From: Gallionellaceae bacterium
Lineage (GTDB): Bacteria; Pseudomonadota; Gammaproteobacteria; Burkholderiales; Gallionellaceae
Assembly (NCBI GenBank): GCA_009773615.1
Contig: WSYA01000007.1
Span: forward strand, 1 to 64,000
DNA: 64,000 nt
Reading direction: 5' to 3'
Under the pieces are notes generated by a model, which was given only the letters and a program-made list of their open reading frames with translations, did no database searches and had not been told where the DNA came from. Within the stretch, counting starts at the first letter, position 1. Every line of letters begins with the position of its first letter. The position numbers and the translations under genes were made by a program. Positions 1-64,000 of the stretch are shown here, piece by piece.

Positions 1-2
1 CT

Positions 3-77
3 GAAATTCAAATCGTGGACACCCATGAATCGCTTGAACCCCTTGTCAATACTGATGTTGCCGTCGGCACTACTTAA
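3..77 (+). CDS. Possible C-terminal end of a gene cut by the window edge
   Basis: An open frame enters from the left edge and ends at TAA (75-77). The 24 residues (EIQIVDTHESLEPLVNTDVA then VGTT) have a protein-like composition, but no family is recognisable. The other two forward frames also read through part of this stretch, so coding status is uncertain and rests only on amino-acid composition. Confidence 0.25.
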   Translation, partial: EIQIVDTHESLEPLVNTDVAVGTT

Positions 78-118
78 TTAAACCGGACACTACTGTTGCG
101 ATTTGTATACTTATAACC

Positions 119-146
119 AAAAATTGGGACAGAATTATTTTTCACT
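119..146. repeat. Possible REP/RAYT-associated end sequence
   Basis: The stretch contains AATTGGGACAGAATTATTTT. It resembles the GGGACAG...ATTTTTC signature often seen at the borders of IS200-like REP-associated tyrosine transposase (RAYT) genes. No transposase is visible in the window, so at most this is a relic or a neighbour's border. A second short motif, ACCGGACACTACT, lies just upstream at 82-94. Identification is from memory of the motif and is weak. Confidence 0.25.
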
Positions 147-206
147 GGCTGTAGTGGATAGCCTACGGTAAATATATCTGCCCCCTTTTTTTCTTGAAAG
201 TGAAGC

Positions 207-629
207 CTACTGCGCTTGCCAAGGATTAAATATCTCAACGCCGGTAGGCTCGAAGTCAGCCACGTTGCGCGTTATAACCGTCATGCCATGAACCAATGCT
301 GTTGCCGCGATTAACGAGTCCCGATGCGCACAGGGATCGGGCACATGCAGTTTGGCACAACGCTGTGCAACGGCAACATCGACTGCGAGAATTCGCCCCG
401 AGAATGCGGGCAGTACATGAGCATCAAGCCATGCACGGAGCACGGCTCCTTGAGTTGGGTCGCGCCGTGCGATCAAGAGAATACCCGTTTCCAACTCCAG
501 AATGGTGATGGTGGATAGGAACATGCTCGTTGCTGAAACGCTCTGCGCCCATGCCGTGACGTTCTTGTCTGCCTTGCCTGCTTTAGCTTTGCGTAATTCG
601 GAAACGACATTGGTATCGAGCAAGTACAT
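207..629 (-). CDS. PIN-domain type II toxin (VapC/FitB-like)
   Basis: The 140-residue protein is a typical full-length PIN-domain ribonuclease toxin. The N-terminus MYLLDTNVVSEL carries the first catalytic Asp. A Glu follows in ILELETGI, then Asp in HRDSLIAATAL, and the C-terminal TRNVADF gives the last acidic position, completing the usual metal-binding quartet. FitB-type proteins share this arrangement. Its ATG overlaps the TGA of the upstream antitoxin gene by one base (TGATG), so the two are translationally coupled. The predicted role is cleavage of RNA when the antitoxin is lost; the target RNA cannot be read from sequence. Confidence 0.9.
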   Translation of the reverse strand: MYLLDTNVVSELRKAKAGKADKNVTAWAQSVSATSMFLSTITILELETGILLIARRDPTQGAVLRAWLDAHVLPAFSGRILAVDVAVAQRCAKLHVPDPCAHRDSLIAATALVHGMTVITRNVADFEPTGVEIFNPWQAQ

Positions 630-886
630 CAGGATAAATCCGCAGGGCGATAAAGCTCATCGCTCAAGCGAGGGGCTGCGAAATCAATCTCAGCAACACC
701 CGGCATAGCCAGCAACTCGACGATGCTTTGCTGACCGCCGGTGATGCGCTGATATTCCTCAATGGTCAATAAAACATGCGCAGGACGACCTCGATCCGTA
801 ATAAAAACCGGCCCGGACTTGGCGACCTTTTTTGCCCTGCTGGCATCCTGATTGAACTCTCGACTAGATAGTGTGGTGATAGTCAT
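629..886 (-). CDS. Phd/YefM-family antitoxin
   Basis: This 85-residue protein begins MTITTLSSREFNQDASRAKK, the classic Phd/YefM N-terminus (S-R-E-F-N plus the AKKVAKSGPVFITDRGRPAHVLL core). The ATG at 886 is chosen over an upstream one at 940 because AAAGGAGG lies directly ahead of it and homology starts there. The C-terminal tail beyond residue 55 probably wraps the PIN toxin. Such antitoxins bind their own promoter, so autoregulation of the pair is expected. Confidence 0.88.
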   Translation of the reverse strand: MTITTLSSREFNQDASRAKKVAKSGPVFITDRGRPAHVLLTIEEYQRITGGQQSIVELLAMPGVAEIDFAAPRLSDELYRPADLS

Positions 887-890
887 ATCG

Positions 891-897
891 CCTCCTT
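891..897 (-). promoter_or_regulatory. Shine-Dalgarno site of the antitoxin
   Basis: On the minus strand AAAGGAGG precedes the ATG at 886 by about 5 bases. It decides the antitoxin start in favour of 886 over the longer reading frame from 940. Confidence 0.75.
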
Positions 898-947
898 TAT
901 GCATGGTAGCAACGTTACTACATTGGTAAGTGTTCCGCAATAATTTT

Positions 948-1040
948 TTACCGGGCTTTCTGCGACAAACCGTAGGCGATCAGCGCGTAAACGAGGCCCA
1001 TAAAGGCCCCGCTCACCCCCATCTGGATGATTACATCCAT
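948..1040 (-). CDS. Possible 30-residue hydrophobic peptide or LivH-like N-terminal relic
   Basis: A 30-codon frame reads MDVIIQMGVSGAFMGLVYAL and continues IAYGLSQKAR to TAA. It is one hydrophobic helix with a basic C-terminus. The start resembles the first helix of LivH-type branched-chain amino-acid permeases, so it may be a relic. Only a weak purine stretch (AAGAGA) precedes the ATG. It lies between the methyltransferase and the antitoxin gene on the same strand. A genuine small membrane peptide, a permease fragment and chance are all possible. Confidence 0.3.
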   Translation of the reverse strand: MDVIIQMGVSGAFMGLVYALIAYGLSQKAR

Positions 1041-1116
1041 GGATTACGTCTCTTGTTTGATGATGCGCTGCTTGTCCGCATCGTTGCTGACTAGCTTGAA
1101 TTCTGCATTTCGCGAG

Positions 1117-1902
1117 TCAAATACGCTGCCGCACCGCCTCAAACAAACACACCGCCGCAGCTGCCGCGACATTCAACGATTCCACTTTTCCCGGCATCGG
1201 AATAATGATCTTGTGACGCACGACATCCAGCATGTCCAGCGATAGCCCTGCCCCTTCGTTGCCGAAAGCAAAAGCGATACTGCCTGTCAGCTTGCTGTCG
1301 TATAAGCTGGTTGTTGCCTGTAACGAGGTGGCGAAGATAGCCCCTTCGAATACCGCTGCCACGTTGAACAGATCGGCATGTTCGTGAATGCTCAAGAGGA
1401 AATGTCCGCCCATCGCGGCACGCAGCACTTTGGGCGACCACACATCGGTACATCCGGTGGACAGAAAAGCCGCATCGCAACCCGCCGCTGCCGCCGTGCG
1501 CAGGATGGAGCCGAGGTTGCCGGGGTCTTGGATGTCTTCCAGCAAGATACAGAAACGGCTATGCGAAGGGGAAACATGCGGCTGCGGCAGTTCGATCAAA
1601 GCCAATAGACCGCTCGGGGTTTTAAGCTCGGTCAACTCGCCGAACAGCGCATCGTCCAGACTGGTCAGCGGCACGTCGGCCAATCGGGCGATCAAGCTGG
1701 AAATTTCAATATCCTGCGCTGAGGCCGCATTCACCAGCAGGTGCAGCGGGCGTTTGCCGGACAGCAGATAGGCTTGAACCAGATGCGCCCCATCCAGCAA
1801 GGTCTGCCCTGCTTTACGCCGCTGACGGGACGACCCTGCAAGCTTGCTCAGTTCTTTGAAAAATGAGTTGTCGCGCGAGGTGATGCGCTTCGTTGCGGAC
1901 AT
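1117..1902 (-). CDS. TrmH/SpoU-family RNA methyltransferase
   Basis: This 261-residue protein is a 2'-O-ribose RNA methyltransferase of the SPOUT class, probably acting on rRNA. The N-terminal substrate-binding part begins MSATKRITSRDNSFFKEL. The C-terminal knot carries motif 1 (DPGNLGSILRTAAAAG), motif 2 (AFGNEGAGLS) and motif 3 (IPMPGKVESLNVAAAAAV), which forms the S-adenosylmethionine pocket. The start at 1902 is set by the one-base overlap with the scpB stop (TGATG). A longer frame upstream is the scpB shadow. It is last in the scpA-scpB unit. Family is sure; the modified nucleotide is not. Confidence 0.92.
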   Translation of the reverse strand: MSATKRITSRDNSFFKELSKLAGSSRQRRKAGQTLLDGAHLVQAYLLSGKRPLHLLVNAASAQDIEISSLIARLADVPLTSLDDALFGELTELKTPSGLLALIELPQPHVSPSHSRFCILLEDIQDPGNLGSILRTAAAAGCDAAFLSTGCTDVWSPKVLRAAMGGHFLLSIHEHADLFNVAAVFEGAIFATSLQATTSLYDSKLTGSIAFAFGNEGAGLSLDMLDVVRHKIIIPMPGKVESLNVAAAAAVCLFEAVRQRI

Positions 1903-2516
1903 CAAGCGGCGTCTGGCTGCGGCAACTCTATCAGGTTGCCCATCTCTTCCAGCGCGGGCAGCTCGCTCAGCGTACGCAGGTTGAGATCGTCCAGCAGTTG
2001 CTGTGTAGTGGCGTACAGCGCCGGCTTGCCCGGCGTGTCGCGCGTACCGATACTCTCGATCCAGCCGCGCGATTCCAGCGTTTTCAAGACTTGGGTCGAG
2101 ACAACCACGCCGCGAATCTCTTCGATGTCGCCGCGCGTCACCGGCTGGCGATAAGCGATGATGGCTAGAGTTTCCATCACGGCGCGCGAATAACGCGCCG
2201 GTTTCTGCGGGTCTAAGCGTTGGATATATTTCTGCATCTCGGGACGCGCGCGGAAGCGCCATCCGCTGGCCACGCGGTTCAATTCAACGCCGCTGTCGGC
2301 ATATTTTTCCGCGAGCTGTTGCAGCAACTCTTCGACGAAGCGGGTTTCCAACGGGGCATCGCTGAGCTTCTTCAGTTCGGACATCGACAACGGCTCCTGC
2401 GATGTCATCAAGGCGGCTTCGAATACCTTTTTCAGCTGCGCGACATCGACCGGAGCGCCTTCCGGCGCGGTCACCGCTGGCAGATCATTCGAGGGTGAGG
2501 CGACTTGTTCGGACAT
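1902..2516 (-). CDS. scpB: Segregation and condensation protein B
   Basis: This 204-residue ScpB is the winged-helix kleisin partner of the SMC condensin. The core holds LETRFVEELLQQLAEKY, GWRFRARPEMQKYI and the conserved METLAIIAYRQPVTRGDIEEIRGV stretch. The start MSEQVASPSND at 2516 overlaps the scpA 3' end by 32 bases, a typical coupled arrangement. The first 30 residues are low-complexity and variable. It should form a ScpA-ScpB2 complex for chromosome compaction. Confidence 0.95.
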   Translation of the reverse strand: MSEQVASPSNDLPAVTAPEGAPVDVAQLKKVFEAALMTSQEPLSMSELKKLSDAPLETRFVEELLQQLAEKYADSGVELNRVASGWRFRARPEMQKYIQRLDPQKPARYSRAVMETLAIIAYRQPVTRGDIEEIRGVVVSTQVLKTLESRGWIESIGTRDTPGKPALYATTQQLLDDLNLRTLSELPALEEMGNLIELPQPDAA

Positions 2517-3288
2517 AGATGTTCCCCAGCGTTGCGGTTTGCGTGATTTCGACCAAGGTTTCTTTGGCCAATTCCAGTATGGCGATGAAGGTGACAACGA
2601 GTTGCGGCACGCCGCCCGTGTGGTCGAACAGCTTCTCGAACGGCTCAAATTCGCCGTGGCGCAGTTGCCGCAACAAGCGCGTCATTTGTTCGCGCACCGA
2701 AAGCTCTTCGCGCCGCACCTTGTGATGCGCGTTCACTTTGGCCCGCGTGAGCAACGTCATCCATGCAATGCGCAGATCATCCACGCTCACGTTGGGCAGA
2801 CGCTCGACCACGGTGCGCTCCATCAGCACCTGCACCAATTCGAAATCGCGCCCCGCCTGCGGCAGCTCGTTGAGCCTTTGCGCGGCCAGTTTCATTTGCT
2901 CATATTCCAGCAAGCGGCGCATCAGTTCGGCGCGTGGGTCTTCGACTTCCTCTTCGCCCGGCTTGGGCGGACGCGGCAACAGCATGCGCGATTTGATCTC
3001 GATCAGCACTGCCGCCATCAGCAGATACTCTGCCGCCAGCTCCAGACGGTTGCGCTGCATGATCTCGATGTAAGTCATGTATTGCTTGGTGAGCTGCGCC
3101 ATCGGAATGTCGAGCACATCGAGGTTGTGCTTGCGAATCAGGTACAACAGCAGATCGAGCGGCCCCTGAAAAGTCTCCAGCACCAGCTCCAGCGCATCCG
3201 GCGGTATGTAGAGATCGGTGGGCATCTCCAGCAGCGGTTCGCCGTGGATGAGTGCGCGCGGAATAAGCTGTAGTTCGGCTTGGCTCAC
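2485..3288 (-). CDS. scpA: Segregation and condensation protein A
   Basis: This 267-residue ScpA is the kleisin bridging the SMC heads. The FQGPLDLLLYLIRKHNLDVLD signature sits near residue 40, and the EYLLMAAVLIEIKSRMLLPR helix follows. The start is GTG at 3288, not ATG; the four-base GTGA overlaps the HEPN gene's TGA, so it is coupled to a gene not normally part of this operon. scpB follows with overlap. Confidence 0.95.
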   Translation of the reverse strand: MSQAELQLIPRALIHGEPLLEMPTDLYIPPDALELVLETFQGPLDLLLYLIRKHNLDVLDIPMAQLTKQYMTYIEIMQRNRLELAAEYLLMAAVLIEIKSRMLLPRPPKPGEEEVEDPRAELMRRLLEYEQMKLAAQRLNELPQAGRDFELVQVLMERTVVERLPNVSVDDLRIAWMTLLTRAKVNAHHKVRREELSVREQMTRLLRQLRHGEFEPFEKLFDHTGGVPQLVVTFIAILELAKETLVEITQTATLGNIYVRTSRLTLE

Positions 3289-3668
3289 TTGACTACCTCA
3301 CCTGTCCAGTTCCGCACCAGAGTTACAATCTTGCTTGCCTTCTCAGGAGTAACTCCGGCAAATTCGATATCTTCATATCGCATCAGTACGGCGTAAGGAT
3401 TCATTACGCTTAGGGTTGTGGCTTCGAACGGGTGTGGGATTTTTTCAGCTATCAGCAAGTCGACCAACTCGTCCAGATCATGCGTTTTTCGGAAAGCAAC
3501 TCCATGCAATACCAAAACGGCTTTCAAGCATTTCTCTATGCCCTGCTGAGCATGAAAACAGGTTGTTGTAGCATGAAACTCAGCATCGCCCTTCATCTTA
3601 TTGAAGGCAACAATATCGCGGTCGGCCATAGCCAAATATCGCTTGGCTAAATCAAGTGCTGACTTCAT
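3285..3668 (-). CDS. HEPN-domain protein, partner of the adjacent nucleotidyltransferase
   Basis: This 127-residue all-helical protein belongs to the HEPN family (PF05168-like). It has FHAQQGIEKCLKAVLVLHG and the RKTHDLDELVDLL block in the middle, and MRYED near residue 97. Many HEPN toxins use an R-x4-6-H RNase motif; I do not see one, so it may be non-ribonucleolytic or a structural partner. Its start overlaps the MNT gene by 17 bases and its stop overlaps scpA by four. HEPN/MNT pairs (HepT/MntA) act as toxin-antitoxin systems in which MNT AMPylates HEPN. That function is inferred by family. Confidence 0.85.
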   Translation of the reverse strand: MKSALDLAKRYLAMADRDIVAFNKMKGDAEFHATTTCFHAQQGIEKCLKAVLVLHGVAFRKTHDLDELVDLLIAEKIPHPFEATTLSVMNPYAVLMRYEDIEFAGVTPEKASKIVTLVRNWTGEVVK

Positions 3669-3972
3669 GCAACACCCTTCCTTCGTTCAATGCCCAATAC
3701 AAGGCAGTACCTGGCAAATGCCCCCATTCGTTCACAAAATCCTGTGAATAAACGAGCACGTCTACCGGGATGTGAAGTGGCCGTAAAGCTTGACGCAAGC
3801 GCACAATTTCGTTGAATTTGTTAGGCACTTCGCGCTCAACCACCATCAAATCCAGATCGGAATCCTCTGTCGCATCGCCGCGCGCATAGGAACCGAACAA
3901 GATTATCTTGCTCGGATTCGCCGCCGCCACCAGCCGATCAACGGCTTGTTGAATTGTGCTTTCAGAAATCAC
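3652..3972 (-). CDS. MNT-type minimal nucleotidyltransferase
   Basis: This 106-residue protein carries the pol-beta-like motif GSYARGDATEDSDLDLMVV near residue 27: the GS pair plus D-x-D for two metal ions, with a third acidic residue in the strand VDVLVYS. The size fits MntA antitoxins. It precedes and overlaps the HEPN gene. Members of this family transfer AMP to a Tyr in the HEPN partner; whether this pair does so is inferred. The pair lies between trpS and scpA, which are usually adjacent or nearly so in betaproteobacteria, so it looks inserted. Confidence 0.88.
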   Translation of the reverse strand: MISESTIQQAVDRLVAAANPSKIILFGSYARGDATEDSDLDLMVVEREVPNKFNEIVRLRQALRPLHIPVDVLVYSQDFVNEWGHLPGTALYWALNEGRVLHEVST

Positions 3973-3982
3973 AATTTTTCCC

Positions 3983-5185
3983 TTAGCTGTAACTCAGACC
4001 CATCGCTTCACGCACATCACGCATGGTCTCGGTCGCCAGCTTGCGCGCTTTTTCGCAACCGTCGGCGATGATGTTGCGCACCAAGGTCGGATCGTCCAAA
4101 TATTGCTGGGCGCGTTCGTGCATCGGTTTCTGCTCTTCCAGCACGCCTGCGATGACCGGCTGTTTGCATTCGATGCAGCCGATGCCCGCGCTCTTGCAGC
4201 CTTGCTGCACCCACTGTTTGGTGTCTTCGCTGGAATACACCTGATGCAATTGCCACACCGGGCAGCGCACCGGGTCGCCCGCATCGGTGCGGCGGATACG
4301 CGCCGGATCGGTCGGCATGGTGCGTATTTTCTTGGCGACAGTCGCTTCGTCTTCGCGCAGGCTGATGGTGTTGTTATACGACTTGGACATCTTCTGCCCG
4401 TCCAGCCCCGGCATCCTGGAGGCCTTGGTGAGCATGGCTTGCGGCTCGGACAGGATCATCTTGCCACCGCCTTCGAGGTAGCCGAACAGGCGCTCGCGAT
4501 CGCCCAGACTCAAGCTCTGTTGCTCGTCCAGCAAAGATTTGGCTGAGTCCAGCGCTTCGTCGTCGCCCTGCTCTTGGTAACGCGTGCGCAACTCGGCATA
4601 CAGCTTGGCTTTTTTGCTGCCGAGTTTTTTGACGGCGGATTCGGCCTTCTCCTCAAATCCGGCTTCGCGTCCGTAAATGTGGTTGAAGCGGCGCGCGATC
4701 TCGCGGGTAAATTCGATGTGCGGTACTTGATCTTCGCCCACCGGCACTTGGGTGGCGCGATAGATGAGAATGTCGGCGCTTTGCAGCAGCGGATATCCGA
4801 GGAAACCGTAAGTGGAGAGGTCCTTGCCGCTCAACTTTTCCTGCTGGTCTTTATAAGTCGGCATACGTTCCAGCCAGCCCAGCGGGGTGATCATAGAGAG
4901 CAGCAGATGCAACTCGGCGTGCTCCGGCACTCTGGACTGGATGAACAAAGTGGCGCGCGCCGGATCAACACCCGAAGCCAACCAGTCGATCACCATGTCC
5001 CACACGCTTTGCTCGATCACCTGCGGCGTATCGTAATGGGTGGTCAACGCATGCCAATCGGCCACGAAGAACAGACACTCGAATTCCTGTTGCATGTCCA
5101 CCCAGTTTTTCAACACTCCGTGGTAGTGCCCCAAGTGCAAACTGCCCGTGGGGCGCATTCCGGATAAAACGCGATCAGCAAACAT
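3983..5185 (-). CDS. trpS: Tryptophanyl-tRNA synthetase
   Basis: This class I aminoacyl-tRNA synthetase of 400 residues charges tRNA-Trp. The HIGH-type motif is HLGH at residues 17-20 (PTGSLHLGHYHG) and the KMSKS motif is in GQKMSKSYNN near residue 265. It is longer than the 330-residue E. coli enzyme because of an approximately 60-residue charged insertion before KMSKS (EEKAESAVKKLGSKKAKLYA and following). That is the longer form I associate with betaproteobacteria. It sits 9 bases downstream of the M50 protease gene. Confidence 0.97.
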   Translation of the reverse strand: MFADRVLSGMRPTGSLHLGHYHGVLKNWVDMQQEFECLFFVADWHALTTHYDTPQVIEQSVWDMVIDWLASGVDPARATLFIQSRVPEHAELHLLLSMITPLGWLERMPTYKDQQEKLSGKDLSTYGFLGYPLLQSADILIYRATQVPVGEDQVPHIEFTREIARRFNHIYGREAGFEEKAESAVKKLGSKKAKLYAELRTRYQEQGDDEALDSAKSLLDEQQSLSLGDRERLFGYLEGGGKMILSEPQAMLTKASRMPGLDGQKMSKSYNNTISLREDEATVAKKIRTMPTDPARIRRTDAGDPVRCPVWQLHQVYSSEDTKQWVQQGCKSAGIGCIECKQPVIAGVLEEQKPMHERAQQYLDDPTLVRNIIADGCEKARKLATETMRDVREAMGLSYS

Positions 5186-5194
5186 AGTTAGTAT

Positions 5195-5842
5195 TCAAAA
5201 CCCGAAAATTAAATTAATTAAACCGATCAATCCGACCACAGGTGGCGCCAGCAACCAGCCCAATATCGGAGTGATCGCCAAGCCGATCAGAATAAACATG
5301 CCATAAGGCTCGATGCTTGCCAGCTTGAACGCCAGTCGATGCGGCAACATGCTGATGGCGATGCGACCGCCATCCAGCGGGGGCAACGGCAATAGATTTA
5401 ACACCAGCAAGATGACATTGATTTTAACGCCTAACTGGGCCATTTCAAGCAGCGGTTCGGCGAAATAACTGTCGGGCGACATCCATGCGACCTTGGCCAG
5501 TAGCCCCCATAACAGCGCCATGAATAGATTGGCTGCGGGACCGGCCAAGGCCACCCACAACATATCCTGCTTGGGGCGGCGCAGTGCCGAAAAATTGACC
5601 GGTACAGGTTTCGCCCAGCCGAACAGGATGCCGCCCAGCCAGAGCGTCAGCAAAGGCAACAGGATTGTTCCCACGGGATCGATATGCCGCAGCGGGTTCA
5701 GGCTGATGCGCCCCTGCTGAAAAGCGGTCATGTCGCCGAAATGGCGCGCCACATAGCCGTGCGCCGCTTCATGCAGCGTGATGGCGAATAGCACCGGAAT
5801 GGCGGCGATGGCGATGGTCTGTATTAATGCGTCGAAGTTCAT
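5195..5842 (-). CDS. Site-2-protease-like M50 family membrane protease
   Basis: This 215-residue integral membrane metalloprotease homologue has HEAAH at residues 24-28 in the first helix (zinc ligands and catalytic Glu). The second motif NLLPLPPLDGGR, with the third ligand Asp, is near residue 157. Four to five further hydrophobic segments follow. It lacks PDZ domains, so it belongs to the compact Rip-like branch rather than RseP. Its substrate is unknown. It lies between the YciO-like gene and trpS in an apparent operon. Confidence 0.9.
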   Translation of the reverse strand: MNFDALIQTIAIAAIPVLFAITLHEAAHGYVARHFGDMTAFQQGRISLNPLRHIDPVGTILLPLLTLWLGGILFGWAKPVPVNFSALRRPKQDMLWVALAGPAANLFMALLWGLLAKVAWMSPDSYFAEPLLEMAQLGVKINVILLVLNLLPLPPLDGGRIAISMLPHRLAFKLASIEPYGMFILIGLAITPILGWLLAPPVVGLIGLINLIFGF

Positions 5843-5854
5843 CTTATTTTTCGT

Positions 5855-6484
5855 TTAATCAGTGATGCCAAAGTGGCCCACTTCACCCTTGCCGCGCCGC
5901 ACCAGCACTGGCACCGCATCCGTCAGATCGATCACCGTAGTCGGCTCAATGCCGACCGAGCCGCCTTCAATGATCAAATCCACCTTGGATTCCAGATGCT
6001 CGCGAATCTCGTCAATATCGGTGAGCGGCTGATGCGCATCGGGCAAAATCAGCGTGGAGCTTAACAAAGGTTCGTTCAGTTCTTCCAGCAGCGCCAGCGC
6101 CACCGGATGATCGGGAATACGCAACCCGACCGTGCTGCGTTTCGGGTGCTGCAATCGGCGCGGCACCTCTTTGGTTGCCGCCAGAATAAAGGTGTAACTG
6201 CCCGGCGTATTGTTTTTCAACTGGCGAAACTGGGAATTGTCCACCCGCGCGTAATGCGCCAGTTCGGACAAGTCGCGGCACATCAAAGTCAGGAGGTGTT
6301 TGTCGTCCAAACCGCGAATCTGACGGATACGCGCCACCGCCTCTTTATCCCCCAGATGGCAGCCCAGCGCATAACCGGAATCGGTGGGATACGCGATGAC
6401 CGCGCCCTCGCGCAACAAGGCAGCAGCCTGTTTGATCAAGCGCGGCTGCGGGTTATCGGGGTGGATTACAAAATATTGCGACAT
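5855..6484 (-). CDS. YciO/Sua5-type threonylcarbamoyl-AMP synthase-like protein
   Basis: This 209-residue YrdC-fold protein starts MSQYFVIHPDNPQPRLIKQA. It contains the nucleotide-binding patterns EGAVIAYPTDSGYALGC and KHLLTLMCRDLSEL, and SSTLILPD late in the domain. Close relatives are YciO and TsaC, which make threonylcarbamoyl-AMP for the t6A tRNA modification; the YciO branch may act differently. The start at 6484 has AGGAAA upstream and avoids overlap with the rnm gene. The longer frame would run into rnm. Confidence 0.88.
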   Translation of the reverse strand: MSQYFVIHPDNPQPRLIKQAAALLREGAVIAYPTDSGYALGCHLGDKEAVARIRQIRGLDDKHLLTLMCRDLSELAHYARVDNSQFRQLKNNTPGSYTFILAATKEVPRRLQHPKRSTVGLRIPDHPVALALLEELNEPLLSSTLILPDAHQPLTDIDEIREHLESKVDLIIEGGSVGIEPTTVIDLTDAVPVLVRRGKGEVGHFGITD

Positions 6485-6492
6485 GATTTTTC

Positions 6493-7353
6493 CTAAACAG
6501 GGGCGGCTTCCCACGCGCTCCATATGGGTTTGCATTCTAACGGCAGGTCGGGCAACCGCCCCAAATCACGATAACTCTCACCCGGCCCGTGATAGTCGGA
6601 ACCGCATGAACAAAGCAAGCCGAACTCCGTCGCATAGCGGGCAAACTCGGCATATTGCGGCGGCGTATGGCTGCCTGTCACCACCTCAATCGCCTGCCCG
6701 CCCATCTCGGCAAATTCTTTCAGCAACTCGCGCAACGTGGGCTTGCCCATCGCTTTGCGCCCGGCAGTATAACGCCCCGGGTGTGCCAGCACGGCGATGC
6801 CGCCCGCCCCGCGTATCCAGTCGATAGCGTCTTGCAATGCTGCCCATTGATGCGGCACATAGCCAGGCTTGCCTTTGACCAGATAGCGTTTAAAAACGCT
6901 GGCGACATCCTTGCAGTGTCCGGCCTCTACCAGATAGCGCGCAAAATGCGTGCGTCCGATGATGTCTGGATTTTTTGCATAACGATAGGCGCCTTCCAGC
7001 ACACCGCCGATACCGCAACGTGCCAGCGATTCCGCCATCAACTCGGCGCGATGCCTGCGCCCGCTGCGTATACCCCGCAGGCCTTCAGTCAGAGCCGGAT
7101 TTTTAGGGTCAATGCGCAACCCTACAATATGCAAAGTATGGGTACGCCAGCTCACCGAAATCTCGACCCCGTTTATGAAGGTGATGCCATGCTGCGCGGC
7201 CGCTTCTGCCGCCTCGGCTAGACCATCCACGTCGTCGTGATCGGTCAACGCGAGAAATTTAACGCCGCGTTCAGCGGCGCGTGCGACAAGGTCAGCTGGG
7301 GTTAACAGGCCATCCGAAACAGTAGAGTGGCAGTGCAGATCGTAGTCGAGCAT
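6493..7353 (-). CDS. rnm: PHP-domain phosphoesterase, RNase AM/YciV-like
   Basis: This 286-residue protein of the PHP superfamily starts MLDYDLHCHSTVSDGLL, where H-x-H and the later LTDHDDVDG supply metal ligands. GRTHFAR, LAHPGRY and CGSDYHGPGE give the rest of the trinuclear site. Characterised relatives are E. coli RNase AM (5'-3' trimming of short RNAs and rRNA 5' ends) and 3',5'-nucleoside bisphosphate phosphatases. Its ATG shares one base with the rnfH stop (TAATG). Confidence 0.85.
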   Translation of the reverse strand: MLDYDLHCHSTVSDGLLTPADLVARAAERGVKFLALTDHDDVDGLAEAAEAAAQHGITFINGVEISVSWRTHTLHIVGLRIDPKNPALTEGLRGIRSGRRHRAELMAESLARCGIGGVLEGAYRYAKNPDIIGRTHFARYLVEAGHCKDVASVFKRYLVKGKPGYVPHQWAALQDAIDWIRGAGGIAVLAHPGRYTAGRKAMGKPTLRELLKEFAEMGGQAIEVVTGSHTPPQYAEFARYATEFGLLCSCGSDYHGPGESYRDLGRLPDLPLECKPIWSAWEAAPV

Positions 7354-7667
7354 TAAATATCGCCGCCGCCTTTTTTCATGACCTTGCCCTCTTCAGCCCG
7401 TTTGCGGCGCACTTCTTTGGGGTCGGCAATCAGCGGGCGATAAATTTCGATGCGATCTTTTTCGCGCAACACAGTGTCGGCCTTGCTGAGTTTTCCGAAA
7501 AGTCCGAATTTGCTTTTTGCCAAATCGATCTCGGGATATTTTTCCAGCAAGCCGGAAAACTTGACGGCATCGGCAATCGTCGATGCCGGCGGCACGTCCA
7601 GCTTGAGCAAAGTCTGCTCGTGGGGCAAGGCATAGACCACTTCGATTTTAATTTTGCTGTTACTCAT
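7353..7667 (-). CDS. rnfH: RnfH/UPF0125 ubiquitin-fold protein
   Basis: This 104-residue protein of the RnfH (PF03658) beta-grasp family has IKIEVVYALPHEQTLLKLDV at the start, then FGLFGKLSKADTVLREKDRIEIYRPL, and ends in a basic tail with KVMKKGGGDI. The function is unknown. It commonly sits beside ratA in proteobacteria, as here, with an 8-base overlap. The start at 7667 is favoured because the longer frame would intrude into ratA. Confidence 0.9.
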   Translation of the reverse strand: MSNSKIKIEVVYALPHEQTLLKLDVPPASTIADAVKFSGLLEKYPEIDLAKSKFGLFGKLSKADTVLREKDRIEIYRPLIADPKEVRRKRAEEGKVMKKGGGDI

Positions 7668-8100
7668 TTGTCGCATACACCTTTTCTGCGCGGTGGGTGA
7701 AGGCATCCACAAAACTGTTGGCAACGTAATGAAATACCGGGCCAACCAACTTTTCTAGCAATTTGCTGGAAAATTCATAGTGCAACCTGAACTCTATTTT
7801 ACAGGCTGTTGGCGACAATGCGGTGAAAAGCCAATGGCCGTCGAGGTGCTGAAAAGGGCCATCCTGCAAGGTTATTGCAATACTATGTGGCGATTGACGC
7901 ACATTTTCCGTGGTAAAACTCTGTTTGATCTGGTGGTAGTTGATATGCACGGTGGCATGCACCGTATTCTCGCCCACTTGTTCGACGCTGGCTCCGCCGC
8001 ACCAAGGCAAGAACGACGGGTAGTCAGCCACGTTATCCACTAGAACAAACATCTGCTCCGCGCTGTAGGGAAGTAACACCGATTTTTCAACTAATGCCAT
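7660..8100 (-). CDS. ratA: RatA/Coq10-family START-domain protein
   Basis: This 146-residue single START-like domain begins [34 protein letters not shown], the signature of the RatA/COQ10 family, and ends with the [17 protein letters not shown] helix. E. coli RatA was reported to block 70S ribosome association, while eukaryotic COQ10 binds ubiquinone. Which role applies cannot be told here. It is divergent from smpB, a conserved neighbourhood. Confidence 0.92.
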
Positions 8101-8181
8101 TGCTTCTCAAAGCCAATAATCCAAAGGCTGGTAGAATATATCAACGCACTGCAAAACACACCTGCATTCCACTCAAAGCCC

Positions 8182-8631
8182 ATGAGCATCATACAAAATA
8201 AAAAAGCGTTTCACGAATACTTCATCGAAGACCGCTTTGAAGCGGGACTCATGCTGGAAGGCTGGGAAGTCAAAGCGATACGCGCCGGACGCGCAAACCT
8301 CAAAGAAGCTTACATCATCGTTAAAGACGGTGCGCTGTATCTGTTCGGGTCGCACATCAGCCCCTTGCTCAATGCATCAAGCCACATCGTGCCCGACCCG
8401 ACCCGGACGCGGAAATTGCTGCTACACAAGCATGAAATAGAAAAGATCATCGGTAAAGCACAGCGCGCGGGCTATACCATCATGCCGCTGGATATGCACT
8501 ACAAGGGCAGTCGCGTCAAACTGGACATCGGTCTCGCCAAAGGCAAAAAAGAGCACGACAAGCGGGCGACGGAAAAAGAGCGCGAACACAAACGCGAGGC
8601 AGCACAGGCGATGAAAAAGGAACGGCGCTAA
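8182..8631 (+). CDS. smpB: SsrA-binding protein SmpB
   Basis: This 149-residue tmRNA partner is required for trans-translation. It begins [20 protein letters not shown], then [21 protein letters not shown] and [19 protein letters not shown], and ends in the basic tail ([20 protein letters not shown]) that enters the decoding centre. It is the only rightward gene in the first 45 kb that I accept with confidence. It converges on the histidine kinase with only four bases between stop codons. Confidence 0.97.
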
Positions 8632-8635
8632 AAAC

Positions 8636-10996
8636 TTACCCAGCGGCCTTCTGGCTAATCAAAAATTGAATCAGCGAGCGCAACTTTGCCGGGCGCACGG
8701 GCTTATGCAATAGCTGAATCCCGCGCTCATTGACCATTCGCAGAACATCGGGTGATGTGTCGCCGCTGATCAATATGAATAGCGGCTGGATTCTGAAATG
8801 CGCTTTGATCCAGTCAGCTATCTCGACCCCATCGCCATCCGGCAGGCGGTAATCGCATATCACCAGATCGAAATCCGCTTTGCCGTGAATCTCCTTGACC
8901 TCATTCAGCGACGCGGCCATCGAAACACTACAGCCCCACGACTCGATGATTCCCTGCGTACTTTTGCGCACCAAAGCATCGTCGTCGATCACCAGCACGT
9001 CCATGTTGTCGAACTCGCTTGGCGAACTTTGCTCACCGGCAATATTAGTCGTCAGGATTCGTTGTTCAGGCTCATGAATTGGCGCATCCATCATCGGCAC
9101 TGAGACAGCGAATACAGAACCACGGTTCTCCTCTGAACGCAATGAAATCTCATGATGAAGCAGCCTTGCGATGCGGTCGACGATGGCCAGCCCTAAACCC
9201 AAGCCCTTGCTGCGATCCCTTTCCTTATTCGCCAGCTGAACGAATTCACGGAAGATGTTCCCTTGCTCACTTGTAGGAATACCGATACCGTTGTCGCGCA
9301 CCTCGATTCTTAGTTTGTCCCTACGGCGGCGACAAACCAACAGCACCGTTCCTCCGTTCGGGGTATAGCGAATAGCATTGCTGATCAAATTTACCAGAAT
9401 GCGTTCCAACAGAACGGGGTCGCTGCACACCACGGCGCTATTCGGAACGACCTGCAGAGCGATCCCCTTGCGTTCTGCCAGCGGCACATAGTCTCGTGCA
9501 ATATGCTCCAACAAATTTTCGATTGAGAACTCCATAACATTGGGCGTGACCACCCCCGCATCCAGTTTTGAGATATCCAATAATGCATCCAGCAGATTGG
9601 ACAGCGCATCCACAGACTCCTCCACTTTGCCCACGATTTTGCGTTGTTCCGGCGTGGTCAATTTGGATTGCAGCTCACCCACGAACAGTCCCAGCGCATG
9701 CATAGGTTGGCGCAGGTCATGACTGGCTGCTGCAAGAAAGCGCGTCTTATCGTAATTCGCACTTTCCGCATCTTCCTTCTTCAGACGCAAGGCGCGCGTA
9801 GCTTCTTCAATACGCGCCTCAAGCTGCTCATTAAGTTGCTTCAGGCGAATCTCAGCCAGTTTTCGTTCCGAAATATCAACACTCATACCGATTAAATAAA
9901 GAGGCTCCCCTTTTGCGCCATACACCGGTTTTTTAAAAGTATGCAGCGTGCGATTTTGTTTGATCTCCGAGTTCCAAACCGATTCTTCAAAATTGACCAT
10001 TTTCCGGCCTGCAAAAACCTCTTTATCATTTGCCAAGAAGTCGACTACCTGCGCAGGCGGAAAAAAACGACCACCGTCCGTGCCGGCAATATTTTCGAAC
10101 AACACCCCCCATTGCGCCTCGCAAGCGCTGTTCATCTGTGTAATACGCCCCTGAGCATCCTTGATAAACAATGAAACCGGCATAGTCGTAATGATTTCAT
10201 TCAAGCGTTCCTCGCTGGCACGCAATAATTCCGACTGGCCTTCCAGCACGCCCTTGTCCTGCTGCAACTGCTTTGCCATCTCATTGATGCCTTGGGTCAG
10301 CTCGCCCAATTCGCTGATAGCAGGCGCGGGAGAAAGCCGCATATCCAACTCCCCCTCTCCGATACGCCGTACCACGTGATTCAATGCTTTGATCGGATTC
10401 ACGATGCGCCGCGATACGCGCAGCACGATGAATACCGTCAATCCGAATAGCAACATCGAGATCAGCAGACTTGCGCCCACCACGCTCAACCTCTCCTGCT
10501 GCATACTCATCTTGCTCATTTTGACGAGCACAAGCCCTAGCGATCTGGTAGATGCCGGTTCGTTGATCGCATCGAAATCATTGAGATCGATGGTTTGCGA
10601 AACAATCGGCTCTTTCAACCAGAAATAATTTGACGTATCTAAAATCATCCCGAACGCAGGGTGCGAATTAATGAGTTTGCTTTCTTCATCAGAAAGCGCA
10701 TTACCTGCGTAAGCGATGATGTTCCCGAATTTATCTTGAATCGCGATAGCGGCAACGTCCTTTTGCTTCAGGGTAGCGGTGACTTCCTGTCGCAACAGTT
10801 CCTGATTTCCCGAAAACAGGGCGTATTCGCTCGAAGATCCGACTTGTTTTGCCAATAATTCGGCACGCTCGATCATGCTCGCTGCCATGGAGTTGAAGCG
10901 GGAATACAGGAAATAACTGTCCAGCAAAACAACGGCCAACAACATTGGTAACAAGGCGATCAGCAGCGTTTGCTGGCGAATACTCGAACGCATCAT
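8636..10996 (-). CDS. Hybrid sensor histidine kinase (HAMP-PAS-HisKA-HATPase-REC)
   Basis: This 786-residue membrane kinase has TM1 at residues 9-31, a periplasmic domain to about 168, TM2 at 170-193, HAMP, PAS (about 262-380), a coiled coil, and the H-box SHDLRQPMHAL with phospho-acceptor H426. The N box is NLISNAIRYTPNGG, G1 is DNGIGIP and G2 is GLGLGLAI. A C-terminal receiver starts at 666 with acceptor D715 (ICDYRLPDGDG) and Lys in LHKPVRP. It begins four bases inside the end of the upstream periplasmic-binding gene (ATGA), so the two probably form one sensory unit. No separate response regulator is adjacent. Confidence 0.93.
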   Translation of the reverse strand: MMRSSIRQQTLLIALLPMLLAVVLLDSYFLYSRFNSMAASMIERAELLAKQVGSSSEYALFSGNQELLRQEVTATLKQKDVAAIAIQDKFGNIIAYAGNALSDEESKLINSHPAFGMILDTSNYFWLKEPIVSQTIDLNDFDAINEPASTRSLGLVLVKMSKMSMQQERLSVVGASLLISMLLFGLTVFIVLRVSRRIVNPIKALNHVVRRIGEGELDMRLSPAPAISELGELTQGINEMAKQLQQDKGVLEGQSELLRASEERLNEIITTMPVSLFIKDAQGRITQMNSACEAQWGVLFENIAGTDGGRFFPPAQVVDFLANDKEVFAGRKMVNFEESVWNSEIKQNRTLHTFKKPVYGAKGEPLYLIGMSVDISERKLAEIRLKQLNEQLEARIEEATRALRLKKEDAESANYDKTRFLAAASHDLRQPMHALGLFVGELQSKLTTPEQRKIVGKVEESVDALSNLLDALLDISKLDAGVVTPNVMEFSIENLLEHIARDYVPLAERKGIALQVVPNSAVVCSDPVLLERILVNLISNAIRYTPNGGTVLLVCRRRRDKLRIEVRDNGIGIPTSEQGNIFREFVQLANKERDRSKGLGLGLAIVDRIARLLHHEISLRSEENRGSVFAVSVPMMDAPIHEPEQRILTTNIAGEQSSPSEFDNMDVLVIDDDALVRKSTQGIIESWGCSVSMAASLNEVKEIHGKADFDLVICDYRLPDGDGVEIADWIKAHFRIQPLFILISGDTSPDVLRMVNERGIQLLHKPVRPAKLRSLIQFLISQKAAG

Positions 10997-11907
10997 TTCC
11001 TCCCCCCAGCCACAGTTGCGGCATTCATTTGCCTAACAAGTGTAGCCGCATCTTTGATATCAATTCCCAAAGAACGTGCCACTTGCGGATTGACCATGAC
11101 TTCAAATTCGGACGGATATTGAATAGCTGACAAACGACCTGATTCGGCAAATTGTCTGGCCTGAGAAACCGCTTGCTTAGCGATTTGCTCCGGCGTGCTG
11201 AATACCGCACACAGCGCGCCCGCCCTGACATACGCTGGAGAAAACCCTATAATCGGAATTCCGGAGCGGTAAGTCTCGAGCAAAATATTTCTCATCGTCG
11301 ACGAGTTGTATATCTGCGCATCGGGAATAGCGAACAAAATTTCACTTTTTTGCAGCAAGGAATGCAGGTCACGATGTAGTGTCTCGTCCGATTCAAGCTG
11401 TTGCTCATGTAGCACTAACCGGCTCTCCGTCATCGCTTTGCGCAAACTGGTCATATCCGCTGATTGAGCGGAAACAAACAGCCCTACATTTTTTACATTA
11501 GGTAAAGCTACCGTGATCAAATCAACCTGGCGCCTGCTTGGTTGATCCAGATAAATAGCGGAAAAGATATTATTTTCCAGATGATCGAGTATTTGATGCT
11601 GCAACTTCACAAAGCCCGCTTTTGAAACCAGAACGACTAAAACCGGGAAGCGGGAGTTAAGAGCCATAGCGGCAGATTTGATGCCAACCGCCACGAGCAG
11701 ATCGGTTTCCTGCGGCAAGGAGCTAGTTTGATCGATGCTCAGCGATAGATTATTTCGTGCCGCCTCAGCCGCAAATGACCGGGCAAATTCACTATAGGAG
11801 GCACCCTCCTCCGCCAACAATACCGTCACGCGCAAAGATTTCGCCTGCGCTGAAAATGCCAGCAGCAGCAAAGCAATTACGAAGAGATATCGTTTCACCC
11901 GAATCAA
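10993..11907 (-). CDS. Periplasmic ABC_sub_bind-type binding protein
   Basis: This 304-residue protein has a signal peptide (MIRVKRYLFVIALLLLAFSA, cleaved near AQA-KS) and a two-lobe periplasmic fold resembling the ABC transporter substrate-binding family PF04392, with IPIIGFSPAYVRAGALCAVF and FEVMVNPQVARSLGI near the end. No permease or ATPase is adjacent. It lies between a TonB-dependent receptor and the hybrid kinase it overlaps, so it probably feeds the sensor rather than a transporter. The ligand is unknown. Confidence 0.8.
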   Translation of the reverse strand: MIRVKRYLFVIALLLLAFSAQAKSLRVTVLLAEEGASYSEFARSFAAEAARNNLSLSIDQTSSLPQETDLLVAVGIKSAAMALNSRFPVLVVLVSKAGFVKLQHQILDHLENNIFSAIYLDQPSRRQVDLITVALPNVKNVGLFVSAQSADMTSLRKAMTESRLVLHEQQLESDETLHRDLHSLLQKSEILFAIPDAQIYNSSTMRNILLETYRSGIPIIGFSPAYVRAGALCAVFSTPEQIAKQAVSQARQFAESGRLSAIQYPSEFEVMVNPQVARSLGIDIKDAATLVRQMNAATVAGGRK

Positions 11908-11925
11908 CTGAAAGAATTGAGGGAA

Positions 11926-14043
11926 CTAGAAATTAAGTGTAGCGGTCAACCAGCCGCGCCGCGTAAACAGCACTTCTGCCACCGCATTGACCGTGCCGTA
12001 TTTCGTATAATCATCCTGCGTCGCATTTTGCACGACCAGCGCCACTTCGGCTTTGCGTTCCTTGTCGAATTTAAAGGTTTTTGCGACACGCAAATCCAGC
12101 CTGCGCATTGTATATTCAGGCGTCACATCCGGGCTGACATCGATCACCCGCACCTTCCCCCTGAAATAGTAGCCGGCACTGAATTGCCAGGAATCGCCCA
12201 TGCTCTGCGACAGCAGCAGGCTGGCGCTATTGGATACAACTGTCTGGGAGAATTGATCAAAATACTCCGTCTGATAAAACTGCCGCACCCTATCTCCTAT
12301 CGATGTATACCTCAACGGCTCGAGCGGATCGGCAGCGGTGTTGTAATATTGGGTTGGAAGACTGCTCAAACCGGCGGAACCTTCTTGATAAGCATAGCTG
12401 GCGACCAGGAAACTATGTCCCTCATTCCAGCGGTATTTCGCCGTTGCCTCCACCCCCTTAAACTCGGCGGAACCCACATTTTTGTAGCTATCAGGAAAAG
12501 CTGCCGTCAAGGCGACATATTTATCCACCAAAATCAAATCGCTCACTGTATTGACATAGGCTCGCGCATCAAGGCTGAAATTTAAGGAAGGGAATTCGCC
12601 AAGATAGCCGATTTCTTTCGACAGTATCTTTTCCGGCGTGAGCGGAGTGATGGGTGGCACATAAGCTCCGCCAAAAATCGTGTTGTTGGCATCCAAATAC
12701 GCCTCGGCCATCACCGGACTGCGCGTGGCGGTTGAGATGCCAAAGCGCACCGTATGCTGCGGGGTGAAATGATAGTTGAACGAAGCTCGTGGCGAATTGT
12801 TCTTATGCCCCATGCCGTTGCTTTCAAACATCGTACCGAGATTTAACACTGCCGCTTCGGTGACGCGCCACTCGTCATGGGCAAACACCTGCCAGGGACG
12901 CAAAGTGTAGGAGCGATCAAAAAGGAGCGGGTAATTGGCATGATCGCGACGCACCCCGCCACCCCATACCAAGCGATTGCTGGCACCCAACTGTTGGGTA
13001 TTCTGCAACTCCAACTCGTTACGCTGGCTATATACCTTTTGCTGGGTAAAACTTTGTGCCACGGTCAAGTTGAGCGGATTACCTCGCCCGCCCATGTTTC
13101 CCTGACAGCCATCCGAATTGATACACAGATAAGGATCCAAAGAATCGCGGGAAGTATGCGAAAGCGTCAGTTTGGTTTCATCGTTGGTAGGCCATACATG
13201 CAGCCAGCTGACTTGCTGAAAGTTACTTTGTGCCGTTTTATTGCGGAATGCATCTTCCGGCCTACCCGCGATACCCATACCGTATACCCCGTTACTGCTC
13301 CCCAACTGCACGTCCAGACTATCGCTTACATTGGGCTGATAGTTCCCGCGAAAATTGAACACGCGCGTATTGTTGTGGTCGTTCAGAACGCTGTTATCCA
13401 AGCCTTGATCGGAACGATACCCCGCTGAAATCCGATAGTCAAAATCATCCAGCGATTTTCCGAATCGCGCCGAGGCATCCGACACCCAGTAATTACCCGA
13501 AGTCACGGACACGCTGGCTCCCTGAGTCAGGGCGTCACGCGTGATGATATTGATCACACCATAAAATGAATTGGTGCCGTGCGAAGCCGATGAAGGCCCG
13601 CGCACCACTTCGATGCGCTCGATGTCTTCGATCAACAACGGCAGGTCGGCCCAACTCACGCCACCGAAGGGCGGCAAATAGATGCTGCGCCCATCGATCA
13701 ATATTTGCATGCGGTGAGCAAACTCGTCCGTCGAGTTATGCAAGGAAACCACAGGACGATTCGCATCGGCAAAGCCCACATACATACCTGGTACCAGACG
13801 CATTAGCTCGGGCACAGTGCGAAAACCCGATGCCTTGATCATTTTCCTGTCAATAACGGTCATCGCGCTGGGAGCTTCCGACAGGGGTTGAGATAAACGG
13901 GAGGCCGTGAGTACGACCGGCATTTCCTGAAAGTATAAATCTTCGGAAGGCACATTTTCATTGGCCTGGCAGGGCAGCGTCAGCAGCAATAAAACCGATA
14001 ACAACGTGAACTGCGTGTGTTTAATACAATTAGTTTTTATCAC
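11926..14043 (-). CDS. TonB-dependent outer-membrane receptor
   Basis: This 705-residue receptor has a signal peptide (to about residue 28, LPCQA-NE), a plug domain with VVLTASRLSQPLSEAPSAMT as TonB-box-proximal sequence, DGRSIYLPPFGGVSW and IERIEVVRGPSSASHGTNSF, and a beta-barrel ending in the aromatic ATLNF. Substrate class cannot be assigned. The plug resembles those annotated for cobalamin or siderophore-type receptors, but no riboswitch or Fur box is obvious in the 200 bases upstream. The gene is 18 bases upstream of the periplasmic binding protein on the same strand. Confidence 0.92.
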   Translation of the reverse strand: MIKTNCIKHTQFTLLSVLLLLTLPCQANENVPSEDLYFQEMPVVLTASRLSQPLSEAPSAMTVIDRKMIKASGFRTVPELMRLVPGMYVGFADANRPVVSLHNSTDEFAHRMQILIDGRSIYLPPFGGVSWADLPLLIEDIERIEVVRGPSSASHGTNSFYGVINIITRDALTQGASVSVTSGNYWVSDASARFGKSLDDFDYRISAGYRSDQGLDNSVLNDHNNTRVFNFRGNYQPNVSDSLDVQLGSSNGVYGMGIAGRPEDAFRNKTAQSNFQQVSWLHVWPTNDETKLTLSHTSRDSLDPYLCINSDGCQGNMGGRGNPLNLTVAQSFTQQKVYSQRNELELQNTQQLGASNRLVWGGGVRRDHANYPLLFDRSYTLRPWQVFAHDEWRVTEAAVLNLGTMFESNGMGHKNNSPRASFNYHFTPQHTVRFGISTATRSPVMAEAYLDANNTIFGGAYVPPITPLTPEKILSKEIGYLGEFPSLNFSLDARAYVNTVSDLILVDKYVALTAAFPDSYKNVGSAEFKGVEATAKYRWNEGHSFLVASYAYQEGSAGLSSLPTQYYNTAADPLEPLRYTSIGDRVRQFYQTEYFDQFSQTVVSNSASLLLSQSMGDSWQFSAGYYFRGKVRVIDVSPDVTPEYTMRRLDLRVAKTFKFDKERKAEVALVVQNATQDDYTKYGTVNAVAEVLFTRRGWLTATLNF

Positions 14044-14162
14044 ACTGAGCCTGTTATAAAGTTATTGGGTGAGCTGAGTAAATATTTGCAAACGTGCGAA
14101 TGATGCACGACTTGGCGTCTGATAGCTATATTCCAAACAGTTTAGTCCAAAAGGAGGGGCTT

Positions 14163-14321
14163 ATGAGACAAGAGATGCCGTCAAACAAAAAACGCTCCTT
14201 TGAAAAACCAACGAGGCGCAATAATATCCCGCAGGGAATAGTTTGGTCAGCGTCAAACGCGGAAGTGTTTGACCGACTCTTCCAACGATTGCGACATATA
14301 TTCGAGCCTCTCGACGGTTGA
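14163..14321 (+). CDS. Possible small basic protein with a strong Shine-Dalgarno site
   Basis: A 52-residue frame ([20 protein letters not shown] and onward) is preceded by AAGGAGGGG at 14151-14159, a near-perfect ribosome-binding site 5 bases from the ATG. Its last third is antisense to the 3' end of the chemoreceptor gene, which argues for chance. The N-terminal half is very basic and lies in the otherwise empty gap between the TonB receptor and the chemoreceptor. No family recognised. Confidence 0.25.
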
Positions 14322-16301
14322 TGATGCTTCCCTGACAGAAGCCGTATTTTCTTTGGACATTTGCGCCACCTTTTCCACGTTCACTGCGATCTCGCGTCCG
14401 GCCATGCTTTGTTCTTGAATCGAGTTTGAAATACCTTCCACTCCATTCAATACACGCAACGCTCCATCGTTGATTTCGACGATGGCTGCTCCGGCTTGCT
14501 TGGCCAGCAATGAACCGGATTTGACCATTTCAACCGCCGCCTCCATTTCAGCCACCGCATCGTTGGTGCTGCCGGTGATTATTTCCGTCACCGCCGAGAT
14601 TTCTTGTGTAGATTTGCTGGTCTTCTCGGCCAGCTTGCGTACTTCATCCGCCACAACCGCGAAACCTCTGCCCTGCTCGCCGGCACGAGCGGCCTCAATA
14701 GCGGCATTCAGAGCCAACAAATTGGTCTGGTCGGCTATTTCCTTGATCGACTTGACGATGCTCTGAATCTGCTCCGATTTCTTGCCCAGATATTCGATGG
14801 TGAGCGCGGCATTCATCACCGCCGAATTAATTTTCTCCATGTCGCCGACAACCTGCTGTACCACTTTTTCGCCGTCGCTCGCCAGAGTCTTGGAGTTATC
14901 CGATATTTGGCGCACATCTCCCGCATTGCTTGCCACCCGATCGATGCTCACTGTCAATTCTTTTACCGCCGCGGCCATGCTGCCGGCCGACTCGGACTGC
15001 GATTGCGAGCCTTTCTCGACCTTGTCAATCGTGTCCGACAGGTGCTTGGCGCGTTCATCGATATCCCCGGAAACCGAGGTGATTTGATCCACCACCGAAC
15101 CCAGCAGCACCTTGGAAGATTGCACGGCACACAGTATTTCGCCCATCTCGTCGCGCCCGGAAATGTCCACCTGCCCGGTCATATCGCCATTCACCAGATC
15201 GGCGAGATGACTTCTGATTTCGGTCACACGGCGCGTGACGAAGCTTCTCACCACCCAGCCGATAAAGAAGAACAACAACACCTGAAATATCACCTGCCCC
15301 GCGTTAATGACCATGATGAACTTTTGGTGATCTGTAAAATCCTTGGTCATGTCGATCTCGATATCCGATATCCCTGCAACTGCGCCCACCTCGGATACGT
15401 GACAGGTCAAACAGTCGGTGCCACGATAATTGTTTGATAACAAATAAGGCGTTACGGCACGATAAAGCGTCTGCTCGCCCCGGTGAAAAATTTCGTAATA
15501 GGGTTTTTTGCTGGCAATCACTTGACGCTGCACCTCGTCGCGCACTGCCTCCTCGGGCAAGCCAGATCCGTATTGATTGGCTACTACATCGGTGCGCGCC
15601 AACTGTAGGCTCACGATATTTCCCGAACTCGACAATTTTTTGACCAATAATTGCCGTGTTTCGGGCTGACTGATTTGTCCTGTGACCATCAACATGTTTG
15701 CGCTGTCGATAACCTCATCGGCCACGGCATTCGCTCTTTCCTGCACCGTAGCGATCAAGCGAGACTTAACATGATCTGCCACGTAGAGCGTAGCCACGCC
15801 CATGAAGATCAGAACCACGGGCTGTAGCAACACGCCCAGTTTTTTCTCTAGGCTGAGTTTGCCGAACCAATGGGAAATGGAAAAACGCGTGACCGGAACC
15901 TTTCCTGAACTGTACAAGGCCTCTGCTGCTGCCACCTCGGCCCGGCTGGGTTTTTTTCTGAGAGAAATATAGCCCACCACGTTGCCGCTGTTCATAATAG
16001 GCGAGACGTTCGCCCTGACCCAGTAATGGTCACCATTCTTGGCTCGGTTTTTGACGATGCCGCGCCAGGGATGGCCGCCTTTGATCGTATCCCACACGCT
16101 GGCAAATGCCCATTCAGGCATATCGGGGTGGCGCACGATGTTGTGATTGGTACCGATCAGCTCTTCTCGTGAAAAACCACTGACCTCGACAAAGGCATCG
16201 CTCGCGTAAGTGATGATTCCCTCGGTGTCCGTCTTGGTCACGAAGACCGCAGATTCCGGATAGTCGATTTCTCGTTGCGTCACTGGTAGATTTTTTTTCA
16301 T
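14253..16301 (-). CDS. Methyl-accepting chemotaxis protein with PAS and periplasmic c-type haem domain
   Basis: This 682-residue chemoreceptor starts at [13 protein letters not shown], preceded by GGGGGAG. A cytoplasmic PAS domain occupies about 10-125 (the [13 protein letters not shown] pattern of Aer-like PAS). TM1 is at 155-175, then a DUF3365/Tll0287-like periplasmic domain with the haem-attachment motif CLTCH at 297-301, TM2 at 328-351, HAMP, and a signalling domain with the tip [21 protein letters not shown] covalent haem suggests redox, oxygen or NO sensing. Haem attachment would need the Ccm system encoded immediately upstream. No CheW/CheA genes are nearby. Confidence 0.92.
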
Positions 16302-16380
16302 CACTCCCCCCGGCGAACTATTCCACATAGATATTTTTCTAGTGATGCGATACTGACATGATTTTACAATATCCATAATG

Positions 16381-16410
16381 CAAATAGGCCCATATTCATG
16401 GGCCTATTTG
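16381..16410. terminator. Perfect 12-bp inverted repeat after ccmI
   Basis: CAAATAGGCCCA and TGGGCCTATTTG flank a 6-base loop, between the ccmI stop and the chemoreceptor start. There is no U-run on either side, so it may be a weak or factor-dependent terminator of the ccm operon, or an operator ahead of the chemoreceptor. Confidence 0.5.
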
Positions 16411-16432
16411 ATTGATGAGACAAAGAGTTACT

Positions 16433-17689
16433 TTATTTGACGACGCTATCGATATTGACTTTTAGTCCACTTTTTCCAGGTTTCATCGGGCTGCTCATCC
16501 CTTGCATGTCGCCGGCTTCGGGCATGGCATTACCCGATTTCGAAATACGCGCCACCACCACGACCTCGTCGAAATTAGACAATTTCATCTGCGGAGCCAT
16601 CGCCATGTTGTCATCCAGACTAAACTGCAACGGCAAGTCTTTCACTTGTTTGCGCATGATAGCCAGCGGCATCTTCGGGCCTTGCGCGGCTCGCGCCAGC
16701 ACGAACACGGTATCCGTGGGGCTGGCTTGGGCTTTAAGCGCGGCGCTTAAAGTAACCGTACCCGAGATACGCTCTTTGCCGGAGGTAGCCTGTTTCGCCT
16801 CTTGGGCGGGAGCGATCTGCTCCAACATGGGCGCATTGCCGCCTTTGGTTTGTGCCAGAAAATCGCGCGCTTGCTGAATCCCGCTCGATATCATTTTTGC
16901 ATCTTCGCTTTCGTCTGGCAGCCCTTTCAACAAGCGCTCCCAATGACGAATAGCGGCAGGATAATCGCCTCGCTCCATTGCAGCCGAGCCGGCCAACGCC
17001 AATGCCTTGGGGTGATTCGGGTCAAGCGCGAGCGCTTTTTCGATCAATTTCGTCGGTGGCCCTGCCAGCTTCTGTCCATGCACCATGGCCAGCATGTCGG
17101 CATAATCGGCCCATATCCACGCTTCGTCGGATACGAATGCAGTCAACTTTTCATAGGCTTTGACCGCATCTCCAAAGCGTTCCATCTCGCCATAGGAGCG
17201 CGCCAGCAACAGCAACGACTCCCCGTCGTTCGGGTTATTCGCAACCTTCTCCTCCAATGCTTTTGTCGCCTCCGCCAGGTTCATTCCACCTGCGCCGCTT
17301 ACTCCTGCGAGACTCGCTTCAGGAGAAAGTGCATTGGGGCTGCCTATCTTCCAGTAAAGTCCGACAGAAGCCAATGGCAAGAGAACGGCCAAAATGATCG
17401 CCAATACCTTCAGCGGATTGCGCACTGCCACGGCCGTGTTCTGTTCGTCCTTCACCTCGTCCAGCATGCGCGACTGTAACTCACGTTTGCCTTGTTCATA
17501 TAGCTCAGGCGTCAACAAACCGTTGTGCAGGTCGGCATCCATCTCGGCAATCTGATCGCGAAATATCTCCAGATTTGCCGCATCGCGCAGAACGGCATTG
17601 CTTTTATGAGTGCTGCGCCACAGCGGCAATACGACGAACAACATCGCCACAATGATTAGCAGCGCACTGATGATCCAAAATATTGTCAT
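16433..17689 (-). CDS. ccmI: Cytochrome c biogenesis protein CcmI
   Basis: This 418-residue haem-lyase component has two N-terminal helices (residues 1-25 and about 97-118) bracketing a cytoplasmic loop with LEIFRDQIAEMDADLHNGLL. TPR repeats in the periplasm follow (GESLLLLARSYGEMERFGDA; HPKALALAGSAAMERGDYPA) and present apocytochrome c to CcmFH. The C-terminal portion (SGTVTLSAALKAQASPTDTV) is the CycH-like extension. The start at 17689 is used because it gives the TM helix MTIFWIISALLII. It is last in the ccm operon. Confidence 0.92.
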   Translation of the reverse strand: MTIFWIISALLIIVAMLFVVLPLWRSTHKSNAVLRDAANLEIFRDQIAEMDADLHNGLLTPELYEQGKRELQSRMLDEVKDEQNTAVAVRNPLKVLAIILAVLLPLASVGLYWKIGSPNALSPEASLAGVSGAGGMNLAEATKALEEKVANNPNDGESLLLLARSYGEMERFGDAVKAYEKLTAFVSDEAWIWADYADMLAMVHGQKLAGPPTKLIEKALALDPNHPKALALAGSAAMERGDYPAAIRHWERLLKGLPDESEDAKMISSGIQQARDFLAQTKGGNAPMLEQIAPAQEAKQATSGKERISGTVTLSAALKAQASPTDTVFVLARAAQGPKMPLAIMRKQVKDLPLQFSLDDNMAMAPQMKLSNFDEVVVVARISKSGNAMPEAGDMQGMSSPMKPGKSGLKVNIDSVVK

Positions 17690-17691
17690 GG

Positions 17692-18153
17692 TTAAATATC
17701 TTTTTCGTTGTTGAGTAATGCTGCGGCGCGTTGCTGCGCTTCCACGGTAAGAGTGGCCTCGGGAACAGACTGGCGACGCTTGCGTAACTGGAAGAAAAGT
17801 GTTCCACCGGCCACTAGCAACAAGGCGAACGGTCCGAACCAAAGCAACAGGGTGTACGACTTCACAGGCGGCTCGTACAACACGAAGTCGCCATATTTCG
17901 AAACCAGATAATCGATGATCTCCTGGTCGTTTTTGCCTTTGCTCATTTGCTCGCGCACTTCACGACGCAGGTCTTCCGCGAGTTCAGCATGGGAACTGGC
18001 CAGAGATTCGTTTTGGCAGACCAAACAACGCAGCTTTTCAGCCAGACCGATCATGCGTTTTTCCAACACCGGATCTGCTGCTATGTCCTTGGCCTCGCCC
18101 GCATAGGCAAACAACGGCATCAGGCACAACAATAAAACGAACAGGCGCTTCAT
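17692..18153 (-). CDS. ccmH: Cytochrome c maturation protein CcmH
   Basis: This 153-residue periplasmic, membrane-anchored thiol protein has a signal peptide MKRLFVLLLCLMPLFAYAGE, the redox motif LRCLVCQN, the helical HAELAEDLRREVREQMSKG segment and a C-terminal TM anchor (TLLLWFGPFALLLVAGGTL). It keeps apocytochrome CxxCH cysteines reduced for haem ligation. It overlaps ccmG by four bases and is two bases from ccmI. Confidence 0.96.
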   Translation of the reverse strand: MKRLFVLLLCLMPLFAYAGEAKDIAADPVLEKRMIGLAEKLRCLVCQNESLASSHAELAEDLRREVREQMSKGKNDQEIIDYLVSKYGDFVLYEPPVKSYTLLLWFGPFALLLVAGGTLFFQLRKRRQSVPEATLTVEAQQRAAALLNNEKDI

Positions 18154-18680
18154 GGTTTTTTCTCCAGCTCGACGACCAGCGGTAATATCTTCTCGCGCAA
18201 ATTCTGATGGGTAATCGGGCCGATCTGTTTGTATTGGATGATGCCTTGCTTGTCGATGACGTATGTCTCGGGCACGCCATAGACACCGTAGTCGATACCT
18301 ATACGTCCCTCTGTATCTGACGCACTCATCACATAAGGGTCGCCACCTTCGCGCAGTGTTGCCAGCGCATCGGCACGCTTATCCTTGTAGTCGAGGCCGT
18401 AGACGGGCACGATGTTCTTGCGCGCCAACTCCACCAGAATCGGATGTTCCTCTTTACAGGAAACGCACCATGAAGCCCACACGTTAAGCAGCCAGACCTT
18501 ACCTTTCATATCCTGCGGTGAAAATGTTTTGCTTGGCTCATGCAGTTGCGGCAAAGTGAACGCGGGTGCTGGCTTGCCAACCAATGGCGACGGCACTTCA
18601 TGCGGATCCAGATTCAGGCCGACATACAGAAATCCGGCCAATACGATAAATATAACGAATGGCAAAATGAAACGCATCAT
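18150..18680 (-). CDS. ccmG: Thiol:disulfide interchange protein CcmG/DsbE
   Basis: This 176-residue membrane-tethered thioredoxin has an N-terminal TM anchor and the active site WASWCVSCKEEHP, with the cis-Pro loop VYGVPETYVID. It re-reduces CcmH or apocytochrome c. Its ATG start (ATGATG at 18680) overlaps ccmF by four bases. A longer frame upstream is ccmF antisense-free shadow and is not used. The active-site pair CVSC differs from the WCxPC of many DsbE proteins by lacking the Pro. Confidence 0.95.
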   Translation of the reverse strand: MMRFILPFVIFIVLAGFLYVGLNLDPHEVPSPLVGKPAPAFTLPQLHEPSKTFSPQDMKGKVWLLNVWASWCVSCKEEHPILVELARKNIVPVYGLDYKDKRADALATLREGGDPYVMSASDTEGRIGIDYGVYGVPETYVIDKQGIIQYKQIGPITHQNLREKILPLVVELEKKP

Positions 18681-20689
18681 GCTGTCTTCTCCTGCAACTT
18701 TTGTTCCGCTCCCGTTTCGGCAACCTGCTTGGCTTTCTTGGCATGAATACGATAACGCCGGTCGCTGATGGCGAATACGCCCCCCAGTCCCATCAACAAA
18801 CAACCCGCCCATATCCAGTCCACGAATGGTTTGACGTAGACGCGCACCGCCCAGGCACCATCGCTGTCGGGGATCGGCTCGCCCAGAGAAACATACAAGT
18901 CCCCCAGCAATCCAGGTTTGATCGCCGCTTCGGTCATCGGCATGCCAGATGCGTTGTAGTTGCGTTTCTCCGGGAAAAGCTCGCCCACGATGCGCTCATT
19001 CTTCTTGATGATCACATGCCCGCGCGAGGCGTGGTAGTTCGGCCCCTCCAGCTCGGTGATGCCGTCAAAACGGAAGGTGTATCCGCCCGCCTCTACCGTG
19101 TCGCCCACATTCATGCGCACGTCGCGCTCGGTCTCGTAACCCTTCACCATTGTGACGCCAATGACAAACACCGCAATGCCGAGGTGTGCCAGTTGCATGC
19201 CGTAATAGCTGCGCGATTGGCTCTTCAAGCGCTGCATCAGAGAGCCTTCCTTGCCGATGCGCTTGCGCAAATCCAAGAAGCTCGTGCTGATCACCCAGAA
19301 TGCCAGCATGAATCCCAGCGCGATCAAGGGTGTCCACTTGCCCATCACGAATGGCAATAGCAAGGCGATGACCAAGCTCGCGCCAAAGGCCCAGCGCACG
19401 CGCACCCAGATGTCCGGCATGCTGGCTTGCTTCCAACGCGCGATCGGCCCCAAGCCCATCATGGCGATCAGCGGCACCATCAACGGCACGAACACGGTAT
19501 TGAAATACGGCGGGCCTACGGACAGCTTACCGAAACCCAGTGCGTCCATGAACAGAGGGTAGAGCGTGCCGAGGAACACCGATGCCGAGGCCACCGACAG
19601 CAACACATTGTTGGTCAGCAGCATGGACTCGCGCGAGATGATGTCGAACTTTCCACCGAGGCCAATCTTCGGCGCACGCCATGCAAACAGCAACAACGAC
19701 GCACCAATTACCACTACCAGGAACGACAAAATGAACACCCCACGTTTCGGATCGGTGGCAAATGCGTGTACCGATGTCAGCACGCCTGAGCGCACCAAGA
19801 ATGTTCCCAGCAAACTGAGCGAGAAGGCCGCGATAGCCAGCAATACCGTCCAGCTTTTAAATGCACCGCGCTTTTCGGTGACAGCGAGTGAATGGATAAG
19901 TGCAGTGCCAACCAACCAAGGCATGAACGAAGCGTTCTCCACCGGGTCCCAGAACCACCAGCCGCCCCAACCCAACTCGTAATACGCCCACCAGCTACCC
20001 AATGCGATACCGAGGGTCATGAACACCCACGCCACGGTGGTCCATGGGCGCGACCAGCGCGCCCAAGTCGAATCGAGCTGCCCGCCTAGCAAGGCCGAAA
20101 TCGCAAAGGCAAACGCCACGGAGAATCCGACATAGCCCATGTACAACATCGGCGGATGGATAACCAAACCCGGGTCTTGTAGCAGCGGATTGAGGTCGCG
20201 CCCATCCATTGCGGCCGGCAACAAACGATCGAAAGGATTGGAGGTGAACAGCATGAACAACAGGAAACCTACCGAGATCAGCCCCATCACGCCGATGACG
20301 CGCGCCACCATTTCTTCCGGCAGATGCTTGCTGAACATCGCAACGGCGATGGTCCATATCGCCAGCAAAAATGCCCACAACAGCAATGAACCCTCGTGTC
20401 CGCCCCACAGCGCAGCGATGCGATATACAACGGGCAGCTGTGAATTGGAATGTTGGGACACATACAGCACGGAGAAATCATTGCTTATAAAGGATTGCAA
20501 CAAGCAGGCAAAAGCAAAAGACACGAAGACAAACTGTCCGAATGCCAACGGGCGCGCCACGCTCATCATGACGCTATTGCCGCGTGCGGCGCCAAAGATA
20601 GGTAAAAAACCTTGTATCAAGGCCAAAAATAACGCCACAACCAAAGCGAAATTTCCAAGTTCTGGAATGAAAATTTGAGGGGTCATCAT
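18677..20689 (-). CDS. ccmF: Cytochrome c haem lyase subunit CcmF
   Basis: This 670-residue multi-spanning protein is the core of the haem lyase. The WWD-type haem-handling segment is GWGGWWFWDPVENASFMPWL near residue 230, preceded by GSWWAYYE. Conserved His residues in loops and a long C-terminal periplasmic domain with a last TM helix fit CcmF. It transfers haem from CcmE to apocytochrome c with CcmH and CcmI. ATGATG doublet start at 20689, 10 bases after ccmE. Confidence 0.97.
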   Translation of the reverse strand: MMTPQIFIPELGNFALVVALFLALIQGFLPIFGAARGNSVMMSVARPLAFGQFVFVSFAFACLLQSFISNDFSVLYVSQHSNSQLPVVYRIAALWGGHEGSLLLWAFLLAIWTIAVAMFSKHLPEEMVARVIGVMGLISVGFLLFMLFTSNPFDRLLPAAMDGRDLNPLLQDPGLVIHPPMLYMGYVGFSVAFAFAISALLGGQLDSTWARWSRPWTTVAWVFMTLGIALGSWWAYYELGWGGWWFWDPVENASFMPWLVGTALIHSLAVTEKRGAFKSWTVLLAIAAFSLSLLGTFLVRSGVLTSVHAFATDPKRGVFILSFLVVVIGASLLLFAWRAPKIGLGGKFDIISRESMLLTNNVLLSVASASVFLGTLYPLFMDALGFGKLSVGPPYFNTVFVPLMVPLIAMMGLGPIARWKQASMPDIWVRVRWAFGASLVIALLLPFVMGKWTPLIALGFMLAFWVISTSFLDLRKRIGKEGSLMQRLKSQSRSYYGMQLAHLGIAVFVIGVTMVKGYETERDVRMNVGDTVEAGGYTFRFDGITELEGPNYHASRGHVIIKKNERIVGELFPEKRNYNASGMPMTEAAIKPGLLGDLYVSLGEPIPDSDGAWAVRVYVKPFVDWIWAGCLLMGLGGVFAISDRRYRIHAKKAKQVAETGAEQKLQEKTA

Positions 20690-20699
20690 GAGTTCCGAG

Positions 20700-21170
20700 T
20701 TATTTTGCAGGAGAAACTACGGGGGCAGCATTCACGGCAGACTGAGCCTTGGCGGCTTCTTCCAGCGCGTGCTTGGCTTCGGGTGGCATGTAATTCTCAT
20801 CGTGTTTGGCCAGCACTTCGTCGGCATAAAACACGTTGTCGTCACGCAACTTACCCTGCGCGACCACGCCTTTTCCTTCTTTGAACAGGTCGGGCAGAAT
20901 TCCTTTGTAGGTAACCGGCATATTCTTGGACGTGTCCGTAATGCTGAAGTGCACCGTCAGGCCATCGCCCTCGCGTTTGACGCTGCCTACTTCGACCAAG
21001 CCTCCGATGCGAAAGCTATGGCCTTGTGGCGCTTCTTTATTGAACACTTGAGTTGGCGTGAAATAAAGGCTGACGTTGTCTTTGAGAGCAAACAACACCA
21101 AGCCTGCTGCGGCTGCTACGATGGCGACACCACCGAGGATGAACATCAATCTTTGGTAACGCGGTTTCAT
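20700..21170 (-). CDS. ccmE: Haem chaperone CcmE
   Basis: This 156-residue periplasmic haem chaperone has an N-terminal TM anchor ([20 protein letters not shown]), an OB-fold core ([19 protein letters not shown]), and the covalent haem-binding His in [11 protein letters not shown] near residue 128. Its flexible Ala-rich tail ends the protein. The start overlaps the ccmD stop by three bases (TCAT). Confidence 0.97.
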
Positions 21171-21334
21171 TGGGCTTCTCCTGCATCACGCATCAAGCGC
21201 AATTGCTGTAATGTAATTTTTCTTTTATGGCGTACTAATGCAATTTCGATGATAAAAATCAACAGTGTCACGCCATATGAACCCCAGACGTAAAAACCGT
21301 AGCCGTTCATGGCAAAGAATTCAGCCCAGCTCAT
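21167..21334 (-). CDS. ccmD: Haem exporter small subunit CcmD
   Basis: This 55-residue protein reads [20 protein letters not shown], then one TM helix ([13 protein letters not shown]) and a basic tail with [17 protein letters not shown]. This is the CcmD pattern (N-terminal AEFFAMGGYGFYVW, tail KR). Its ATG overlaps ccmC's TGA by four bases and its stop overlaps ccmE by three. It is too short to be found by simple ORF length limits. It stabilises CcmE on CcmC and helps release holo-CcmE. Confidence 0.93.
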
Positions 21335-22068
21335 AACTTCACCTCATTCAATTCGCTCACCCATTGGGCATTGCGTTCACGCTCCAGAATAATGCTGCGT
21401 ACCCGCACTAGCGTCACTGCGATAACGTACAGCCAGCACGCCACCAGCATGACAAACATGGCCTGCTGCATGGCGATGTGCATGCTCGTGCCGGTGAATT
21501 TGATGGTCGAGCCCTGATGCAAAGTATTCCACCATTTCACCGAAAAATAAATGATCGGCACATTGACCGAGCCGACGATGGCCAATAATGCTCCGGCACG
21601 ATCAGCACGACGCGAGTCGTCGATGGAGGATTGCAGGGCGATAAAGCCAAGATAGAGGAACAACAGGATCAATTCGGAAGTCAGGCGCGCGTCCCACACC
21701 CACCACGCCCCCCACATCGGCTTGCCCCACAGCGCTCCGGTCCATAGCGAAATGAACGCGAATAACGCCCCGGTTGGCGCCAGCGCAGTGGCCATCATGG
21801 AAGACAAACGCGTATTGAAGATCAAACCAAAAGCCGCGTATCCCGCCATGATGAGATAGATGAACATGGACAAGATCGATGCGGGGACGTGAATGAAAAT
21901 AATGCGGTAGGCCTCGCTCTGCACCGCATCCGCAGGAGCGACGAAGAAACCGATGTACATCCCCACCACAAACAGAATCGCGGCAGGCACGGCAAACCAG
22001 GGAACCATCTTTCCCGCCAAACCATAGAAGGTTGCGGGTGCTGCGTATTTAAACCAGTTGATCGCCAA
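21331..22068 (-). CDS. ccmC: Haem transporter/loader CcmC
   Basis: This 245-residue protein with six TM helices loads haem on CcmE. The WWD domain GKPMWGAWWVWDARLTSELIL lies near residue 118-138, with flanking His ligands (FIHVPASILS; WWNTLHQGS). Length is normal. It lies three bases from ccmB and overlaps ccmD. Confidence 0.96.
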   Translation of the reverse strand: MAINWFKYAAPATFYGLAGKMVPWFAVPAAILFVVGMYIGFFVAPADAVQSEAYRIIFIHVPASILSMFIYLIMAGYAAFGLIFNTRLSSMMATALAPTGALFAFISLWTGALWGKPMWGAWWVWDARLTSELILLFLYLGFIALQSSIDDSRRADRAGALLAIVGSVNVPIIYFSVKWWNTLHQGSTIKFTGTSMHIAMQQAMFVMLVACWLYVIAVTLVRVRSIILERERNAQWVSELNEVKL

Positions 22069-22071
22069 ATT

Positions 22072-22755
22072 TCACTCCATCGAAATACGTAAAGCTTGTG
22101 CCGTGACCCAAGGAGTAAAAGCCAAGGCCAGCAACAACAGAGCACCTAACAACGCCACATGCGGAACAATCGTCATCCCGGTGCTCACTGCCTCCACCGC
22201 CCCTGTTCCGAAGATCAGCACAGGAATACATAAAGGCAACACCAACAACGAAACCAGCACACCTCCTCCACGCAAACCCAAGGTCAGTGCAGCCCCAATC
22301 GCGCCGATCATGCTCAATATCGGTGTACCTAGCAATAGCACCAGGATCAATACCCATAAGGCTTGTGGCGACATATCGAACTGCAACCCCAGCACCGGAG
22401 CCATCAACACCAAGGGCAATCCCGACAACATCCAATGTGCCAGAATCTTGCCCAAGACCAGCATCGACAGCGACTGCGGAGCCAATAACATCTGCTCCAA
22501 CGTGCCGTCCAGATAGTCCGCAGAGAACATGCGTCCCAGCGACAGCATCGAAGCCAAAAGTGCCGCAACCCACACGACTCCCGGCGCCATCTTGCGCAGC
22601 ATGTCAAGCTCTGGCCCGACTCCCAGTGGAAATAAACTCACCACCATCACGAAGAAAATTAGGGTAGTCAGCACATCGGCACGACGGCGCATCGCCAGCA
22701 ATAAATCGCGGCGGATAACTAAACCCAACAATCCGAACAGTGAGCGCTGGTTCAT
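22072..22755 (-). CDS. ccmB: Haem exporter permease CcmB
   Basis: This 227-residue permease of the CcmAB ATP-driven haem-handling complex has six predicted helices. The family pattern includes FFVMVVSLFPLGVGPE, LASMLSLGRMFSADYLDGTLEQ and GKILAHWMLSGLPLVL. It overlaps ccmA by four bases. Confidence 0.96.
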   Translation of the reverse strand: MNQRSLFGLLGLVIRRDLLLAMRRRADVLTTLIFFVMVVSLFPLGVGPELDMLRKMAPGVVWVAALLASMLSLGRMFSADYLDGTLEQMLLAPQSLSMLVLGKILAHWMLSGLPLVLMAPVLGLQFDMSPQALWVLILVLLLGTPILSMIGAIGAALTLGLRGGGVLVSLLVLPLCIPVLIFGTGAVEAVSTGMTIVPHVALLGALLLLALAFTPWVTAQALRISME

Positions 22756-23366
22756 GACAACGTCAACAGCCTTGTTTCAACCCCTGCCACTTGCATGGGT
22801 TGGTGCGTGGTAAAAATCGCCATGCCTCCTTGAGACAAGTGTTCTCCAATAAGTTCCTGCATCAACCCTACTGCCCCCACATCGAGTGCGGTTAAGGGTT
22901 CGTCTAGTATCCATAAATGAGCATTTCCTACAAGCAATCTGCTCAACGCTACTCGGCGGCGCTGCCCTTGCGATAGCACTTTCACCGGCAGATGTTCGCG
23001 GCGGCGCAAACCCATACGGCGCAATGCAACTAGCGCTCCGGCCTCGTCAATATCGCAGCCGGCCAATCCGGCGCTGATACGTAAATTCTCCAATGCATTC
23101 AGCTCGTCTTTGATGGCATTCAGGTGGCCGAGATAGATCATCTCGGCATAATATTCTTCGTCGATCTCATGAATGTTTTTGCCGCGCCAGCAAATCTCTC
23201 CCTCAGCCGGCTGCATAAACCCGCACAAGGTGCGCAGCAGACTGGTTTTGCCGCTGCCATTTTCCCCCTGCACTTGCATCAATTCACCCGCGCCGAGCGA
23301 GAAGCTCAGCCCGGCAAATAATTGATGATCCCCGCGTGTGCAGGCAAGGTTGCGCACTTCCAGCAT
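22752..23366 (-). CDS. ccmA: Haem exporter ATPase CcmA
   Basis: This 204-residue ABC ATPase has Walker A GENGSGKTSLL, the signature-type LSQGQRRRVALSRLL, Walker B LWILDEPLTALD and the switch His in FTTHQPMQ. ATP hydrolysis releases holo-CcmE from CcmCD. The start at MLEVRNLACTRGDHQLF fits family length; the longer upstream frame has no homology. No clear Shine-Dalgarno is visible, but a consensus -10 lies just upstream, so the leader may be short. Confidence 0.95.
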   Translation of the reverse strand: MLEVRNLACTRGDHQLFAGLSFSLGAGELMQVQGENGSGKTSLLRTLCGFMQPAEGEICWRGKNIHEIDEEYYAEMIYLGHLNAIKDELNALENLRISAGLAGCDIDEAGALVALRRMGLRRREHLPVKVLSQGQRRRVALSRLLVGNAHLWILDEPLTALDVGAVGLMQELIGEHLSQGGMAIFTTHQPMQVAGVETRLLTLS

Positions 23367-23403
23367 GAGGTAAAGTATCCGAGCAGAATCAAAATAGCCG
23401 TGA

Positions 23404-23432
23404 ATTATATACGATTGCTTCGGCGTGGTGCA
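23404..23432 (-). promoter_or_regulatory. Candidate promoter for the ccm operon
   Basis: A perfect -10 TATAAT (23404-23409 on the minus strand) lies about 38 bases upstream of the ccmA start. The matching -35 is poor (ATGCAC at 18 bases), so the assignment relies on the -10 alone. The remaining gap to the ppiD terminator shows nothing else recognisable. Confidence 0.4.
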
Positions 23433-23586
23433 TCGCATTAAATGCGCTGCCGCCTCTCGGTTTGCCCTATGGAATACATGGGTTTATTGTCTAGTAAGCG
23501 CAATTTATTCACTGCATGACAAACGCCGACGCTATTGCATATTTTATCGAGCGCCCGCAAAGGCTTTTGGTCTGCACTCTCCAGAT

Positions 23587-23614
23587 AAAAAAACGCCGCT
23601 TGAATAGCGGCGTT
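23587..23614 (-). terminator. Intrinsic terminator of the ppiD operon
   Basis: A 9-bp perfect stem (AACGCCGCT/AGCGGCGTT) with a 5-base loop is followed on the minus strand by a run of seven Us, 26 bases after the ppiD stop. Confidence 0.85.
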
Positions 23615-23639
23615 TTCAGCTGGTGCTTTTCGAGTGCGC

Positions 23640-25529
23640 TTATTTTTTATCGTCAGTCGCGAAAGCTTTCATGCTGATGTCGGCATGTTTTTTGGCATCC
23701 GCCAGATAAGCCTGCAACAATTCCTCGCCAGTCACTTGACGAATCTGTTGCTGATATCGATTACGCTTGCCCTCGTCAATCGTTGCGGCATCTTTAACCG
23801 CATCAATACGTGCGACTACAAAACCGTTTTGTGCAGTTTGCACTCCAACATACGCCGGCAGTTTGGCTGTATTTGCTTTGAATATGAACTTTGCCAATTC
23901 AGTATCCACACCCGCATGCTGTGAGCGCATGATGGACTGCACTGGCAGCCATGCAACATTGACCTTTTCACCTTGTTGCAAGCGACTCAACAACTCGCCG
24001 CCTTGCTTAGCCATCAGCTCCAACGCCTGTTGACGTTGCAGTTTATTCTGGATCGTGCTCGACACTTCCGGCAATGGACGCACACTGGCAACTTGATACT
24101 CGACGACACGTGCCGACAACAATGTGTTGGGCGCCACTTCCACAGCTACAGTGTTGCGCTTGTTTTTCAATACATCATCCGAAAACACCGCTTGCTGCAC
24201 CTTGTCCGTCCATACACCTGCGGCGGCTTGCCCCTTGCTCAGCCATATTCCCTGCTGCACTGACACCTTAAGCAACTCTGCCGCAGGCTTAAGACTATCG
24301 CTTTGTTCGTAAACCGTATTGCTGAATTTCTCAGCCAACTCGGCAAATTTGTCGCCCGCTTTTTGTGCCTTCAGACGCTGCACGATCAAGGCTTTAACTT
24401 CAGAAAATGGCTGTGTCTTGGCAGCTTTAACCGACGTCAGACGAATAATATGGAAGCCGAAATCCGATTGCACCAAATCGCTGATCTCCCCTGCTTTGAG
24501 TTTGAAAACAGCGTCATCAAACGACTTAACCATCATGCCCCGTCCGAACATACCCAAATCACCGCCATTGGTTGCCGATCCCGGATCCTGAGAAAACTCC
24601 TTAGCTAGGGCAGCGAAATTTCCGGGAGATTGCTTTACTTTTTGCAATACCCGCTCAGCTTTGGCTTTTGCCGCTTGTTTGTCCGCACTGGACGCCTGTG
24701 CTGCAACTGAAATTAATATATGGGAGGCTTGGCGCTGCTCCTGCGTACCAAATTCGGCTTGGTGCTCATCAAAGTATTTCTTAACTTCAGCCTCATCCAC
24801 CACCACCTGAGACTGCAATGACTCGGTCGAAAAAATCACGAACTCGACTTTTGCGCGCTCAGGCGTTTGAAATTCGCTTTGATTTTTCTTGTAGTATTCA
24901 TCGACAGCAGCAGCCGTTACTTTGATCTGCTTCAGAAGTGCATCCGTATCAAACTTGAGCAATGCAACCACGCGTTGCTGCTCGTTCAGTCGAATCAGAT
25001 TATCAACAGCCGCATTGGAAGCATAACCGTTTTGAGTATATGCATCCGTCAACTGGCGTGAACTTAAGTCTTGGCGCACTTTTGACTCGAACATCAGAGG
25101 CGACATATTTTGTCCGCTCAACATCGTTTCATATTGCTGCTTATCGAACTTCCCCTCCTTTTGGAAAGCTCCAATCCCGCCAATCACCCCGGCTAGTTGT
25201 TCATCAGTCACCGTCAACCCGGTTTTATGCGCCTCGGAAAACAGCAGATGCTGTGCAACAAGACCTTCCAATATAGAGTGCTTTACTTCAGCTTTTTCAA
25301 AGATGGATTGATCGAACGCCGGCCCTGCCAACTCGCGCATTCTTTGTTGCTGCTGACGCATCGCATTATCGAATTCCTGCGCACTAATCTTCTCGCCATT
25401 TACCGATGCCAGCGACTCCCCTCCACCCGATTTCTGGTATGAGTCCACGCCCCAAAATGCAAACGGCAAAATGATGAGCGCCAGTACAAATTGCACCAAT
25501 CTTTTCTTCTCATGTACGAAATCGAACAT
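23640..25529 (-). CDS. ppiD: Periplasmic peptidyl-prolyl isomerase PpiD-like
   Basis: This 629-residue protein is anchored in the inner membrane by one N-terminal helix (FVLALIILPFAFWGVD, residues 15-31). A SurA-N-like chaperone domain (GEKISAQEFDNAMRQQQQRM) follows, then a parvulin domain (QASHILISVAAQ ... GGDLGMFGRGMMVKSFDDAV ... FGFHIIRL) and a C-terminal helical region. It should help fold secreted proteins at the Sec exit. It ends the tig-clpP-clpX-lon-hupB-tRNA series. Confidence 0.94.
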   Translation of the reverse strand: MFDFVHEKKRLVQFVLALIILPFAFWGVDSYQKSGGGESLASVNGEKISAQEFDNAMRQQQQRMRELAGPAFDQSIFEKAEVKHSILEGLVAQHLLFSEAHKTGLTVTDEQLAGVIGGIGAFQKEGKFDKQQYETMLSGQNMSPLMFESKVRQDLSSRQLTDAYTQNGYASNAAVDNLIRLNEQQRVVALLKFDTDALLKQIKVTAAAVDEYYKKNQSEFQTPERAKVEFVIFSTESLQSQVVVDEAEVKKYFDEHQAEFGTQEQRQASHILISVAAQASSADKQAAKAKAERVLQKVKQSPGNFAALAKEFSQDPGSATNGGDLGMFGRGMMVKSFDDAVFKLKAGEISDLVQSDFGFHIIRLTSVKAAKTQPFSEVKALIVQRLKAQKAGDKFAELAEKFSNTVYEQSDSLKPAAELLKVSVQQGIWLSKGQAAAGVWTDKVQQAVFSDDVLKNKRNTVAVEVAPNTLLSARVVEYQVASVRPLPEVSSTIQNKLQRQQALELMAKQGGELLSRLQQGEKVNVAWLPVQSIMRSQHAGVDTELAKFIFKANTAKLPAYVGVQTAQNGFVVARIDAVKDAATIDEGKRNRYQQQIRQVTGEELLQAYLADAKKHADISMKAFATDDKK

Positions 25530-25596
25530 TGCGGCTTATCCAATCGAAAATTTGTGTTTTGATATGAAAAAAGGCGAACTTTCGTTCACCTTTGTT

Positions 25597-25673
25597 TGGC
25601 GGAGTGGACGGGACTCGAACCCGCGACCCCCGGCGTGACAGGCCGGTATTCTAACCAACTGAACTACCACTCC
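25597..25673 (-). tRNA. tRNA-Asp (GTC)
   Basis: A 77-base gene on the minus strand, from GGAGTGGTAGTTCAG to CCA. The anticodon loop reads CTGTCAC with GTC, flanked by T33 and A37. Acceptor GGAGTGG pairs with CCACTCC and the T arm is GCGGGTTCGAGTCCCGT. CCA is encoded. Confidence 0.97.
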
Positions 25674-25688
25674 ATAAACCTATTTTTC

Positions 25689-25764
25689 TGGTGGGTGCTG
25701 ACGGGATCGAACCGCCGACAATCGCCTTGTAAGGGCGGTGCTCTACCAGCTGAGCTAAGCACCC
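25689..25764 (-). tRNA. tRNA-Val (TAC)
   Basis: A 76-base gene on the minus strand. Acceptor GGGTGCT pairs with AGCACCC, and the D arm reads AGCTCAGCTGGTAGAGC. The anticodon loop is CTTACAA with TAC, and the T arm is CGGCGGTTCGATCCCGTC; CCA is encoded. It lies 10 bases after hupB and 15 before tRNA-Asp, so they are probably co-transcribed. Confidence 0.97.
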
Positions 25765-25774
25765 GTCGAAAACG

Positions 25775-26050
25775 CTAGTTTACAGCATCTTTTAATCCTT
25801 TACCAGCACGAAATTTAGGAATTTTCGCTGCTTTGATATTTATTGTCTCGCCAGTGCGCGGATTGCGACCGTTACGGGCAGCACGTTCACCTACGTAGAA
25901 TGTACCGAAGCCAACCAGACTGACCGGCTCGCCCTTTATTAAAGACTCCTGAATAGACCTAATGGTGGCGTCCAGTGCACGCCCTGCGGAGGCTTTTGAA
26001 ATATCGGCGGATATTGCGATAGCGTCAATCAACTCAGATTTATTGCTCAT
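25775..26050 (-). CDS. hupB: Nucleoid protein HU
   Basis: This 91-residue DNA-binding protein HU has the core [20 protein letters not shown] (beta-arm with the RNPRTG motif) and a C-terminal [16 protein letters not shown]. It binds and bends DNA without strong sequence preference. The position after lon and before the tRNA genes is conserved among betaproteobacteria. Confidence 0.97.
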
Positions 26051-26069
26051 GTACTTTACCTTTTTGATT

Positions 26070-26099
26070 TAGAGCGCAGTAAGAACTGCACTCTAAAAT
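26070..26099. terminator. Hairpin between lon and hupB
   Basis: TTTAGAGCGCAG and CTGCACTCTAAA form a 12-bp stem with one G-U wobble around a 6-base loop. No U-run follows in the direction of transcription, so it may attenuate or protect mRNA ends rather than stop transcription. Confidence 0.45.
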
Positions 26100-26109
26100 C
26101 GCAAACTAA

Positions 26110-28530
26110 TTAATGTTTAATAACGCCGGACACGGCTGCATCACCGTTCGGAGTTGGCTGCACCACTGGAGCCTGCGGCTCAGTAATCGCTAATGGCTCA
26201 GGCTTCCTTTCCAGCGCCAATTCCAAAACTTGCTCAATCCATTTGACCGGATGGATATCAAGTTTGTTTTTTACGTTATCCGGTATTTCAACCAAGTCCT
26301 TGACGTTTTCTTCCGGAATCAGCACGACCTTGATACCGCCGCGCTGAGCCGCCAACAACTTCTCTTTAAGTCCGCCAATGGGAAGAACCTCGCCGCGCAA
26401 AGTGATTTCCCCGGTCATCGCCACATCTGCACGCACAGGGATTCCAGTCAACGCGGAGACCATTGCCGTACAGATGCCAGCGCCGGCACTGGGGCCATCC
26501 TTGGGGGTGGCACCTTCGGGAAGGTGAATATGCAGATCGTTCTTTTCATAAAAATTCTCGGGGATACCCAGTGACCGCGCACGACTGCGTACAACACTCA
26601 GCGCTGCTTGTATGGATTCCTGCATCACTTCGCCCAACTTGCCGGTGGTCGTAGTCTTGCCTTTACCCGGCAACACCGCAGTCTCGATCGTCAACAATTC
26701 GCCGCCAACTTCCGTCCAAGCCAAGCCAGTAACCTGTCCGACTTGATTATTTTTTTCGGCGATGCCATAGCTGTAGCGACGCACACCCAGATACTTGTCC
26801 AGATTGCGCGAATTGATTGTGACCTTGGTGTCGCGCCCCTTCAACAGCAACGATTTCACCACTTTGCGGCAAATCTTCGACAGCTCGCGCTCCAAACTGC
26901 GCACTCCGGCCTCCCTAGTGTAGAAACGCAAAATATCGCGGATCGCACTTTCGGAAACGCTGATCTCTTCCAGCTTCAGTCCGTTGTTCTTGATCGCCTT
27001 GGGCAACAGGTAGCGCGTAGCGATGTTGACCTTCTCATCTTCCGTATAGCTGGACACGAAAATGACTTCCATGCGATCCAGTAACGGCGCGGGAATATTC
27101 ATGCTGTTGGAAGTCGCGACAAACATCACATCGGACAAGTCGTACTCGACCTCGACATAATGGTCGACAAAAGTGTGGTTCTGTTCCGGGTCGAGCACTT
27201 CCAGCAATGCCGATGAAGGATCGCCACGGAAATCCATGCCCATTTTGTCCACTTCATCCAGCAGGAACAGCGGATTCTTCACGCCGACCTTGCTCATGTT
27301 CTGCAATATCTTGCCCGGCATAGAGCCGATGTAGGTGCGGCGATGCCCGCGTATCTCCGACTCGTCGCGCACCCCGCCTAACGACATGCGTACGAACTTG
27401 CGGTTGGTAGCACGCGCGATGGACTCACCCAACGAGGTCTTGCCCACACCGGGAGGACCAACCAGACACAAAATCGGCGCCTTCATTTTTTCAACGCGTT
27501 GTTGCACCGCGAGATATTCCACGATGCGTTCTTTGACTTTTTCCAAGCCGTAGTGATCCGCTTCCAACACGCCTTCCGCGTGTTTCAAGTCGGTATCGAT
27601 CTTGGTCTTTTTCTTCCACGGCAGCCCGATGAGAATGTCGATGAAGTTGCGCACCACAGCAGCTTCGGCAGACATCGGTGACATCAAGCGCAGCTTCTTC
27701 AGTTCAGATTCGGCCTTGGCGCGCGCATCCTTGGGCATGTGCGCTGCCTTGATTTTCTTTTCGATCTCTTCGATGTCGGCGCCGTCTTCGCCCTCGCCCA
27801 ACTCTTTCTGGATCGCCTTGACCTGCTCGTTCAGGTAATACTCGCGCTGGCTCTTTTCCATCTGGCGCTTGACGCGGCCACGAATGCGCTTCTCCACCTG
27901 CATGATATCCAGCTCAGCTTCCAGCAAGCCCAACAGATGCTCAAGGCGCTTGCGCACATCGAATATCTCCAACACTTCCTGCTTCTGCTCCAGCTTGAGC
28001 GGCAAGTGTGCGGCGATAGTATCCGCAAGACGTCCGGCATCGTCGATGCCAGCCAATGAAGTCAATATCTCCGGTGGAATCTTCTTGTTGAGCTTCACAT
28101 ACTGATCGAACTGATTGATCAGCGCGCGACGCATCGCCTCGGCCTCGTTCCCCGGCTCTTCGTCCGGCGGCACGGGTTGTATCTCCGCATCAAAATGCGA
28201 TTTCTCTTCTATGACGTGCAGCACCTTTGCGCGCTGCGTGCCTTCGACCAATACCTTGACTGTTCCGTCCGGCAGCTTGAGCATTTGCAGAATGTTGGCA
28301 ATACTGCCGATACGATACATATCTTCAATGGCGGGCTCATCTTTGGCGGCCGATTTCTGCGCCACCAGCACGATGCTCTTGCCCGCTTCCATCGCCGTTT
28401 CCAACGCCTTGATAGACTTGGCGCGCCCGACAAACAGCGGGATGACCATGTGCGGAAACACGACTACGTCGCGTAACGGCAGCAGAGGCAAAAGGGTGAT
28501 TTCAGAGGTTATCGGGTCGTGTTCAGACAT
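26110..28530 (-). CDS. lon: ATP-dependent protease Lon
   Basis: This 806-residue protein has the LonN substrate domain ([23 protein letters not shown]), a coiled-coil, AAA+ with Walker [12 protein letters not shown] near residue 355, and a C-terminal peptidase with the catalytic Ser in [10 protein letters not shown] and the Lys of the dyad shortly after. It degrades misfolded and regulatory proteins. It lies between clpX and hupB as in most proteobacteria. The tail after residue 780 ([17 protein letters not shown]) is an unusual low-complexity addition. Confidence 0.97.
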
Positions 28531-28617
28531 GATGGATATTCTTTAAAAGGTGACAATGTGACCCAGATTGGGGAGCGTACGGGGAAATTCAAGCCCCGTA
28601 CATACTATTCAGAAGCA

Positions 28618-29874
28618 CTATGCGGCTTTCGGAGTTTCCGAGTACATCACGATAGGATTGATTTCGCCAGTGCTATTTTCATCCAGCACGACTTTGCTGA
28701 CATTGTCCATCGAAGGCAGATCGAACATCGTATCCAGCAATGCGCTTTCGAGAATAGAGCGCAAGCCGCGCGCGCCCGTCTTACGGACTAACGCTTTCTT
28801 GGCAATCACGTTCAGCACGTTGGTACGAAACTCCAGCTCTACGCCTTCCATCATAAACAATTTTTGATATTGCTTAATCAGAGAGTTTTTGGGTTCCGTC
28901 AGGATTTGCATCAACGCCGCTTCGTCCAGACCTTCCAGCGTAGCGACCACAGGTAAACGCCCCACAAATTCAGGGATCAGACCAAATTTGATCAAATCTT
29001 CCGGCTCTACTTCACGCAGCACAGCGCCTACGTCTTTATTGTCATCCCGTTTCACCAGATTAGCGGAGAAACCGATGCTCGCTTTTTCGGAACGATTGCG
29101 AATCACTTTCTCCAAGCCATCAAACGCTCCGCCGCAAATAAACAGGATGTTGGTGGTGTCCACTTGCAGATACTCGGTGTTGGGATGCTTACGTCCGCCT
29201 TGCGGTGGAATCGACGCCTTGGTACCTTCGATTAGTTTTAGCAAAGCCTGTTGCACGCCTTCGCCGGATACGTCACGGGTAATGGATGGATTGTCCGACT
29301 TGCGCGAAATCTTGTCGATTTCGTCGATATAGATGATGCCGCGTTGAGCGCGTTCCACATCGTAATCGCAAGCCTGCAACAGCTTCTGAATAATATTCTC
29401 TACGTCCTCGCCTACATAACCCGCTTCGGTCAAGGTAGTGGCATCCGCCATGACGAAGGGCACGTTGAGCAAACGCGCCAAAGTCTGCGCCAGCAGAGTT
29501 TTTCCCGAACCCGTCGGCCCGACCAACAGAATATTGCTCTTGGCCAGCTCAACGCCGTCCTTGTCCGAATTTTTCAGGCGCTTGTAATGGTTATAGACCG
29601 CAACAGATAATATTTTTTTCGCATGCCGTTGGCCGATAACATACTCATCCAAGCGCGCGCAAATCTCATGCGGAACAGGCAGATCGTTCTTGTCGGCCTT
29701 ATCCAAGCCCCCGTTGCTTTGCGTTTCTTCGTGAATGATGTCATTGCACAAGGCGATGCACTCGTCGCACACGAACACGGAAGGCCCGGCTATGAGCTTA
29801 CGCACCTCGTGTTGGCTTTTCCCGCAAAATGAGCAGTACAGCAATTTATCACCCTTGGTTTTATCCGACGACAT
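28618..29874 (-). CDS. clpX: ClpX ATPase subunit of ClpXP
   Basis: This 418-residue unfoldase has the N-terminal zinc-binding domain [11 protein letters not shown]...[11 protein letters not shown] and the AAA+ core with [12 protein letters not shown] and [10 protein letters not shown]. The LGF-type loop position fits a ClpP contact. It feeds tagged substrates to ClpP, including SsrA-tagged peptides from the SmpB pathway also in this window. Confidence 0.98.
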
Positions 29875-29916
29875 TCAAATCCCCATATTTTATTTATCGG
29901 CAGCTCGCGGATTAAC

Positions 29917-30543
29917 TTAAGCCCGCTTGCTCAACACTTGGTCGATCAGACCATATTCCAGCGCTTCTTTGGCGGTCAGGAAATTATCCCGTTCACTGTC
30001 GCGTGCAATTTCTTCCACACTTTTTCCAGTGTGTTGCGCCATCAACGTGTAGAGGCGCTCGCGCAAGCTCAAGATATATTTCGCATGGATCTCGATATCC
30101 GTCGCCTGCCCCTGGAACCCGCCCAAAGGCTGATGGATCATCACCGTAGAGTTTGGCAAAGCAAAGCGCTTGTCTTTGGCTCCAGCCTGCAACAGAAACG
30201 CCCCCATCGAGGCGGCCATACCGATACACATGGTCGAAACATCGGACTTGATAAACTGCATCGTGTCATAGATCGCCATACCGGCAGAGATCGAGCCGCC
30301 GGGCGAGTTGATATACAGATGGATATCCTTCTCGGGGTTTTCCGATTCCAAAAACAGCAGCTGTGCGACCACCAGATTCGCCATCTGATCATTGATCGGA
30401 CCGACCAGAAATATCACTCGCTCCTTCAGCAGTCGCGAATAAATGTCGTAAGCTCGTTCGCCACGACCGCTGGTTTCGATGACCATCGGAATCATGCCGA
30501 TATCCTGTGGCTCAATGTATTGCGAAGACGCGCTATGCAGCAT
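29917..30543 (-). CDS. clpP: ClpP protease subunit
   Basis: This 208-residue serine protease has the catalytic Ser in [14 protein letters not shown], the His in [11 protein letters not shown] and the Asp downstream (residue about 178). It forms a tetradecamer with ClpX or ClpA. It lies one base past the tig stop and 42 bases ahead of clpX. Confidence 0.98.
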
Positions 30544-30544
30544 A

Positions 30545-31849
30545 TTAGTTGTCCTCCATCAATTCATTCAGTGCAACAACCTTGTCGGTGACCTTGGCTC
30601 CCGCCATCACCCAGGCAACGACGTTATCTTCCAGCACCAGATTTTCCACTTCGCGCAAGCGCGAAGCATCTGCCGCATACCAGCGCACGACCTCTTCGGG
30701 ATGCTCATAACTCTCGGCATACTCTTGAATCAACGCTTTGACCTGCTCAGGTTGGGCATGCAGATCGTGTTTCTTGACCAATTCGGCCAAAATTAAGCCC
30801 AGCTTGACGCGTTTAGTTGCTCGCTCCTCGAACGCATCCGTCGGTAGCTGCATGCCTTTAGGTATCTTCATCCCGCGACCTTCCAAGTCGCGCAAGGTTT
30901 GTTGCATCAGGTTTTGCGCCTCGCCTTCCAGCAAAGCTTTAGGGACTTCCAGCTGACCGATCTTCAGCAACACTTCCATCGCATTGTCTTTGTTGCGCAC
31001 TTTGACGCGACGTTGAGCTTCACGGCTCAGATTGCCGCGAATTTCCGCCTTGAGCTTGGCCACGTCACCATCCGCCACGCCCAATGACTTGGCGAATTCC
31101 GCATCTACCTCGGGCAAGCGCGGCGCTTCAACGCTATGCAAGGTGACGGTGAAAGTCACTTGCTTACCGGCAACGTCTTTGCCGTGGTAGTCCGCAGGGA
31201 AAGTCATATCGAAAGCTTTGATGTCGCCGACCTTCATACCCACGATAGCCTTTTCAAAGTCGGGCAACATGCGGCTCGCGCCGAGCACCACAACAAAATC
31301 CTTGGCCTCGCCACCTTCAAAAACCACGCCATCCAATTTGCCGCTAAAATCGATGCGCACCTGATCTTCGTTTTGCACTGCACGTGTAGCCGGCTCGTAC
31401 ACGGCACGTTGCTTGCGCAATGTTGCCACCGTGTTTTCGACATCCGCGTCCGACAAATTAAAAACGATACGCTCGACAGATTCGGACTTTACCTCGCCCA
31501 CAACGACTTCCGGATATACCTCAAATGTCGCACTGTACTCGATTTGCGGCGCATTCAAGTCCGTAGTTTTAATTTCAAACTGGGGATAACCGGCCACCTG
31601 CAACTTGTTTTCCTGAGCAGCCTCAGCAAATGAGCGCTGCAAGCTTTCGCCAAGTACTTCTTGCTGAACTTGCGCCCCGTACTGCTGCTCGATAATCTTA
31701 AACGGCACCTTGCCCGGACGGAATCCATGAACCTTGGCGGTACGCCCCAGATGCTTCAGTCGAGATTCGATTTCACCACGCAACATAGGCTGTGGAATGG
31801 ATACGTTCAAACGGCGCTGCAATCCGCCCAGTGTTTCTACGCTCGACAT
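30545..31849 (-). CDS. tig: Trigger factor
   Basis: This 434-residue ribosome-bound chaperone and peptidyl-prolyl isomerase has the ribosome-binding signature [17 protein letters not shown], the FKBP-like domain ([19 protein letters not shown]) and the C-terminal helical chaperone arms. It is the first gene of the tig-clpPX-lon unit. Confidence 0.97.
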
Positions 31850-32115
31850 ACTAGAATTTCCTTGATTTAGATTGAATAAAAAGTGCCGCGAAACAACGAG
31901 TAAAACCTCACTCAGAAACGTACTGATTTGAACTTGGTACTATTTTGTTTCCAACAGGCACGATGATGGTAAGGCAGAAAATCCCAAAAACCAGAGAGTC
32001 AACTGCGACCAAGCTCATACAGTCGCTAGAATAATACCTGAAACAGGCGGTCAGCACACCTGCAAACCGCAGCCCCGAATTGGGAAAGACGGGAAAATTG
32101 AATCCGAAATATATA
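31850..32115. other. Gene-free gap ahead of tig
   Basis: I see no ORF, tRNA or strong hairpin here. It must contain the tig promoter (reading leftwards); a TTGACT box is present on the minus strand but I cannot pair it with a convincing -10. Confidence 0.5.
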
Positions 32116-32517
32116 TTACTTGTGCTTATCCATCTCCATCGTCATCTCATCTTCAGCCTTCTGTCCGCGTTGCCGTGACTCGGATTTTTGCGTTTTAGTG
32201 ACTTCCCGGGCATGACCCGCAGTATCGGACAAAGCTTGCTCTGTCGTTTCTTTCATTACGACGGCAGATTTTTTCGCCCCCTCTTTGACGGCATCAGTGG
32301 CTTCCTTTGCAACTTTACTCGCCTCACCAGTGACTTTTTGAGTGGCCTCTTGGACATTCTGCGTGATATCCTTGGCGGACTGCTGGGCAGATTCCTGGAT
32401 TTTTTGCACTACATCTTTGCCGGCCTCTGATGCTTTGGCGGGAAGGTCAGTTTTCTGCTCGCAGCCGGACAGAACGACAAAAAACACTGCTGACATAACA
32501 ACATATATAATTTTCAT
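32116..32517 (-). CDS. Small LEA-like lipoprotein
   Basis: This 133-residue protein has a lipoprotein signal with lipobox LSGC (lipid Cys at 19). The rest is a repetitive, highly charged helical region rich in Ala, Lys, Glu and Gln (GKDVVQKIQESAQQSAKDIT; EATQKVTGEASKVAKEATDA), resembling the 11-residue amphipathic periods of LEA/apolipoprotein-like proteins. It may protect the envelope under desiccation or stress, but this is inferred from composition only. Expressed alone on the minus strand. Confidence 0.8.
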   Translation of the reverse strand: MKIIYVVMSAVFFVVLSGCEQKTDLPAKASEAGKDVVQKIQESAQQSAKDITQNVQEATQKVTGEASKVAKEATDAVKEGAKKSAVVMKETTEQALSDTAGHAREVTKTQKSESRQRGQKAEDEMTMEMDKHK

Positions 32518-32591
32518 AGCATTTCCAAAAAAAATTAATTGTTACAAGATGCTATCGTCTTTCCGATGAGTCAACCCTTGGCAAGCTTTGA

Positions 32592-34040
32592 TCAGACACT
32601 ATCAGACAGGCTCGCATAAATTTCATGATACTTCTCCGCACTTTTCTGCCAGCCAAAATCCTTGCTCATCCCATTAAACTGCAACGCAGACCAGACCTTC
32701 TTGTCGCGATAGGTCGTTGCGGCGCGCTGCGCACAACTCAGCAAGCCTTGCGGTGTCATGTCATCAAACACAAAACCCGTCGCTTCACCTTTATCCAATG
32801 TCGCCTCATTGTAATCCACTACCGAATCGACCAGCCCTCCAGTGGCATGCACTATCGGCGGAGTGCCATAGCGCTGGCTGTACATTTGATTCAAGCCGCA
32901 GGGCTCAAAACGTGAAGGCATCAGAAAGATATCCGAACCGGCTTCGATCAAATGCGACAAACCTTCGTCGAAACCGATCATCACAGCGACCTGACCGGGG
33001 AAATTTCGTGCAAGCTCCATCGCATCGCTTTGCATCGTCGCATCCCCGCTCCCCAGTAACACCAATTGCGCATGATCGGCGATCAATTGCGGTGCGATTT
33101 CAAGGACGATATCCACGCCCTTTTGGTGCGTGAAGCGGCTGACCAGCCCGAACAAAGGCACCTCCGCATCGACTTGCAGACCCATATGCTTCTGCAATGC
33201 ACGCTTGTTAGCCGCCTTCCCCGCCATTTTTTGGGCGGTGTATGCCTGAGTCAGCGCGGGATCGCTAGCGGGATTCCATTCGCTGTCATCGATGCCGTTC
33301 AAAATGCCCGTCAAACTTTTGCTTCTATTCTTCAGTAGTCCCTGTAAGCCGAATCCCAACGCTTCAGTTTGTATCTCCTCGGCGTAGGTTGGACTGACTG
33401 TGGTGACATGGTTGGCGTAGTACAGCCCAGCCTTGAGAAAAGACAGGTTTCCGTAAAACTCTGCCCCGTGCGGATGAAAGCTTTCTGCGGGTAGCGCCAA
33501 TTCCGAAACCATCTGCGGAGGGAAAACCCCCTGAAATGCCAAATTGTGAACCGTCATCACGCATGGTGCGCTGCCCGGGGAGAAATGCATATACGCTGGT
33601 GTCAATCCAGTCTGCCAGTCATTGCAGTGCACCACCTCAGGCTTCCATTCGACAGGTGATTCCGTCCCCCCCAAGATCGCGGCCACTTTCGATAACAAAC
33701 CGAAACGCAAAGCATTATCCGGCCAGTCCTTGCCCTTCCCGTCCTGATATATGCCTCCGTCACGCTGAAACAACTCAGGACAATCGATCACCCAAAGCGG
33801 CACGCCATCCGGCAACACACTTGCGAACAGACGGAAATTCGGAAACTCGTCAACACCGGAAAAGAATGCTTCGACCTTGAACGACTCCAGCGCCCTTAGC
33901 ACTTGAGAATACCCAGGCATCAGTACCCGCACGTCATCGCCCAAACGGCGCAAGGCGGAAGGCAATGCCGCACTCACATCGGCCAACCCTCCCGTCTTGA
34001 TTAACGGGGCCACTTCTGATGAAACAAATAACACACGCAT
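32592..34040 (-). CDS. glgA: Glycogen synthase (ADP-glucose)
   Basis: This 482-residue GT5 enzyme has the N-terminal KTGGLADV ADP-glucose motif and the C-terminal SRFEPCGLNQMYSQRYGTPP acceptor motif, in a GT-B fold. It extends alpha-1,4-glucan. The start MRVLFVSSEVAPLIKTGG at 34040 follows AAGGAAAG. It is 38 bases after glgP, with which it is probably co-transcribed. No glgC or glgB is present in the window. Confidence 0.95.
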   Translation of the reverse strand: MRVLFVSSEVAPLIKTGGLADVSAALPSALRRLGDDVRVLMPGYSQVLRALESFKVEAFFSGVDEFPNFRLFASVLPDGVPLWVIDCPELFQRDGGIYQDGKGKDWPDNALRFGLLSKVAAILGGTESPVEWKPEVVHCNDWQTGLTPAYMHFSPGSAPCVMTVHNLAFQGVFPPQMVSELALPAESFHPHGAEFYGNLSFLKAGLYYANHVTTVSPTYAEEIQTEALGFGLQGLLKNRSKSLTGILNGIDDSEWNPASDPALTQAYTAQKMAGKAANKRALQKHMGLQVDAEVPLFGLVSRFTHQKGVDIVLEIAPQLIADHAQLVLLGSGDATMQSDAMELARNFPGQVAVMIGFDEGLSHLIEAGSDIFLMPSRFEPCGLNQMYSQRYGTPPIVHATGGLVDSVVDYNEATLDKGEATGFVFDDMTPQGLLSCAQRAATTYRDKKVWSALQFNGMSKDFGWQKSAEKYHEIYASLSDSV

Positions 34041-34078
34041 CTTGACTTTCCTTGCCCCAACTCGGGCTACACCGTTGA

Positions 34079-36652
34079 TCAGTTCTGCTTCGCCTCTACC
34101 TGTGGCAAGTGCCAAATATCGCGGTTGTAATCCAGAATCGTGCGGTCACTGGAAAACTTACCACTGGTGGCTGTATTCAAGATACTCATACGCGTCCAAT
34201 GTTCCGTATCCCTGTATGCATTGGAGACTTCGCGCTGCGCCTGCACATAGCTGCGAAAATCAGCTGCTGTCAGCCACGGGTCTGCCGGACTGTAAATGGA
34301 CTGGATGATCGAATCGAATATACCCGGCTCGAACAAGTTGAAATGACCGCTCTCCAGCAAATGCATCACGCGTTTGAAATCCTCATCCTCGGCGATGATC
34401 TTCGCCGGATTGTAGTGCCCCCTTGTCGCCTCGACCTCTTCAGCCGTCAGCCCGAACAGGAAGAAGTTCTCGTGTCCGGCCTCATCGCGAATCTCGATAT
34501 TTGCACCGTCCAACGTACCTATGGTCAACGCGCCGTTCATCATGAACTTCATGTTTCCCGTTCCTGAGGCTTCTTTGCCGGCAGTCGATATCTGTTCGGA
34601 CAGATCGGCACCCGCACAGATCACTTCCATCGCCGACACGCGATAGTCTGGAATAAAGGCCAATTTCAACAGTCCTTCAGCGTCGGGGTCGCTATTGATT
34701 ACCGAGGCCACCGCATTCACCAATTTGATGATACGTTTTGCCATCTTGTAACCTGGAGCCGCCTTGCCGCCAATCAACACGCAACGCGGCGTCCAATCTG
34801 CCGTGTCGCCGCGCTTGATACGGTCATACAGATGGATCACATGCAGCACGTTGAGCAGTTGGCGCTTGTATTCGTGAATACGCTTCACTTGCACATCGAA
34901 CAAGGCATTGGTGTTGAACTCAACGCCGCAGTCACGCTGCAGCATCTCGGCCAAACGCGTCTTGTTGTCCTGTTTGATGGCTCGCCATTTAACGCGGAAA
35001 GAAGCATCGTCGGCATACTTGACCAAGCCTTTCAGCTTGTCCATATCGATGAGCCAACCTTCGCTCGCCGCGTGTCCGACCATGTTAGCCACCCAGCCTT
35101 TGCCTTCGGAACCCAGAGTGTGCGTGATCAGGTTGCTCAGTGCGGGATTCGCCCAAGCCATCCAGCGGCGCGGGGTCACACCGTTCGTTTTATTGTTGAA
35201 TTTTTTCGGCCAGAGCTCGAAAAAATCGCGGAATAAATATTTCTTCAGCAACTCGGAATGCAGTTCCGCCACCCCGTTCACCGAAACGCTGGCCACAATC
35301 GCCAGATAGGCCATGCGTATATGCTGATCATGGCCTTCTTCAACAATCGACATACGCCGTTGCCGCTCGACATCGCCGGGCCAGTGCAGCGCCACGACTT
35401 TCATAAAGCGCGCATTAATTTCGTAAACGATCTCCAACAGTCTTGGCAACAAACGCCCGAACATACTCACTGACCAACGTTCCAAGGCCTCCGGCAACAA
35501 CGTATGGTTGGTATAGGCCACGGTGCGACTGGTAATCTTCCAAGCCTCTTCCCATGTCATGCCATGCTCGTCCATCAGCAAGCGCATGAGTTCGGGCACG
35601 GCACAAGTGGGATGCGTGTCGTTCAACTGAAAGAAATTTTTCTCGGCGAATTCGCTGAAATCATCACCGTGGTTGCTCACCCATTGGCGCAATACATCCT
35701 GCAAGCTGGCGGATGCCAAAAAATATTGCTGACGCAGACGTAATTCCTTGCCGTTCTCACTCGCATCGTTGGGATACAGAACCATCGTGATGTGCTCCGC
35801 CGCATTCTTCGCGGCGACCGCCTCGGCATAACTGCCCGCATTAAACTCGCTCAAATCGAACTCTTCGGTGGCCGATGCTTTCCACAAGCGCAACGTATTG
35901 ACCGTGCCGTTGTGGTAGCCGGGGATCGGCACATCGTACGGCACCGCCATCACATCGTTGGTGTATTTCCAGTAAGCGCGCAATCTGCCATGCGCATCCT
36001 TATGCAACTCGGTTTGACCGCCAAACTTTACCCGTGCGGTAAATTCGGGACGCTCAATCTCCCAAGGGTTGCCATTGCGCAACCAGTGATCCGGTTCTTC
36101 GAGCTGGTAGCCGTTATCGATCTTCTGACGAAACATACCGTATTCGTAACGCAAACCGTAGCCCATCACCGGCAATTGCAGGGTGGCGCAACTATCCAAA
36201 AAGCAGGCCGCCAAGCGCCCGAGACCGCCATTACCCAAACCAGCATCATTTTCCTGTTCGGCAACCTCTTCCAACACCAGTCCCAGATTTCTGAGCGCCT
36301 CGGTGGTCGAGGCTTCGATGTCCAAGTTCAGCATGGCATTACCCAATGTCCGTCCCATCAAGAACTCTAGCGAGAGATAAAAAGTCCGCCTGCAATTCTG
36401 CTCACGGTAAGCCGCCTGGGTGTTTTTCCAACGCTCGACCAAGCGGTCGCGCATCGAATGCGAGAGCGACGAATACACATGGTGGGCGACAAGGTGCTTG
36501 GTATCCCAGCCTAAAGTATGACTAAAGTAATGCCTAAAATCCTGCACGATACTTTCAGCATCCATGCCCAACTGCGGCACTTCGGTTTCAATCGCCAACG
36601 GGCTCTTTACAAAAAATGGCTTGGTATGAATGATGACTCTCCAATGGTTCAA
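34079..36652 (-). CDS. glgP: Glycogen/alpha-glucan phosphorylase (first copy)
   Basis: This 857-residue GT35 phosphorylase releases glucose-1-phosphate from alpha-glucans. The PLP-lysine motif EASGTGNMKFMMNGALTIGT is near residue 690, and EYGMFRQKIDNGYQLEEPDHW is in the N-terminal half. The 35-residue N-terminal extension before QDFRHYFSHTL differs from the second copy at 52084. It lies upstream of glgA on the same strand, so storage synthesis and breakdown are linked. Confidence 0.95.
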   Translation of the reverse strand: MNHWRVIIHTKPFFVKSPLAIETEVPQLGMDAESIVQDFRHYFSHTLGWDTKHLVAHHVYSSLSHSMRDRLVERWKNTQAAYREQNCRRTFYLSLEFLMGRTLGNAMLNLDIEASTTEALRNLGLVLEEVAEQENDAGLGNGGLGRLAACFLDSCATLQLPVMGYGLRYEYGMFRQKIDNGYQLEEPDHWLRNGNPWEIERPEFTARVKFGGQTELHKDAHGRLRAYWKYTNDVMAVPYDVPIPGYHNGTVNTLRLWKASATEEFDLSEFNAGSYAEAVAAKNAAEHITMVLYPNDASENGKELRLRQQYFLASASLQDVLRQWVSNHGDDFSEFAEKNFFQLNDTHPTCAVPELMRLLMDEHGMTWEEAWKITSRTVAYTNHTLLPEALERWSVSMFGRLLPRLLEIVYEINARFMKVVALHWPGDVERQRRMSIVEEGHDQHIRMAYLAIVASVSVNGVAELHSELLKKYLFRDFFELWPKKFNNKTNGVTPRRWMAWANPALSNLITHTLGSEGKGWVANMVGHAASEGWLIDMDKLKGLVKYADDASFRVKWRAIKQDNKTRLAEMLQRDCGVEFNTNALFDVQVKRIHEYKRQLLNVLHVIHLYDRIKRGDTADWTPRCVLIGGKAAPGYKMAKRIIKLVNAVASVINSDPDAEGLLKLAFIPDYRVSAMEVICAGADLSEQISTAGKEASGTGNMKFMMNGALTIGTLDGANIEIRDEAGHENFFLFGLTAEEVEATRGHYNPAKIIAEDEDFKRVMHLLESGHFNLFEPGIFDSIIQSIYSPADPWLTAADFRSYVQAQREVSNAYRDTEHWTRMSILNTATSGKFSSDRTILDYNRDIWHLPQVEAKQN

Positions 36653-36741
36653 AATATAAATATATTCGGTAACTGCGGATTATACCAATCCGCATCGCTC
36701 TGTGCTCCTTGAAAGCAAAGTCATTGCCCGGCGCGAAGACT

Positions 36742-37665
36742 TTACAAACCGCTCAACACTTTTATATGCGCGGCAGCACTGCGTCCCAATGCATGCAGCG
36801 CATAGCCGCCTTCCAATACTGAAACGATACGGCGTTCGGCATGCCGCGCTGCTATCGCTTTAAGCTCATCTGTTACCCAAACATAGTCGGCCTCGCGCAG
36901 CGCCAGCCCGCCCATATCATCTTCGCGGTGCGCATCGAACCCCGCCGATATAAACAGCATCTGGGGCTGAAAGCGTTCCAGTGCGGGCAGCCATTGCCGC
37001 GTCACCGCTGCACGGAAATCCTCACCTGAAGCTCCAGCCGCCAGTGGCACATTGATAATGTGCTCATTGCCGCTATCCGCGCCGCAATAAGGGTAATAGG
37101 GATGGCGGAAGGTCGAGCACAACATCACTCGCGGATCGTCGTGAAAAATGTTTTCAGTGCCGTTGCCGTGATGTACATCGAAATCGGCGATGGCCACACG
37201 ATGCAAGCCGTACTGATTCAGCGCATGTGCCGCCGCCACAGCGATGTTGTTGAATATACAAAAACCCGCCGCGCTTTCCCGTCCCGCATGATGCCCCGGC
37301 GGACGGATATTGCAGAACGCGTTTTCCGCCTGCCCCGCCATGAGCATATCCACGGCTTTTACTGCGGCTCCTGCCGCATGTAGCGCCGCATTCAGGCTAT
37401 ATGGATTCATCGCCGTATCGCCATCCAGCTGCACCAACCCGGTTTGGGGCGAACGCGCGAACACGGACTCGACATATGTGCTTGAATGCACGCGCAACAA
37501 CTGCTCGCGCGTGGCCTGAGGAGCTTCTTGTTGGTCGAGAAATTGCAGCAGACCGGATGCGATAAGCTGATCTTCTATCGCGTGTATACGCGCCGGACAT
37601 TCCGGATGATCCTCCCCCATATCGTGCTTGAGACAGAGCGGGTGTGTCAGGTAGATGGTTTGCAT
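36742..37665 (-). CDS. Histone-deacetylase-family (AcuC/HdaH-like) protein
   Basis: This 307-residue zinc-dependent deacetylase-like protein has the metal-site motif ADFDVHHGNGTENIF (Asp and His ligands), the catalytic HH pair in RPPGHHAGRES, and the late Asp in SAGFDAHREDDMGGL. Bacterial members remove acetyl groups from acetyl-CoA synthetase lysines or act on acetylpolyamines. Its neighbour upstream is an acyl-CoA synthetase/GNAT protein that could acetylate proteins, so the two may form an acetylation switch (inference). Confidence 0.92.
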   Translation of the reverse strand: MQTIYLTHPLCLKHDMGEDHPECPARIHAIEDQLIASGLLQFLDQQEAPQATREQLLRVHSSTYVESVFARSPQTGLVQLDGDTAMNPYSLNAALHAAGAAVKAVDMLMAGQAENAFCNIRPPGHHAGRESAAGFCIFNNIAVAAAHALNQYGLHRVAIADFDVHHGNGTENIFHDDPRVMLCSTFRHPYYPYCGADSGNEHIINVPLAAGASGEDFRAAVTRQWLPALERFQPQMLFISAGFDAHREDDMGGLALREADYVWVTDELKAIAARHAERRIVSVLEGGYALHALGRSAAAHIKVLSGL

Positions 37666-37675
37666 AAAATATTTT

Positions 37676-37736
37676 GTGAAACGTGAAAGGTGAAACTTCT
37701 ACGTTTCCCCTTTCACAGATTCATCTTCACGTTTCA
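37676..37736. repeat. Imperfect palindromic repeat (GTGAAACGTGAA type)
   Basis: Outer arms GTGAAACGTGAA (37676-37687) and TTCACGTTTCA (37726-37736) flank inner arms GTGAAAGGTGAAAC (37683-37696) and GTTTCCCCTTTCAC (37703-37716). The element fills the short gap between the acyl-CoA synthetase gene and the deacetylase gene. It has the look of a dispersed intergenic repeat rather than a simple terminator. Confidence 0.6.
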
Positions 37737-37740
37737 GTAA

Positions 37741-40419
37741 TCAAAGCACCTTGCGCACCGACTTGATGCTGTCGTCTTCCGCGCTCGTCTCGACTTTAAA
37801 TCCGAGCCTATCTATGAGATGCAGCATGTCAGTATTATTTCTGAGCACTTCTCCCTCAATCACTTTCAACCCCTTGGATCGTGCCGCGTCCATCACCGCC
37901 GTCATCAATTTCTGCCCCAGCCCCTTGCCACGCATGCGGTCGGCGACCACCAAAGCGAACTCGCAGCTTTCACCGTCTGGATTGGTTGAAAAACGTGCAA
38001 CGCCGAGCTCAACTTCTTTGCCGTTTTCTTCAGTCACCGCAATGAGTGCCATTTCGCGGCTATAGTCGATCTGCGTGAAGCGCACCAGCATGGACTGACT
38101 CAGCTCCTGCATACTGTTCATGAAACGGAAATATCGCGACTCTTCGGACAGGTTGCGCACGAAGGCCTGCACCAGCTCGGCATCTTCGGGACGAATCGGA
38201 CGAATCGTAATGTCCATACCATCGGCCAATTGCCAGCGGCTGACCAGATGCGTCGGGTAAGGATAAATCGCCATGTGCGAATATCTGTCCGCGCTCGGCT
38301 GCCTAAATTCCACCACCACGCGCGCATCGGCGGCAAGCACACCGTGCTCGTCCACAATCAGCGGATTGATGTCCATTTCCATCAGCATCGGCAGTTCGCA
38401 CACCATTTCCGACACACGCAGCAACACGCTTTCCAATGCCTCCATATCTGCCGGTGGCATGTGGCGAAACGCGCCCAGCAACTTGGAAATCCGTGTGCCC
38501 TTGATCAGATCCTTGACCAAAAAGGTGTTCAACGGCGGCAGCGTGACCGAACGATCTCCCATCACCTCTACCATCGTACCGCCTGCACCGAAGGAAATCA
38601 CCGGCCCGAATACCGGGTCGTTGATCACCCCCACCATCAACTCGCGCCCGTTCGGTTTAACGATCATCGGCTGAATGGAGATGCCTTCCATGTGCGCATT
38701 GGGACGGTTGCGTTTGATGTTCTCGGTGATCTCGTGATACGCCGCCCGCACCGCCTGTGCATTGCCCAGACTGAGCATCACGCCACCCGCATCGCTCTTA
38801 TGCGAAATGTCACGCGAATTAACTTTCATCGCCACCGGAAAACCCAGCTGCTGCGCGATCAACAGCGCCTCGTTGGGAGAATGAGCAATCATGGTCTGCG
38901 CGACGGGAATATGGAACGCAGACAACAGTGCTTTCGATTCCATCTCGCTCAGCACTTTGCGCTTGTCGAGCAGCGCACCTTCGATCACCATGCGCGCGCC
39001 TTCCACATCCGGCTCCAAACGGTGCGACAACGGCCCCGGCATCTGCATCAATAGCTTCTGGTTCTGGTAATACGCGGAGAGATAGGAAAACACCTCCACT
39101 GCGGGTTCCGGTGTGCGGAAATTAGGCATCTTCGCACGCGCAAATTCTTTGCGCGATTCGGCCACTTGCGCTTCGCCCATCCAGCATGTCAACAACGGTT
39201 TCTTATGCTTGTTGGAAATCTCGATCACCGCTTGCGCGGCCTCCAGCGGCTTGGTCATCGCTTGAGGCGTAAGGATAGTCAGCACACCGTCCACATTCGG
39301 GTCTTCCAGACAGGCCTCAACCGCGTGTTGATAGCGATCAATCTGCGCATCCCCGATTACATCCACCGGATTGCCGTGCGACCAATTGGGCGGCAACACC
39401 TTATTCAAGCGTTCCATCGTTGCCTCGGACAGCGTCGCCATGACCAAGCCCAAGTCGGATGCGCGGTCGGTTGCCATCACCCCCGGTCCACCGCCATTGG
39501 TAACGATCGCCAAACGATTGCCGGAAGGATGAAAGCCGCAAGACATTGCCTTGGCGGCCGAGAACAACTCCGTCACCGTCTTCACCCGTATCACACCCGC
39601 ACGCCGCACGGCCGCATCGAAGGCATCGTCCGACCCCACCAGCGAAGCGGTATGCGACATGGCCGCTTTGGAACCGGCTTCATGGCGGCCGACCTTCACC
39701 AAAATCACGGGCTTGACGCGTGCAGCGGCGCGCAAGGAACTCATAAAGCGCCGCGACTCGCGTATGCCCTCGATGTACATCAGGATATTTTGCGTCTGCG
39801 GATCGGACACCAAAAAATCGAGTATCTCGCCGAAGTCCACATCGGCGGATGAGCCCATCGACACCACGCTGGAAAAACCCACATCATTCATCTGCGCCCA
39901 GTCCAGAATCGCGGTGCACAACGCGCCGGACTGCGACACCAAAGCCAGATTCCCCGAATTCGCTCCCCCCTTGTTGAACGTGGCGTTGAGGCCGATACCG
40001 GGGCGCATCACGCCCAGGCAATTCGGGCCCACCAAACGGATGCCATAGCGCTTGGCATTGTCCAGCACCTTGTGCTCCAGCTCTTTGCCCTCTGGCCCGA
40101 TTTCGCCGAAACCCGCCGTGATAATGACCGCAGCTTTGACCCCGCGCTTGCCGCATTCCTCAATGATGTCTGGAACCGTTTGCGGCGGCGTTGCAATCAC
40201 CACCAACTCGACTTTCTCCTCGACATCGGATATTGACGCATAAGCCTTGCGCCCCTGCACTTCCGCGTTCTTTGAGTTAATGGGATAGAGCGCACCCTGA
40301 AAACCGCTTTCCAACATGTTCTGAAAAACGATCTGGCCGACCGCATCAACGCGGTCGCTGGCACCAAAAACGGCAACAGATTTAGGGGCAAAAAGCGGGG
40401 TGAGGTAATGTTTTGACAT
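37741..40419 (-). CDS. Acyl-CoA synthetase (ADP-forming)/GNAT fusion, PatZ-like lysine acetyltransferase
   Basis: This 892-residue protein has an N-terminal CoA-binding and succinyl-CoA-ligase-like domain (SVAVFGASDRVDAVGQIVFQ), an ATP-grasp domain (VAMKVNSRDISHKSDAGGVM) and a C-terminal GNAT domain (RMRGKGLGQKLMTAVMDAA) that binds acetyl-CoA. This is the architecture of PatZ/YfiQ, which acetylates acetyl-CoA synthetase and other proteins. The ligase part of such proteins is often inactive. The downstream deacetylase is the natural counterpart. Confidence 0.93.
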   Translation of the reverse strand: MSKHYLTPLFAPKSVAVFGASDRVDAVGQIVFQNMLESGFQGALYPINSKNAEVQGRKAYASISDVEEKVELVVIATPPQTVPDIIEECGKRGVKAAVIITAGFGEIGPEGKELEHKVLDNAKRYGIRLVGPNCLGVMRPGIGLNATFNKGGANSGNLALVSQSGALCTAILDWAQMNDVGFSSVVSMGSSADVDFGEILDFLVSDPQTQNILMYIEGIRESRRFMSSLRAAARVKPVILVKVGRHEAGSKAAMSHTASLVGSDDAFDAAVRRAGVIRVKTVTELFSAAKAMSCGFHPSGNRLAIVTNGGGPGVMATDRASDLGLVMATLSEATMERLNKVLPPNWSHGNPVDVIGDAQIDRYQHAVEACLEDPNVDGVLTILTPQAMTKPLEAAQAVIEISNKHKKPLLTCWMGEAQVAESRKEFARAKMPNFRTPEPAVEVFSYLSAYYQNQKLLMQMPGPLSHRLEPDVEGARMVIEGALLDKRKVLSEMESKALLSAFHIPVAQTMIAHSPNEALLIAQQLGFPVAMKVNSRDISHKSDAGGVMLSLGNAQAVRAAYHEITENIKRNRPNAHMEGISIQPMIVKPNGRELMVGVINDPVFGPVISFGAGGTMVEVMGDRSVTLPPLNTFLVKDLIKGTRISKLLGAFRHMPPADMEALESVLLRVSEMVCELPMLMEMDINPLIVDEHGVLAADARVVVEFRQPSADRYSHMAIYPYPTHLVSRWQLADGMDITIRPIRPEDAELVQAFVRNLSEESRYFRFMNSMQELSQSMLVRFTQIDYSREMALIAVTEENGKEVELGVARFSTNPDGESCEFALVVADRMRGKGLGQKLMTAVMDAARSKGLKVIEGEVLRNNTDMLHLIDRLGFKVETSAEDDSIKSVRKVL

Positions 40420-40511
40420 GGTATGTGTACTGGAATAGTTGGAATAACGCTGACTAGCGATATGATTTTAAGAACTGATCTTTAAGGGTATAGAGATGTT
40501 GTTTGGCGAAG

Positions 40512-41105
40512 TTAGCACCTAGCCTGTGCGGAATGATTATCCCCGTGCTTCATCGTTTCTTCCATCGTTTTCTGCATACATTTACTGTCCCAAGCCACAA
40601 CTTCGGGCGTATGCAGCAGTTTTTTACCGAACTCGAACACCAGCGCTAGGCGCTCTACCGCTTGCGGGGAAAGCCCCTCGCCCAACTCAAAGCGCTCGCC
40701 GCACACACACAAAATGAACACATCAGGCGGCGCTTCCTGATAGAACTGCGCATATACGTTCAGCAAAGCCTCGGGAGCAAGTGCATGGCTATACAGCACG
40801 GGCTCAGCATTTTTTTGTGCGCGATAAAAAGAAAACGGGGCGCCTGTATCCATCCCCGCATCAATAAAAAGCACCAATTGGCGCCCCTGCATGTCCATCG
40901 CGTGCTCGACCTGGAGCTGAAAATCTTCCAGCAGCTCAAAAAAATCCCCTCCCCCATGCAAGGGGAGGATTAGGGAGGGGGTAGAAGTTTCAACATTCGC
41001 CTGCCCCTTTAACCACCCATCCAATTTACGCAACAGCAGCGGACCGAGCGCATCGTCACCGCGCGACTCGTTGCCAATGGCAAAAATCAGAACAGGCGCG
41101 ACCAT
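40512..41105 (-). CDS. hoxW: Hydrogenase maturation protease HoxW with an inserted repeat
   Basis: This 197-residue endopeptidase matures HoxH after NiFe insertion. The N-terminal FAIGNESRGDDALGPLLLRKL and FIDAGMDTGAPF (Asp-rich nickel-site residues) are clear. Between residues about 40 and 53 the peptide STPSLILPLHGGG is coded by a palindromic GC-rich element (see separate entry), which keeps the frame. I expect normal relatives to lack it. Its ATG shares a base with the hoxH stop (TGATG). Confidence 0.93.
   Translation of the reverse strand: MVAPVLIFAIGNESRGDDALGPLLLRKLDGWLKGQANVETSTPSLILPLHGGGDFFELLEDFQLQVEHAMDMQGRQLVLFIDAGMDTGAPFSFYRAQKNAEPVLYSHALAPEALLNVYAQFYQEAPPDVFILCVCGERFELGEGLSPQAVERLALVFEFGKKLLHTPEVVAWDSKCMQKTMEETMKHGDNHSAQARC
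40946..40982. repeat. GC-rich palindromic repeat inside hoxW
   Basis: CCCCTCCCCC...GGGGAGGATTAGGGAGGGGG gives nested complementary arms (CCTCCCC / GGGGAGG). Its composition departs sharply from the surrounding gene. It resembles dispersed CCCTCCCC-type repeats found between genes in many proteobacteria and is translated here in frame. Confidence 0.65.
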
Positions 41106-42607
41106 CAGGCTAAGGCGCTAAACGTGCCGTCACTTGAACGCGAAAGACTCGACAAGCGCTCCCCCGCCGCATCCAACACTTCAACTTCCAGCGGCATCTT
41201 GCCCAGCGCATGCGTCGCGCAGGACAGGCAGGGATCGAAGGCGCGTATCGCCACCTCTATGTGATTCAGCAAACCCTCGGTGATCTCGCGCCCGTCGAAA
41301 TATTGCAGCGCGACCACGCGAATCGCCTCGTTCATCGCCTGATTGTTGTGGGTAGTGGAGACGATCAGGTTACAACGGGTGATCTGGTCGTGCTCATCCA
41401 CCTTGTAATGATGAATCAAGGTACCGCGCGGTGCCTCAATCACACCGACGCCGCGTTCCTGACGCTGACCGATGTTCACCAGTTCATTGCCTTGCAGGTC
41501 GGGATCGTGCAGCAATTCGCGGATCAATTCGGCGGCATGCAACATCTCGATCATGCGCGCCCAGTGGAAACCCAGCGTCGCTCCCGTGGCTGAGCCGCCA
41601 TTGAACGCCATGAACGCCTTGCGCGCCTGGTTGGCCAACGGTGTCGGAATGAAATCGCATTGCGTCACGCGTGAGAGCGGCCCGACGCGGTACCAACCGT
41701 CATCCGGCCCCAGCCTGCGCAGGAAAGGAAATTTCATGTACGACCAATTCTTCACATCCTCGAATATCTCATCCCAATAGTGACTGTAATCGTAATGATC
41801 GAACAGCGTCTTACCGTCCATGTCGCGCGCGCGCAGGCCACCGTGGTACAAATCCATTGCACCGTCAGCGCGCACCAGGTTCAGCGTATGCGCCTTGAAG
41901 GTGCCAAAATTATTGTAGAGATCGAGATTCTGCTCGAACAACTGGCGCGCAATACCGACGGCGGCTTTGCTCCACTCCACCATCTGGTCGATATCTTTGA
42001 GCAGATAATCGCGCTCTTCCAAGCTGACGTTTTTGTTCACGCCGCCAGGGATGGAACCCGTGCCATGCACGCGCTTGCCCGCCGTGACGCGGATCACCTC
42101 CTGCCCGTATTTGCGCAGCAGCACGCCCTGCTTCGCGATGTCAGGATAAGCGGCGACGACGCCGACGATGTTGCGCTTCGCTACATCCGAATCGAATCCG
42201 AACAACGAGTCAGGCGAACACAAGTGGAAGAAATGCAGCGCATGCGATTGCAGCATCTGGCCGTAGTGCATCAGCCGCCGCACTTTCTCCGCCGTCGGTG
42301 TGAGCGTCGCACCGACGATCATGTCCATTGCCTTGGACGCGGCAATATGATGACTCACCGGGCAGATGCCGCACAGGCGCTGCACCATCACCGGCGCTTC
42401 CCAATAGGGACGTCCCTGAATGAATTTCTCGAAGCCGCGAAACTCCACGATATGCAGCCGCACCTGCTGCACGCGGTTGCTCTCGTCCAGCAGCAGCGTC
42501 ACTTTGCCGTGCCCCTCCACGCGCGACACGGGCTCAATGGCAACACGGCGCAAATTTTCCGGATGGGCGGCTGTTTCCAAACTTTTGGTATTGGTGGTAT
42601 CAATCAT
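41105..42607 (-). CDS. hoxH: NiFe hydrogenase large subunit HoxH
   Basis: This 500-residue large subunit of the NAD-reducing hydrogenase has the N-terminal nickel motif RLCGICPVSHH (CGIC at 79-82) and the C-terminal DPCLSCATH (458-466), which together supply the four cysteines for NiFe(CN)2CO. The 34 residues after H466 (ALGKMPLEVEVLDAAGERLS and on) are the tail expected to be removed by HoxW. Start at 42607 overlaps hoxY by 8 bases. Confidence 0.97.
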   Translation of the reverse strand: MIDTTNTKSLETAAHPENLRRVAIEPVSRVEGHGKVTLLLDESNRVQQVRLHIVEFRGFEKFIQGRPYWEAPVMVQRLCGICPVSHHIAASKAMDMIVGATLTPTAEKVRRLMHYGQMLQSHALHFFHLCSPDSLFGFDSDVAKRNIVGVVAAYPDIAKQGVLLRKYGQEVIRVTAGKRVHGTGSIPGGVNKNVSLEERDYLLKDIDQMVEWSKAAVGIARQLFEQNLDLYNNFGTFKAHTLNLVRADGAMDLYHGGLRARDMDGKTLFDHYDYSHYWDEIFEDVKNWSYMKFPFLRRLGPDDGWYRVGPLSRVTQCDFIPTPLANQARKAFMAFNGGSATGATLGFHWARMIEMLHAAELIRELLHDPDLQGNELVNIGQRQERGVGVIEAPRGTLIHHYKVDEHDQITRCNLIVSTTHNNQAMNEAIRVVALQYFDGREITEGLLNHIEVAIRAFDPCLSCATHALGKMPLEVEVLDAAGERLSSLSRSSDGTFSALA

Positions 42608-43145
42608 ATTTGATAAGCCCGTGTCCAAGCTCGGGCGTCTTGCCCGCGATAAGGTCGGTGAGGAATTTCCAGATCGCGTCGCCAGAAGGCGGGCAGCCGG
42701 GAATGAAATAATCAATCTTCACCACTTCGTGTAGAGGATGGACTTTGTCGAGCGGCAGCGGCAACTCAGGGTCGTTCGGTATATGTCCGTGCGCCAACCC
42801 CGGTTCGGTCAAGTACACCTCGGTCAGGCAGGAGCCCAAATCGAGATGGTTGCGCTGCGCGGGCAGGCCACCGGTGATCGCGCAGGAACCGATGGCGATC
42901 AGTATCTTGCAGTTTTTGCGGAACTCGCGCAGCACATGCACGTTTTCAACATTGCAGATACCGCCCTCGATCAGCCCTATATCGCAGGGGCCGCAATGCT
43001 TGATGTCGGTGATGGGCGAACGGTCGAACTCGACCAGCTCCAGCAGCGTGAGCAAACGTTCGTCGATGTCGAGAAAAGACATGTGGCAACCGAAACACCC
43101 GGCGAGCGATGTCGTAGCAACACGCAGTTTTTTCTTCTCGCTCAT
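42600..43145 (-). CDS. hoxY: NiFe hydrogenase small subunit HoxY
   Basis: This 181-residue small subunit is shorter than respiratory hydrogenase small subunits and lacks a Tat signal, so it is soluble. It carries the proximal 4Fe-4S cluster: CFGC (17-20), CGPCDIGLIEGGIC, GSCAITGG and PGCPPSGDAI. It overlaps hoxU by four bases. Confidence 0.97.
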   Translation of the reverse strand: MSEKKKLRVATTSLAGCFGCHMSFLDIDERLLTLLELVEFDRSPITDIKHCGPCDIGLIEGGICNVENVHVLREFRKNCKILIAIGSCAITGGLPAQRNHLDLGSCLTEVYLTEPGLAHGHIPNDPELPLPLDKVHPLHEVVKIDYFIPGCPPSGDAIWKFLTDLIAGKTPELGHGLIKYD

Positions 43146-43870
43146 GGCTTTGCTCCTGCTGGCTTCCTCGGCGCATCATCCAGCGCCTGTGCGCTGATCG
43201 GACGTTGGTCATAGCGCCGTTCGCCTATGGGTATACTAAAACCGATGCGCTTCTTGAGAATCACGCCAACCGGACAAACTTGCATCGCCTTGTCTCCTAG
43301 CGCGATGTCGGTATCTTTCAATTGGCCGGATGCCGCGTTGACGATGAGGTGTTTGGTCGCCCCCCGACCGGACAGCGCGAATACGTTCTTGCCGTCCACC
43401 TCGCCCGAAGCCCGCACGCACAACTCGCACAAAATGCAGCGATTGAAGTCGAGCAGAATGTCGGGATGCGAAGCATCCAGCGGGCGATCCGGGTACTGGT
43501 GGCGGAAACCGGCGGTATGTACTTCAAGGTCGTAGCCCAGCGCCTGTAGCATGCAGTTGCCGCTTTTCTCGCACGAGGGGCAGAAGTGGTTGCCTTCGGC
43601 GAACAGCATCTGTACCAGCGTGCGGCGCAACGCGTTGAGTTCCTCTATGCCGCTCTCGATTTCCAGCCCGGTTTCTGCCGGCATGGTGCAGGAAGCAGCG
43701 GTCCGACTGCCTATCTTCACCGTGCACAGTTTGCAGCTACCGTGCGGCTTGAATTCGGGGTGGTAGCACAAATGCGGGATATATTTCCCCGCCGCGAGCG
43801 CAGCCTGAAGCACAGTCTGTCCATGCTCGAACTTAACCTCGACGCCGTCGAGATGGAATGTATCGCTCAT
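43142..43870 (-). CDS. hoxU: Diaphorase subunit HoxU
   Basis: This 242-residue iron-sulfur protein is homologous to the NuoG N-terminus. It holds a 2Fe-2S site (CYHPEFKPHGSCKLCTVKIG and later SCTMPAE), the HFCPSCEKSGNC segment, and a ferredoxin-like FNRCILCELCVRASGEVDG. It wires HoxF to HoxY. Overlaps hoxF and hoxY by four bases each. Confidence 0.96.
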   Translation of the reverse strand: MSDTFHLDGVEVKFEHGQTVLQAALAAGKYIPHLCYHPEFKPHGSCKLCTVKIGSRTAASCTMPAETGLEIESGIEELNALRRTLVQMLFAEGNHFCPSCEKSGNCMLQALGYDLEVHTAGFRHQYPDRPLDASHPDILLDFNRCILCELCVRASGEVDGKNVFALSGRGATKHLIVNAASGQLKDTDIALGDKAMQVCPVGVILKKRIGFSIPIGERRYDQRPISAQALDDAPRKPAGAKP

Positions 43871-45132
43871 GCATCCTCCGTTTTCAAATGAGCTCCCGCA
43901 TCGTCGCGTCCGGTCATCTGCCGCGCTCGGGCAAGTGCGCCGTCAAGATCAAAGGCCGGCTCGAAATCGAGCGACTTGAGCCGGTTTTCGTATGCAGGGC
44001 GGAAATGTTTCAGCGTATGCAGCACCGGATTGCAGGCGGTGCGCCCGAGACCGCAATGCGAAGTGGTTTGCAATACGTGATCCAGATTCTCGATCTCGAC
44101 GAGGTCGTGGCGCGTGCCGTGCCCGGCAGCGATCTTATCCATGGTTTGTTGGAGCATTGCGGTACCGACGCGGCAAGGCGTGCAAAATCCGCAACTCTCA
44201 TGCGCGAAGAAATGCACGTAATTGCGTGCCACCTCGAACATATCGCGGCTGTCGTCGAACACCATGAATGCGCCTGCAGTAGGTAAATCCTCGAAGCCCA
44301 GTCTGCGGTTGAATTCGCTCTCACCCACACATACGCCGGAGGGGCCGCTGATCTGCACAGCATGGGGGTTCACCGCGCCGCAGTCATCGAGTATATCGCG
44401 CACACTCACACCGAACGGATATTCGTAAATGCCTGGACGCGGACAGTCGCCGGACACCGAGATCAGTTTGCTGCCGGTCGATTTAGAGGTTCCTATAACC
44501 TTGTAATTATCAGCGCCCATCCGCACGACAAGCGCGGCCTGACAGAAGGTCTCCACGTTATCCAGCACAGTCGGTTGTTGCATATATCCGTGCGTAACCG
44601 GAAACGGCGGACGGTTACGCGGCACACCGCGCTTGCCTTCCAGCGATTCGATCAGCGCCGATTCCTCGCCGCAAATATATGCGCCCGCGCCCAGATGAAT
44701 GACGATGTCGAAATCGAAACCGGCTTGCCCGAGAATGTTTTTACCGAGCAGATTCGCTTCGCGGCGGCGTTGCAACACAGCTTCCAGCGTTTCCAGCATG
44801 TAGCGGTATTCGCCGCGCAGATAGAGAAAACCACGCTGCGCATCCACTGCCAACGCGGCCAGCGTCATACCCTCGAACACCAGATCGGCATAAGAAGTGA
44901 GCAGCACGCGATCTTTGAACGTGCCTGGTTCGCCTTCGTCGGCGTTGCACACCACATGCTTGACCGTACCTGCCGCGTTGCGCGTCGCCTCCCATTTCAA
45001 TCCGGTGGGGAAACCTGCACCGCCGCGCCCGCGCAGGCCGGAATTCTTGACCGCCTCGACAATGCCTGCCGCGCTCAACGTAATTCCCGCGCACAGTGCG
45101 TCGCCGGGGGTAAGCTGATTGTCGAGTAGCAA
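43867..45132 (-). CDS. hoxF: Diaphorase subunit HoxF, NAD/FMN binding (5' end disrupted)
   Basis: This flavoprotein subunit has NuoF-like motifs: NAD/FMN segment GRGGAGFPTGLKW, GAGAYICGEESALIESLEGK, and the 4Fe-4S site ESCGFCTPCRVGT with SHCGLG. As read, the only usable start is TTG at 45132, giving 421 residues, but homology-like sequence (PADFFRVEDNIRRKG) continues upstream to the hoxE stop in the same frame with no ATG or GTG. One missing base would join it to an ATG at 45185 overlapping hoxE (see finding). It exchanges electrons with NAD+/NADH. Confidence 0.9.
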   Translation of the reverse strand: MLLDNQLTPGDALCAGITLSAAGIVEAVKNSGLRGRGGAGFPTGLKWEATRNAAGTVKHVVCNADEGEPGTFKDRVLLTSYADLVFEGMTLAALAVDAQRGFLYLRGEYRYMLETLEAVLQRRREANLLGKNILGQAGFDFDIVIHLGAGAYICGEESALIESLEGKRGVPRNRPPFPVTHGYMQQPTVLDNVETFCQAALVVRMGADNYKVIGTSKSTGSKLISVSGDCPRPGIYEYPFGVSVRDILDDCGAVNPHAVQISGPSGVCVGESEFNRRLGFEDLPTAGAFMVFDDSRDMFEVARNYVHFFAHESCGFCTPCRVGTAMLQQTMDKIAAGHGTRHDLVEIENLDHVLQTTSHCGLGRTACNPVLHTLKHFRPAYENRLKSLDFEPAFDLDGALARARQMTGRDDAGAHLKTEDA

Positions 45133-45177
45133 ACCCTTGCGACGAATATTGTCCTCGACGCGGAAAAAATCGGCGGG

Positions 45178-45669
45178 TCACTCATCCAGTGGCGTACGGT
45201 TGCGGATCAGGTGGCCGATCTCCTGCACACGCTGGTGAGTGAGGCGCGTGATCGCGCGGCCGTTGACCAGCATAGCCGGGCCTTGATCGCACATCCCTGT
45301 GCAGGAAGTCGTCGCAATACTGACCAAGCCGTCTTCCGATACTTTGCCCGGCTGCAACCAGAGCTGATGGCACATTTCTTCGAGCAAGGCTTGATTGCCC
45401 AGCATGCGGTCGGTGATATTGTCGGAAAATAAAACGCGGTATTCTCCGTGCGGTTGCAAATAGAGGAAAGAATAAAAACTGGCCACGCCTTCGATCTTGG
45501 CGCGCGGCAATTGCAATTTTTGACTTAGGTAATCGATGGCATCGGAATGAATATATCCGTAATGCTCTTGTGCTTCGCGCAAAATCTGCAACAGATCGCT
45601 CGCGTTATACTGGCGACGAACGAGTATCGGATCCAAATACTCGGAATGCTTGTTAGTTGAAATGGTCAT
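45178..45669 (-). CDS. hoxE: Diaphorase subunit HoxE
   Basis: This 163-residue NuoE-like thioredoxin-fold subunit has LLQILREAQEHYGYIHSDAI and EGVASFYSFLYLQPHG, the classic NuoE pattern. NuoE-type proteins bind 2Fe-2S by four cysteines (C-x4-C and C-x3-C). Here the second pair is present (SCTGMC) but the first region reads VLFSDNITDRM with no cysteine; the only other Cys is in EEMCHQ. The cluster may be absent or use other ligands. First gene of hoxEFUYHW, divergent from sulP. Confidence 0.93.
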   Translation of the reverse strand: MTISTNKHSEYLDPILVRRQYNASDLLQILREAQEHYGYIHSDAIDYLSQKLQLPRAKIEGVASFYSFLYLQPHGEYRVLFSDNITDRMLGNQALLEEMCHQLWLQPGKVSEDGLVSIATTSCTGMCDQGPAMLVNGRAITRLTHQRVQEIGHLIRNRTPLDE

Positions 45670-45887
45670 AGGAGCCTTTCAAATCAGTGCAGCATAAAAG
45701 CATTCATGCGTTTCAAAGTGAAATTCTACCCGCACAAAATCTAGTTTAATAGATGTAATAACAGCGAAAATCGGCTAATGTGATGCCCTATATATTTAGT
45801 ATAAAGAGCGGACATAACAACATTATTTCCCCATCACCTAACGCTCAAACCTCTCATCGCAAAAACTGTTTTCAAGGACGACTAATC

Positions 45888-48101
45888 ATGATTTCCATGC
45901 CTGCACTTTCAAACAAATTTACAGTTCCAGGCGATTTCTGGGGAGGGTTGGCGTCCATGTTAGTCGCCTTGCCGGCAGCCGTCGCATTCGGCGTCACGAT
46001 ATATTCTGCAATTAGTCCTCAGTACGCAGTTTTCGGCGCACTCGCCGGCATCCTCGGCGCAACTGCACTGGGATTGATCGCCCCAACCTTTGGCGGCACC
46101 GACCGTTTGATCAGCGCACCATGCGCACCCGCAGCAGCCGTGCTTTCCGCTTTCGCCATAGAGCTGGTAAAGCAGGGCATTACGCCGACAAGCATCGTTC
46201 TACTCCTCACCGTGCTCGGTATTCTGACTGGCCTGATCCAGATGTTTATCGGCTCTCTCGGTGTCGGGCGAATGATTAAATACATTCCCTACACTGTAGT
46301 CAGCGGCTATTTGAGCGGCGTCGGTCTCATCATCATCGGCAGTCAAATACCCAGATTTGTCGGCACCTCCATCGACATCAAATGGTGGACAGCAGCATTT
46401 TCCCCGGAACTGTGGGATTTTCGAAGCGTTGCCGTCGGGGTGGCGACTGTGCTTGTGGCACTACTTGCACCCAGAATAACCAAGACAGTCCCCAGCACTA
46501 TTCTTGGCATCATCGCGGGAATAGCGGTGTATTTCGCGCTAGCTCAAAACGATGCGACGATGCAGACGCTCACCGACAACAAACTCGTGCTGGGTTCCCT
46601 CGGTGCCTCTGGCGAGGGCTATCTCAGCACGATCATCGGGCGCTGGAATGAGATCGGCGATTTGAAGCTTTCCCAGATTGCCGCCCTTTTCGGCAGCGCA
46701 CTTACCTTAGCGGCATTGCTTTCTATCGACACATTGAAGACCTGTGTCGTCATCGACCAGATGACGCGTACGCGCCATGATCCCAATCGCGAATTATTTG
46801 CGCAGGGCTTAGCCAACATCACATCTTCCGCGATTGGCGGAATTCCCGGCGCGGGCACCATGGGCGCGACCATGGTTAACCTGTCCAGCGGCGCTCAGAC
46901 CCGTGTTTCCGGCATCATTGAGGGCGTAATGGTGCTGCTGGCAGCCGTTGCATTGAGTTCCTTTATCGCGTGGATTCCGATTGCCACGCTGGCGGGTATT
47001 CTCATTGTCGTCGGCCTGCGCATGATAGACACAAAACCTCTGACATTTCTTGAGTCACGCGCCACCGTGTTCGACTTTGCGGTCGTGGCAGTGGTCATCG
47101 GTTTTGCTTTGACGGTGAGCCTGATCGCCGCTTCCGCTGCCGGCGTCGCCCTATCCATTTTGCTTTTCGTGCGCGAACAAGTAGGTGGTTCAGTGGTACG
47201 CCATAAAACCTTCGTCAATCAACGCTCGTCCACTTGGGCACGCCCCGAAACCGAAATGCGCCTCATCGCACAGAAAGGCGACAAAGCCGTTATTTTAGAA
47301 CTACAAGGCAGTCTTTTTTTCGGCACCACTTACGAGCTATATTCCGTGCTCGAAACAGAAATAAAAACGCGCGATTACATCATTCTCGATCTGCGTCGGG
47401 TGTTATCCGTTGATATTACTGCAGCCAATATGCTCAACCAGGTGCGCGACATGCTGCGGGATCGAGGTACGCCCCTGCTGATGAGCAATGTACGCGAACA
47501 ACTGCCCAATGGCCGCAATCTTCTTGAATTTTTCAAGCAGACCGGACTCATCGACGGCAGCGATTCGGTGCGGGTTTTTCAGACCATCGAAGCTGCGATT
47601 GAATGGGTGGAAGATCGTCTGGTCGGAGACATCGCGCAACCCGCCAACGAAGAAATTCCCTTGCATTTGCAGGAAATGGATTTATTCCAAGGGCGCAAAG
47701 ATGAGACCCTTGCCGATCTGGAAGGTCGTATGCAACAACGCACGGTCAAAGCCGGCGATCCTGTCTATTTAATCGGCGATCAAGACCGGAATCTATATCT
47801 GATCCGGCGCGGCGCGGTGCGCATCATGGCGCCCATCAGCGGTAGTCGTCAGTTACACCATATCGCCACTTTCGGGCGGGGAGACTTCTTTGGTGGCCTG
47901 GCTTTCCTTGAGGAGCGCGCCCGTGGCGACAATGCGATCGCGTATACCGATATCGACTTGTTCGTGCTTTCGTACGATCAATTCAACCAGCTGGCCGACG
48001 ACCACAAAAAACTTGCGTTCCTGCTGATCACCTCGATTTCCCGTACCCTCGCGCAGCGCTTGCGGCATGCCGACGGTGAACGAACTTTGCTTCATGTGTA
48101 A
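45888..48101 (+). CDS. SulP-family anion transporter with STAS and cyclic-nucleotide-binding domains
   Basis: This 737-residue membrane protein has a SulP permease core (GGLASMLVALPAAVAFGVTI near the start; about 10-12 helices to residue 440), a STAS domain (about 455-555: AVILELQGSLFFGTTYEL, ILDLRRVLSVDITAAN) and a Crp-like cNMP domain (about 596-704: GDPVYLIGDQDRNLYLIRRG). SulP proteins carry sulfate, bicarbonate or other anions. The nucleotide domain suggests gating by cAMP/cGMP, but this is inferred. ATG at 45888 is preceded by AAGGA at 45874. The frame extends upstream to 45780 without support. Confidence 0.93.
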   Translation: MISMPALSNKFTVPGDFWGGLASMLVALPAAVAFGVTIYSAISPQYAVFGALAGILGATALGLIAPTFGGTDRLISAPCAPAAAVLSAFAIELVKQGITPTSIVLLLTVLGILTGLIQMFIGSLGVGRMIKYIPYTVVSGYLSGVGLIIIGSQIPRFVGTSIDIKWWTAAFSPELWDFRSVAVGVATVLVALLAPRITKTVPSTILGIIAGIAVYFALAQNDATMQTLTDNKLVLGSLGASGEGYLSTIIGRWNEIGDLKLSQIAALFGSALTLAALLSIDTLKTCVVIDQMTRTRHDPNRELFAQGLANITSSAIGGIPGAGTMGATMVNLSSGAQTRVSGIIEGVMVLLAAVALSSFIAWIPIATLAGILIVVGLRMIDTKPLTFLESRATVFDFAVVAVVIGFALTVSLIAASAAGVALSILLFVREQVGGSVVRHKTFVNQRSSTWARPETEMRLIAQKGDKAVILELQGSLFFGTTYELYSVLETEIKTRDYIILDLRRVLSVDITAANMLNQVRDMLRDRGTPLLMSNVREQLPNGRNLLEFFKQTGLIDGSDSVRVFQTIEAAIEWVEDRLVGDIAQPANEEIPLHLQEMDLFQGRKDETLADLEGRMQQRTVKAGDPVYLIGDQDRNLYLIRRGAVRIMAPISGSRQLHHIATFGRGDFFGGLAFLEERARGDNAIAYTDIDLFVLSYDQFNQLADDHKKLAFLLITSISRTLAQRLRHADGERTLLHV

Positions 48102-48246
48102 CGTTGTTATCATTCATACGGTGCAGTACCTCAAGAATGCATTTTTATTGCACGATATATTTGAAAAGCATAATCTGTGAGCCATAGCTGAAAACGAACA
48201 ATCATAACGTGCCCGCTTTCCCGCCCAAGAAAAAAGGATGAACATC

Positions 48247-50616
48247 ATGAGCACTCAAGCAAAAATTTTATCGCCGCAAGAAGTGAAAAATATCGACGCT
48301 TACTGGCGTGCGTGCAATTACCTCGCAGCAGGCATGATCTATCTGCGCGACAATCCTCTGCTCAAAGAGCCGCTCAAGATGGAACACATCAAAAATCGCC
48401 TGCTGGGTCACTGGGGTTCAAGTCCGGGTTTGGCCTTCGGTTACATCCACATGAATCGTCTAATCAACAAATACGATCTGGATGCCATTTTTATGGCGGG
48501 TCCGGGACATGGTGCACCAGGCGTGCTGGGGCCGGTATATCTCGAAGGCCGCTATAGCGAAGTGTATCCAAACAAGGGCGAAAACGAAGAGGGCCTGCGC
48601 CAATTCTTTAAAGAATTCTCATTCCCGGGCGGCATCGGCAGCCACTGCACACCGGAGACCCCAGGCTCGATCCACGAAGGCGGCGAACTGGGCTACAGCG
48701 TGTCGCATGCGTTCGGGGCGGCATATGACAACCCCGACCTGATCGTGACTGTGATGGTCGGTGATGGCGAATCCGAAACCGCCCCGCTGGCAACCTCGTG
48801 GCACTCGAATAAATTTCTTAACCCCATACGCGACGGCGCTGTTCTGCCCATTCTGCATCTCAACGGCTACAAAATCAACAACCCCACCATCCTGTCGCGC
48901 ATCTCGCACGAGGAGCTTGAGAACCTGTTCAAGGGTTATGGCTGGACACCGTATTTCGTGGAAGGCAATGACCCGGAGACGATGCATCAGGCCATGGCCG
49001 CGACCATGGAAACATGTGTACTGGAAATTCGCCGCATGCAACAGGAAGCGCGCAGCAGCGGCAAACCGATTCGCCCGCGCTGGCCTATGATCGTGCTGCG
49101 TTCACCCAAAGGCTGGACAGGCCCCAAAGAAGTGGATGGCAAAAAAGTCGAAGGCTTCTGGCGCTCGCACCAAGTGCCCATCGGCGACGTGAAAACGCCG
49201 GAACATTTTGCCAAGCTGGAAGAGTGGCTGAAGAGCTACAAAGCATCCGAGCTGTTCGATGAAAACGGCGCGCTGATACCTGAGCTGAAAGCGTTGGCTC
49301 CCAAAGGCCATCGCCGTATGAGTGCCAATCAACATGCCAATGGCGGACTGTTGCGTAAAGCACTGCACATGCCGAACCCCAAGGATTACGCCATTGCCGT
49401 GACCAAACCCGGCACAACCACCGCCGAGAACACTCGCCCGCTGGGTAAATTCCTGCGCGACATCATGCGCGACAACATGAGCAACTTCCGCGTATTCGGC
49501 CCGGACGAAAACAGCTCGAATAAGCTGGACAACGTGTACGAAGTGAGCAAAAAGACCTGGCTGGCCGAGTACCTGCCGGAAGATGAAGGTGGCGGCGAAC
49601 TGTCGCCGGATGGTCGCGTGATGGAGATGCTGTCGGAGCACACACTGGAAGGCTGGCTGGAAGGCTATCTGCTCAGCGGTCGTCACGGCTTCTTCTCCAC
49701 ATACGAGGCCTTCGTCCATGTCATCGACTCCATGTTCAACCAGCACGCCAAGTGGCTCGCTATGTCCAAAGATGTGGTGTGGCGCACACCGGTATCTTCG
49801 TTGAACTTGCTCATCACCGCCACCGTATGGCGCCAGGATCACAACGGTTTTACGCATCAAGATCCCGGCTTCCTAGATCTGGTGGTAAACAAGAGCCCGG
49901 AAGTAACGCGCATCTATCTGCCACCCGATGTGAACTGCCTGCTGTCGGTTGCCGATCATTGCCTGAAGAGCACCGACTACATCAATGTCATCGTGTGCGA
50001 TAAACAAAAACACTTGCAGTTTTTGGACATGGATTCCGCCGCCAAGCATTGCGCCAAAGGTATTGGCATCTGGGACTGGGCATGCAACGACCAAGGCTTC
50101 GAGCCTGATGTGGTGATGGCCAGCGCGGGCGACATTCCAACTAAAGAAGCATTGGCCGCAGTCGTACTGCTACGCGAAAACTTCCCTGACCTGAAGATAC
50201 GCTACATCAACGTGGTCGACCTGTACAAACTGACGCCGCAAAGCGAACACCCGCACGGTCTTTCGGACAGGGACTTCGACGGCCTGTTCACCAAGGACAA
50301 GCCGGTGATGTTCAACTTCCACGGCTATCCTTGGCTGATCCACCGCCTCGCCTATAGACGCAACAACCACAAAAATTTCCACGTGCGCGGCTACAAGGAA
50401 AAGGGCAGCATCAATACCCCACTGGAACTCGCTATCCAAAACCAGATCGACCGCTTCAGCCTAGTGATCGACGTAATCGACCGCATCCCCTCTCTGCATG
50501 TAGCTGGAGCTCATGTCAAAGAAAAAATGCTGAACATGCAGATCGACTGCCGCAACTATGCCTATGAACATGGTATCGACTTGCCGGAAGTAGACAACTG
50601 GACTTGGCCGTATTAA
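48247..50616 (+). CDS. xfp: Phosphoketolase (xylulose-5-P/fructose-6-P)
   Basis: This 789-residue ThDP enzyme cleaves xylulose-5-P or fructose-6-P with phosphate to acetyl phosphate plus glyceraldehyde-3-P or erythrose-4-P. Motifs include [47 protein letters not shown] and the ThDP-binding GDGESETAP. Start chosen at [10 protein letters not shown] (48247), 9 bases after AAAGGA; the ATG at 48238 overlaps that site. It precedes acetate kinase, which uses its product for ATP. Confidence 0.97.
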
Positions 50617-50621
50617 AAACA

Positions 50622-50687
50622 GTCGTTAGCCGCTAGACGTTAGTCACCAGTTGTCCGGCTGGTAACTAACGACTAGCGACTAACAGC
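50622..50687. repeat. 29-bp imperfect inverted repeat (GTTAGTCGCTAG type)
   Basis: Left arm 50622-50650 and right arm 50659-50687 are complementary except at a few positions, around an 8-base loop (TTGTCCGG). Sub-units CGTTAGTC, CGCTAG and GTTAG recur within the arms. It fills the gap between xfp and ackA and could form a strong hairpin in the mRNA. It looks like a member of a dispersed intergenic repeat family. Confidence 0.7.
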
Positions 50688-50699
50688 TAACAACTTACT

Positions 50700-51755
50700 A
50701 TGAAAACCATCCTCACCATCAACAGCGGCTCCTCTTCAATCAAAGCCAGCTTGTTTGCCGCCGACGGGGCACGGCGAAATTTTCGCTATGACCATCTGCG
50801 CGACCATGCGCCTGCGTTCGATCTGTTGATGAACGAACTGAAAGGGGATACACCAGCCATCATCGGGCACCGTTTCGTGCATGGCGGTGAAATCGTGGAT
50901 GCCGCCCGTTTGGTGGATGCGACAGAACGCGCAAGACTGGAAGAAATCATTCACCTCGCGCCTCTGCATCTGCCGGGAAACCTGATGGGTCTGGATTTAT
51001 GCAGACAGCGTTTCGATGTGCCACAAATCGCCTGTTTCGACACCGCATTTCACAGCACCATGCCAGAATTGGCGACACGCTTGCCGATCCCGCAAAAATT
51101 CGGCCTGCGCCGCTTCGGTTTCCACGGCCTCAATTACGCATATATCACATCACGGCTTCTCGACATTCTTGGCGATAGCGCGCGCGGCAAAGTCGTTGTA
51201 GCGCATCTCGGCAGCGGCGCAAGTTTGTGCTTATTGGAAAATCTGAAATCCGTCGATACCACGATGGGCTACACACCGGCCGGCGGCATTACCATGGGCA
51301 CACGCAGCGGCGACCTTGATCCAGGCGTTATGCTGGAGTTGGCCAAGCGCTACGATGCCGCCCAGCTCAGCGACATCGTTTTTCACCAGATGGGTTTGCT
51401 GGCTTTATCGGATGGTGAAAGCAACGAAATGAGCACCCTGCTGGCCAGCGACAGTGCGCAGGCGAAATTCGCGGTCAGTTATTTTTGCCGCCAGGTGCGC
51501 GCCGCTATCGGCAGCTTGGCGGCCAAATCCGGCGGCATCGATGCGCTGGTCTTTACCGGCGGAATCGGCGAGCACTCGTCGGCCATACGCGCAGAGATTT
51601 GCGCCCCGCTGGATTTCCTTGGCTTCAAGTTGGACAATGAGGCCAACCGCACCGCATCGGTTAGAATAGAACGCAATGGAGCCAAACCTGCACTGGTCAT
51701 CCCTGCCGATGAAGAAGCCATGATTCACAGCCTCTGCCTTACGTTTAACCACTAG
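50700..51755 (+). CDS. ackA: Acetate kinase
   Basis: This 351-residue ASKHA-fold kinase makes ATP and acetate from acetyl phosphate. N-terminal TINSGSSSIKASLFA is the phosphate-loop signature, FDTAFHSTMPELATRLPIP and RRFGFHGLNY the substrate site, and VVAHLGSGASLC plus YTPAGGITMGTRSGDLDPG the rest. It is about 45 residues shorter than typical 400-residue AckA enzymes; the shortening appears spread over loops, with all motifs kept. Directly after xfp. Confidence 0.95.
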   Translation: MKTILTINSGSSSIKASLFAADGARRNFRYDHLRDHAPAFDLLMNELKGDTPAIIGHRFVHGGEIVDAARLVDATERARLEEIIHLAPLHLPGNLMGLDLCRQRFDVPQIACFDTAFHSTMPELATRLPIPQKFGLRRFGFHGLNYAYITSRLLDILGDSARGKVVVAHLGSGASLCLLENLKSVDTTMGYTPAGGITMGTRSGDLDPGVMLELAKRYDAAQLSDIVFHQMGLLALSDGESNEMSTLLASDSAQAKFAVSYFCRQVRAAIGSLAAKSGGIDALVFTGGIGEHSSAIRAEICAPLDFLGFKLDNEANRTASVRIERNGAKPALVIPADEEAMIHSLCLTFNH

Positions 51756-51766
51756 AGATTTATGCC

Positions 51767-52027
51767 ATGGACACCACACCTGCAACAAATGAAGAACGCC
51801 GCGAACATCATCAGGTGCGCGAAATATTCGTGCATGCCTGCGAACTGCTGGCTCCGATTGTTGCCGGGAACGACACGGTTAAAACCATCTCGAACTTCGC
51901 GATGGCACATATGGTGCAGGAACATTTTCCCGAACTCTCTGCCGCTGAAATTAATATCGTCATCATCACCGTTGAGACATTGCATCGGGAGGAACGCTTG
52001 CACGCGATACTCAATAAAAAAGGCTGA
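51767..52027 (+). CDS. Small helical protein of unknown function
   Basis: This 86-residue protein (MDTTPATNEERREHHQVREI and on) is predicted mostly helical with balanced charge and one Cys (VHACELLAPIVAG). I do not recognise the family. It starts 11 bases after ackA and is likely co-transcribed with xfp-ackA. An ATG five bases upstream in another frame gives a different 91-residue read with no features, so this one is preferred. Its 3' end is covered by the glgP terminator on the other strand. Confidence 0.65.
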   Translation: MDTTPATNEERREHHQVREIFVHACELLAPIVAGNDTVKTISNFAMAHMVQEHFPELSAAEINIVIITVETLHREERLHAILNKKG

Positions 52028-52046
52028 TCCGTTTTAGAATCAGCCT
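52015..52046 (-). terminator. Intrinsic terminator of the second glycogen phosphorylase gene
   Basis: An 8-bp stem (AGGCTGAT/ATCAGCCT) with a 10-base loop ends in a U-run on the minus strand (A-run 52015-52020 on the plus). It lies about 40 bases after the stop of the phosphorylase gene at 52084. On the plus strand only CTTT follows, so it may work weakly both ways. Confidence 0.75.
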
Positions 52047-52083
52047 CTTTGCTGTACTCGCCTAGCGGCGAACCAGATACAAC

Positions 52084-54564
52084 TCAGCAACCCGGTTGAG
52101 TCACCGGCTTTACATCCCATATCTCTTTTGCGTACTGCGCGATAGTTCGATCGCTGGAAAACTTGCCCATATTGGCGACATTGAGTATCGCCTTTTTCAT
52201 CCATAGCTCCTGATTTCTGTACGCGACCTCGACCTCACCCTGACTTGCGATGTAAGCCGCGTAATCTGCGAGTACGAGATATCGATCACCATGATGTAAC
52301 AGATTATCAATGATCGGCTTGAAGCGATCCGGCTGACTGGGCGAGAAGAAACCGGAACCGATCATGTTCAACACTTCACGCAATTCGGCATTGCCGTTGA
52401 AATAATCCCAAGGCTGGTAACCCTTGGCCTGCAACCCAGCCACTTCGTCTGCGGTAAGTCCGAAAATAAATATATTTTCCCAGCCCACCTCTTCGCCGAT
52501 CTCGACGTTCGCCCCGTCCAGCGTGCCGATGGTCAACGCGCCATTCAGCGACATCTTCATATTACCGGTGCCGGAAGCTTCGGTGCCCGCAGTGGAAATC
52601 TGCTCGGACAAATCGGCTGCCGGTGCGATGATCTCCGCATTCGACACATCGTAGTTCGGGATAAAAACGACCTTGAGCCGCCCTGCCACTTGCGGGTCAT
52701 TGTTGATGGTGTCGGCTACATCGTTGATGAGCTTGATAATAAGTTTGGCCACTGCATAACCCGGCGCAGCCTTGCCGCCGAATATCACGGTGCGCGGCAC
52801 ACATTCCCCTCCCCTGCGGAGGCGGTTGTAGAGCGTAATGATATGCAGCACGTTGAGCAGTTGGCGCTTGTATTCATGGATGCGCTTGATCTGCACGTCA
52901 AACAGCGAATCCACATTCACCTCGAGATTGAGCTTGTGCTTGATCAGTTCGGCCAAGCGCACTTTATTCGCACGTTTAATGTCGGCAAACTGCTTGAGAA
53001 AAGCAGGGTCGCCCGCTAACGGGATCAGACGTTTCAGTTGATCCAGATCCTTGATCCAATTTTTGCCGATACGGGAAGAGATCAAGTCCGCCAACGGGGT
53101 GTTCGCTTGGTTCAGCCAACGGCGCGGTGTGATGCCGTTGGTCATATTGATGATCTTGCCAGGATAGAAACGATCAAAATCGGCGAAGATCGTTTGCTTC
53201 ATCAAGCGGGTATGGATCGCAGCAACCCCGTTCACTTTGTGGCTGCCGACAATCGCGAGATGCGCCATGCGGATGTGCTTACCGCCCTCCTCGCCTACGA
53301 TAGACATGCGCCGCAATATATCGCTGTCGCCGGGGAACCGATGGCGCACTTCTTCCAGAAAACGATGGTTGATCTCGTAAATGATCTGCAAATGCCGGGG
53401 CAAGATATTCTCGAACATGGCTACCGGCCAAGTCTCCAGCGCTTCCGGCATCAACGTGTGGTTGGTATAGGAGAACGTGCGCCGGGTGATATCCCAGGCC
53501 TTTTCCCACTGTATATGGTGCAAATCGACCAGCACCCGCATGAGCTCCGCAATCGTAACGGCGGGGTGAGTGTCGTTCAGCTGGATCGCCACCTTGTCCG
53601 GCAAAGCATCGAAGTTGTCGTGATCTTTAAGATAACGCGTCAAAATATCCTGCAAAGAAGCGCAGGTAAAAAAGTATTGTTGCTTCAAACGCAGCTCATG
53701 CCCCATCTGTGTCGCATCATTCGGATACAGCACTTTCGACAAATTCTCCGAACGGTCCTTGTCTTCTACCGCCTTGATGTAGTTGCCCTGATTGAAATAG
53801 CCCAGATCGAAATCGCGCGAGGACTTCGCCGCCCACAAACGCATGTTGTTCACCGTGCGCGTGCCATAGCCCGGAATGGGCGTGTCATGCGCCATCGCCA
53901 TCACATCATCCGTATCCATCCATTGATGGCGAACAACGCCATCCTCGTCTTTATATTCCGTCACATGCCCGTGGAATTTTACCTGATACAACACCTCTGG
54001 ACGCCCGAACTCCCAAGGGTTGCCGTAACGCAGCCAGTTGTCCGGGTGCTCTACTTGACGTCCATTCTCGATGTGCTGCTGAAACATGCCATACTCGTAA
54101 CGAATCCCATAGCCGTAGCCGGGCAAATTCAGCGTCGCCATCGAATCGAGAAAACACGCCGCCAAGCGTCCTAGTCCGCCATTGCCCAACGCCGCATCGT
54201 ATTCTTCGTCGCGCAGTTTTTCCAATTCGATACCCAACTCGCGCAACGCCTCATGCGTCGGCTTCTCCACTTCCAAGTTGTGCAGGCTATTCATCAATGA
54301 ACGCCCCATCAGAAACTCCATGGACAGGTAATACACACGCTTCGCATTCGCCTCGTAATAGCTGCTCATGGTTTGCATCCAGCGATCGATCAAACGGTCG
54401 CGCACCACATAAGCCGCTGTCATGTACCAATCGCGGGTAGTCGCATTGATTGATTCTTTGCCTACCGCATAAATCAGGCGCTCGTCCAGCGCATTTTTAA
54501 TCGATGTGCTATCGAAAGCTTTTTCCAAATGGCACACCAGCGCTTTTTTCGACTTATTTGCCAT
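52084..54564 (-). CDS. glgP: Glycogen/alpha-glucan phosphorylase (second copy)
   Basis: This 826-residue GT35 enzyme has the PLP-lysine motif EASGTGNMKMSLNGALTIGT, GPYGYGIRYEYGMFQQHIENGR-type N-terminal site (reads GYGYGIRYEYGMFQQ) and MTNGITPRRWLNQANTPLA. It is clearly homologous to the copy at 34079 but diverged, for example lacking that copy's N-terminal extension. The two may differ in substrate length preference or regulation. It converges on the xfp-ackA unit. Confidence 0.95.
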   Translation of the reverse strand: MANKSKKALVCHLEKAFDSTSIKNALDERLIYAVGKESINATTRDWYMTAAYVVRDRLIDRWMQTMSSYYEANAKRVYYLSMEFLMGRSLMNSLHNLEVEKPTHEALRELGIELEKLRDEEYDAALGNGGLGRLAACFLDSMATLNLPGYGYGIRYEYGMFQQHIENGRQVEHPDNWLRYGNPWEFGRPEVLYQVKFHGHVTEYKDEDGVVRHQWMDTDDVMAMAHDTPIPGYGTRTVNNMRLWAAKSSRDFDLGYFNQGNYIKAVEDKDRSENLSKVLYPNDATQMGHELRLKQQYFFTCASLQDILTRYLKDHDNFDALPDKVAIQLNDTHPAVTIAELMRVLVDLHHIQWEKAWDITRRTFSYTNHTLMPEALETWPVAMFENILPRHLQIIYEINHRFLEEVRHRFPGDSDILRRMSIVGEEGGKHIRMAHLAIVGSHKVNGVAAIHTRLMKQTIFADFDRFYPGKIINMTNGITPRRWLNQANTPLADLISSRIGKNWIKDLDQLKRLIPLAGDPAFLKQFADIKRANKVRLAELIKHKLNLEVNVDSLFDVQIKRIHEYKRQLLNVLHIITLYNRLRRGGECVPRTVIFGGKAAPGYAVAKLIIKLINDVADTINNDPQVAGRLKVVFIPNYDVSNAEIIAPAADLSEQISTAGTEASGTGNMKMSLNGALTIGTLDGANVEIGEEVGWENIFIFGLTADEVAGLQAKGYQPWDYFNGNAELREVLNMIGSGFFSPSQPDRFKPIIDNLLHHGDRYLVLADYAAYIASQGEVEVAYRNQELWMKKAILNVANMGKFSSDRTIAQYAKEIWDVKPVTQPGC

Positions 54565-54671
54565 GACTCATCTCTCCAAATCTGGTTGATTTCACCCGCA
54601 AGCGATCTTGCTCAAAAAAATTTTCATGCCCATTATGCACATCCTTCCCGCGTGCCGCAAATCCTTGTCCT

Positions 54672-55877
54672 CTAGAGGAATTTAAAGGGGTCGATACCCC
54701 ATTTTTCAGGCGACTCGTACTGCACGATGCTATCGCTACGCTGTATGGACAGATCGATATCCTGCGGCGTAACAGGATATTCACGCTTGATATCAAACAC
54801 CGTCCGAACGGTGGGACGGAGCAGACTCTCATGGCCTGGGTTGACCACCACGGCCAGCAAGCTGCTTTCCAGCTTGACCAGTGTTCCGACCGGATAGATA
54901 CCGATGAGGCAAATGAAGTGCTCCACCAACTCCGGATTAAAATGGAACTTGCCCCATTCAAAAAGTTTTTTTAGCACTGCCGTCGGCTCCATACCCTTGT
55001 GGTAAACCCGATTTGAAGTCAGTGCGTCATACACATCCACGATAGCCACCATTTGCCCCAACAACGATATCTCATCCTTCTGTAGCTTGTCAGGGTAACC
55101 GGTGCCGTCGAAACGCTCATGGTGTTGCCCGGTGATCATAATCGCAATTTCCGGCACTCCCGGCGTTTGATTGAGAATCTCGCGACCGATGGCCGCATGG
55201 GATTTCATATTCACAAATTCCGAGTCGCTCAATGGACCGGGCTTGTTGAGTATAAAGTCCGGCACTTTCATTTTCCCAATGTCATGCAGCAGCCCGCCTG
55301 TGCCTGCTTCCATGATGACAGCTTTCTCGTACTCCATCGTCCGACAGAAAGCTACCAGCAGGGCACATACGCTCACCGAGTGCTGAAAAGTGTATTCATC
55401 TTTCTTTTTGATGCGCGACAAACTGATGAACGCATCTTTGTTGCGAAAGATCGAGTCCGTTATGTTTTCAACCACCGGAGACATTTTTGCAATTTCGATT
55501 TGCTTGCCCATTCTGATATCCGACATCAGATGATGCACGACATTATGCGCCTCGGCATGCACGACTTTTGCCTGAACAACCTCCTCTTTTAGAGGGACAG
55601 GGAGATGAGGTTTTACTACGTGATTTCCCGCCAGCTTGGTGACCTGATCATGCAGTTCCGCATGAAATTCGTCATGCGTCTGCGCATCGCTTACATCCAG
55701 CCCCTTGATGGAATCGATGTAAAGCACACGAATGCCGCTGGCAATAATTTTTGCTATTGTTTTTTCGTCATCCACCTTGAATGAGTTGAATGCGAACGGG
55801 TGTTCCATCCATCCGCAATTCAGGTCGTGAATATACATGCCGGGCTGAAGCTGATCGCTGCGAATACGTTTTATCAT
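54672..55877 (-). CDS. HD-GYP cyclic-di-GMP phosphodiesterase with DUF3391
   Basis: This 401-residue protein has an N-terminal DUF3391 domain (IRSDQLQPGMYIHDLNCGWM) and a C-terminal HD-GYP domain: HSVSVCALL, LLHDIGKMKVPDFILNKPG, and HHERFDGTGYP (all key residues kept, GYP as GYP). It should hydrolyse c-di-GMP to GMP or pGpG. The start at MIKRIRSDQ (55877) gives the domain boundary; the longer frame upstream is unsupported. Soluble, no receiver domain. Divergent from the Memo gene. Confidence 0.92.
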   Translation of the reverse strand: MIKRIRSDQLQPGMYIHDLNCGWMEHPFAFNSFKVDDEKTIAKIIASGIRVLYIDSIKGLDVSDAQTHDEFHAELHDQVTKLAGNHVVKPHLPVPLKEEVVQAKVVHAEAHNVVHHLMSDIRMGKQIEIAKMSPVVENITDSIFRNKDAFISLSRIKKKDEYTFQHSVSVCALLVAFCRTMEYEKAVIMEAGTGGLLHDIGKMKVPDFILNKPGPLSDSEFVNMKSHAAIGREILNQTPGVPEIAIMITGQHHERFDGTGYPDKLQKDEISLLGQMVAIVDVYDALTSNRVYHKGMEPTAVLKKLFEWGKFHFNPELVEHFICLIGIYPVGTLVKLESSLLAVVVNPGHESLLRPTVRTVFDIKREYPVTPQDIDLSIQRSDSIVQYESPEKWGIDPFKFL

Positions 55878-56160
55878 GAACGAATAATGTTCCTTGCGGA
55901 TAGGATAATCAAGATTGCACGCAGACTTCTCAACATTAGGCACTGCATGGCGATTAATTTTTTCTTGTATGTTTCCGGCAACCTGTAGACTCTTATTTAC
56001 ACTAAATCTGTCGTTTTGCAAATCGACACGAATGCAAGTTTTTGTGCGTAACAGTCCACTACCAAAATCAAGCACAGCAGGGATCCTCGATTTTTTCAAA
56101 TACCCCTTGATTCCATCCTATCCGCCGCCATATGCTGAGCATTGCAAAAGGGAGATTGCC

Positions 56161-56982
56161 ATGCCTACCGTCCGTCCGCCCGCTGTCGCAGGTCTGTTCT
56201 ATCCCGGCGAACCCGTGCAGCTTGCCCATGACGTGCAACAATTGCTGGCCGAGGCACGCTCCTATGACCTGATTCCCAAGGCACTGATCGTGCCGCATGC
56301 CGGTTATATATATTCCGGCGCCGTTGCAGCAACGGCTTACGCCGCACTCCGTTCCGTCGCCGCGCGTATCCGTCGTGTGGTGTTGCTCGGCCCGACCCAT
56401 CGTATCGCGGTGCGCGGGTTGGCACTACCCGGCGTTGATGCATTCGACACCCCGCTGGGTCGGATCATGCTGGATGCAGAGGCGATGCGCACAGCCTCCC
56501 ATCTGCCGCAAGTCACCCTCAGCGCCCAAGCCCATGCTCTGGAACACTCGCTGGAAGTGCAACTGCCGTTCCTGCAAAGCATATTGAGCGACTTTACCTT
56601 GCTGCCACTGGCGGTCGGCATGGCAACGCCGCAGGAAGTCGCCGAGGTTCTCGAAACTTTGTGGGGTGGCGATGAAACCCTGATCGTCGTCAGCTCCGAT
56701 CTCTCGCACTTCCTACCCTACGCTACCGCCCAGCGCGTGGATAACGAGACCGTGCAATCCATCCTGCAATTGCACCAGCCCTTGACGCATGAACAAGCCT
56801 GCGGCGGCACGCCGATCAACGGTCTGATCATCGCCGCGCGACATCACCATCTCGCCCCGCATTTACTCGATCTGCGCAACTCGGGCGATACTGCCGGAAC
56901 AAAAGACCAGGTGGTTGGATACACTGCTTTTGCGTTTACCCCGACAACAAAAATTGCGGAGCGGACAGGATATGTCGACTGA
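56161..56982 (+). CDS. amrB: Memo-like protein (AmmeMemoRadiSam protein B)
   Basis: This 273-residue member of the Memo family has PPAVAGLFYPG at the start, IVPHAGYIYSGAVAA and LLGPTHRIAV (candidate metal-ligand His), LEHSLEVQLPFLQ, and SSDLSHFLPY. Human Memo1 binds iron or copper. The ATG has AGGGAG 6 bases upstream. It overlaps the AMMECR1 gene by 11 bases and is followed by the radical SAM gene, forming the classic three-gene AmmeMemoRadiSam system whose product is not known to me. Confidence 0.93.
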   Translation: MPTVRPPAVAGLFYPGEPVQLAHDVQQLLAEARSYDLIPKALIVPHAGYIYSGAVAATAYAALRSVAARIRRVVLLGPTHRIAVRGLALPGVDAFDTPLGRIMLDAEAMRTASHLPQVTLSAQAHALEHSLEVQLPFLQSILSDFTLLPLAVGMATPQEVAEVLETLWGGDETLIVVSSDLSHFLPYATAQRVDNETVQSILQLHQPLTHEQACGGTPINGLIIAARHHHLAPHLLDLRNSGDTAGTKDQVVGYTAFAFTPTTKIAERTGYVD

Positions 56983-57538
56983 ACAAAAATCGCCGGAACG
57001 AGGACTTGTGCTGCTGCCGATTGCGCGCGCAACGATTGCCCGCGCCCTGAATGTGCCGCTAGTTGCTGACGAAACAGCAGCGTGGCTTGCCGAGCCGGGG
57101 GCATGCTTTGTAACGCTTACCCAACACGGTGAATTGCGCGGCTGTATAGGCACGTTGCAAGCGCATCGTTCATTGCTCGACGATGTCAAAGGGAATGCTG
57201 TATCTGCCGCTTTGCACGACCCGCGTTTTGCTCCATTAAGCAAGGAAGAACTCGGCATCACGACCATCGAAATTTCGTTGCTATCGCCAACTGAGCCGAT
57301 GGTGTACAAAAACGAGGCCGATGCACTCGCACAACTTCGCCCCGGTGCGGACGGAGTCGTGTTTGAATTTCGCCACTATCGCAGTACATTTCTACCACAA
57401 GTCTGGGAGCAGTTGCCCGAACCGCGACAGTTCATGGCCCATCTAAAACAAAAGGCCGGCTTGCCAGATGATTTCTGGGCGGAAGGGGTCAAACTATCGC
57501 GCTACACCGTCACAAAATGGCGTGAGCAAGCATCTTAG
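56972..57538 (+). CDS. amrA: AMMECR1-domain protein (AmmeMemoRadiSam protein A)
   Basis: This 188-residue protein has the AMMECR1 signature LRGCIGTLQAHRSL (invariant RGCIG) and later GVVFEFRHYRSTFLPQVW. The start at 56972 follows GGACAGGA and overlaps the Memo gene. AMMECR1 proteins are nearly universal and uncharacterised biochemically; the fixed linkage with Memo and the radical SAM protein implies a shared pathway. Confidence 0.94.
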   Translation: MSTEQKSPERGLVLLPIARATIARALNVPLVADETAAWLAEPGACFVTLTQHGELRGCIGTLQAHRSLLDDVKGNAVSAALHDPRFAPLSKEELGITTIEISLLSPTEPMVYKNEADALAQLRPGADGVVFEFRHYRSTFLPQVWEQLPEPRQFMAHLKQKAGLPDDFWAEGVKLSRYTVTKWREQAS

Positions 57539-57568
57539 CGCACGACACTTTCTATAAGGAGTTCTGAC

Positions 57569-58663
57569 ATGGACGAACCGATCAGCAGCGCCGAACGATA
57601 TCCGGCCAAGTACTGGCATCTTTTGGATGATGGACGCATCCAGTGCGACCTGTGTCCGCGCGACTGCAAGCTCCACGAAGGTCAGCGCGGCGCATGTTTT
57701 GTGCGCGGCCGCATCAACGATGTGATGGTGCTTACCACTTACGGGCGCTCCTCGGGTTTCTGCGTTGATCCCGTCGAAAAAAAACCGCTCAACCATTTCT
57801 ATCCCGGCAGCAGCATCCTGTCGTTCGGCACTGCCGGCTGCAACCTCGCCTGCAAGTTCTGCCAGAACTGGGATATATCCAAATCGCGCAGCTTCGACAA
57901 ACTCGCCGATCAAGCCACACCCGAAGCCATCGCCAATAGCGCAGTCAAACTGGGGTGCAAGAGCGTGGCCTTCACCTACAACGATCCGGTTATCTTTGCC
58001 GAATATGCGATGGACGTGGCCGATGCCTGTCACGAGCGCGGCATCAAGACCGTGGCGGTAACGGCGGGATATATGCACGACCAGCCACGCCGCGATTTCT
58101 ACGCCAAGATGGATGCGGCGAATGTGGATTTAAAAGCTTTCACCGAAGAGTTTTACTTCAAGCTCACAGGTGCACATCTGCAACCGATATTGGACACTCT
58201 GGTCTACATCAAGCATGAAACTCAGGTCTGGCTTGAGCTGACCACGCTGATTATTCCCGGACACAACGATTCCGATGCAGAGATACGCCGTATGAGCGAA
58301 TGGATCGTCAAGGAGTTAGGCACGGATGTACCGCTGCACTTCAGCGCGTTCCATCCCGATTACAAAATGACCGACGTTCCGCCAACGCCGCCTGCCACGC
58401 TGGAGCGCGCCCGCCACATCGCGCTGAACGCGGGTCTGCACTACGTGTATTGCGGCAATGTGCATGACATCGAAGGCGATACCACTTTTTGCTCATCCTG
58501 CAAAAATCCGCTGATCGTGCGCGACTGGTATGAGATTCGCACTTATGATTTAAAGGAAGACGGTAGCTGCCCGCATTGCGGAACGAAGCTGGCTGGGCAC
58601 TTTGGAAAATTCACGGGGCAATTCGGCAGACAGCGCATCCCTGTATCCTTTGGCGGAAGTTGA
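57569..58663 (+). CDS. amrS: Radical SAM protein AmrS (AmmeMemoRadiSam)
   Basis: This 364-residue radical SAM enzyme has the cluster motif GCNLACKFCQNWDIS (C-x3-C-x2-C). Extra cysteines occur at both ends: DLCPRDCKLHEGQRGACFV (N-terminal) and TTFCSSCKNP with SCPHCGTK (C-terminal), suggesting auxiliary metal sites. It resembles pyruvate-formate-lyase-activating-enzyme-type proteins but no glycyl-radical enzyme is adjacent. A strong site AAGGAG lies at 57556. Last gene of the triad. Confidence 0.94.
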   Translation: MDEPISSAERYPAKYWHLLDDGRIQCDLCPRDCKLHEGQRGACFVRGRINDVMVLTTYGRSSGFCVDPVEKKPLNHFYPGSSILSFGTAGCNLACKFCQNWDISKSRSFDKLADQATPEAIANSAVKLGCKSVAFTYNDPVIFAEYAMDVADACHERGIKTVAVTAGYMHDQPRRDFYAKMDAANVDLKAFTEEFYFKLTGAHLQPILDTLVYIKHETQVWLELTTLIIPGHNDSDAEIRRMSEWIVKELGTDVPLHFSAFHPDYKMTDVPPTPPATLERARHIALNAGLHYVYCGNVHDIEGDTTFCSSCKNPLIVRDWYEIRTYDLKEDGSCPHCGTKLAGHFGKFTGQFGRQRIPVSFGGS

Positions 58664-58879
58664 TTCCGAGTTTCAGTTGTCCGCTCCAACCCATTCGGCA
58701 GCGTTCTCCCCTATTGGAGCCAGCTTGCTCCAACAAAAACCGGGCTGCCGCAGTTTCACCGAGCTGGAATTTTTCCAGCTTTGCGTTGCCGGACAACAGC
58801 CGTCGGATCGGGTGACCAAGCGGGGCGCTTTGTGATGCCCGAATCAACGATGACCAGATAGCGTCCTGCCCACGGTGTG

Positions 58880-58981
58880 GAAATACGATCCGCACGAAGC
58901 ACCCATAGCTCCTCCGGTATATGCCTTCATGAAACGCGCGCGTGAGAAATACGATCCGCACGAAGCACCCATAGCTCCTCC
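58880..58981. repeat. 36-bp direct repeat at the end of the L,D-transpeptidase gene
   Basis: An identical 36-base sequence occurs at 58880-58915 and 58946-58981, exactly 66 bases apart. The copies encode EELWVLRADRIS. The first (upstream, in the gene) is followed by a stop and the second continues in the same frame (see finding). Confidence 0.9.
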
Positions 58982-59655
58982 CCTCTTGCCAGCGCCTGCT
59001 CATAATCGCCATCCAGAATTCCGTAGCGGTCGATGAAAGTATTCAGTGTCGCGGGTATGCGTATACACCCTTTTGACATAGGCACACCCAGGCGATTTTC
59101 GAGATAATCGGGGTCTGTCGCATGCAGCAACAAACGCATCTGACCTTCACCACCGCAGCCCCATCCGCGTTCCCCCTGAACCCAGCCAAAATCATAAACC
59201 CGCATCCCTTGTATACCAAAGCCGCGAATACCCAAATCATTGCGCGTGCCTTCAGCGCGAAAATCCTTGTTGTTCAGCGAGTGCTCGAACACGCCAAGCG
59301 GAGTGATGAAATGGTCGAACTTACCCGGCTTGCCGGTGGATGCGGGTGATGCGCCGATGAAGTGCCAGCGCTCAAATAAAGCCTGGGAGTCCAGCCAATA
59401 TATGAAAGCCGCCTGCACATGGGGGTTGCGATCCACCAGCAGCACATACTGTGATTCTGTAAGGTGGGGAATCTGTGCATTTTTCAATGCGACTTCGAGC
59501 AATTGCGCATAGAGCCTCTGAACCGCTTGCGGCAGATCAAGCCGTCGGTCGACCTCGCACTGGAAAACGGGGACGAGGGATGTCCCATCTTCGGCTTCGG
59601 ACGGCATGGAAATAGAGGTAAGCAACAAAACGATAAGCAGCAGGATGTTCTTCAT
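58927..59655 (-). CDS. L,D-transpeptidase (YkuD), C-terminally truncated by a duplication
   Basis: This 242-residue secreted protein has a signal peptide (MKNILLLIVLLLTSISMPSE) and a YkuD domain with HATDPDYLENRLGVP (H178) and MSKGCIRIP (catalytic C197). It cross-links peptidoglycan. The frame ends at RADRISHARVS, but the next 66 bases repeat the preceding segment and then continue in frame (TPWAGRYLVIVDSGITKRPA and on), which resembles the true family C-terminus. So the encoded protein is probably missing about 35 residues. Confidence 0.88.
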   Translation of the reverse strand: MKNILLLIVLLLTSISMPSEAEDGTSLVPVFQCEVDRRLDLPQAVQRLYAQLLEVALKNAQIPHLTESQYVLLVDRNPHVQAAFIYWLDSQALFERWHFIGASPASTGKPGKFDHFITPLGVFEHSLNNKDFRAEGTRNDLGIRGFGIQGMRVYDFGWVQGERGWGCGGEGQMRLLLHATDPDYLENRLGVPMSKGCIRIPATLNTFIDRYGILDGDYEQALARGEELWVLRADRISHARVS

Positions 59656-59739
59656 TAGCTTTTTGTGACAGCACGCAAGAATGCTCGGAATTTTTCAAAA
59701 CATGATACTGCGCACTAGTATTGATGAAGTCAAACATCT

Positions 59740-60183
59740 TTATTCAGCACGAATCAACAGCACCGGAATCGATGCCACTCGCACCAGACCTTCGGCAACA
59801 CTACCTAGCAGCATTCGATTTAAGCCGGTGCGCCCATGCGTGCCGATCACGATCATATCCGCCTGCCAATCCCTTGCATCGCTCGCGAGCACATTGGCGA
59901 TGCGCTTTCCGCCTGCTTCGAGCAGCGCTGTTTCCGCCTTCTTGCCGGACTTTTGCGCTGTTTTTAGCGCCTGTGTGAGAGTGCGCTCTCCGGTATGGCG
60001 TACCGCTTCTTGCAGGGCGGCATAATCGATAAAAGCAAAGCCTTCGCCATCCAGCGGATAGATTTCCTCCAGCACGTAAACCAGACGTAATTGCGCCGTG
60101 TTATCCGCCAGACTGATCGCCTCCTTCAAAGCGCGTTCGGAAGTTGCACTACCGTCGATGGGAACAAAAGTGCGTTGATACAT
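59740..60183 (-). CDS. Universal stress protein, UspA family
   Basis: This 147-residue single-domain USP has the ATP-binding C-terminal motif GTHGRTGLNRMLLGSVAEG (G-x2-G-x9-G-S). N-terminal FVPIDGSATSERALKEAISLA fits the family. Likely a nucleotide-binding stress factor. Same strand as the groE-hsp20 cluster upstream, and near xfp-ackA, a pairing often seen in anaerobic stress regions. Confidence 0.93.
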   Translation of the reverse strand: MYQRTFVPIDGSATSERALKEAISLADNTAQLRLVYVLEEIYPLDGEGFAFIDYAALQEAVRHTGERTLTQALKTAQKSGKKAETALLEAGGKRIANVLASDARDWQADMIVIGTHGRTGLNRMLLGSVAEGLVRVASIPVLLIRAE

Positions 60184-60234
60184 GGTTGCCTCGCCTTAAC
60201 TTTATTGAGTGAGAAAATAATTGACATCCTGCAT

Positions 60235-60327
60235 TTATTGCCTTTGATACAGGCCGATCAATTCGGCTTTAGCGAGCACATGTCCTTGCATGGCCTTTTC
60301 CAGAACAGCCTTGCTTGGATGTTTCAT
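60235..60327 (-). other. Unassigned short reading frame after the hsp20 relic
   Basis: A 30-codon frame from an ATG at 60327 (MKHPSKAVLEKAMQGHVLAK and on to TAA) is part of a longer open stretch without a start that overlaps the hsp20 end (YFSTYALDTLLPD upstream of the ATG). It has coding-like composition but no recognisable family. It may be the tail of a deleted gene. Confidence 0.25.
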
Positions 60328-60377
60328 ATCCGGCAGCAAGGTATCCAGCGCATACGTCGAGAAATATTTTTCATCGC

Positions 60378-60685
60378 TCAGGTCACCGAAATAGTTTTAC
60401 CAGTTTCACCCGCCACTTTCGGCAGACGGACATTCAATACGCTGTTCTTATATACCGCTTCGGCCTTATCGGCATCTACATTGCACGGCAAAGGAATAGC
60501 GCGCTGGAATGCCCCGTAGGCGCGCTCCATAACGTGATAAGTACTGCCGTGGGTTTCACGTTCAAGGCGTTTAGCGCGTTATTGCTGCGACTGAGCAATT
60601 CACGCCAACCATCCGACAAGTTTTCCCATGTGCGCCCGAGCTCGCGCCCGATATTTTTTCCTGCCTCTTTCAATGAATCCAGCAT
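60378..60685 (-). pseudogene. Internally deleted, frameshifted hsp20 gene
   Basis: The ATG at 60685 with GGGAGA upstream starts MLDSLKEAGKNIGRELGRTW...LLSRSNNALNAL, a typical N-terminus of this Hsp20 type. A different frame then gives ERETHGSTYHVMERAYGAFQ and QRAIPLPCNVDADKAEAVYK...NVRLPKVAGETGKTISVT to TGA. The distance from start to stop (308 bases) is not a multiple of three. About 60 residues of the alpha-crystallin core appear lost at the join. The gene cannot make a functional chaperone. Confidence 0.85.
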
Positions 60686-60734
60686 GATTTTCTCCCATCC
60701 TTGCATGATAGAAATCATGTGCATTAACGCACAT

Positions 60735-60893
60735 CTATTGCCCGGCAGATTTACCCTCTATTTCATTGTTTCGCCTAGGCGCATGCGTCTTGATGTCGCC
60801 ACGAAGCTTGCGTGCGTAGTCCCCGACTTGGCGCTTGGCCGCATCAAAGGCATCGCGCAAAGCCACATAAACATCTTCCGCTGGGTTGCTTGC
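60735..60893 (-). pseudogene. C-terminal fragment of a ribosome hibernation factor (HPF/RaiA-like)
   Basis: The 52-codon open stretch NPAEDVYVALRDAFDAAKRQ, VGDYARKLRGDIKTHAPRRN is the C-terminal end of the HPF/RaiA ribosome-hibernation family (DVYVAIRDAFDAAKRQLEDY pattern). Only the last third is present; a TAA precedes it in frame and no start exists. This is a 5'-truncated relic, in the same cluster as the decayed hsp20. Confidence 0.7.
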
Positions 60894-60937
60894 ATGTTAA
60901 GTATTCCAATTGGCCTTACCCGGGGTTGGGTCGCCAA

Positions 60938-61288
60938 CTATTTATTGCGTGTGTAACCTAGCTTGTGCTCCTGCGAATATCCTTTTTGTTCAGGCACAGG
61001 AAAGCCGTAATGGAGCGCATTCAAATAGCGCGCGACATCCATGATTTCCTCATTGCTCCAGACCAGACCGATGCTGGCTTGCCAGCGACGGATCTGAGCC
61101 ACCAAACTGCTCCAGTCCTTTGCAAGCTTCTGTCTGCGCCAATGAATCTCGGCGGTATGGCATGCGCTGCAATGAGTCGCATACAGCAATTCCCCCCGTG
61201 ACGCTTCGTTCTTCATCTGGGCAAACGCCGTGCCATATATGCCGCAGAACAAGCACAGCGCCAATGTCATTTGTTTTAAAAGAGTCAT
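60938..61288 (-). CDS. Small periplasmic c-type cytochrome
   Basis: This 116-residue secreted monohaem protein has a signal peptide (MTLLKQMTLALCLFCGIYGT) and haem-attachment motif CSACH at 40-44. A second-half helix WSNEEIMDVARYLNALHYG matches class I cytochrome c, but the usual distal Met is not obvious; VWSNEEIM may provide it. It depends on the Ccm system. Sits inside the stress cluster. Confidence 0.88.
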   Translation of the reverse strand: MTLLKQMTLALCLFCGIYGTAFAQMKNEASRGELLYATHCSACHTAEIHWRRQKLAKDWSSLVAQIRRWQASIGLVWSNEEIMDVARYLNALHYGFPVPEQKGYSQEHKLGYTRNK

Positions 61289-61366
61289 AAGTCCCCTCTC
61301 CCGATTGATTAAGCGACCGTCTGAGGCAAGTAGTCAAACGTACAGCGCCACACTCGCCACCTGTTT

Positions 61367-61870
61367 TCAGTGCGTCCAACTCACGCGCAACAGATTTTGT
61401 TCCGGGTTGTAGTGATATTGCAGCTCACCCTGATAAGCGTGGTGCAACGCCTCACCCATACCGCGTGCAAGATGAATATCAGTCGTGGTCACCAGTGTTG
61501 CACCCTCTTTTTCTTCCACCGTCATAATGCGTTTAAGCGGGTGCTCTTTGCGTTCGCGATTTTCATGGTTATGCACAAGATGCATGATTTCATCGCGATG
61601 TGATTGAAAAAACTCCCCCTTCAGGCTCAGGAAACCGGCAGGATAATTGTCGTGAATGCGATGGCAAGCCGGACATGTAGCCTGATACGCGTTTGACGGG
61701 GCTTTGATCCACTGCCAGCGCCCCGCATGAAAGACGGCAGCGCATTGCGCGCAGACGGTCGGCTCCTGAAGTTTGGTCTTTGCTTTATAGGCATCATGCA
61801 CCTGCTCTTGGAAAAGATTATCGTGCCGTTGAATTTGGCGGAAACCGTCAGAAGCATTTGAGTGGCTCAT
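61367..61870 (-). CDS. BCAM0308-family protein, zinc-ribbon-like
   Basis: This 167-residue protein has two Cys pairs, CAQC (40-43) and CPAC (66-69), that could bind zinc, and the pattern RIHDNYPAGFLSLKGEFF. It matches the family annotated as BCAM0308 in proteobacteria, which co-occurs with groE, hsp20 and USP genes in stress clusters. The role is not known to me. Next gene on the strand is the cytochrome. Confidence 0.8.
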   Translation of the reverse strand: MSHSNASDGFRQIQRHDNLFQEQVHDAYKAKTKLQEPTVCAQCAAVFHAGRWQWIKAPSNAYQATCPACHRIHDNYPAGFLSLKGEFFQSHRDEIMHLVHNHENRERKEHPLKRIMTVEEKEGATLVTTTDIHLARGMGEALHHAYQGELQYHYNPEQNLLRVSWTH

Positions 61871-61941
61871 GATATTTTCTCCTTAGGTTGGACTCATTTC
61901 TTTTTGCCTATTTGCATATGCATCAATTGTTGGCACATGCG

Positions 61942-63582
<1,641 letters not shown>

Positions 63583-63605
63583 TTATAAATGCAGACTAAA
63601 CTTAG

Positions 63606-63896
63606 CTAGACCTCTAGGACAGCGATGAAATCGTCTTCCCGCATGACGAGAAATTCATCGCCATCAATCTTCACGGGATGGCCTGTATATTTGCCGAACA
63701 ACACCCTGTCACCAACCTTCACCTCAAGCGGATGCAGGTTGCCATTTTTCAACCTAATTCCATCGCTTGCAGCAATAACTTCACCAATATCCGGTTTTTC
63801 TGTTGCCGCATCTGGAATCAAAATTCCAGATGCGGTTTGGTGCTCGCCCTCATGCCTCTTTACCAGAACGAAGTTATGTAACGGGATGAGCTTCAT
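63606..63896 (-). CDS. groS: Co-chaperonin GroES
   Basis: This 96-residue GroES forms the seven-fold lid of GroEL. Signature [22 protein letters not shown] contains the mobile loop, and [23 protein letters not shown] the roof. It precedes groEL in the same transcript. Confidence 0.96.
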
Positions 63897-63937
63897 AACG
63901 TCCTTTCCTATGGCATGTCGTTCTGCACAGAAAGCGT

Positions 63938-64000
63938 TTATGAAATAGTGATTTTCTGGCTGGATGAGCCAGGCTTTTTAGGCAGTGTCAGCTCAAGCAC
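63938..64000 (-). CDS. C-terminal end of an Hsp20-family protein (cut by window edge)
   Basis: Twenty residues read [20 protein letters not shown] to TAA. This is the alpha-crystallin end with the LTLPK strand and the I-x-I-like tail (ITIS). The gene continues beyond the right edge. An intact hsp20 here would complement the decayed copy at 60378. Confidence 0.75.

Follow-up and report, generated by a model that had tools for sequence, protein, structure and literature searches.

The window, that is, the whole stretch of 64,000 nucleotides of Gallionellaceae DNA analysed here, carries a group of hydrogenase genes on its minus strand. The boundary between two of its frames, called hoxE and hoxF in a preliminary description, raises the question of whether hoxF has lost its start through one missing base or whether both frames belong to a single gene. 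The upstream frame ('hoxE', 45669-45178) is closed by a TGA at 45180-45178, and the HoxF-like frame, which starts PADFFRVEDNIRRKGLLLDN, is open from 45177 to 43867. The two frames share one phase, with this single TGA between them. An ATG at 45185 overlaps the TGA (ATGAGTGA), and the frame that it opens (MSDPPIFSASRT...) diverges from HoxF and ends after 36 residues. The first possible start in the downstream frame is a TTG at 45132, with no ATG or GTG before it and with AAGG about 2 bases ahead of it; a product begun at this TTG would miss the 15-residue stretch PADFFRVEDNIRRKG. The letters of this boundary were read correctly in the preliminary description. Its statement that the overlap follows exactly the coupling style of the other hox junctions proved approximate, as the overlap exists but the others measure 4 (hoxF/hoxU), 4 (hoxU/hoxY) and 1 (hoxH/hoxW) bases.

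The 'hoxE' and 'hoxF' frames are almost certainly the two halves of one hoxF gene in which a tryptophan codon has turned into TGA. There is no gene junction at this place, because both parts form one continuous protein in relatives. A separate hoxE gene was not found in the relatives of this operon, which have one fused frame of about 600 codons; in the window this frame is interrupted by the TGA at codon 164.

Domain organization and operon context of hoxF

The product of the gene is the diaphorase subunit, of about 600 residues, of a soluble NAD-reducing [NiFe] hydrogenase (HoxFUYH type). According to the open reading frames and the Pfam and NCBIfam matches, hoxF is followed by hoxU, hoxY and hoxH in one operon (45669-40512, minus strand; Table 1). 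HoxU and the hydrogenase subunits matched their NCBIfam models only below the cut-offs, so that the subgroup assignment is provisional. The genome also carries a hypD gene at another locus.

Table 1. Coordinates of hoxF, its parts and the neighbouring genes in the window
Feature	Coordinates	Strand	Basis
hoxF, 600 codons plus stop, with TGA at codon 164	43867..45669	-	Frame of about 600 codons in relatives; alignment with 5xf9_A
N-terminal HoxE/NuoE-like domain of HoxF (earlier 'hoxE')	45181..45669	-	PF01257 at residues 15-151, E 1.8e-35
C-terminal NuoF-like part of HoxF, with FMN/NADH and 4Fe-4S domains (earlier 'hoxF')	43867..45177	-	PF01512, PF10589; dN/dS 0.063 vs. G005
In-frame TGA at codon 164, replacing the conserved Trp codon TGG	45178..45180	-	Trp in 72/72 distinct relatives of at least 50% identity and in 5xf9_A
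Conserved 15-residue stretch PADFFRVEDNIRRKG after the TGA	45133..45177	-	Column counts in 73 sequences (72 relatives and the window)
hoxU, intact; 4-base overlap of its start with the hoxF stop	43142..43870	-	Open reading frame and Pfam
hoxY, intact	42600..43145	-	PF01058
hoxH, intact; true start probably downstream of the listed TTG	41105..42715	-	PF00374
hoxW-like hydrogenase maturation protease, intact	40512..41105	-	TIGR00072 above cut-off; no Pfam match

When the TGA is read through, PF01257, PF01512 (residues 207-377 of the read-through chain) and PF10589 (479-562) are ordered in one chain, and the standard code cuts this chain after the first domain. The PF01257 part of HoxF is a thioredoxin-like domain, and the NCBIfam HoxE and NuoE models remained below their cut-offs against the N-terminal part (HoxE, 105.7 vs. 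224 bits). Codon 164 falls between the first two Pfam domains (15-151 and 207-377). Moreover, the read-through chain was modelled with AlphaFold (27 sequences; mean pLDDT 71.3), and residue 164 of the model lies outside regular structure, between the short helical turns 161-163 and 166-169 that come after a helix at 145-156.

The same arrangement occurs in known enzymes. The chain 5xf9_A, whose molecule name is 'NAD-reducing hydrogenase', is one chain of 591 residues in which a HoxE-like domain is fused to a NuoF-like part, as in the read-through protein of the window. It aligns to residues 18-596 of that protein (E 4.1e-156) with a Trp opposite the TGA and, unlike the window hoxF, has no internal stop. 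We take this chain (PDB 5xf9/5xfa) to be the HoxF subunit of the Hydrogenophilus thermoluteolus TH-1 enzyme, a soluble NAD-reducing hydrogenase. The 602-aa HoxF that Cupriavidus necator H16 encodes on plasmid pHG1 is 48.9% identical over residues 7-415 of the window downstream part and lacks an internal stop, and hoxU, the small subunit and hoxH follow it as they do in the window. This HoxF is described as a fused Nqo2/Nqo1-like protein in a passage of PMC3189943.

Codon 164 in relatives

The downstream part of hoxF was searched against 199 genomes, namely the window's own and 198 relatives. The HoxF-type matches that span nearly the whole query lie in open frames of at least 598 codons, except in the window (436 codons) and in four genomes where the match is near a contig end (G001, 578; G011, 576; G090, 456; G094, 465); the HoxF-type matches of G028 and G030 reach only residues 1-278. 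A second set, made up of named genomes, led to the same result, and there too the frame continues upstream. No split hoxF was found among those relatives of the 199-genome search that have enough upstream contig, and no second HoxF copy was found in the window's own assembly at E <= 1e-60.

Codon 164 was then read in fetched loci aligned to the window protein with its TGA taken as Trp. Of 109 loci (L002-L110, L002 being the window's own), we removed the window, 3 that do not span the codon (L087, L088 and L092), 19 duplicates (the same contig fetched twice from two sources) and 14 of less than 50% identity, which left 72 distinct relatives; the other HoxF-type matches of the 199-genome search were judged by open-frame length alone. 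All 72 relatives have TGG at codon 164 and none has a stop there; TGA occurs in the window alone. This result bears out the earlier remark that HoxE and HoxF, lying in one frame with one TGA between them, look like a broken HoxEF fusion. Furthermore, all 13 HoxF-type matches that the 199-genome search flagged with internal stops were fetched: 8 of the tblastn alignments hold a stop at the C-terminal end, 5 hold none, and the window's stop recurs in none of the 13.

The residues after codon 164 are also conserved. In the 73 aligned sequences, the columns of PADFFRVEDNIRRKG show, for example, P in 72, the second F in 72 and N in 71. The alignment check suggested in the preliminary description thus confirmed the conservation of this stretch, but as the interior of a longer protein and not as an N-terminus. 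Among the distant loci below 50% identity, Trp is found at codon 164 in 3 of 14 and other residues in 11 of 14, and in pairwise alignments, where this stretch is poorly aligned, Asn (C. necator) or Gly (Lichenicola) stands opposite the codon. As judged from these alignments, W164 is not universal.

The nearest relative is Gallionellaceae bacterium GW715_bin.18 (L032, equivalent to G005:C319; SCUU01000096.1), whose HoxF is 92% identical to that of the window over its whole length and whose hoxF neighbourhood is collinear with the window. Its codon 164 is TGG, in contrast to TGA in the window, a difference of G versus A.

A HoxF-type match was present in 87 of 119 genomes of the same family (a by-eye count, with two partial matches) and absent from 32, some of which are incomplete. 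The gene is therefore often lacking in the family, so that its loss is tolerated. Many relatives show a further NuoF-like match. In the window's own assembly (G000), complex I genes were not found, possibly owing to an assembly gap: nothing matched the nuoL family, and apart from hoxF itself only weak matches were obtained for the nuoF and nuoE families (E 6.7e-6 and 3.1e-6, respectively).

Selection on hoxF and origin of the stop codon

The window genes were compared with those on the syntenic contig of the nearest relative (G005), which shows about 78-85% DNA identity in collinear blocks. The dN/dS of hoxF was 0.057 for the part ahead of the stop and 0.063 for the part behind it, and that of the other 22 window genes ranged from 0.027 to 0.176, values that are rough because dS reached 2.07 in this comparison. 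The 23-gene control excludes the pair at window 17692-18153, whose open reading frames differ in length at the N-terminus. An internal stop was present in one of the 23 window genes, hoxF, and in none of those of G005. With six outgroups, the lineage-private changes before the stop were 0 nonsynonymous (N) and 4 synonymous (S) in the window and 1 N and 2 S in G005; after the stop they were 8 N and 21 S in the window and 7 N and 7 S in G005. By dN/dS, both halves of hoxF are under strong purifying selection. No decay was seen in hoxF, hoxU, hoxY or hoxH, and neither dN/dS nor the private changes gave a clear sign of relaxed selection on hoxF. Therefore, the change is either very recent or erroneous, unless the protein continues to be produced.

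As the comparison with relatives shows, the last base of codon 164 has changed from G to A, which converts TGG (Trp) into TGA in the linker from the HoxE-like domain to the FMN domain. We infer that this most likely reflects a real and recent nonsense mutation, carried by the strain or the consensus of this assembly. Ribosomes would release the 163-residue N-terminal domain, and little or nothing of the remaining HoxF would be produced, since the sole ATG overlapping the stop is out of frame. The hydrogenase would thereby lose its NADH-reacting module. If the nonsense change is real, it should be very young or the protein should still be made, because the hox genes show no decay. An annotation as a separate hoxE and a 5'-damaged hoxF would be wrong, since the locus is a single fused hoxF that carries a nonsense codon, and any metabolic prediction that this genome can reduce NAD with H2 needs a flag. 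A real stop would capture an early stage in the loss of the hydrogenase from a family, Gallionellaceae, in which the gene has a patchy distribution.

The main rival to a nonsense mutation is a wrong base in the consensus, introduced by sequencing, polishing or strain-mixing, in which case the true codon of the organism would be TGG and its hoxF an ordinary gene. The window lies on one of the 103 contigs of an assembly with an estimated completeness of 93.57%, which is probably metagenome-derived like the named relatives. Moreover, the two hoxF halves and the other genes of the operon have the appearance of full function. However, the change is a substitution and not a homopolymer indel, the type that is typical of long-read errors. 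The isolation of the stop can be counted both ways, as it is the sole internal stop in the 23 genes, which favours an error, and none of the other compared genes has one, which speaks against it. Taken together, a consensus error is rather unlikely, although it deserves serious consideration.

Readthrough, fission and base loss as alternatives

Alternatively, the TGA may be real but leaky, with tRNA-Trp reading UGA-C at a low level and restoring Trp, which would yield some full-length HoxF together with the free N-terminal domain. Weak readthrough of this kind, which would put back the correct residue, is possible. The hoxF TGA has C at +4, and passages of PMC5289835 describe UGA-C as giving inefficient termination in bacteria and report misreading of UGA by tRNA-Trp in E. 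coli and B. subtilis. The prfB locus of this genome retains the CTTTGAC frameshift site, and the absence of decay in hoxF can also be counted in favour of readthrough. In addition, C follows none of the 12 gene-ending TGA codons of the 23 window genes (window 16433-51755; a small sample), in contrast to the internal TGA of hoxF. On the other side, it is A at +4 that, according to PMC5289835, makes UGA especially liable to misreading by tRNA-Trp in E. coli, but the base at +4 in hoxF is C. Furthermore, an RF2 gene scoring over its family cut-off is present, no SelB scored over its cut-off, and a stop at codon 164 occurs in no relative read, so that there is no conserved recoding signal. We consider leaky termination improbable on the whole. 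Its specific form of a young, tolerated UGA-C read by ordinary tRNA-Trp, in which free HoxE-like domain and a little full-length HoxF would be made and the output would be lowered but not destroyed, is given slightly less credence still.

A conserved programmed readthrough system does not operate here, to judge from the alignment, and programmed stop-codon readthrough was rejected on the ground that the position of the stop is not conserved (0 of 72 relatives). The code is standard, because the RF2 gene is present, SelB is not over its cut-off and TGA ends 12 of the 23 genes. A UGA-to-Trp code (table 4 type) was rejected on the basis of these terminal TGA codons, the RF2 gene and the ratio of 125 in-frame TGG codons to one internal TGA in the 23 window genes. 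Selenocysteine insertion was likewise discarded, as the best SelB match reached 118.5 bits against a cut-off of 242.25 and the relatives have Trp, not Cys, at this position.

No tRNA-Trp was detected among the 35 tRNAs of the assembly or by a pattern that matched in 15 of the 21 genomes searched. In 8 relatives of the same family, tRNA-Trp has the ordinary form, with a 5-bp anticodon stem, A9 and G24. The suppressor forms considered were G24A, A9C and a 4-bp anticodon stem; tRNA-Trp of the last form is able to read UGA, according to PMC13092985. The tRNAs for Ala, Ile and Glu are also uncalled among the 35, and at least part of these absences are probably assembly gaps.

Functional fission of the gene, in which the HoxE-like and FMN domains would work as two chains and the second would arise from TTG 45132 by reinitiation, is very doubtful. 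The stop does lie in an interdomain linker according to Pfam and AlphaFold, and a separate HoxE exists in cyanobacterial Hox enzymes, as described in part of PMC3189943. However, a chain begun at this TTG would be without the 15 residues that open a conserved stretch, AAGG stands only some 2 bases ahead of the TTG, the ATG at the stop opens a different frame that is soon closed, and hoxF is split in no relative of the 199-genome search with enough upstream contig.

The remaining proposal, that one base lost from the CCC or TTTTTT run destroyed the hoxF start or that -1 slippage at the T6 run restores it, can be dismissed with near certainty: although the arithmetic is correct, in that one added base joins ATG 45185 to the HoxF frame, the junction of the nearest relative has the same base count and the same T6 run, differs from the window by substitutions only and has its frame open with TGG in place of TGA, the frame passes through in the 72 relatives, where the start of the protein is some 164 or more codons further upstream and no N-terminus lies here, and at least 6 T at the same spot are harmless in 17 of the 72, whose frames are intact. 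Two relatives with an intact TGG (L048 and L074) even have the same ATG, the preceding codons also reading GAT G... Because both features occur in relatives with intact frames, the ATG overlap and the T run are coincidental.

Elsewhere in the window, a 539-aa open reading frame on the minus strand (61942-63561), which we take to encode a GroEL-type chaperonin, ends in ...AMVETEM and not in the Gly-Gly-Met tail that is usual for such chaperonins.

Follow-up and report, generated by a model that had tools for sequence, protein, structure and literature searches.

The window analyzed here, a 64,000-nucleotide stretch (positions 1 to 64,000 of contig WSYA01000007.1) from a Gallionellaceae bacterium, carries on its minus strand a gene for a YkuD-type L,D-transpeptidase whose frame is interrupted by an insert within a direct repeat (Table 1). 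A 36-nt segment of the gene is present twice as an exact repeat (36/36), start-to-start 66 nt apart and in the same frame, as an initial annotation of this DNA had noted; the span given there, 58866-58990, contains the feature but is approximate. All borders are unambiguous, in that neither the duplication nor the 30-nt insert between its copies can be extended by even one base.

Table 1. Features of the interrupted transpeptidase gene, in window coordinates
Feature	Position	Strand	Description
L,D-transpeptidase (YkuD) gene, truncated	58927..59655	-	242 aa, ending ...RADRISHARVS; stop codon 58927-58929 inside the inserted spacer
Duplicated target ("repeat") copy, gene-upstream	58946..58981	+	36 nt, GAAATACGATCCGCACGAAGCACCCATAGCTCCTCC
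Inserted 30-nt "spacer"	58916..58945	+	GGTATATGCCTTCATGAAACGCGCGCGTGA; identical to priA, G000:C75:38667-38696; source 3' flank AGCGGCAA = N4GCAA PAM
Second duplicated target copy, gene-downstream	58880..58915	+	36 nt, identical to first
Stranded ancestral C-terminus	58756..58879	-	TPWAGRYLVIVDSGITKRPAWSPDPTAVVRQRKAGKIPAR-stop; frame retained downstream of the premature stop

Within the 64-kb window, this pair is the sole exact direct repeat of at least 25 nt with a short gap, and the 36-mer has no further occurrence in the 2.37-Mb genome. Across ~578 kb of scanned DNA, a redundant set in which many loci overlap, the same geometry was otherwise seen only in true CRISPR arrays and in one 7-bp microsatellite (L037), which is unrelated; no second insert of the 36+30 kind was found in that DNA. 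Tandem Repeats Finder gave no report at the duplication site. The duplication and insert are known from one fragmented draft assembly (103 contigs) and represent a single allele of the species.

The interrupted L,D-transpeptidase gene

Read along the minus strand, the gene product runs ...EELWVLRADRIS-HARVS-stop and then, in the same frame, ...EELWVLRADRIS-TPWAGRYLVIVDSGITKRPA..., the premature stop being supplied by the inserted 30-mer. Homology to YkuD L,D-transpeptidases was established by PDB entry 8qzg, a solved YkuD-domain protein (153 bits, E 9e-44); a Pfam scan of the open frame (58930-59655, minus strand) gave no match at E 0.001, and NCBIfam gave none above cut-off. Both catalytic-type motifs aligned to 8qzg, HATDPD with His178 and SKGCIRIP with Cys197, lie upstream of the stop.

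The ancestral state was evident from the relatives. The alignment of YkuD relatives proposed in the initial annotation placed TPWAGRYLVIVDS as the tail in all 51 relatives examined, from the same genus, the family, and beyond, each with an uninterrupted ...LRxDRxPTPWxGRYLVIVDS..., whereas neither the insert nor the ISHARVS ending occurred in any of them (0/51 each). The distance from SxGCIRIP to GRYL was 39 to 40 residues in the 49 relatives measured automatically and 62 (40+22) in the window, and subtracting 22 codons makes the window match the relatives exactly. Given the tail in every relative and the 22-codon excess here, the 66-nt insert is, by sequence comparison, derived and the uninterrupted tail ancestral. 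These results bear out the earlier description of a first copy that runs into ISHARVS and a stop and of a second copy that continues into the ancestral C-terminus.

Truncation removes the last ~40 residues and retains the catalytic region. Since His178 and Cys197 are kept and the alignment to 8qzg extends no further than residue 224, partial function of the truncated protein is possible. The gene is patchily distributed, with a match in 1 of the 7 congeners searched, and is therefore probably dispensable. Adjoining it (55915-58663) are MEMO1-like, AMMECR1-like, and radical-SAM genes that would form an AmmeMemoRadiSam-type triad, in which the radical SAM domain was tested.

The priA source and the resident type II-C CRISPR system

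The 30-mer between the repeat copies is a 30/30 copy of this genome's own priA (NCBIfam priA, E 4.5e-177), its sole other occurrence in 2.37 Mb; the likelihood of a chance exact match of 30 nt in 2.4 Mb is negligible. Identity between priA and the insert stops at 30 nt, with no further matching bases at either end and no flanking homology. Because the priA gene itself remains intact, on a separate contig, the sequence was copied rather than moved. The initial annotation had attributed the premature stop to a duplication with a 30-base filler; the derived insert does add the stop, but the filler is an exact priA copy. A phage or plasmid source of the 30-mer was also considered and was unsupported, as phages and plasmids gave chance-level partial matches only.

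The same genome encodes a single cas1, which lies in an intact cas9-cas1-cas2 operon with open frames (Cas9, TIGR01865, 760 bits; type II Cas1, TIGR03639, 274 bits; Cas2, TIGR01573, 77 bits). The closest solved Cas9 entries are 6kc8/6jdq, and a tracrRNA anti-repeat sits beside the cas9 start. We take the system to be type II-C from its operon layout, from which csn2 and cas4 are absent, and from the type of its Cas9. Its native array (G000:C70) consists of 8 identical 37-nt repeats, found nowhere else in the genome, and 7 spacers, all of them 30 nt, the same length as the insert. In 12 family loci with a related cas1, the array architecture is the same, with a unit of 67 and rarely of 66 or 68. 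At the cas2-proximal end of related arrays (L067-L077), the last repeat is followed by a conserved flank of approximately AGCYCTCACGCAAACGCCCGCC and a hairpin, a candidate acquisition-end leader of this II-C group. One congener cas1 (L069; G001:C401:24836-25756), 93% identical, contains an in-frame TGA and TAG, and the adaptation module there has apparently decayed.

Native spacers 6 and 7 (L012:11056-11085 and 11123-11152) are exact matches to G000:C86:28944-28973 and 30750-30779, a region identified as a resident Mu-like prophage by its transposase, portal, and terminase (PHROGs). Arrays of type II-C acquire at the 3' end (PMC12638026), which is consistent with the position of the two prophage spacers at that end. 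The 3' flanks of the two protospacers (AATCGCAA and GCTCGCAA) have positions 3-8 in common, and both carry N4GCAA in Neisseria-type notation, with N2TCGCAA as the longer shared form; N4GCAA as used here is derived from these two native protospacers only. Read in the orientation of the window plus strand, the 3' flank of the priA source also fits N4GCAA, a motif with a background frequency of 0.7% when one orientation is counted and 1.5% when either is allowed; if the true PAM is the longer N2TCGCAA, the priA site agrees at the last four bases only.

Several side observations concern the same system. N4GCAA, from the two native N2TCGCAA protospacers, is a candidate PAM for a 1123-aa Nme-like type II-C Cas9 (L063:1531-1538, L064 reverse strand, L011:1531-1538). 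An attempt to derive a PAM from a related Cas9 (G155) was dropped, as its spacers gave imperfect protospacers with inconsistent flanks. Native spacers had no matches in viral contigs, by exact scans of spacer parts, or in a phage collection. The prophage persists as the target of two native spacers with an apparently good PAM, although the cas9 frame is full-length; an anti-CRISPR, a silent system, or a mixed bin would explain its survival.

Origin of the insert

In spacer acquisition, Cas1-Cas2 attaches a duplex of spacer size by its 3' ends to two staggered sites a repeat length apart, and gap filling duplicates the intervening stretch. The geometry of the locus, together with the PAM at the source and the intact II-C adaptation module, points to spacer integration, not ordinary tandem duplication. 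We consider it very likely (probability of roughly 0.92) that the insert arose by a single natural off-target (ectopic) integration of a PAM-selected self-spacer by the organism's own II-C Cas1-Cas2. In such an event, a 30-bp prespacer would have been cut from chromosomal priA beside an N4GCAA PAM, and Cas1-Cas2 would have joined its 3' ends to two staggered positions in the transpeptidase gene, 36 nt apart, each strand having a G at its joint. Filling of the gaps would then have duplicated the 36 nt to leave a repeat-spacer-repeat unit outside the CRISPR array, with the spacer bringing the in-frame stop by which the enzyme would be cut short.

The case shares most features of the off-target integration class, namely, a spacer-length insert, a copied protospacer without flanking homology, a PAM, intact cas1-cas2, and G at both joints; for repeat length and target resemblance, the correspondence is less clear. 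The PAM match at priA is a test that the off-target integration reading could have failed. At the target, each strand of the duplicated segment has a G at its 5' end. The duplication is one nucleotide shorter than the native repeat (36 versus 37 nt), and the identity between target and native repeat is 13/36 (p~0.1). Likeness to the native junctions is weak at best, with uncorrected p values of 0.006 to 0.05 across several comparisons; a 6/9 match at the minus-strand 5' end (p 0.01) was dropped, as it conflicts with the spacer orientation given by the PAM.

The most serious competitor is templated or captured-fragment double-strand-break repair, in which, without CRISPR proteins, a break with ends staggered by 36 nt would have been filled in and a stray 30-bp priA fragment ligated between the ends. 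Its end product would be identical, a duplication around a foreign fragment, and the fragment does come from the same genome, yet repair of this kind leaves unexplained why the insert is exactly 30 nt, as are all native spacers, why the duplication is ~36 nt, and why the source has a PAM and both joints a G; microhomology, moreover, is absent from the insert junctions. We regard it as very unlikely. The fragmentation of the draft into 103 contigs raises a further explanation, less likely still, whereby an assembly or binning artefact would have produced a chimeric contig joining priA and transpeptidase sequence. Such a chimera would not give an exact 30-nt copy of a distant gene together with an exact 36-nt duplication and correct in-frame resumption, and the intact priA lies on a separate contig. 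Although a direct duplication does exist, its production by plain slippage of the 36-mer with random filler, or as a transposon footprint with target-site duplication, is scarcely credible: the filler is a 30/30 priA copy and not random, transposon ends were not seen, and transposon target duplications are generally far shorter than 36 nt.

Under off-target integration by Cas1-Cas2, the product would be a one-spacer pseudo-CRISPR. On the plus strand, the predicted duplex of the ectopic "repeat" with the tracrRNA has an energy of -13.3 kcal/mol, versus -54.4 kcal/mol for the native repeat and a background of -17.3 kcal/mol, so that tracrRNA pairing of the ectopic "repeat" is no better than that of random DNA. 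As it fails both in this pairing and in matching the native repeat, the ectopic site is not a functional CRISPR array, and no crRNA would be expected from it. Stored in a real array, a priA-targeting spacer should be toxic; its toleration here would be explained by a pseudo-repeat that makes no crRNA. Both the catalytic integration event and the lack of crRNA are what we infer from these features, and a survivor bias toward ectopic self-spacers would be predicted.

Known off-target integration and the probable type II-C case

Off-target integration is an already known kind of event, and this case belongs there. Nivala, Shipman and Church (2018, Nat Microbiol 3:310) reportedly overexpressed type I-E Cas1-Cas2 in E. 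coli, and reportedly listed Yersinia pestis and Sulfolobus islandicus as sources of putative natural examples. The present locus is like the neo-CRISPR genesis of that study in combining spacer-sized DNA outside an array with a repeat-length target duplication, but differs in belonging to type II-C, in lying in a coding gene, and in having an exactly traceable self source with a PAM. Off-target integration and neo-CRISPR genesis are cited in PMC11788318 and PMC9456107. In vitro, off-target integration by type II-A Cas1-Cas2 prefers G (Kim et al. 2019, PMC6895254); that work and this case have in common non-CRISPR sites, a G at the integration point, and a second site set by a ruler, whereas the in vitro products were likely half-site events and the present one went to completion in a natural genome. 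Campylobacter jejuni, also with type II-C, acquired uniform 30-nt spacers from the host chromosome (Hooton and Connerton, PMC4283603), but those spacers entered the CRISPR array, and this one did not. Elsewhere, "ectopic" integration denotes insertion at an internal repeat inside an array, likewise the wrong place, whereas here it lies outside any array. No natural type II-C example of off-target integration was found in the literature searched, outside which most subscription papers fall.

Most of what is known of off-target spacer integration comes from in vitro and overexpression experiments. The locus described here is a natural specimen that brings together a traceable source, a PAM, a target duplication, the ancestral allele, and the co-resident machinery, and it supplies a search signature for the natural frequency of such events: a 30-nt PAM-flanked self copy within a ~36-nt direct repeat. 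It is a tentative and rather doubtful extension that genes of type II-C bacteria are naturally and repeatedly disrupted by off-target adaptation, and that this is seen mainly where the captured self-DNA would kill the cell if stored in a real array, as the ectopic site makes no crRNA. The case illustrates that Cas1-Cas2 can act as a gene-breaking mutagen, and how a new CRISPR locus might start.
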